The notes under the pieces were generated by a model. The model saw nothing but the letters and a program-made list of their open reading frames with translations. It had not been told where the DNA came from and did no database searches. Below are positions 1 to 25,429 of a DNA stretch of 25,429 nt, piece after piece (the stretch's first letter is position 1; the number at the start of each line of letters is the position of its first letter). The DNA is from a virus. The position numbers and the translations under genes are program-made. The stretch covers positions 1 through 25,429 of the IMG/VR virus record IMGVR_UViG_3300024344_000118. One strand, 5' to 3'.

Positions 1-976
1 CTTGCATATTTTCTGGTGGTGGCATCAGTGTTGGCTCTGGCATCACTTCAGATTCTTTTTCTTCTGATGGTAACATTGTAAACATTTCTGCAAATGTTTC
101 TAACTCCACAGGTTTTTCTTTTTCTTTGGGTGCCACTATCATTGGTTGCATAGTTATAATTGGAAGTTCTTCTTTTGGTTCTGGTAATAACATGGGCAGG
201 GCTTCAAATACTTCTAACGTTACAGGTTCTTCGGGTTCTGTCATTCTTAACGGTTCAAATTGTATTTCTTCGTTTAGTTCTAACTTTTGAAATAGTTCTC
301 TAACCTCAGTAAATTCTGTAGATAAAGTTTCACTAACACCAATTAAATTATTTTCTATTGCTGGAGGTAAAACAACATCATCATAAGTCATGCTAACGGA
401 TATATTATCTACATTAGGTCCGCCTAAATTAGAAGGTGCGTTAGCATCAGATCCACCTATATTAATATTACCTAGATTTGACCCAACACCTGTATAGATA
501 AGTTGATCAGTAAAATTTTCTCCATTGATATCTGTAACGTTAGTTCTACTTTGTGTGACTGTTGCTAGAATATTACCAGCATCATCTTTAATAGTTAGTG
601 TATTTGTAAACGTATCTGCAGGTCCTGATCCACCCCAACATCCTGCAACACCACATTCACCATTTTGCACTTCTATTTTAGAGTTAAGTGTTATGCCATT
701 GTTTAACATGGGTTGTGTAATATTCTCTGATGTTAAACCAAAGTCTTGATTTATAGATCCGTTGTTACCAAACTCTAAATCATATTGACTAGATAGGTTA
801 TCCGGTCCTGTGCAACAGTCATTTAATACTTGAACATCACCTTGTGTGGTCCAACCATTAGCATTACCTGTTTCAAAGTTTCCGTTGGTGATTAAATTAC
901 CTGTGGTTCTCTCTTCAGCGTTACTGAGACTTAGACTTAATAGGAGGCAAAGGCTTGATAACAATAGTTTTTTCAT
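1..976 (-). CDS. Secreted surface-type protein with N-terminal beta-sandwich-like domain and acidic/Pro-rich repeats (3' end off window)
   Basis: An open frame runs from ATG at 976 to the left edge, 325 codons without a stop. The first residues, MKKLLLSSLCLLLSLSLSNA then EER, are a textbook Sec signal peptide with an SNA cleavage site at about residue 20. Residues about 25-170 start with NLITNGNFETGNANGWTTQG, which resembles carbohydrate-binding or DUF642-like beta-sandwich openings (Gly/Asn/Thr rich, with CC and C-x4-C cysteines). The rest is acidic and Pro-rich, with two imperfect copies of an (E-x-PVxLExF) unit. The start is fixed by the signal peptide. The first 56 bases lie inside the 3' end of the upstream gene in another frame. 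It is probably exported and acts in the envelope or on the surface of the infected cell. I do not recognise a named family. That it is a real gene is likely; its function is unknown. Confidence 0.8.
   Translation of the reverse strand, partial: MKKLLLSSLCLLLSLSLSNAEERTTGNLITNGNFETGNANGWTTQGDVQVLNDCCTGPDNLSSQYDLEFGNNGSINQDFGLTSENITQPMLNNGITLNSKIEVQNGECGVAGCWGGSGPADTFTNTLTIKDDAGNILATVTQSRTNVTDINGENFTDQLIYTGVGSNLGNINIGGSDANAPSNLGGPNVDNISVSMTYDDVVLPPAIENNLIGVSETLSTEFTEVRELFQKLELNEEIQFEPLRMTEPEEPVTLEVFEALPMLLPEPKEELPIITMQPMIVAPKEKEKPVELETFAEMFTMLPSEEKESEVMPEPTLMPPPENMQ
51..234 (-). repeat. Imperfect duplication in the acidic C-terminal part of the secreted protein
   Basis: Two units of about 22 residues can be read on the minus strand. 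At about 166-234 it is EEPVTLEVFEALPMLLPEPK, and at about 51-120 it is EKPVELETFAEMFTMLPSEE. Conserved positions are Pro-Val, Leu-Glu, Phe, Met-Leu-Pro and the acidic ends. More copies may follow beyond the left edge. Confidence 0.6.
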
Positions 977-1538
977 CGATCTTTTCCATTATTTTTAAAT
1001 TTTTTGTATACTGTCTGTAATCAGGTCTTAGCTTATCGTATTTTTTCCAAAGAGTATTAGCTTGTTTTCCAATCTTACCCTCAAATGGACAAGGTGTTCC
1101 CGCTTGTACCATTGCTTCAAACACACGTGGGTCTTGACAAAGAAGAGATATTGCAGCTACTTTCATACCCATTGAATCTAATTGTCTTGATAGTTTTATT
1201 CTTTCACAGTTTTCATCTCTAAATGTTTTACCACCAGAGACACCCAAACCAAAAGTTTGAACTCCTGCACTTGCTCCAACACTACATACATCAACGCCAG
1301 ATGAGTTTACACCAGGAGCAAAAGCACTTGGTGGTGCTGATCTTATGTTAGAAGTTGAATTGTTTGTTGTAGTTGAACTTGAACTTGATCCTGATTGATA
1401 AGTTGTAGAAGATGTGTATCCACCTTCAATGGCTGTGTTAGATCCGGATGTATTATTTTGTGTTGATCCAGCATTAGCATCACTTGTTAAAGCAAGTGAT
1501 ATAACTATTGCTAATAAAAACTGCCTAATCTTTTTCAT
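921..1538 (-). CDS. Secreted Ser/Thr-rich conserved marine-phage protein, function unknown
   Basis: A 205-aa protein. Residues 1-23 (MKKIRQFLLAIVISLALTSDANA) form a clear Sec signal peptide with an ANA cleavage site. Residues 24-70 are low-complexity Ser/Thr/Asn. About residues 70-170 form a compact domain with four or five cysteines (DVCSVG, ENCERIKL, LLCQDPRVF, GTPCPFEG), so disulfides in the periplasm are plausible. The C-terminal tail is Lys-rich. From memory, proteins with this Ser/Thr-rich start followed by MGMKVAA and GTPCP motifs recur in marine phage genomes as hypotheticals. It overlaps its upstream neighbour by 14 bp and its downstream neighbour by 56 bp. The latter's signal peptide is encoded within its last codons. 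Possible roles are envelope modification, superinfection exclusion or lysis accessory; none can be shown from the sequence. Confidence 0.85.
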   Translation of the reverse strand: MKKIRQFLLAIVISLALTSDANAGSTQNNTSGSNTAIEGGYTSSTTYQSGSSSSSTTTNNSTSNIRSAPPSAFAPGVNSSGVDVCSVGASAGVQTFGLGVSGGKTFRDENCERIKLSRQLDSMGMKVAAISLLCQDPRVFEAMVQAGTPCPFEGKIGKQANTLWKKYDKLRPDYRQYTKNLKIMEKIDEKTIVIKPLPPIKSKSQ

Positions 1539-2175
1539 CTTTTTTATCTACCTCATAAAACATTCTGTCAGAGTCCTCAGTAATCAGCCCTTTGTTCTCA
1601 ACATTCCAATAGGTTGTTTGTACTTTGTAGTCTGGCCAGTTGTTCTTTACTGTGAAGCTTGGAACACTCCAGATTAATCTATTGTTTGGTTGAGCGGCAA
1701 AGTTGCCGTTGTCTAAAGCAAGAACATGAGCACACTTATGTTCTTGAGGTATTTCTGAGTGCTCTACATCTAGTATATTACTATCTGGAGCGGCCCAGTC
1801 AATGGTAAATAAGTATTCACCATGATAAAATTTTTTGTCTATGCCTCTAAATTTACCTTTTTCGCCTACTAAAAAATCAAAGCAATGCACACTAGGATGA
1901 TAACTAAAACAGTTCCACAGTTCCAACTCGTGTACTGACATATCCGGCACTTTGGCTCGGTCATGCGATTTTTGGAAAAACGCTGAGATAGGCAGTCTCC
2001 AATAACACGCACCGTTCTCCAGCATACAGTGGAATAGTATGGCACGTCCTGCAATACTTGTGATACCGAAGACCACAACGTCTTCAGCCTCTCCGTGATG
2101 TTCTTGTAAATCATATAAATATTCTCTCCTTATCTGACAATAGATTGGTGGTATATTTGCATTTAAATAAGCCAT
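1525..2175 (-). CDS. Conserved hypothetical phage protein (216 aa)
   Basis: A 216-aa soluble-looking protein with no signal peptide or membrane segment. It is rich in aromatic residues and histidines: YWRLPISAFF, ELELWNCFSYHPSVHCFDFL and FTIDWAAPDSN, then a C-terminal part with EHKCAHVLALDNGNF and RLIWSVPSFTVK. It follows the DNA polymerase stop by 2 bp and overlaps the next gene by 14 bp, so it is likely the tail of the replication operon. I recall close relatives in marine podovirus-like genomes next to replication genes, always unnamed. The several Cys and His residues (CMLENGACYW, HCF, HKCAH) could bind metal, but no recognised zinc motif is evident. Function unknown. Confidence 0.85.
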   Translation of the reverse strand: MAYLNANIPPIYCQIRREYLYDLQEHHGEAEDVVVFGITSIAGRAILFHCMLENGACYWRLPISAFFQKSHDRAKVPDMSVHELELWNCFSYHPSVHCFDFLVGEKGKFRGIDKKFYHGEYLFTIDWAAPDSNILDVEHSEIPQEHKCAHVLALDNGNFAAQPNNRLIWSVPSFTVKNNWPDYKVQTTYWNVENKGLITEDSDRMFYEVDKKDEKD

Positions 2176-2177
2176 AG

Positions 2178-4034
2178 TTAATCATAAATATCGCCCCAAG
2201 TTTCGCCTGATTCATAGTCAACTTTGTTTGGGACTTCCAAGTTAACGGCATTTTCCATAATCTCAATAATTTTTTTAGCATGATTCTCAGACTCAACTGA
2301 TAAATCTAATTCATCATGAATTTGTATATGTGCTATAATACCTTCTTTGTAAAGTTCTAACATTGACTTTTTTGTCATGTCTGCTGCAGAGCCTTGTATT
2401 AATTTATTTAGTGCTTTGTATGTGTAAGCTCTCTTAATTCCTGGTCCGTGTTCCTTGAGTGCCTCTTCATGAGGCATGGCTTTATGCATACCAAACTGAT
2501 TTGGCTCCCATAGATGAAACCTGCATAGTCGTCCTAGTAAAGTTCTTATCTGTCCACGGTCTTGTGCACGATTAGATGCTGCACTCATTAACTGTTTTAC
2601 AAAAGGAACTTTTTTATGATATTGATTAAATAATTCTTCTGCCTTTTCTTTCGTAACACCTAATTCTGCTTGTAATTTATTTTTACCCATACCATAGAAT
2701 AAACCTAAATTAATTGTTTTAGCTTGTGATCTTGGTATCTGCGCCATGTCTGCAACGATCTGGTGAAAGTCTGTTGAGATATCACTATTATATGCTTCAA
2801 TAACTTCGTAAACAGATGGAAACTTATATAAAGATGCATAGTGCACAACTAGTCTTGGTTCTTGTTGTGAGTAATCAAAACATCCCCAGGTATGTCCCTC
2901 CTCTGGTAAAAATAAAGATCTAATTAGTGGTCCTAGGTCCTTGTTCCTTGCTGGTAGTTGCTGTAAGTTTGGATTATTGTAACTAAATCTACCTGTTACA
3001 GTTCCGCCTTGATCTGATCTTATTTGATTAATATCTGCATGTATTCTACCTTTGTGTTCATATCTAATTATTGTATCAATAAATGTTGTATGAGCCTTGT
3101 TTATCTCTCTAGCTTTTGCTATTCTTTGAACCATGGGATGCTTATGTTCTTGAAGAAAGTTTTTGGTAAAAGATGGTGACTCTGTTTTTTCAGTTCTGGA
3201 ATAATCTAATCCAAGTTTGTCGAAAACTTTGGCGATGCTACGTGCGGCCCATATTTGAACATCTATTTGTGTTTCTTTTTCAACTTCTTGCAGTAATTGT
3301 GCTTCTTGTTTTGACAATTGTTTTTTCAGTGTATGAGCTCTTTCGACATCGACGCGAACCCCTTTAAATCTCATATCAACTAAACAAGGGAATAAATCAG
3401 TTTCTAAATTAAAAATAGATTCTATATCTTGATGAATAATTTCTCGTTTCATAACTTGCCAAAGTTCCAATGTTAACTCTGCATCTCTTTCTGCGTATGC
3501 TCCTACTTCCATGGCAGGTAGTTGCCATAGATCTTGTTTTGGATCTAAACCACGTGATTTAGCTGCTTCTATTAATGCATTTTCTGATTTACCATAACCA
3601 AGATAGTCCCAACCTAAACTATTTAAACTGTATTGAAAACGATTCTCATCTACAAGTGATGCAGCAATCATCGTGTCTACTATTAAACCATTAATTTTTA
3701 TACCTAACTGACGTAACCAACACACATCATACATTGCATTGTGAAATATTTTGACAGAAGTTGTAGACATGATATCTTGAAACCATGATAAGACTTTTTT
3801 TCGATGCATATTTTGACCTGATGCGTGAGCAATCGGAAAATAAAATTTCCGACCAGGAACAGCAACAGCGATTCCAACAACGTCGCCATTTCCTATCACC
3901 GATCCTGAGCCTAATTTTTTTAAATCAGGATCACGAGTCTCTAAGTCAATCGCAATCTCGTCGTAAGATCTAAGATCTGGAAACTCTTCCGGCTCTACCC
4001 ATTCGGTTTGTGCAACAAAAAGAGGAACTTTCAT
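2178..4034 (-). CDS. polA-like: Family A DNA polymerase (3'-5' exonuclease plus polymerase), Leu at the 762-equivalent position
   Basis: A 618-aa replicative polymerase of the Pol I/T7 gp5 class without a 5'-3' exonuclease. The proofreading domain is intact: D30-x-E32 (AIDLET), D103 in FHNAMYD, and Y180-x3-D184 (YAERD). Polymerase motif A is FDYSQQE (D387), motif B is RSQAKTINLGLFYG (R435, K439, Y447), and motif C is IHDE (H573, D574, E575). The residue equivalent to E. coli Pol I Phe762 is Leu443 (INLGLFYG). This position affects ribo/dideoxy discrimination and speed in characterised enzymes, and Leu variants are known to be common in virome surveys. ATG at 4034 overlaps the DUF3310 gene stop as ATGA, so translation is probably coupled. 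All catalytic residues are present. It would work with the primase and helicases encoded upstream. Confidence 0.97.
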   Translation of the reverse strand: MKVPLFVAQTEWVEPEEFPDLRSYDEIAIDLETRDPDLKKLGSGSVIGNGDVVGIAVAVPGRKFYFPIAHASGQNMHRKKVLSWFQDIMSTTSVKIFHNAMYDVCWLRQLGIKINGLIVDTMIAASLVDENRFQYSLNSLGWDYLGYGKSENALIEAAKSRGLDPKQDLWQLPAMEVGAYAERDAELTLELWQVMKREIIHQDIESIFNLETDLFPCLVDMRFKGVRVDVERAHTLKKQLSKQEAQLLQEVEKETQIDVQIWAARSIAKVFDKLGLDYSRTEKTESPSFTKNFLQEHKHPMVQRIAKAREINKAHTTFIDTIIRYEHKGRIHADINQIRSDQGGTVTGRFSYNNPNLQQLPARNKDLGPLIRSLFLPEEGHTWGCFDYSQQEPRLVVHYASLYKFPSVYEVIEAYNSDISTDFHQIVADMAQIPRSQAKTINLGLFYGMGKNKLQAELGVTKEKAEELFNQYHKKVPFVKQLMSAASNRAQDRGQIRTLLGRLCRFHLWEPNQFGMHKAMPHEEALKEHGPGIKRAYTYKALNKLIQGSAADMTKKSMLELYKEGIIAHIQIHDELDLSVESENHAKKIIEIMENAVNLEVPNKVDYESGETWGDIYD

Positions 4035-4255
4035 TTATAATCTCTAGCTATAATCATATCGATGTAATGTTTTGCTTTTTCTAAATCTTTCTTTTTACCT
4101 TTTCTAGAGTGTCTCAAAAGATATTTTATTACATTACCTGTTGGAAAATCTAATTTATTTTTTATAATAAATTCTGCAGGTTCTATCACATAATCTTTAT
4201 AGTGATCCCCACCTTTGTCTTTTAACACTGCCTCAAAAAACAATGGGTTTGTCAT
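4031..4255 (-). CDS. DUF3310 (SaV-like) small protein
   Basis: A 74-aa protein with the DUF3310 pattern: a DHYK motif near residues 17-20, then IEPAEFIIKNKLDFPTGNVI and KYLLRH, then an Asp-Leu-Lys-Ala-Lys-His-Tyr helix near the C terminus. This family is frequent in tailed phages near replication and nucleotide genes. It is sometimes labelled nucleotide-kinase-like, but no biochemical role is firmly established to my knowledge and no Walker motif is present. It is linked on both sides by ATGA 4-nt overlaps with the helicase (upstream) and the polymerase (downstream), so it is made with the replisome. The length is normal for the family. Confidence 0.85.
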   Translation of the reverse strand: MTNPLFFEAVLKDKGGDHYKDYVIEPAEFIIKNKLDFPTGNVIKYLLRHSRKGKKKDLEKAKHYIDMIIARDYK

Positions 4256-5670
4256 AAATTATAACCGTACCTTTCTATTTTAGCTCTCATTAAGTAAAGA
4301 TTTTTTCTTGCACGAGTAACACCTACATACCATACTCTATGTTCCTCATCTCTCTTATTTACACTATTCTCAACAGATTGTCTAATCTTCCTAGCGTTAT
4401 CTAAAATTAAAACCACGTTATCAGACTCACCCCCTTTTGCTGCGTGTATGGTAGATAATCTTACTCTTGCGTCCTCGAATAATTTTTCTTTATTTGATAA
4501 CATTAAACGTATATAATCTTTTTGATTTTTTGGTGCGAAAGTAAAGGATTCAAACCAGGTTAATTTTTTATCCATCTTGTCTGTGTATTCTTGTATGTCC
4601 TTCATTTCATTTTCCGTAATACTCTCTCCTTTTGTCCATCTAGTGTAGTTTACAATTGCTTTGTAAAGTTTTACTGTGTAACTCTTTCCCTTTTTAGTTT
4701 CATAATAAACTCCACATTCCTCTAATTGTTTCATGATATCTTTTAATTTAGATGCAGTTCTTGATAATATTAACCAATTACCTTTTGTTGTATCAACTTG
4801 ATTAATATCAGATATGGTTGTTACATTACCCTCTTCATCTTTTGGACTATACCTTTTACCTACTCTAAGTCCTTGTATTCTATTAATTATTGTTTTTGAT
4901 GTTTGTTGAACTTGTGATGGTATTCTGTGTGATTGTGTTAAAAATATTTCTCTACCAGATTCGTTAATAAATCTATTTACATCAGCTCCTGCCCACTGAA
5001 ATATAGCTTGATCATCATCGCCTGCTAAATAAACATCTTGAGATTTTTCTACTAAGACATCATACATTTTCCATTGTAAAGGTGATAGGTCTTGTGCTTC
5101 ATCTATAAACACGACTTCAAACTCAGGACAAACATTTTTTTCTATGAACATAGAAATCATGTCGTTAAAATCTATTAAATTATTTTTAACTTTATATTCT
5201 TTTAAATTTAAAGCTATGTGGGATAGTAGCTCCCACTTAACATCTTCGTTAATATATTCACTTGTGTACCACTCAGATCTTACAGATATATCTTTGTTTC
5301 TAGCTTTGTTAATAATTTGAAAGTATAAATTATCACATGTAAGATAGTGACTTTCTTGATCATTATACTTATCTTGAAAGTTGACTCTTATGTTTAACAT
5401 TTTACCTAAGTCTTCGTAATGGTGAGGTTGCATAATATTTTCTTCTCTAAGTCCAAGTGAATGAAAAGCAAGTGAGTGTAAAGTTTGAAAATATTGTAAT
5501 TCTTTTTTTGGTTTGTTCATTCTTTCTTTTGCTTCGTTAGCAGCTTTTCTTGTAAAAGCAAAATAACCAATCTTGTCTAGCGGTGTATCTATGTCTATGT
5601 AGTGTTTAACTATTTCTAAAAGTTTTGTGGTCTTCCCTGTCCCAGGTGGTCCATAGACTTTTGTTATCAT
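4252..5670 (-). CDS. Compact UvrD/Rep-like SF1 DNA helicase
   Basis: A 472-aa ATP-dependent 3'-5' type SF1 helicase by motif set. Walker A GPPGTGKTT is at residues 7-15, motif Ia AFTRKAANE at 38-46, motif II DEAQD at 190-194, motif III GDDDQAIFQWAGA at 217-229, motif IV QSHR at about 246, motif V STIHAAKGGESD at about 406-417, and motif VI VGVTRARKNL at 449-458. It is much shorter than cellular UvrD (about 720 aa), so the 1B/2B accessory insertions must be small. It begins and ends with ATGA overlaps with the primase and DUF3310 genes. Its likely role is unwinding or accessory helicase for the PolA fork, or recombination. The motifs are complete and nothing looks degenerate. The polarity is inferred from the family, not shown. 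Confidence 0.95.
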   Translation of the reverse strand: MITKVYGPPGTGKTTKLLEIVKHYIDIDTPLDKIGYFAFTRKAANEAKERMNKPKKELQYFQTLHSLAFHSLGLREENIMQPHHYEDLGKMLNIRVNFQDKYNDQESHYLTCDNLYFQIINKARNKDISVRSEWYTSEYINEDVKWELLSHIALNLKEYKVKNNLIDFNDMISMFIEKNVCPEFEVVFIDEAQDLSPLQWKMYDVLVEKSQDVYLAGDDDQAIFQWAGADVNRFINESGREIFLTQSHRIPSQVQQTSKTIINRIQGLRVGKRYSPKDEEGNVTTISDINQVDTTKGNWLILSRTASKLKDIMKQLEECGVYYETKKGKSYTVKLYKAIVNYTRWTKGESITENEMKDIQEYTDKMDKKLTWFESFTFAPKNQKDYIRLMLSNKEKLFEDARVRLSTIHAAKGGESDNVVLILDNARKIRQSVENSVNKRDEEHRVWYVGVTRARKNLYLMRAKIERYGYNL

Positions 5671-7283
5671 AATATATCTTCTCTATCTTTCATAGAAATT
5701 ACTTCGTCTTGATACTCCTCCTTTTTAAAATAAGATTTTAATATTTTAACACAAGTAACATCTGGATTAGATTTTTTATCACCAGATTTTTTTGGATATC
5801 TTTTTCTACAAACAAAATCCTCGTCTTGTATTTTGTACAATGTTTTCATTAACACACCCGTTCTGTCTTCTTTCATCTTCCATTCTTTATTTTTTAAAAA
5901 ATTAAAAAATTTACCCCACACAAAATAAACATACTCATCATCCATTAATGTAGCTCCATTTTTAAATGATGTATGACTGTTAGCTAACACTTGAAACACA
6001 TATTCATTTAAATACTCATGGAGTTTTTCTTCCTGACTAGTTCCCTCTGCTGGTTTAATTAAATCTACTCTACTAAATAATGCTGTTTGTATTTCAAAAA
6101 ATTCAGAATTTTTTATTGTTGGTGGAACTATGTGTGCTTGTTCCATGAGCACACCTTTTAATTCTCTTTGATCTCTAAGTTTGTTGACGTGGTTTGCATG
6201 AATTTGAACTGTTTCACCTCCAGGTTTCTCTACTGTAAAATAGTATTCTGGGTTTGGTTTGTAATCTATCTGTGTAAGATTACTTAACATAGGCCAACTT
6301 TTCTTTTTATCTGATGTAATACCAAATTTTCTTTTAATACAAACAGATTTCATACAATAATTTACTATTGGATCCTCAGAGCAAGTATGACCTTTGGTAT
6401 CTTTTTTCCACTGTTTAATTTTTAATTTTACTTTTTCATCATTCCAATTTGATGAATATACAAAATAGTTTCTAGCAGCTTCTAAAACTTTATCATCCCA
6501 ATTGTCAGGATATTTTTTTTTCGCAAAAACCATATAATTATATAAAAAACGATCTCTACCATCAGTTAATTTATTTTTAGTTAATGCTTGCAAACAAGGC
6601 GGACCATCTATAAACTCTTCTGCCCCACCTGTTAGTTCATCTCTAACCAGCGAGTTTGCAAATTCTTCTAGCTCACTCGCTGTTTTTATGTTTGCATCTA
6701 CAACTTGTAAAAATTGTTCTAAAGTAAACTCTGTTCCATCATGTGGATTAACTGCTACTCTTTCTTTTTTATTATAATATGGAAGATTTATAAAATTACC
6801 ATTGATAGGTGTGTCATTTTCTGTTTTTCCTAATTCTGTTTGTTTTGGAAATATTTCTGTATTTGATTCTAGTTCTAAGACATACAAAAGTTTATCTAAA
6901 AAATTTCTTATAGCCGTAGCTTTTGTCTTTTCTTTTAAAAATATATAAAGGTGTAATCCACCACTTTTTGATTTTACTGGTATAACTGGTAATTTTTTAT
7001 TAACAATAGTTTTTAAATATTTTCTTAAATCAAAATTTTTATAATCTGGATCAATATCTATTGCACCAAACTGTGCCATACCTTCATCATCACAAGGTTG
7101 CACACCAATAGATTTTTTGCCTTTTAAATGTTGAATATAATCAATGTTAGTAATGGGCTTTCCAGCCCAAGCATGTTTAACTCTTAACTTTCCTGTTGTA
7201 GTGTCTTTATAGCCGTTGGAAACATCAGCATAACCATAGTCTCTTTTTAATCCATTAAATATCTCTATAAATTTCTGTTCCAT
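5667..7283 (-). CDS. Archaeo-eukaryotic-type (AEP, TOTE-like) primase with C-terminal cysteine motif
   Basis: A 538-aa protein. The N-terminal third carries AEP catalytic signatures: D76-x-D78 (GAIDIDPD) for metal binding, the SKSGGLH segment (H111) for nucleotide binding, EIFPKQ at 143-148 and NGNFINLPYYN at 161-171, the order seen in TOTE-type AEP primases. A second region has four cysteines, C230 (GPPC), C301, C310 and C315 (C-x8-C-x4-C). This resembles the cysteine set of primase C-terminal or PriL-like Fe-S or zinc sites. The last 200 residues are Lys-rich and unrecognised. No DnaG/TOPRIM motif is present. It would make primers for the polymerase. There is no Shine-Dalgarno before ATG 7283; instead a strong hairpin ends about 8 bases upstream. 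The primase call is by motif; primer synthesis is an inference. Confidence 0.8.
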   Translation of the reverse strand: MEQKFIEIFNGLKRDYGYADVSNGYKDTTTGKLRVKHAWAGKPITNIDYIQHLKGKKSIGVQPCDDEGMAQFGAIDIDPDYKNFDLRKYLKTIVNKKLPVIPVKSKSGGLHLYIFLKEKTKATAIRNFLDKLLYVLELESNTEIFPKQTELGKTENDTPINGNFINLPYYNKKERVAVNPHDGTEFTLEQFLQVVDANIKTASELEEFANSLVRDELTGGAEEFIDGPPCLQALTKNKLTDGRDRFLYNYMVFAKKKYPDNWDDKVLEAARNYFVYSSNWNDEKVKLKIKQWKKDTKGHTCSEDPIVNYCMKSVCIKRKFGITSDKKKSWPMLSNLTQIDYKPNPEYYFTVEKPGGETVQIHANHVNKLRDQRELKGVLMEQAHIVPPTIKNSEFFEIQTALFSRVDLIKPAEGTSQEEKLHEYLNEYVFQVLANSHTSFKNGATLMDDEYVYFVWGKFFNFLKNKEWKMKEDRTGVLMKTLYKIQDEDFVCRKRYPKKSGDKKSNPDVTCVKILKSYFKKEEYQDEVISMKDREDIL

Positions 7284-7291
7284 GCGATTTG

Positions 7292-7319
7292 AAAATGGGC
7301 AGTTTTAGCTGCCCATTTT
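7292..7319. terminator. Strong hairpin with T-run, possible terminator or attenuator
   Basis: An 11-bp perfect stem, AAAATGGGCAG (7292-7302) with CTGCCCATTTT (7309-7319), has a 6-nt loop (ttttag). On the plus strand it is followed by TGTTTAAAC and on the minus strand by a CAAATCGC segment after four Ts. It fills the gap between the 254-aa gene (stop at 7328) and the primase start (7283), both on the minus strand. It looks like a bidirectional rho-independent terminator. In the direction of the operon it would reduce read-through into the primase gene, or occlude its translation start, which lacks a visible Shine-Dalgarno. Confidence 0.75.
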
Positions 7320-7327
7320 TGTTTAAA

Positions 7328-8092
7328 CTAAATAGGTGAATTAGTTTTATTAGAGTTATCGCCATGCTTAACTTGAATGTCTCCTTTTGAAACACTGTCA
7401 GAAAAAGCTTTAGCTTGTTGATACATAGAGGCATCTGCCACCTGTTCAACTTTACTAACTTCCCAACCAAACCATGTACCTTTATCATTAGATTGTTGCA
7501 CGGTTTTTAAATTATAAATGTGGCTAAAAGATGCTGGAGTAAATAATCCATTCTTACCTTTTAGTTTTATACTCTGCATCATGCTGTTCCATTTTCTACT
7601 AATTTTTAATTGAGTAGATTTCATTGCAATTAATGCAGTTGACGGAGTTTCCCCCATGGTTATCACAAAGTGACTAGCTGTCTTTTCAATATAATTACCG
7701 TTTTGTAATCTATCTTTGTAGTCAGCTCCTCTTGTTGTTTGTGATAAAATATCACTAGTTGATGGATGAATTTGAATGGGAGCTCCCGGGCCATCGCCTC
7801 TGTCCTTCCATTCAATGTATTCCAATCTGTAATGACATGGAATAACATTTAATCCTTTTTCTCCATTAAACAACTCAGAAGTTACAGAGTTGTAAATCAT
7901 GCCAGGTTCTGCACCTTCAACATATTTACCATCTCTTTTATTAACCTCTGGAGATAGTTGTCCTAGTATCTTTAGAAAAGGTAATGCTAAATCTTCTTGA
8001 GTTAGATTACCGATTCCTTTATTTGCATCAGCTTCAAAAACATTTGTTGCTAATGCATTTTCTTTTTTCGTTGTTACTTGTGCTTTGCTCAT
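7328..8092 (-). CDS. Conserved early phage protein, candidate ssDNA-binding role
   Basis: A 254-aa soluble protein with no signal or membrane segment. Residues about 20-75 contain EADANKGIGNLTQEDLALPF and SPEVNKRDGKYVEGAEPGMI, followed by a beta-rich core (NVIPCHYRLEYIEWKDRG; TALIAMKSTQLKISRKWNSM). I recall near-identical opening motifs in marine phage hypotheticals near primase/helicase genes. The position just before the primase suggests a replication role such as single-strand binding or recombination. It lacks the acidic C-terminal tail of classical SSBs, so that is conjecture from neighbourhood. An AAGGA about 11 nt upstream of ATG 8092 supports the start. The gene ends just before a strong hairpin. 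Confidence 0.8.
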   Translation of the reverse strand: MSKAQVTTKKENALATNVFEADANKGIGNLTQEDLALPFLKILGQLSPEVNKRDGKYVEGAEPGMIYNSVTSELFNGEKGLNVIPCHYRLEYIEWKDRGDGPGAPIQIHPSTSDILSQTTRGADYKDRLQNGNYIEKTASHFVITMGETPSTALIAMKSTQLKISRKWNSMMQSIKLKGKNGLFTPASFSHIYNLKTVQQSNDKGTWFGWEVSKVEQVADASMYQQAKAFSDSVSKGDIQVKHGDNSNKTNSPI

Positions 8093-8097
8093 CGTTC

Positions 8098-8649
8098 TTA
8101 TTTCCTTGTTATTTTGGTTCTGTTTCCTGAGAACACGTTAAATAGTTCAGAGGGCATATCTAGTCCATTTTCGATACGCTCTCTGACTAAAGCTTTAAGT
8201 GTCATAGGTTCAACCTTTAATTTTTGGACAGGTTGATATCCCCGACTCTGTGCAAGGTTAGCATAATTTGCTGCCTTGTTATCTTCGTTACGACCAAAGG
8301 AAACAGTTACCTCATTTTTAATAAGGTCACCTAGGTCGTTATCTCGAAGCCATTTAAATGCTTCTTCTTTCCTTGCGGTAGGGATAGAAGCACCGTAGAC
8401 GGGTTTCACTTCAACAGCGGATCCGTCTGCTAATTTCATTGTTCTCACATTCATCTCTTGCATCATAGTTGGTATAACTTCACCTCCAACCATTTCTATT
8501 TTCTTTTTAAGTTCTTTAATGTGAGCCTCTGTATCTGCGAGTTCATCTTCTAGTTTTTGTAGTTTTACTACTTGTGAAGATAAATCACCAACGTCATCTA
8601 TTTTAGATAATGAAGATGTTTGATCTTCCTCAAAGTTTATTTTACTCAT
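8098..8649 (-). CDS. Conserved early phage protein with N-terminal coiled coil
   Basis: A 183-aa protein. Residues about 20-55 (QVVKLQKLEDELADTEAHIK and following) predict a coiled coil with heptad Leu/Ile/Val. A C-terminal globular part of about 120 residues contains VKPVYGASIPTARKEEAF and KNEVTVSFGRNEDN. An ideal AAAGGAG lies 7 nt before ATG 8649, inside the last codons of the upstream 118-aa gene, giving an 8-bp overlap and probable coupling. I recall this family as an unnamed protein in marine and other alphaproteobacterial phages near replication genes. A Gam-like or structural coiled-coil protein would be an alternative, but no diagnostic motif is seen. Function unknown. Confidence 0.82.
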   Translation of the reverse strand: MSKINFEEDQTSSLSKIDDVGDLSSQVVKLQKLEDELADTEAHIKELKKKIEMVGGEVIPTMMQEMNVRTMKLADGSAVEVKPVYGASIPTARKEEAFKWLRDNDLGDLIKNEVTVSFGRNEDNKAANYANLAQSRGYQPVQKLKVEPMTLKALVRERIENGLDMPSELFNVFSGNRTKITRK

Positions 8650-8998
8650 CTATTTCTCCTTTCTCATATAGATTGATTTGAATGGGATAATATCTTCTTT
8701 CTTGTTTATCCCATTTTAGTAAATTATATTTACCGTTTGTTATGTCGGACACAACAGAACAAGCAACACCTATTATAGCAGGATCTCCTGTTAATAATAG
8801 ATAATCTTCTGGTTTATAATCTCGTAACATTTTACGAAGTTTAAATACCAAAGGTCCAGGTGATAAAATAATTTGAGAAGTTTCTGGTAACAAAACTTTT
8901 AACCTCCCATATTCAGACGCACCTATAATATTTATTTTAGGGCGACCATCCCTTGTGCCAGGTATATCTTGTAGTATGTAAACAAAATTTTCCTTCAT
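8642..8998 (-). CDS. Conserved hypothetical early protein, first gene of the leftward early operon
   Basis: A 118-aa alpha/beta protein. Visible segments are FVYILQDIPGTRDGRP at the start, YGRLKVLLPETSQIILSPGP, then DYLLLTGDPAIIGVACSVV and a C-terminal KWDKQERRYYPIQI strand. I recall this pattern as a very common unnamed marine phage protein. The alternating hydrophobic strands and GDPAxxG loop suggest a small nucleotide- or nucleic-acid-associated fold, but no catalytic motif can be named. It is the first minus-strand gene after the divergent promoter region and has only a weak Shine-Dalgarno (AAGAAAG). The leader is short whichever promoter is used. Confidence 0.82.
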   Translation of the reverse strand: MKENFVYILQDIPGTRDGRPKINIIGASEYGRLKVLLPETSQIILSPGPLVFKLRKMLRDYKPEDYLLLTGDPAIIGVACSVVSDITNGKYNLLKWDKQERRYYPIQINLYEKGEIDE

Positions 8999-9005
8999 AA
9001 CTTTC

Positions 9006-9043
9006 TTGACATTGAATTTAATCTATCCTATATAATATGTCAA
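9006..9043. promoter_or_regulatory. Overlapping divergent sigma70-type promoters within an inverted repeat
   Basis: The 66-bp gap between divergent genes holds TTGACAT (9006-9012) and its exact inverted copy ATGTCAA (9037-9043). On the plus strand, perfect -35 TTGACA is followed after 17 bp by TATATA (9029-9034), or after 19 bp by TATAAT (9031-9036), upstream of the SNF2 gene at 9065. On the minus strand, perfect -35 TTGACA (9043-9038) is followed after 17 bp by TAAATT (9020-9015). An alternative minus -10 is TATTAT (9037-9032). The two promoters occupy the same DNA, so RNA polymerase should bind only one at a time. The spacing of the half-sites also allows an operator role. Confidence 0.65.
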
Positions 9044-9064
9044 TAGAAAGAATAAATAAAATTT

Positions 9065-10498
9065 ATGGATTATAAGTTTAAGACAAAGCCATTCGCACAT
9101 CAATTAAAAGCTTTGGAGTTGTCATGGAAAAAACAAAATTTTGCCTATTTTATGGAGATGGGTACAGGAAAGTCTAAGGTATTAATAGATAATATATCCA
9201 TGCTTTATGATAATGGTAAGATCAATGGTGTCTTAATTGTGGCACCCAAAGGTGTGTATAAAAACTGGTATGACATAGAGATACCCACACACATGGTTGA
9301 TCACATAGAAAAAAATGTGGTGCTTTGGCAAGCCAATATTACACAAAAACAAAAATTAAAATTAAAAACTTTATTTAAAGCAGGTGAAGATTTAAACGTT
9401 TTAATTATGAATGTGGAGGCTTTTTCAACTAAAAAAGGAGTTGATTTTGCTGAAAGATTTTTAGCATGTCACAAAGCCATGATTGCTATTGATGAATCAA
9501 CCACTATAAAAAATCCTGGTGCTAAAAGAACAAAAAATATTTTGTCTCTATCTAGGTATGGTAAGTATAAAAGAATATTAACAGGATCTCCGGTTACTAA
9601 ATCACCATTAGATTTATATACACAGTGCGAGTTCCTTGATCCGTGGTTATTGGGTCATAGTTCTTACTACACGTTTAGGACTCGATATGCTCTAATGAAA
9701 ACCGCTAACTTTGGTGGTCGTTCTGTGCAAATCGTAGTTGGTTATAGAAATCTAGGAGAACTGTCTGATAAACTAAAATCTTTTTCTTACAGAGTTTTAA
9801 AAGATGATTGTTTAGATTTACCAGAAAAAACATACATGAAACGAATTATACAATTAACACCAGAGCAATCTAAAGTTTATAATCAAATGAAACAACTAGC
9901 GCTTGCTGAGCTAAATGGTAAAGTCGTTACCACTGCAACAGTTTTAACTCAACTTATGCGACTTCATCAGATAACAGCAGGTCATTTTAAATCAGATGAT
10001 GGTGAGGTTCAAAATTTAAAAAATGAAAGAATCACAGAACTTACTAACATCTTAAATGAGATTAGTGGAAAAGTTGTAATATGGGCACATTGGAGAAACG
10101 ACATAGAAACAATTATTGAACATCTTAAAAAAGAGTATGGGGATAACTCAGTGGTTACTTACTACGGAAAAACAAGTTTGGACGACAGACAAAGTGCCAT
10201 TAAAAAAATGCAAGATCCAAATAGCAGCGTTAGATTTTTAGTTGGCACTCCGCAAACAGGAGGATATGGTATCACTCTTACTGGTGCATCCACCATGATT
10301 TATTATTCTAACGGTTATGACTTATTACTAAGACAACAATCAGAGGCTCGTATTGATCGTATCGGTCAAACAAAGAATATAAACTACATAGATATTATTT
10401 GTGAGGGAACCATTGATGAGAAGATTGTTAAAGCCTTAAGAAAAAAAATTAATATTGCAACAGAAATAATGGGAGAGGAGCTTAAAGATTGGATATGA
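9065..10498 (+). CDS. SNF2-type SF2 helicase/ATPase
   Basis: A 477-aa protein with the full SF2/Snf2 set. The Q-motif-like FAHQLKAL is at residues 10-17, motif I MEMGTGKS at 30-37, motif Ia LIVAPKGVYKNW at 57-68, motif II DESTTIKN at 143-150 (DEST in place of DEAH/DEGH), motif III LTGSP at 172-176, motif V GGYGITLT at 399-406 and motif VI QSEARIDRIGQ at 425-435. The length is that of a bare two-lobe translocase, with no accessory chromatin-type domains. Relatives are common in marine phages. The role may be fork remodelling, displacement of proteins from DNA, or recombination; it is not proved. It is the only large plus-strand gene and is transcribed away from the replication operon. The Shine-Dalgarno is weak. 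Confidence 0.94.
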   Translation: MDYKFKTKPFAHQLKALELSWKKQNFAYFMEMGTGKSKVLIDNISMLYDNGKINGVLIVAPKGVYKNWYDIEIPTHMVDHIEKNVVLWQANITQKQKLKLKTLFKAGEDLNVLIMNVEAFSTKKGVDFAERFLACHKAMIAIDESTTIKNPGAKRTKNILSLSRYGKYKRILTGSPVTKSPLDLYTQCEFLDPWLLGHSSYYTFRTRYALMKTANFGGRSVQIVVGYRNLGELSDKLKSFSYRVLKDDCLDLPEKTYMKRIIQLTPEQSKVYNQMKQLALAELNGKVVTTATVLTQLMRLHQITAGHFKSDDGEVQNLKNERITELTNILNEISGKVVIWAHWRNDIETIIEHLKKEYGDNSVVTYYGKTSLDDRQSAIKKMQDPNSSVRFLVGTPQTGGYGITLTGASTMIYYSNGYDLLLRQQSEARIDRIGQTKNINYIDIICEGTIDEKIVKALRKKINIATEIMGEELKDWI

Positions 10499-10560
10499 TG
10501 GTGATGTTAGCACTAACCATAGCTATTTTAGCTGTAATGTTTATTAATTCAGCGTCTTAA
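10495..10560 (+). CDS. 21-residue hydrophobic micro-ORF coupled to the SNF2 gene
   Basis: ATGATGGTGATG starts at 10495 in a 4-nt ATGA overlap with the helicase stop, and the frame closes at TAA 10558-10560. The peptide is MMVMLALTIAILAVMFINSA followed by Ser. About 17 consecutive hydrophobic residues are enough for one membrane span. A GGAGAGGAG stretch lies about 15 nt upstream inside the helicase gene. The overlap type is the same as in the replication operon, which favours translation. It could be a small membrane effector or holin-like peptide, or a chance ORF. The length is too short for coding statistics. Confidence 0.45.
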   Translation: MMVMLALTIAILAVMFINSAS

Positions 10561-10587
10561 TTTTAGGGGTACCCAAGTATCCTAAAA
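10561..10587. terminator. Inverted repeat between convergent genes, possible terminator or operator
   Basis: TTTTAGG (10561-10567) pairs with CCTAAAA (10581-10587) around a loop containing the palindrome GGGTACCC. It sits between the convergent plus-strand SNF2 unit and the end of the leftward virion operon, where a terminator is expected. Neither side has a long T tract after the stem. A second weak GCC/GGC pairing before GGCTTTTT at about 10615-10625 could serve the plus strand. A transcription end here is likely from layout; the exact element is uncertain. Confidence 0.4.
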
Positions 10588-10625
10588 CGTAAAAGACAGG
10601 CCTCTACGGCTATTTAAACGGCTTT

Positions 10626-10844
10626 TTATTTGTAAAAAATGGTGAAAAGAGACAAAAGTAACATTCCTAGACCACCAAGCAACCAGTAGAGTAGTCTGTC
10701 TACCTTGCCATGAATTTTGTCAATATCTTGATGCATGTGTTTGAGATGATTGTTCTTAATAGAACTAACCTCACGTTTCAATCCTGTGATATAGCCATAC
10801 AAAGCTATGATGTGTTCTCCGGTTGTTTTAGGATCTTTTGCCAT
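10626..10844 (-). CDS. Small coiled-coil plus C-terminal TM protein, XhlA/holin-like candidate
   Basis: A 72-aa protein. Residues about 15-50 form a charged helix with repeated KxxxxHxxxDIDKIHGKVDR character. Residues about 51-71 (LLYWLLGGLGMLLLSLFTIF) are one membrane span, ending in Tyr-Lys. This layout, an N-terminal cytoplasmic coiled coil with a C-terminal anchor, resembles the XhlA family found beside phage lysis genes. The opening, KDPKTTGEHIIALYGYI, is one I recall from marine phage small proteins. Its start overlaps the stop of the 1489-aa gene as TAATG, and it is the last gene of the virion operon. A holin or lysis-accessory role is plausible; no endolysin is visible in the window to support it. 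Confidence 0.78.
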   Translation of the reverse strand: MAKDPKTTGEHIIALYGYITGLKREVSSIKNNHLKHMHQDIDKIHGKVDRLLYWLLGGLGMLLLSLFTIFYK

Positions 10845-13800
10845 TATCTCCCTCCAAAGGCTCTAATTCTATTGATAGTTTGTTCTGACGTCAATGGTGT
10901 TTGTGTCTGAACAATATCAGGATCAGGTGTTGGTGTTGAACCTAGAGGAGGTGTTTGTATTTGAACATCTGAAGATATTACAGGTTTTTCTTCTTCAAAA
11001 AAATTAACCTCTCCATCAATTAAATCTATGTTTCTGTTTTCTGAGATAATTTTGTTAATTCCAGAAAAAGCTTGAAAATAAGGATTAGGCACACTTACAC
11101 CTTCTTTTGTATTTAAATCATTATTTATTTCAGAAATCCTATTAACAAAAAATTCACTAGGTTTATTAGGAGTATATTTACCTCTCATTAAATCTTCAAA
11201 AATATCTTTTCTTAATCCTTTTCTTTTAACTTTTCTTTCGATAACAATATTAGAAACACCTAAAGTTCTGGCAGCATCTATGTTTTTATACATCTCTTTT
11301 AAGGCTACAAATCTTCTACTTTCAGAATATTTATAAGCATCTAAAATATCTTCTCTAGAAACACGTCCACCTCTTAACAAAGGAGCTGTAAATAAATTAT
11401 TTGATTGTCTTAAATCACTTAAAAAAGATGTGGTCATAAAAGTTAGAGCTTTTTCTGGATCTGATTGAATAATTCTATATCCAAATAATCCCGGTAATTC
11501 ATCATCTAAATTAAAAAGATCACCGTATTTAGTTGTTTTACCTGTTGCTGCTTCACCTAATCTTTTTAATTGAGGTAAAGAACCTGGAGCTAAAGCCTCA
11601 CCTATGTGAAATATACCTTTTCCAACTCTTACCATTGGGTCATCAGCCTCAGACCAAATTCTTCTACCATCTATACCAACACCTCTTCTTAAAGTGCTGT
11701 CGATTAAAGCTTCAACAAAAATAGACTCTGAAGCAAATGGTTCTAGTATTTCACTAACTCCATCAACTAATCCCTTACCAAGAGCTTCTTTTAAAGATTC
11801 ATTAGAACCATCTGTTTGAGATAGCGCATTTTGCACAGCTCGATAGGGTCTAAGTAAAAAATCATAAGCGTTTGAGTAACTGAAATCTAGATATTTTAAA
11901 TGTCCTTTTTCATTTCTTCCTTGTGGAATTAGTGTTGAATTTTTTGACCACTCTGGAACAAATCTTCTTAAAGCTCTCATTTCTTCATCGGTAACATTGT
12001 GTTGAGCTTTGCCCATTTCAGCTAACATTATAGGTATACCTCCAACGGTTGTTCCAAAACCAAGTAATCTTCTTAAACCTAGAGCTCTTAACTGTGGGAT
12101 TCCACTTGTAATTTCATCAATAGATCTTTCTATGATATTATTACCCGTTCTCATAATCTCTAACGGAAATGCTATGAAGTTTCCAAATGGTGATTGTCTT
12201 AAGGCTTTTGCTGTTCGACCAATATATTCGTAGTTTGGAACTTGATTTCTAACGATATTAGCAGATATTTCATCTAAGAACCCTTCAAAAGATTCATCAA
12301 CAATTTCTTTTCGTGCTGTTTGTTTACTAAAATATTGACCTGCTGCTTCTAGTCCTTCAACTTCTCCATTTAAAACTGCTTTATAGTTTTGTCTATTTAT
12401 ACCAAGTTGATTTAAAATACTTGAGTGTCTGTTTCTCTCTAACTCAAATGTGGTAATTTTCCAAAAATCATCTTCTGCAATATAAGATTCTTGTAGTTTA
12501 CCAAATACTTTTTTAACTCCACTAGGTAATTTTTCTAATTTTTGTATTGCTTTTGCACCACTTGCTCCTCCAGCTATATCTCGAGTAAGTCTAGCTATCT
12601 CCCCCGCCTCAACTTGTGTTCCTACAATTCCTAACCTTTGATACCTTGCAAAATTTCTGGCTTTTTCCTCTGGCAAAGTTCCAAATACTCTTCCAGCTGT
12701 TAGTTCATAAGCATCACCCAAAACACCTTTTCCACCTAAAATTTTAGGTGCTAAAGTTTGAATGTCAGTTAAACCAGGTAATATTGCTCCGTTTGATAAA
12801 GTAAACGCCGTAGCACTTAAAAAGTTTCTTACGTGAGTTATTGGTGATAAAATTGTTTTTGCAATTTGTGTTGCACCCTTTGGTGCTAGTAACATGTATC
12901 GATAAGCAAGACCTATTTGTGTATTGTTTAACCAGTTGCTCATAGTGTCAAACATAGCCTCGTACTCAGGTGCTCTAACATATTTACCCTCTAATGCTGA
13001 TAAACCTTTTAATTGTCCTGTTTCAGGTTCAACATATCTAAACTTATTAGGATCTAATTTATTAGCAAAATCATCTCCAAACTCCCTTGCCATTTCTTGT
13101 GCTGTAAATATTTTTTTATTCGGACCTGTGCTAAACGCTTTGTTTAATTCATCCATATATCTCAATCCATAAAATAATCTTGCTTGTCTAGAAGTTGTAG
13201 CGTGAAACGTATAGGTAGGATCTTTAACAACTCCTAATAACTCTCTTTGATAAGGTTCTGCAACTCGTTTAGTTAAAACATCTGGTTGCAAAGCGACTGC
13301 TTTTATTTCTTCAGGGGTAGCTTTTTTACCGGTCACAGATTGAACGCCACTTTTAAATTCTTTTTTTAATACATCTTCAACATCTAAACCTTGTTCGTTA
13401 ATATAATTTTGTATTTGTTTATCTATGTTGGCATCCATTCTTTTTAATTCTGCTTTTGATTGAGGAATTAAATCTCCTTTTTTAAATCTAGGAGTTCCAT
13501 CTGCTAATTTTTCTGTTGAATCTTGAAGAAAATAATTTTTTTCATTTGCAGCATAAGATTTTAATTTATCTGCTTTTAAAATTTCTCTAGACTTTTTAAT
13601 TGTTTCTTCTGTAACTTTATATTTTTGAAAAAGAGGTAAATCATCAAAAGCTTTAAACCTATAATTTACATAACTTCCTAATTCATTAGAAAAAGTTTTA
13701 AATTGATCATCTGTTAGTTTACCCCCTTGCATAAGAAGAGAGGACATATTGTCAATTCCTAGACGAAGATTAATAACACTATCAGTTAATTTTTTAGAAG

Positions 13801-15313
13801 TAATATCATCAACTCCAGCATTTTTCATAGTGTTTTGTAAAAGTTTTAAAGAACTACTAACCTGATAATCATCTTTTGTAAAAATACCTTTTTTTATTCT
13901 AGCTGATCCTTGTAAATTTTGTTTTATTTGTTTTAATTCGTTTACTAATTGGCTTCTTCCTGGTTTCAATAATTTTTTTGTTTTTTTATCTTTTACACCT
14001 CGCAATAACTCTTCTCTTCTTTCTATTTGAAGAACTTCAGCGGTTGGATCTTTTTTAGCTGCAATACTTAAATCTTTTAACTCATCATCAATAAATTTAA
14101 TTTGATTTTCTAAATCAGGAACTTTAGATAATAATTGTTGATGACCTTTATTAATTTTAATTTTTGCTAAAACTCTATCTCCTCTTGCAGCGTTAAGGAG
14201 TAAATCTTTAGAATCAACTGGAGATGGCCCAATAAAATTTGGATTAACTTTACCTTCAATTATGTCTTGTATTCTCTCTTTTATTTTTTCTTGTGTTATA
14301 GGTTTAAATTTTTCTTCACCAAACTGTTTTCGTAGAGCATCATTAAGTGGATCAACAATTTCTTTAGTGAGTTGATCTAATTGTCTTGCTGATTCTAAAC
14401 TTGAACGTTCGATAGCTCTTATGGCATCTTCTGAAGTTTTTAAAGATTCTAACGTAAACCTACTTCCACCACCTTGTGGTGATAGTCCTAGTCTTACTTT
14501 TTGAACAATTCTTGCAGCAAAACCTGGTGCAAATTCATCTATGCCATTCGGATCAACATTTCTTACTTTTTGTATTCCTTTACCTGCACCAATTAATGCA
14601 AGATTAAACAAAGCACCCTCTGTTCCAAACTTTAATCTATTTTTTAATCTACGATAAGCTTCATCTCTACCTTCTTTTGATGTATCTCTATCCAGCATAG
14701 TTATTGCATAGGGTTCTAGTGAAGTCCCTTTTGCAATATCTGCTAACGTTCCAATATCCTCATCTGCAACAATAGCTTCACCAAGTCCAGCGCCTATAAT
14801 TCCACCGCTTGTTTTGCCCATTATCTTTCTACCTGCATTTGTCAGGCTGAAACTCTTTCCTGCTCGTTTTGCAGCTATGGCTTTCTTAGCTGTTTCTCTA
14901 GCAAATTGTTGACCTTCTTTTACACCTAATTTTCTTAATTCTTGAACAGCTGCTCGTTTACCTAACCCTCTAGCAGCAGTGGCTCCCGCTCTTGCACCAA
15001 GTGCAAAACCACCTACACCTAATGGTGCAATTTGTGTAATCGCTTGTGTGATTTTACCAACGGTTCTAGCTTCTGCTTCATCGTCAAAAGGATTAACATC
15101 ATCAAACCATTGCTCCACACTTTTAGCTGTATCTGTATCACCAATTAAATCAAATATTTCTGCTCCCAAAGATACAAAACCTTTTGGTATGTTCCAAAGA
15201 CCTGTTGCTACACCAGCTAATGCTGATTCAAAAAAACCAACATCATCCTCTGGTTTAGCTTCTTGTTTATTTAATTCGTCAACTGATATTTCTTGACCAA
15301 GTTCTATAGCCAT
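10844..15313 (-). CDS. Very large probable internal virion (ejection) protein, 1489 aa
   Basis: A 1489-aa protein, the largest in the window. N-terminal residues about 25-185 are Ala/Gly-rich with GxxxG-type and amphipathic segments (GVGGFALGARAGATAARG; GGIIGAGLGEAIV), suggesting membrane interaction. About residues 280-600 are charged and helical (coiled-coil-like). A hydrophobic stretch at about 805-860 includes SPITHVRNFLSATAF. The last 50 residues are Pro/Thr-rich. No lytic transglycosylase or enzyme motif was recognised. It is preceded by an ideal AGGAGG overlapping the stop of the upstream gene (TAGGAGG). Size, composition and its place after three Ala/Gln-rich proteins match the ejection proteins of podoviruses (T7 gp15/gp16 type position). 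That role is an inference. A polyvalent-type injected protein is an alternative. Confidence 0.75.
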   Translation of the reverse strand: MAIELGQEISVDELNKQEAKPEDDVGFFESALAGVATGLWNIPKGFVSLGAEIFDLIGDTDTAKSVEQWFDDVNPFDDEAEARTVGKITQAITQIAPLGVGGFALGARAGATAARGLGKRAAVQELRKLGVKEGQQFARETAKKAIAAKRAGKSFSLTNAGRKIMGKTSGGIIGAGLGEAIVADEDIGTLADIAKGTSLEPYAITMLDRDTSKEGRDEAYRRLKNRLKFGTEGALFNLALIGAGKGIQKVRNVDPNGIDEFAPGFAARIVQKVRLGLSPQGGGSRFTLESLKTSEDAIRAIERSSLESARQLDQLTKEIVDPLNDALRKQFGEEKFKPITQEKIKERIQDIIEGKVNPNFIGPSPVDSKDLLLNAARGDRVLAKIKINKGHQQLLSKVPDLENQIKFIDDELKDLSIAAKKDPTAEVLQIERREELLRGVKDKKTKKLLKPGRSQLVNELKQIKQNLQGSARIKKGIFTKDDYQVSSSLKLLQNTMKNAGVDDITSKKLTDSVINLRLGIDNMSSLLMQGGKLTDDQFKTFSNELGSYVNYRFKAFDDLPLFQKYKVTEETIKKSREILKADKLKSYAANEKNYFLQDSTEKLADGTPRFKKGDLIPQSKAELKRMDANIDKQIQNYINEQGLDVEDVLKKEFKSGVQSVTGKKATPEEIKAVALQPDVLTKRVAEPYQRELLGVVKDPTYTFHATTSRQARLFYGLRYMDELNKAFSTGPNKKIFTAQEMAREFGDDFANKLDPNKFRYVEPETGQLKGLSALEGKYVRAPEYEAMFDTMSNWLNNTQIGLAYRYMLLAPKGATQIAKTILSPITHVRNFLSATAFTLSNGAILPGLTDIQTLAPKILGGKGVLGDAYELTAGRVFGTLPEEKARNFARYQRLGIVGTQVEAGEIARLTRDIAGGASGAKAIQKLEKLPSGVKKVFGKLQESYIAEDDFWKITTFELERNRHSSILNQLGINRQNYKAVLNGEVEGLEAAGQYFSKQTARKEIVDESFEGFLDEISANIVRNQVPNYEYIGRTAKALRQSPFGNFIAFPLEIMRTGNNIIERSIDEITSGIPQLRALGLRRLLGFGTTVGGIPIMLAEMGKAQHNVTDEEMRALRRFVPEWSKNSTLIPQGRNEKGHLKYLDFSYSNAYDFLLRPYRAVQNALSQTDGSNESLKEALGKGLVDGVSEILEPFASESIFVEALIDSTLRRGVGIDGRRIWSEADDPMVRVGKGIFHIGEALAPGSLPQLKRLGEAATGKTTKYGDLFNLDDELPGLFGYRIIQSDPEKALTFMTTSFLSDLRQSNNLFTAPLLRGGRVSREDILDAYKYSESRRFVALKEMYKNIDAARTLGVSNIVIERKVKRKGLRKDIFEDLMRGKYTPNKPSEFFVNRISEINNDLNTKEGVSVPNPYFQAFSGINKIISENRNIDLIDGEVNFFEEEKPVISSDVQIQTPPLGSTPTPDPDIVQTQTPLTSEQTINRIRAFGGR

Positions 15314-15321
15314 GAATCCTC

Positions 15322-16437
15322 CTATTTAATAGGCTTTACCGTGCCTGGTCCACTGCCTAGAAATAATTTACCTTGTTCATCGTAATAATAAATACCTTCT
15401 TCTACTTTAGATGAATCTTTTTTACCTTTTTTTAGGGGAAATTTTACAATAGTTTTATCATTAAGTTCTTTATCATAAATTTTTGTAGCTAAATTTAATG
15501 CAATTTCGGGTGATGCCACATCTAAAACTTTTTGTCTTGCTTCTATTGCTTGTGTTCTAGTTTTTGCATCAGTGCCCAACATTTTTTGAGCAACACCTCT
15601 AATTCCAGGATCATCGCTTTTTAATGCTGTTGCTAAACCTTTTATTCTTTTAATAGTGGGATCATCTATTCTACCAAGAGCAAATTTAGCGGCTTCTAAC
15701 TCTAACGCTTTGTCTGTTGCTCTTTTAGTTCTTTCAATTCTGCCCAGTTGAGAAATTGGGTCTATGGCTGCTCGTCCTATTGCTCGTGTTAAACTACCGC
15801 CAGGTTGAGCTATAAGATTAGCTCCAAATTTTGCAAGTTGTAAAAATCTTTCTCGATTAATATCATCTTCATCATCTTTTGTTAATTCTTTAAACATACT
15901 CATGTAACTTTTAACTGTTTCAATATCATCATCTATGTTTTTAGAAGTTGATTTTGTATTTTTACCATCACCAGAGTCACCTGGTTTATCTGGTTTTTCT
16001 GCTATCTTAACTAATGGAAATCTATCCTTTTGTTTTTGTAACGTATCTGAACCTAGACCAGCTTTTTCAGCTTCTTTTATTTTAGTTTCTATATCTTTTT
16101 TTCTCTCTGTTATAAAAGCTTCTTTTCCTTGAGGACTCTCTAAAAAACTAAGTTGTTCCGATGTATTAATGTCAGCTAAATATCCTTCGTCTAAAGCTGA
16201 TAGTTGTTGTAGTTCCGTCATTTTTTTTCTATACTGTTCATTAAGATCAGGTGTTCTTTGTAAATTTCTTAGAGCAATTTTTTTTTGATTTTCTTTAGTT
16301 TGAAATTGTTCAAAAGCAGACTCAAATCCGGGAGAACCACCTGTTTGCATTTGTTGTCTATCAACAATACCATTCATGATTCCTTCCATAATCGGACCAC
16401 CTTTTCTAAACATAGGTCTTTTTAAAGTTTGACTCAT
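15322..16437 (-). CDS. Probable virion-associated protein with MFRKGG N-terminus
   Basis: A 371-aa protein, highly charged and helical in the middle (ELTKDDEDDINRERF and Lys/Asp/Glu runs at about 95-200). The N-terminal motif is RPMFRKGGPIMEGIMNGIVD, then MQTGG, a Gly-Gly signature I recall at the start of virion-associated proteins in marine phages. The region at about 205-240 (FLQLAKFGANLIAQPGGSLT) is amphipathic. It lies between the Ala/Gln-rich 392-aa protein and the giant protein, with a TAATG overlap upstream and a 2-nt spacer before the giant gene's AGGAGG. Probably packaged in the virion or used for ejection, by context only. Confidence 0.72.
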   Translation of the reverse strand: MSQTLKRPMFRKGGPIMEGIMNGIVDRQQMQTGGSPGFESAFEQFQTKENQKKIALRNLQRTPDLNEQYRKKMTELQQLSALDEGYLADINTSEQLSFLESPQGKEAFITERKKDIETKIKEAEKAGLGSDTLQKQKDRFPLVKIAEKPDKPGDSGDGKNTKSTSKNIDDDIETVKSYMSMFKELTKDDEDDINRERFLQLAKFGANLIAQPGGSLTRAIGRAAIDPISQLGRIERTKRATDKALELEAAKFALGRIDDPTIKRIKGLATALKSDDPGIRGVAQKMLGTDAKTRTQAIEARQKVLDVASPEIALNLATKIYDKELNDKTIVKFPLKKGKKDSSKVEEGIYYYDEQGKLFLGSGPGTVKPIK

Positions 16438-17615
16438 TATCTTCTCAAACCTCCATAAATTCCTGCAAACGTCGCCCCTGCTCCTAGTGCAGTTTGTAGT
16501 GGGCTAGGACTAGGTTGTGAAGTAAATTGGAACTGACCTGGATAGCCTCCCATTAAACCTGTAACACCTGTTCCAAAGAAACCAGCTCTTTGTAGTGGTT
16601 CAAAAGCAGCTTCTCTTGCAGCTTGGTTAGCGGCATCAATTTGTGCTTGAGCAAATGCTTGTTGAGCACCACCAACAGTTCCTAGTTGAGAAATGTCAGC
16701 TCTTTGTAATTGTGGCACTAAAGAGGCAAGGCCTGTTTGAAACTGACCTGTACCTAATTGTTGTTGTGCTAAACTTTGTTGTGCCCCACCAATACCTAAT
16801 GCAGATTGTGCTAAACTTTGTTCAGCCCCACCAATACCTAATTGTTGACCTGCAAGTCCTGCTCTTTGTTGAGCTAGTGCTGCTTGTTGTCCAGCAAGTC
16901 CTGACTGTGCTTGTGCTAAACCTAGTCTTCTAGTAAAATCTTGGCCTGTTAATTGTTGTGCTTGTTCAAATCCTTTTTGTAACAATTCTGCTTGTAACGC
17001 TGCTCTGTTTCTATCAGATCCTGCTTGAAACTCTGCTTGCAAAACTCCTTCACGACCACCACCAAAAGCACCAGGCACCCCTAATGCTGCTGCAGATTGT
17101 TGAGCTTGTCTTGCTGCTGCTTGTCGATCAAATTCTGTAAGAGTTGTATCAATAACATCTTGTTGAAAAGGAGATAAAAAATCTCTAAACGCTGTTGGAC
17201 CCGTGAGCCCTGCTGCTTGAGTAATAAATGGTTGTGCCCCTCCTAATGTTGTACCTGCACCTGTTAGCTCAGTTCCAGCTGTCGTTAATCCTTGTTGTGC
17301 AGCCGTAATTGCTGCAGGAACATTTGCTAATCTTAAATCTGCTGCAGTAATTGCTGCAGGAACTCCAGCTAATGTTGTGCCTGCTTGTGTTGCTGCTTGT
17401 TCTGCTGCAGTTAAAAAGGGTTGAAATGATCCAACACCAGAGGCTGCAAGTTGTGCAGCTTGTGTTTGTAATGGATCTTGTGTGGCAACTCTTGGTGCAA
17501 AAGCCGCTGTATCAATTGGTGTGCCTGCAACTCTAGATAATTGATCAGCATACGTTTTACCTAACGCTTCAATAAACTCTGCGGGTAGTTGTCTTGTTTG
17601 TGTAATTTCAGCCAT
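16437..17615 (-). CDS. Ala/Gln/Gly-rich repetitive probable internal virion protein
   Basis: A 392-aa protein dominated by Ala, Gln, Gly and Leu, with repeats. VPAAITAA occurs twice at about residues 79-105, and a run of LAGQQ / LGIGGAxQSLAQ units spans about 235-300. This composition predicts long amphipathic helices and resembles podoviral internal or ejection proteins. The N-terminus (ITQTRQLPAEFIEALGKTYA) and C-terminal part (FEPLQRAGFFGTGVTGL) are non-repetitive. Its start is in a TAATG overlap with the upstream gene, whose last codons supply GAGGAG as Shine-Dalgarno. An enzymatic role is unlikely. Virion location is an inference from position and composition. Confidence 0.75.
   Translation of the reverse strand: MAEITQTRQLPAEFIEALGKTYADQLSRVAGTPIDTAAFAPRVATQDPLQTQAAQLAASGVGSFQPFLTAAEQAATQAGTTLAGVPAAITAADLRLANVPAAITAAQQGLTTAGTELTGAGTTLGGAQPFITQAAGLTGPTAFRDFLSPFQQDVIDTTLTEFDRQAAARQAQQSAAALGVPGAFGGGREGVLQAEFQAGSDRNRAALQAELLQKGFEQAQQLTGQDFTRRLGLAQAQSGLAGQQAALAQQRAGLAGQQLGIGGAEQSLAQSALGIGGAQQSLAQQQLGTGQFQTGLASLVPQLQRADISQLGTVGGAQQAFAQAQIDAANQAAREAAFEPLQRAGFFGTGVTGLMGGYPGQFQFTSQPSPSPLQTALGAGATFAGIYGGLRR
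16765..16842. repeat. Tandem 42-bp period repeat inside the Ala/Gln-rich gene
   Basis: Two nearly identical 36-nt segments begin at 16765 and 16807 (both starting tgtgctaaactttgtt and ending ccaccaatacctaat), differing at a few bases. They encode the LGIGGAxQSLAQ units. Related, more diverged copies flank them (e.g. cagcaagtcctg at about 16892). The high nucleotide identity suggests recent duplication or slippage, which could vary the repeat number between relatives. Confidence 0.85.
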
Positions 17616-18754
17616 TATGCTACTCCTCTTCCTGCTTTTTCTGCCTCACTCATAAGGTCATATAATCTTTGAGCGCCTTTTTCAACATTACCGTTACCAA
17701 TACCTCTAACAGCATCAGCGGTCATAACAAATTCATTTTTAGATAACATTGCTGGTACATCATCTGCTTTTTCTTTTTTACCCATAGGAACAAATCCACC
17801 TTTTTCTCTTAGGTCTATTTCTGAGATACCACCTTTTGCTTTTTTAATAGAAGGTGCTTCTTTGTCTTTATCAATATCTAAAAATTGTTTAATAAGTTTT
17901 TCTTTTGAGTCTTCGGTAAATTGATTTTTTTCAATACCACGACTATCTAAAAAATTAATCATTTCTAATAGTTCTTGTTTTTTAGCCTCATCCATTAATC
18001 CTCCAGGTTTTGGTTTTGGCATAACTTTATTAGATTTTCTTTTTTCTTCTTCTTCAGCTTCCATAGTTCTTCTAAAAAACTCTTCTTTTGTTATAGGTTT
18101 ACCTTCAGGATCTTGATAAATAACACCACTCATATCATCAGTTGGATACATAAAATCTTCTGGTCGACCACCTTCCTCTAAATAAACTTTACCACCTTCA
18201 AGATACATGTTTCGTGGCATACCCATTGACATGATACCTTGACCAACCATTCCTCCCATCGCTCTGTATTCACTTAAATTTCTATTTACAAAGTCATCAA
18301 CTTCAGACTGAGATGCATTTGGATTTACGTTTTGATAATATTGTCTTAAATAAGGCTCGACTCTAGATTGTCTTTGTGCAAAGTCCTCATCACTTTCCTC
18401 TTCACCTTGAGGTGCTAGTAAGGCACCAAGTCCTACACCTAGTCCACCAACAGTTAAAGCTTTACCGGCAGTTCCTAAACGATTGAATCCTCTTAATGCA
18501 GGTCTTAAAAATCCCTCACCTGTTACAATTCCTGTTGCATCATCCACTGATCCGCTGCCAAAGGGTAAAACTAATCTTGATAAACCAGTGATACCTTTAC
18601 CCAGTACACTTTGTGGACTAAATGACACTGGAAATTTTTTTGCTAGTAAAGGTCCACCAAATTTTACAGCTGCAGCAGCTAACGCAGCTTTACCAACAGG
18701 ACTTTTTACTATCTTCTTAATAGGTTTTGTTATTTTTCTTACTATCGATCCCAT
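17615..18754 (-). CDS. Probable virion protein with C-terminal DDVPAMLSxxEFVM motif
   Basis: A 379-aa protein. The N-terminus is Lys-rich and basic (IVRKITKPIKKIVKSP), followed by Ala/Gly hydrophobic segments (KAALAAAAVKFGG; LTVGGLGVGLGALLAP) that could touch membranes. The middle has Gly-Gly motifs (EYRAMGGMVG, YLEGGKVYLEEGG). The C-terminus, about residues 325-378, carries DDVPAMLSKNEFVMTADAVR and then GNGNVEKGAQRL. I recall this C-terminal signature from many marine phage structural proteins. It overlaps the acyltransferase-like gene by 13 bp upstream. Its last codons form the ribosome-binding site of the next gene (GGAAGAGGAGTAGCATAATG). A structural or ejection role is inferred. Confidence 0.75.
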   Translation of the reverse strand: MGSIVRKITKPIKKIVKSPVGKAALAAAAVKFGGPLLAKKFPVSFSPQSVLGKGITGLSRLVLPFGSGSVDDATGIVTGEGFLRPALRGFNRLGTAGKALTVGGLGVGLGALLAPQGEEESDEDFAQRQSRVEPYLRQYYQNVNPNASQSEVDDFVNRNLSEYRAMGGMVGQGIMSMGMPRNMYLEGGKVYLEEGGRPEDFMYPTDDMSGVIYQDPEGKPITKEEFFRRTMEAEEEEKRKSNKVMPKPKPGGLMDEAKKQELLEMINFLDSRGIEKNQFTEDSKEKLIKQFLDIDKDKEAPSIKKAKGGISEIDLREKGGFVPMGKKEKADDVPAMLSKNEFVMTADAVRGIGNGNVEKGAQRLYDLMSEAEKAGRGVA

Positions 18755-19161
18755 ATTTTTTTCGTTAAAATTTTTGTTTGTCTTTTAATTTTATTATCAG
18801 AAGATACTCTCAACCAGTTTATGGCTTTGTTAACTCCCAATAGTTTTGTAAAATACTCTTTAGTCCAACGATGAACTTTTAAAATATTACCGATACATAA
18901 AGTATCGATATGCCATAATCTATCACCACTATTCCAATCTTCTTGGTTTAACTTAGCAGTCTTAACATATCTGTTTTGAGCCTCTTTATTTAAAAAAGCC
19001 CAATTTGTAAAAGCAATCACGTTTTCTCCGTCTTTGTGTATTTTATATTGTTTTAATTGAAAAGATGGCAGGATATGTTGGTAGATCTCTTCATCGGTGT
19101 TATCTTTGTATCTATCAAATTTCTTGTAGAAATTGATAACAACCTGCATATCTTCATTCAT
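18742..19161 (-). CDS. HlyC-type (toxin-activating lysine acyltransferase-like) protein, catalytic His apparently missing
   Basis: A 139-aa protein. Residues 31-86 follow the HlyC/CyaC pattern closely: LPSFQLKQYKIHKDGENVIA (HlyC has LPAIQNRQY), FTNWAFLNKEAQNRY, then EDWNSGDRLWHID (HlyC EDWTSGDRKWFID). This includes the Asp (D86) matching the conserved HlyC Asp92. In HlyC these enzymes move an acyl chain from acyl-ACP to lysines of RTX toxins. The HlyC catalytic His23 would align, without gaps, with Tyr18 here, so activity is doubtful. The protein is short (HlyC is about 170 aa). It lies among virion genes, so a role in lipidating a virion or host protein is possible, as is a non-catalytic GNAT-like role. 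Relatives in marine phages are known to me as RTX acyltransferase-like. Confidence 0.75.
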   Translation of the reverse strand: MNEDMQVVINFYKKFDRYKDNTDEEIYQHILPSFQLKQYKIHKDGENVIAFTNWAFLNKEAQNRYVKTAKLNQEDWNSGDRLWHIDTLCIGNILKVHRWTKEYFTKLLGVNKAINWLRVSSDNKIKRQTKILTKKIWDR

Positions 19162-19166
19162 CTTAA

Positions 19167-19226
19167 TTAAACTGCAGGTATTTCACCTGAACCCATATAC
19201 TTACCCGTTTTTATCCTATAAAGCAA
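19167..19226 (-). CDS. Possible 19-residue ORF (TTG start)
   Basis: In the 67-bp gap between two virion genes, a frame starting at TTG 19226 encodes LLYRIKTGKYMGSGEIPAV (Met in place of the first Leu if initiated) and stops at 19167. It begins right after the upstream stop (19229). An internal ATG at 19196 would give only nine residues. The composition looks protein-like, and the segment is otherwise unexplained. There is no good Shine-Dalgarno. It may be a micro-protein or non-coding. Confidence 0.25.
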   Translation of the reverse strand: MLYRIKTGKYMGSGEIPAV

Positions 19227-19228
19227 GA

Positions 19229-19570
19229 TTATGTTGTAACTTCTCTTGGCTTTATTTCTAAGGCTGATAGCACCACATGGAGTCTATTACCTGTTGCAGC
19301 TGTCACTTTTATGACTTCTGATTCTGTTGCTACTAGCGGATTTGTTAGTAATTCTGTTGTCCCATTTGCACTAATAGACTTTGTTTTAAATAAGCTAAAT
19401 ACATCATCTGATGTATCTGTAATCGTTACCGTTATGGTATCCGCGTTCCCTGAGTCTTCAGACACGAGTATGGATCTAATCACCGAGGTTGTTGCACTAG
19501 GGACCGTGTATAAAGTTGTTGCACTCGTTGTTGTTAGATCCGCTTTTTTATTAATAAATGTATTAGCCAT
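19229..19570 (-). CDS. Small conserved virion-type beta protein
   Basis: A 113-aa protein, Thr/Ser/Val-rich and beta-structured: TTTSATTLYTVPSATTSVIR, ADTITVTITDTSDDVFSL, then VATESEVIKVTAATGNRLHV. I recall proteins with the TSATTxYTVPS opening as small virion proteins of marine phages and cyanophages. Its start overlaps the 54-aa gene's stop as TAATG. A decoration, neck or tail accessory role is plausible from fold type and neighbours; the exact role is unknown. Confidence 0.78.
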   Translation of the reverse strand: MANTFINKKADLTTTSATTLYTVPSATTSVIRSILVSEDSGNADTITVTITDTSDDVFSLFKTKSISANGTTELLTNPLVATESEVIKVTAATGNRLHVVLSALEIKPREVTT

Positions 19571-19734
19571 TAATTTATAAAGAAGTTGAAAGCCTCAACT
19601 TCATCCTTCAAATCTTGTTGATACGTTGTATTTAGTTTTTGTACAATACCATCAATATCACGAACCAGTGATCTTGCTGTAATAACATCATAGTCTTGAT
19701 TTGGTTGTGTAAGTGATTGTACAATTTTAGCCAT
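19570..19734 (-). CDS. 54-aa conserved small phage protein
   Basis: ATG at 19734 to TAA at 19570 gives 54 codons: MAKIVQSLTQPNQDYDVITA, then RSLVRDIDGIVQKLNTTYQQ, then DLKDEVEAFNFFIN. It exactly fills the gap between the 721-aa and 113-aa genes, with TAATG overlaps at both ends. This, with the protein-like amphipathic helix, makes it a real gene. I recall similar small proteins with the same start and a terminal Phe-Phe/Trp-Phe in marine phage tail regions. It is probably a small virion or assembly protein; the function is unknown. Confidence 0.85.
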   Translation of the reverse strand: MAKIVQSLTQPNQDYDVITARSLVRDIDGIVQKLNTTYQQDLKDEVEAFNFFIN

Positions 19735-21899
19735 TATCTTCTACCATCCGAGTTGTAATCTATTCTAAATGTTCCAAGTCTCCAAAACTGATTTGTAGAA
19801 TCATTAGAAACTTTTAGCGCTATAAATCTAGCTCTAGCACGTGTGTCTATTTTTTGTGTAGCAGGGCTAACAGTAAATGGACCTAGTGATGAACTTGCTG
19901 CAGTATCGTTTGGAAAATCTCTTAAATCAAGTTGCACGATTGCGTTTCCTGTTTGTGATAAAAAGTCTGGCAACACTCGACTTATTCTCATCATCGTATC
20001 ACCATCGCCTTGTAATCCTTCACGTTGACCAATATCAAAATCACCTGATTTAATATTTGCAGTAATCGCTGTTGTTTGCCCTGACAACACTTGATTAAGT
20101 CCTGTTTCATGTTGATAGTAAACAGAACAACCATCTTGATTACCTTGTACATAAGTTGTTGATGTAGAACTCACATTTGAACTATCATCATAATCTGTTG
20201 CGTGTGGTTTACCAAAAATTGCAGAATCAGACCAAGCCGTTCTATCAAGTGTACCAATTGACCAGATAGGTCTTGCGGCTGTTGAGTCTAAATAATTATA
20301 AGATACCATTCGATTAACTGTGTTTGACCCGGCGTTTGGATAAAACCACATTACTTCACCAAACAAGTTATTTAATGCAGCGTTAATGTGTTGTCTTGGT
20401 GTTGTATTTAAATCATCAAAAACATGATCTTCAACCAAACACGGTAGTGATTCTAGTTTACCAGTATATCTAAAGAAACCATTCTCTGACATCCAATAGG
20501 CTGTTCCATCAACTTCAACCGCAGCGTTCTGTCCAATCAAACCACAGTTGGTTCCAACTTGTTGAAACGAGAATGTAAAAGGTGGTCCAACAAAACGCAT
20601 AATAAATAATGCCGTATCGGTCCAAACATAAATTGCATCACGACCACGAATAGCTCCAACGATCCGTGATCCGTCGGCCAGTCTTTGTGTACCTGCAGTA
20701 TTGGTTGATGATGGGGTATACGATGTTGTAGCATTAATACTTTCTTGATCTGAGAATCTAATAAACATCGGATCTTTGGTTGACTTTGTACCAATCGTTG
20801 TTTCAGTTCCAAAAAATATTAAGTGTCTATCTGGTGCAGATACTAAAGTTGTAGCTGTTGCTGTTGGTGCGTTTGCTAATATTGTTGCACGAGTTGAGTT
20901 TGCAGCGGTTGCTTCTGAGTTCCAACTAAATGTTTCACCACCGTTAATCGTTGCAATTAGTAAATTACCAAAGTTATCAAGCGACCATATTCCTGGTGCA
21001 GTAACAACATCTCCTGATGGCGCACTGTTCCAAGCAGCAAAAGATGCAGCATCCGTTACCGTTGCTGCAGAATCATGTGCTGCAGCAGTTGTTCCTTGTG
21101 CTCCTCTTGTTAGACCTGATAGTGTTCCAGAATCATTGTTAGCTGTGTAAGTTATAAGTTCAGTTCCAATCAATACTGTTCCAGATGAAGAGAACGAAGA
21201 TGAACTCGCCATGGTTAAACTTGTAGCACTATCTGTTAAAGATGATGATAATGTAGATGTAAACTGTCCTGATAATCGACCACCCCATTGTCCAAGACCC
21301 CAACCCGTTGCTGCTGTCTCTAATGCTAAACCTACAGGATAATAATACTGAACACGTATACCTCCAGATGTCGTTGCACCAGAACCAGACTCGTTAGACG
21401 GCATGGTAATAGTAATTGTTGTATCAGATGGAATAGTAGTAACTGCAAATTTTTTATCTTCAAAATCAGTAGAACCAAAATTAGAATTTGTAATCGATGA
21501 AAAGTTATCTAGTAAAATAACGTCTCCAACGTTTTCAATATTATGTGCACTAGCAAAAGTAATCGTAACCGTTGATGATCCGTTAGTAGTTGTAAACGCA
21601 CTCGTTAATGTTGTTGTCGATTTAATTGGATGCACGTCATAAAAAACACCACCTGAATAAACATACAATACTCTGTTGGTTCCAAGCGCTGCGTATTTAA
21701 TACCTCCTGTTGTCACAAAGTGATGAATAGCAGTATTACGACCTGTAATTTTTGTATCACCAAGCTGAGTCCAACCACCTATTTTTTCAGGAATACCATA
21801 TCTAAATCTAACGTTATCACAATCAGTCCATTGTCCTTCACCACTAGAAGAACTAATTTGTTTATTTATTCCTGGTGCAAATCTTAATTTTTGTAACAT
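19734..21899 (-). CDS. Large conserved tail (nozzle/tail-tube-like) protein
   Basis: A 721-aa protein. The N-terminus (LRFAPGINKQ, then GEGQWTDCDNVRFRYGIPEK, IGGW) is a signature I recall in many marine podovirus-like phages, where the gene sits in the position of a tail tubular B or P22 gp10-like stabilisation protein. The body is beta-rich with propeller-like repeats (NFGNLLIATINGG; AIYVWTDTALFIMRF; AYWMSENGFFRYTG). Residues about 210-280 hold an inserted phage tail motif: IGTELITYTANNDSGTLSGL followed by TRGAQGTTAAAH. The C-terminus is GTFRIDYNSDGRR. Function is by analogy and gene order: a nozzle or connector protein of a short tail. I am not certain of the family name. Confidence 0.78.
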   Translation of the reverse strand: MLQKLRFAPGINKQISSSSGEGQWTDCDNVRFRYGIPEKIGGWTQLGDTKITGRNTAIHHFVTTGGIKYAALGTNRVLYVYSGGVFYDVHPIKSTTTLTSAFTTTNGSSTVTITFASAHNIENVGDVILLDNFSSITNSNFGSTDFEDKKFAVTTIPSDTTITITMPSNESGSGATTSGGIRVQYYYPVGLALETAATGWGLGQWGGRLSGQFTSTLSSSLTDSATSLTMASSSSFSSSGTVLIGTELITYTANNDSGTLSGLTRGAQGTTAAAHDSAATVTDAASFAAWNSAPSGDVVTAPGIWSLDNFGNLLIATINGGETFSWNSEATAANSTRATILANAPTATATTLVSAPDRHLIFFGTETTIGTKSTKDPMFIRFSDQESINATTSYTPSSTNTAGTQRLADGSRIVGAIRGRDAIYVWTDTALFIMRFVGPPFTFSFQQVGTNCGLIGQNAAVEVDGTAYWMSENGFFRYTGKLESLPCLVEDHVFDDLNTTPRQHINAALNNLFGEVMWFYPNAGSNTVNRMVSYNYLDSTAARPIWSIGTLDRTAWSDSAIFGKPHATDYDDSSNVSSTSTTYVQGNQDGCSVYYQHETGLNQVLSGQTTAITANIKSGDFDIGQREGLQGDGDTMMRISRVLPDFLSQTGNAIVQLDLRDFPNDTAASSSLGPFTVSPATQKIDTRARARFIALKVSNDSTNQFWRLGTFRIDYNSDGRR

Positions 21900-21902
21900 A
21901 AT

Positions 21903-22955
21903 TTACTCCGCATTATTTGGTACACCTTTAGAATTTACTTGTGGTGATTCTGCAATCGCCAAATAAACATATTTATTATTATTATCATTAGTTTCTGATC
22001 TTGTGTTTCTAGGTTTAAATCCATTACTATAAAAATCTAAATTAAAATTTGATGATTCACCTTCAGCTTCACTTTCATTAGGATAAATGTATTTATCTCT
22101 TGGATTAAATAAATTTCTTTTATTATCTTGTATAATCCACTTATAAGAGCCAGTTGAATGATTTTTTACATATATGAAAGCAGGTTTAAAACCTGTATAT
22201 ATAAAAGCTCCATCGTTTGACCCAACACCAGTATAACTACCTACTTTACAATATCCTTGAACACTATGAATACAAACAACATTAAAAGTACTACCGCTAT
22301 TATTTGTTGCTGAATCTGTTCCAACAGTAATAACACTACTTGTAGGTGCTGTATCATTAAACATATTTGAATCTGTGCCTGCAGTATCTGTTGTATCTTG
22401 ACGTAAAAATTTTCCACCGCCTAAAGCGTCCCAAAATGAAATTCTATTAGTGCTACCTGCTGATATATTTTTTATCCAAAAAGTTTCTGGTGCAGCAGTT
22501 AAACCATGACCAACTGTTGCATTAGAACCACTTCCAGTAAATTGTAAAATACTTATTCCTGCTGTAGTATTTGCTTGTACTGTGCTTGTGATTCCACCAT
22601 TTGAATTTGATGATGTTGATCCTTCGCCAACATTCCAATTCCATGTACAATAAGTATCAGAACCATCATTTACAGCATCATTAGCTCCAGTTGAAAATCC
22701 ATCTGTGTCAAATGATGATAAACCATCTGTTTGAGTGTCTTGTGCATTGTTGCTATTTAAATCTAGTTTTTTATTCGCTCCTCTTGTTGAATCATACTGA
22801 ATACCACCATTACTAGCATTTCTTTGTTTTACCCAGACGATGTCTGGTTTCATATTCTCACTACCATCAAACGTAATTGATTGTGTGCTACCATTACCAG
22901 TATATGTTTTTACTTGAAAGTATAACTCTGGATTATCTACTGTTGTATAAGCCAT
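21903..22955 (-). CDS. Tail-fibre-type protein with three DUF7483-like repeats
   Basis: A 350-aa protein built of three diverged repeats of about 95-100 residues. Repeat 1, about 17-108, has TYTGNGSTQSITF, then KPDIVWVKQR, and DGFSTG. Repeat 2, about 133-231, has QFTGSGSNATVGHGL, then PETFWIKN. Repeat 3, about 240-338, has SYTGVGSNDGAFIYTGFKP, then AFIYVKN, and SNGFKPR. This is the DUF7483-like module common in marine phage fibres, each unit probably a small beta-sandwich. An ideal GGAGG lies 5 nt upstream of ATG 22955, formed by the last codons (Tyr-Gly-Gly-stop) of the LamG/SPRY gene. The two products probably act in the same fibre. Receptor or glycan contact is an inference. Confidence 0.82.
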   Translation of the reverse strand: MAYTTVDNPELYFQVKTYTGNGSTQSITFDGSENMKPDIVWVKQRNASNGGIQYDSTRGANKKLDLNSNNAQDTQTDGLSSFDTDGFSTGANDAVNDGSDTYCTWNWNVGEGSTSSNSNGGITSTVQANTTAGISILQFTGSGSNATVGHGLTAAPETFWIKNISAGSTNRISFWDALGGGKFLRQDTTDTAGTDSNMFNDTAPTSSVITVGTDSATNNSGSTFNVVCIHSVQGYCKVGSYTGVGSNDGAFIYTGFKPAFIYVKNHSTGSYKWIIQDNKRNLFNPRDKYIYPNESEAEGESSNFNLDFYSNGFKPRNTRSETNDNNNKYVYLAIAESPQVNSKGVPNNAE

Positions 22956-24419
22956 CTATCCTCCATACTCCGCTAAGTTTTTAGTGCATATCGCAAAATA
23001 TCCTGATGGTACAGAAAATTCAAAATTACCAAACCCTTCACTATCTGAATTACCTGATGAAATAGAAAAACTAGGATTACCAAAATTATATTCTAATGTG
23101 CTAGTGCCAGAAACTCCAACAGAATGTCCTGCATAAATTGTTACTGGAGCTGCTAAAACTGTTGCACTATTTGTAACGAAACCACTTCCTGATGATGGAT
23201 CACCACCAGTATTTGATGAACTATAATTAAAAAAATTACCATTTATTCCGACATATAGTTTTGTGTTGTCCATATCTAACGCAAACTGAATTATGTCGCC
23301 AGTAGAATAACTATTAAACCCATCTATTTCGTTATTTGATCCAGCAGTTATTATGTTAAATCTTCCACTTGTTGTACAAGTAAATTCAAAACCAGAAAAA
23401 TTACCTTGTATTGTGCTTGTTGAATTTGATGTAACACTCTCAAAAGCTGCTACTCCTGCTCTTGTTCTATCTGAACCAGCATCTGCAGTAAATTTAACTT
23501 CAAAATACCATTTACCTTTTGAAAGCATTATATTAGTACCATAAAGTCCAAATGTACCTGATCCACTTTTGTTTACCTTACAATTACCTTCAGATAATGT
23601 AAAGTTACTTGCAGTTGGGTGAGTTGAAGTAAAAGTACAAAAGTTATTTGTGCAAGTATCCACACATTGATCTATTGCTGCTAAGTTAGTTAAACTAAAA
23701 TCATTACCATTTCCAGACGTATCATCACCTAAAGCTGAACTATCTTTAAATTCAAGATAAGACCCATTAGTACCAAAAGTAACATCATCTTTAAATTCTT
23801 TTGGTTTCCATATTGTAGGACTATTAGAGTCAAATTCTCCAAAGTCAGTTGGTGCAAGTTGAGCACCATCAATATATGCAACTTCACATAAATAACCAGG
23901 AAAAAATGTTCCTGATCTTCCACCAAAATTTATTATGTTGCCACTATTATTAATATTTATATCAGTATTTAATGATGGATAACTTGCTGAATCTAAATCT
24001 GTTTCTTCTACTCCATTAACATAAAGTCTAACTCTATTAGCTTCAGTAGATTGACTAGTATCTACTGCAAAAACTATATGATAAAATGCACTTTCATCTC
24101 TAAATAATCTTTTAGTTCTTAACCTAAAAACATAAGCACCACTTATGTAGGCATCAAGACGCATTTTTCTGTCAGCGTTTATCTCCATGGTAATCATATT
24201 ATTACCAAAACTTCCATCAGGATCTACGCCAAAAGGCATAGCATCATTTGTGCCATAGGCACTAAGTTTCATCCAAAAAGATGTAGTAAATATTTTAGTG
24301 CTTCCAGAAGAACTTATTGTTCTTGTTATTTTAGAACTACTAGCCGCATCAAATCTTAATGAATTATCTACGTTGTATCCTGTTTCTCTAACTGAATTTG
24401 CTCCAAGAATCGTAGGCAT
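22956..24419 (-). CDS. Tail fibre / receptor-binding protein with LamG-like and SPRY-like domains
   Basis: A 487-aa protein. Residues about 18-190 form a concanavalin/LamG_3-like lectin domain (SLRFDAASSSKITRTIS; FTTSFWMKLS; YHIVFAVDTS; RVRLYVNGVEET; GYLCEVAYIDG). A linker with DTSGNGNDF follows, then three or four cysteines at 252-261. Residues about 300-480 read as an SPRY-like beta-sandwich (SKGKWYFEVKF; TRAGVAAFES; GDIIQFALDMDNTKLYVGIN). Such lectin-like pairs are usual in marine phage fibres and likely bind host surface glycans or envelope proteins. The start overlaps the upstream stop as TAATG. No signal peptide or membrane segment. The domain calls are by pattern; ligand unknown. Confidence 0.85.
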   Translation of the reverse strand: MPTILGANSVRETGYNVDNSLRFDAASSSKITRTISSSGSTKIFTTSFWMKLSAYGTNDAMPFGVDPDGSFGNNMITMEINADRKMRLDAYISGAYVFRLRTKRLFRDESAFYHIVFAVDTSQSTEANRVRLYVNGVEETDLDSASYPSLNTDININNSGNIINFGGRSGTFFPGYLCEVAYIDGAQLAPTDFGEFDSNSPTIWKPKEFKDDVTFGTNGSYLEFKDSSALGDDTSGNGNDFSLTNLAAIDQCVDTCTNNFCTFTSTHPTASNFTLSEGNCKVNKSGSGTFGLYGTNIMLSKGKWYFEVKFTADAGSDRTRAGVAAFESVTSNSTSTIQGNFSGFEFTCTTSGRFNIITAGSNNEIDGFNSYSTGDIIQFALDMDNTKLYVGINGNFFNYSSSNTGGDPSSGSGFVTNSATVLAAPVTIYAGHSVGVSGTSTLEYNFGNPSFSISSGNSDSEGFGNFEFSVPSGYFAICTKNLAEYGG

Positions 24420-25030
24420 TAAACTACCTCTGTTGGAAACTCTCCAAGGGGTCTTGTAATTGAACCATCTTCATTTTTAACATAAGTCATTAATGTTTCT
24501 AATGCAGCAACATCAGAACAATTATCTATTGATGTTTCCATTTCATTTACTTTAGTCCTAACATTTGTTCTGTAGGTGGACACATTACTTGGAACTGAAT
24601 AAGATGAAACTTCTGTTGCTTTTGTGACATACCAGTCTGTTTTAGATAATAAACTATAAGCCTGTGTATTAAACTTTTCTTTATAAATTGTTTTTAATCC
24701 TTTGTCTTTAACTTCTCCCTCTGTGCCTAAACCATCTGTTTCGTCTTGTGCTGTGAATAAAGTATCAGCTATTTGTTTTGCAGTGGCTGTTCCATAAGAA
24801 CCTGTAACTTTATTATCTGCAAAAGCATAAGTAATGTTTGTATTAATATAATATTCTTCATCTTTTTTATTTGTGCTATCTATTTCGACTGTGTAAATAC
24901 CTATTGCGTTTCTATCACTTTCACTCCAAAGTGAAAAAATTGATTTTGAATATTGAGTATCCCCAATGACAATACCTTTATTACCTGCAAAATATTTTGT
25001 TATTGATCCTGATTCGACTAATGCAAACAT
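24419..25030 (-). CDS. Tail-fibre-associated/assembly-like protein
   Basis: A 203-aa protein. The C-terminal half carries YSLLSKTDWYVTKATEVSSY, then VPSNVSTYRTNVRTKVNEME, then EDGSITRPLGEFP. The pattern LLxxTDWYV with a following Pro and Tyr-Arg is shared with phage tail-fibre assembly or XkdW/DUF4376-like proteins. The N-terminal half resembles their beta-domain (ESGSITKYFAGNKGIVIGDT). It sits between two fibre genes, 1 nt after the upstream stop and with a TAATG overlap downstream. A chaperone or fibre cap role is plausible. It is certain as a gene, moderate as a function. Confidence 0.78.
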   Translation of the reverse strand: MFALVESGSITKYFAGNKGIVIGDTQYSKSIFSLWSESDRNAIGIYTVEIDSTNKKDEEYYINTNITYAFADNKVTGSYGTATAKQIADTLFTAQDETDGLGTEGEVKDKGLKTIYKEKFNTQAYSLLSKTDWYVTKATEVSSYSVPSNVSTYRTNVRTKVNEMETSIDNCSDVAALETLMTYVKNEDGSITRPLGEFPTEVV

Positions 25031-25031
25031 A

Positions 25032-25429
25032 TTATGATAACGTTAAGTTTAGATTTCTTCCGACTTCTAAAAATTTTGAGCCGTTATATCTAAACACAAA
25101 CAAGTCTCCTTTACTAGCTGTTGTGGTTAATGTTGGTGCTGTGTCTGCAGTAAATTCATACACAGCGTTAAATGATAATGTTCTTGATCCTGTGCCATCT
25201 TGTATAACAAGTAGTGAAACAAACTGGCCAGCGACAGCGTTTGATCCTGCACCTAAAGTTCTATTTGCACCTAGTGTTACTTTTGCAACAGGAGATGCCG
25301 CAACATCCCAAGAAATAGTTGATGCATCTGTTAGTGTGGCTTCTGCATTAAAAGCTGCAGCACCAAATATAGAAGTACCTCCAGCTGACATATCTAAAGT
25401 TAACGCTGTTACAGCAGCGCCACCATCAT
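25032..25429 (-). CDS. C-terminal part of a tail fibre (5' end beyond the right edge)
   Basis: The frame is open to the right edge. Upstream of the Met at 25391 it continues without a stop as DGGAAVTALTLD, then MSAGGTSIFGAAAFNAEATL. The DGGxxVTALTxDMSxxGTxIF segment is a usual internal repeat of phage fibres and Met at 25391 is not a good start, so I treat the CDS as partial. The visible 132 codons are beta-rich: WDVAASPVAKVTLGANRTLG, AGQFVSLLVIQDGTGSRTLS, and the end GDLFVFRYNGSKFLEVGRNL. This resembles the trimeric C-terminal domains of marine phage and cyanophage fibres. It probably binds host or links to the next fibre genes. Confidence 0.8.
   Translation of the reverse strand, partial: DGGAAVTALTLDMSAGGTSIFGAAAFNAEATLTDASTISWDVAASPVAKVTLGANRTLGAGSNAVAGQFVSLLVIQDGTGSRTLSFNAVYEFTADTAPTLTTTASKGDLFVFRYNGSKFLEVGRNLNLTLS

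Follow-up and report, generated by a model that had tools for sequence, protein, structure and literature searches.

A probable AEP-SF1 primase-helicase pair in the family A polymerase operon of an HTVC023P/DSL-LC04-type podovirus

Introduction

Few phages are commoner in estuarine and marine viromes than those whose family A DNA polymerase (PolA) carries leucine at the position of E. coli residue 762; the helicase partners of these Leu762 polymerases were named in 2018. The locus described here raises the question of which proteins prime DNA synthesis and open the replication fork beside such a polymerase. It lies on a 25.4-kb fragment of a marine phage (the window, meaning the whole 25,429-nucleotide stretch that was analyzed). 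We argue that its PolA operon is probably the replication module of a podovirus of the HTVC023P/DSL-LC04 type, in which a dedicated pair formed by an AEP primase and an SF1 helicase replaces gp4 or DnaB-DnaG.

Results

Four genes on the (-) strand form one operon encoding PolA, a DUF3310 protein, a UvrD-type SF1 helicase and an AEP primase. Profile searches and open reading frame calls agree with the coordinates and identities in the original prediction, and, in keeping with the translational coupling that it proposed, all three junctions within the operon are 4-nt ATGA overlaps. Four neighboring genes had been overlooked: an SNF2 gene and, at 7328-8998 (-), genes for gp32-, gp33- and gp34-like proteins, all conserved as strongly as the primase. 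The features are as follows.

2178..4034, (-), family A DNA polymerase (PolA), 618 aa (PF00476, E 5e-65; PF01612, E 5e-13)
4031..4255, (-), DUF3310 protein, accessory, 74 aa (PF11753, E 2e-11)
4252..5670, (-), compact UvrD/PcrA-like SF1 helicase, 472 aa (PF00580, E 4e-31)
5667..7283, (-), AEP primase (AEP-TOTE), 538 aa (PF22548, 55.5 bits against a cut-off of 27)
7328..8092, (-), Pam3 gp34-like protein, beta-rich, 254 aa (PF23977, E 4e-69)
8098..8649, (-), Pam3 gp33-like protein (PF23984, E 3e-35)
8642..8998, (-), Pam3 gp32-like protein (PF23992, E 4e-31)
9065..10498, (+), SNF2-type SF2 translocase/helicase, divergent from the operon, 477 aa (PF00176, E 1e-23)

As had been predicted, Leu443 of PolA aligns with Phe762 of the Klenow fragment and thus corresponds to E. 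coli position 762. The DLE and YxxxD motifs of the 3'-5' exonuclease are intact, as are polymerase motif A, motif B with L443 and motif C (HDE); the protein has no 5' nuclease domain. In a tree of 21 rows built in this analysis, PolA groups with that of HTVC027P (support 100/99). A DpoZ (aminoadenine) polymerase identity was rejected at 355 bits against a DpoZ_1 cut-off of 500.

The AEP protein comprises a catalytic domain, a helical region with four invariant cysteines (C230, C301, C310 and C315) and a C-terminal domain. The DhD, SxH and third acidic motifs of the AEP superfamily (TOTE/CAPP branch) are all present, with DID76-78, SGGLH107-111 and EIFPKQ143-148 intact. Across 40 AEP proteins with 25-86% identity to the query, D76, D78, S107, H111, E143 and the four cysteines are invariant; all 40 relatives match PF22548, and 16 of them match PriCT_1. 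The Prim-Pol profile PF09250 was discarded as a descriptor of this family, having yielded only one sub-threshold match, in a control phage. The AEP of phage R5C, used as a scan query, recovered R5C itself alone. The best PDB matches of the structure model (pLDDT 86) are to the CRISPR-associated Prim-Pol CAPP (Foldseek E 4.5e-9), including its primer initiation complex, and from knowledge of the family we predict that the AEP domain would synthesize primers as CAPP does.

TOTE conflict systems bring together an AEP, a transposon-type helicase and an endonuclease. The phage might have acquired its AEP and helicase as a conflict (defence) module of the TOTE or Gabija-like kind, an idea suggested by the Pfam AEP-TOTE domain and by PADLOC, in which UvrD resembles GajB and SNF2 resembles ZorD/DpdE. 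Membership in a TOTE conflict system was rejected, however, because the 538-aa AEP protein lacks a fused helicase or nuclease and is encoded in a replication operon. Moreover, the operon has no GajA-like partner, the genes are near-universal in the lineage, and the NCBIfam CRISPR PrimPol and ZorD models were matched only far below their cut-offs. We regard a captured defence module as highly improbable.

UvrD-type enzymes are usually repair helicases of low processivity, which speaks against a role in opening the fork. In the protein encoded in the window, SF1 motifs I, II, III, V and VI are intact (GPPGTGKT, DEAQD, QAIFQWAGAD, TIHAAKG and VGVTRA, the first being the Walker A motif). Alignment to PcrA (1pjr) revealed no full-length 2B domain of the kind found in the SF1A helicases UvrD, Rep and PcrA among its 472 residues: profile positions 368-428 span PcrA residues 400-551, leaving about 60 residues in place of 150. 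On the basis of family knowledge, the reduced 2B region is predicted to make unwinding easier and the enzyme to translocate 3'-5', so that, in contrast to T7 gp4, it would move along the leading-strand template.

We observed an exclusive association between the AEP and this helicase. Among 50,697 phage records, AEP without UvrD was never found; all 24 AEP-bearing records also carry the same UvrD subfamily, and they are the 24 best of its 36 matches. As the original prediction suggested, the two are stable partners of PolA in this lineage. UvrD is present in 13 of 13 AEP-bearing records, compared with 0 of 11 that lack the AEP, T7 included. In IMG/VR, a same-strand UvrD gene lies downstream of the AEP at 80/80 loci of the window's own clade, 58/58 Manatee-type loci and 78/80 DSL-type loci, and the two exceptions must be L184 and L243, whose contigs stop 278 and 26 bp past the AEP match. 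The pair is syntenic in every sufficiently long IMG/VR contig examined. An apparent lack of AEP upstream of PolA in 22 PolA-seeded contigs was dismissed, the upstream sequence being short in all of them. Gene order varies by group (snf-|aep-uvr-pol versus pol-aep-uvr-snf) with AEP-UvrD adjacency kept; in K21lambda1 and DMU1, several genes separate the two. Because most IMG/VR loci in a group are closely related, they amount to some six or seven independent lineages overall, and the pair is inherited together in no fewer than six phage groups that differ in other respects. Two Nanhaivirus phages have a second UvrD. In two of the PolA-seeded contigs (L150 and L152), the sequence upstream of UvrD, up to the end of the contig, holds putative homing endonuclease genes (HNH- and GIY-YIG-like).

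The two proteins also diverge in parallel. At loci L021-L026, both AEP and UvrD share about 60% identity with their counterparts in the window, whereas the flanking gp34, SNF2 and PolA are 84-90% identical, indicating that AEP and UvrD change together. This may partly reflect only that both evolve faster than PolA.

The original prediction noted no DnaG or DnaB-type motif. The window is only 25.4 kb long and cannot by itself demonstrate such an absence, so relatives were searched, and their contents agree: DnaB_C was missing from all 66 AEP-bearing records searched, 48 of which measure 39 kb or more, and Toprim_2 from all 16 tested, both being detected in T7. Thus, no T7-like gp4 primase-helicase was recognized by these domains in the relatives.

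The fork could instead be opened, and the lagging strand primed, by host DnaB and DnaG, with AEP and UvrD serving repair, restart or translesion synthesis; both Prim-Pols and UvrD have repair roles in other systems. Recruitment of DnaB, however, normally requires a loader or initiator, and none was recognized in the operon. Moreover, across the loci examined the AEP and UvrD genes are no less constant than that for PolA, and the relatives searched yielded no phage DnaB- or DnaG-type gene. Infection by HTVC027P raises expression of host dnaG, dnaE, dnaN, SOS and excinuclease genes (PMC12753301), and since dnaG is among them, host priming may take place beside the AEP, and host DnaB could act too. 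Overall, we consider it unlikely that the host proteins take the place of the AEP-UvrD pair.

The neighboring genes are similarly constant. SNF2 occurs in 13/13 AEP-bearing records, and a core of SNF2 and gp34 is present in every AEP-bearing phage tested and also in three YuA-type Leu762 phages without UvrD (YuA, CN2 and Epa43). Ten of ten reference phages have a gp33-like gene and nine of ten a gp32-like gene; the DSL-LC04 homolog of the gp33-like protein is annotated 'DNA ends protecting'. The top Foldseek matches of the gp34-like model (pLDDT 86) include PrgE, RPA, CST and SSB, none significant (best E 0.025), so an OB-like ssDNA-binding protein is a weak possibility; with such faint fold hints and no sequence match in the PDB, we did not adopt an SSB assignment. 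DUF3310, which had been listed among the operon's genes, is not core: it is found at 78/80 own-clade loci but at 8/80 DSL-type and 0/58 Manatee-type loci, and was dropped as a replisome part.

The constancy of SNF2 would also suit a fork advanced by a strand-displacing PolA together with the SNF2 translocase, with UvrD playing a minor part and the AEP merely initiating synthesis. Of five Leu762 PolAs capable of extension, two displaced strands in vitro, and SNF2 occurs on Leu762 contigs, but the same study describes SNF2 proteins as translocases without strand separation (PMC9069017). The absence of any AEP without UvrD among the 50,697 records also argues against this arrangement, to which we assign a low probability, below that of the host proteins.

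Every readable PolA of the IMG/VR neighborhoods has Leu762. A strict tie between AEP and Leu762 is nevertheless ruled out, since in Nanhaivirus R5C and Pan1 a Phe762 PolA is accompanied by these AEP, UvrD and SNF2 genes, and YuA, CN2 and Epa43 have a Leu762 PolA with neither AEP nor UvrD. Residue 762 therefore does not define the partners. The suggestion that the operon reveals the partners of Leu762 polymerases stands insofar as AEP and UvrD are stable PolA partners in this lineage; it fails as to specificity for the residue. A search of 22 mostly long AEP-bearing records found no tyrosine integrase, which weakens the case for reading Leu762 as a marker of a temperate lifestyle.

Discussion

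We favor, as the probable reading, a replication module with its own AEP-SF1 primase-helicase pair. PolA would be the replicative polymerase, the AEP protein would make primers and the compact UvrD-like helicase would open the fork, the latter two jointly doing the job of gp4 in T7 and of DnaB-DnaG elsewhere. The opposite-strand SNF2 and the gp32-34-like proteins would be constant auxiliaries, possibly in remodeling and ssDNA binding. Direct support comes from gene content, intact catalytic motifs, the lack of a detected ring helicase in relatives, and the finding that AEP and UvrD co-occur exclusively and diverge in parallel. Priming by the AEP and unwinding by UvrD are predicted from their families, and the two proteins may be in contact.

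A more specific version is tentative and, in our judgment, rather doubtful: AEP and the reduced-2B UvrD might bind each other as a helicase-primase complex and move the fork along the leading-strand template in the 3'-5' direction, which is the polarity of CMG and not that of DnaB/gp4. Phages would then have a herpes-like primosome built of SF1 and AEP proteins, partnered with a family A polymerase and passed among them as a cassette.

The exclusive pairing provides a specific candidate primosome for Leu762 PolA phages, one that spans cultured pelagiphages, freshwater phages, Z-genome phages and Nanhaivirus, and its distribution argues that the choice of partners is not set by residue 762.

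Comparison with known systems

The novelty implied for these replisome partners does not hold. A Leu762 PolA accompanied by UvrD and SNF2 but by no ring helicase was described in 2018 as Leu762 Group II (Nasko 2018, PMC6302109), PMC9599517 relies on the primase as a conserved marker for phages of the HTVC023P type, and the genomes of the pelagiphages HTVC027P and HTVC023P already have the operon annotated. The new element here is the primase link, the tying of AEP to UvrD; in the open-access papers searched, we found no earlier report of an AEP-UvrD pair or of a priming enzyme for Leu762 PolA phages.

The operons of HTVC027P/HTVC023P-type phages and DSL-LC04 share the window's order, gp33-gp34-AEP-UvrD-PolA with SNF2 on the opposite strand, at identities of 52-65% for PolA, 30-52% for UvrD and 27-48% for AEP. 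They belong to other species and vary in small intergenic ORFs, and DUF3310 was not detected in DSL-LC04; HTVC027P, in which the AEP, UvrD and PolA are gp04, gp06 and gp10, lacks RNR (PMC12753301). Leu762 Group II likewise has Leu762 and neighboring UvrD-like and SNF2-like helicases (4252-5670 and 9065-10498 in the window), but the passages of PMC6302109 consulted name DnaG primases and, for this group, no AEP primase or gp32-34 genes. Nanhaivirus (R5C and Pan1) has the same AEP, UvrD, SNF2 and gp32-34 families but differs in its Phe762 PolA and in the polymerase III clamp and gamma/tau-like genes close by. The Z-genome (2-aminoadenine) siphophages of the SH-Ab 15497/DMU1 type and K21lambda1 share the AEP, UvrD, SNF2 and gp34 families and the Leu762 PolA, but their AEP and UvrD genes are non-adjacent, and they carry an adenylosuccinate-synthetase-type gene and a separate annotated SSB. 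For the AEP alone, the nearest solved fold and sequence is CAPP of Marinitoga, which shares a PriCT-like, Cys-bearing C-terminal domain but has a TPR domain and acts with Cas1-Cas2. Finally, herpes simplex UL5-UL52 likewise pairs an SF1 helicase with an AEP primase, the polymerase being a separate protein (PMC8187027). The likeness is a functional one; UL5 belongs to another SF1 branch, UL8 is a third subunit and the polymerase is of family B.

The replication module and its relatives

The four genes of the original prediction are borne out in coordinates and identity. The AEP/UvrD, UvrD/DUF3310 and DUF3310/PolA junctions are each a 4-nt ATGA overlap. The prediction did not list the SNF2 gene or the gp32- to gp34-like genes.

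Features of the module
2178-4034, minus strand: PolA, all exonuclease and polymerase motifs present; L443, as predicted, aligned to Klenow Phe762
4031-4255, minus strand: DUF3310
4252-5670, minus strand: UvrD-type helicase, full set of SF1 motifs
5667-7283, minus strand: AEP primase, DhD/SxH/E motifs complete
7328-8998, minus strand: gp34-, gp33- and gp32-like genes, upstream, of Pfam families named after phage Pam3 proteins
9065-10498, plus strand: SNF2 gene, divergent from the operon

The gene after PolA (1525-2175, minus strand) has a PHROG match annotated 'ferredoxin' and no significant Pfam match; the HTVC027P gene at this place is annotated PurM.

Since the closest cultured relatives are pelagiphage HTVC027P (65% identical in PolA, 52% in UvrD and 48% in AEP) and phage DSL-LC04 (58% in gp34 and 54% in SNF2), the window, a 25,429-base IMG/VR virus fragment, belongs with the HTVC023P-type/DSL-LC04 podoviruses of approximately 58-62 kb. 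The primase has been used for HTVC023P-type phylogeny (PMC9599517).

Pairing of AEP and UvrD

We searched 50,697 annotated phage records and observed AEP relatives in 24 and UvrD relatives in 36. The 36 include every one of the 24 AEP records, which rank as the top 24 UvrD matches by bit score (at least 132, versus 120 for the next best, Thermus phage Riverbug). They form about seven groups (HTVC-type, DSL-LC04, ct3Et533 ('Manatee'), Kokobel2, K21lambda1-type, Acinetobacter SH-Ab 15497-type and Nanhaivirus), and the overlap cannot be chance. We found no statement of an AEP-UvrD pairing in the open-access literature.

Two phages with Z-genome (2-aminoadenine) genes, L089 and L091, carry the same AEP-UvrD-SNF2-gp34 set; these genes are of the adenylosuccinate-synthetase type, and a dATP triphosphohydrolase is annotated in K21lambda1. 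In Nanhaivirus phages L087 and L090, a second UvrD-type gene lies approximately 19-20 kb away from the first one, and PolA adjoins clamp/gamma-tau-like genes.

Among IMG/VR loci, UvrD follows AEP in 80/80 of the window's own clade (same strand, followed by PolA where the contig extends), 78/80 DSL-type and 58/58 Manatee-type loci. In the two DSL-type exceptions, L184 and L243, the contig stops 278 and 26 bp, respectively, past the AEP match. Gene order is pol-aep-uvr-snf in Manatee-type loci, in place of snf-|aep-uvr-pol. Because the sets overlap slightly and members within each are related, these counts show within-group synteny rather than hundreds of independent events.

Genes resembling HNH and GIY-YIG homing endonucleases on reading their sequence (L150:118-999 and L152:167-1309) lie directly upstream of UvrD, at the place where AEP is otherwise found. 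In L155, a contig of 58647 bases, the UvrD frame is interrupted by five stops and SNF2 falls into two short frames, probably through assembly or sequencing errors.

Residue 762 and the SNF2 core

In the IMG/VR sets, every readable PolA has Leu762 (47 own-clade, 75 DSL-type, 51 Manatee-type and 79 in the PolA-seeded set). As controls, we used T7 and ten phages without an AEP match whose PolAs ranked next in similarity. UvrD is present in 0/11 controls versus 13/13 AEP-bearing records. SNF2 is in all 13 of the latter and gp34 in 10/10 AEP-bearing reference phages, among which the gp32-, gp33- and gp34-like genes are as conserved as SNF2. Both SNF2 and gp34 also occur in the Leu762 controls YuA, CN2 and Epa43, and are absent from all seven Phe762 controls; in YuA a Dda-like helicase is annotated, in place of UvrD. 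This distribution indicates that the SNF2 and gp32-34 core accompanies Leu762 PolA in most groups, and that the AEP-UvrD pair is present in some branches. Phages R5C and Pan1, which adjoin Phe762 phages without AEP in the PolA tree, carry the core and the pair with a Phe762 PolA. Residue 762 is thus correlated with the pair and not decisive for it: R5C and Pan1 have the pair with Phe762, and YuA, CN2 and Epa43 have Leu762 without it.

Divergence and protein anatomy

PolA-seeded contigs are 74-87% identical to the window in PolA, 68-73% in SNF2, 31-58% in AEP and 41-64% in UvrD; identities correlate at 0.76 for AEP-UvrD and 0.60 for PolA-AEP. Contigs L021-L026 are approximately 60% identical to the window in both AEP and UvrD, versus 84-90% in gp34, SNF2 and PolA. 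AEP and UvrD thus appear to change together. In L010-L015, identity is high at PolA (98%) and UvrD (97-99%) and lower at AEP (86%) and gp34 (76%; AEP to gp34, 5667-8092), which makes a recombination breakpoint within the AEP gene likely.

The predicted AEP structure, with a mean pLDDT of 86, matches the CAPP Prim-Pol domain, including its primer initiation complex, and CAPP was the only match in a profile search of the PDB (E 7e-15). PriCT_1 matches 16/40 AEP relatives, and C230, C301, C310 and C315 are invariant in 40/40; their spacing could suit binding of zinc or an iron-sulphur cluster. Alignment of the UvrD profile to PcrA falls into two blocks, with approximately 60 positions against approximately 150 residues of the 2B region. 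As loss of 2B relieves autoinhibition in Rep, a reasonable guess is that this shortened UvrD would be a more active helicase. The predicted structure of gp34 is rich in beta strands and has weak matches resembling OB folds.

Proposed priming and unwinding

A DnaB or gp4 gene elsewhere in the genome, which would speak against the predicted replisome, is absent from the AEP-bearing relatives: whole-record searches found DnaB_C (PF03796) in 0/66 records (31 and 35, two sets; 48 of at least 39 kb), the T7 control matching at gp4. This clears the relatives, but not the window itself, an incomplete genome. Toprim_2 was found in T7 and in 0/16 AEP-bearing records. Most likely, AEP would prime and UvrD unwind, the pair replacing gp4; here we infer priming, polarity and contact. 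The leading alternative, that host DnaB and DnaG serve the phage, is supported by upregulation of dnaG in HTVC027P infection (PMC12753301). In a second alternative, PolA would displace strands together with SNF2. Leu762 has been linked with SNF2, and strand displacement was seen in 2/5 extending enzymes (PMC9069017). Nasko et al. 2018 (PMC6302109) place UvrD beside 68% and SNF2 beside 45% of Leu762 Group II PolAs, with UvrD never found there without SNF2, and describe the helicases of the Leu762 groups as non-ring. The module is a real, conserved variant of this already described phage replisome class, to which the new part is the link to a primase, AEP.
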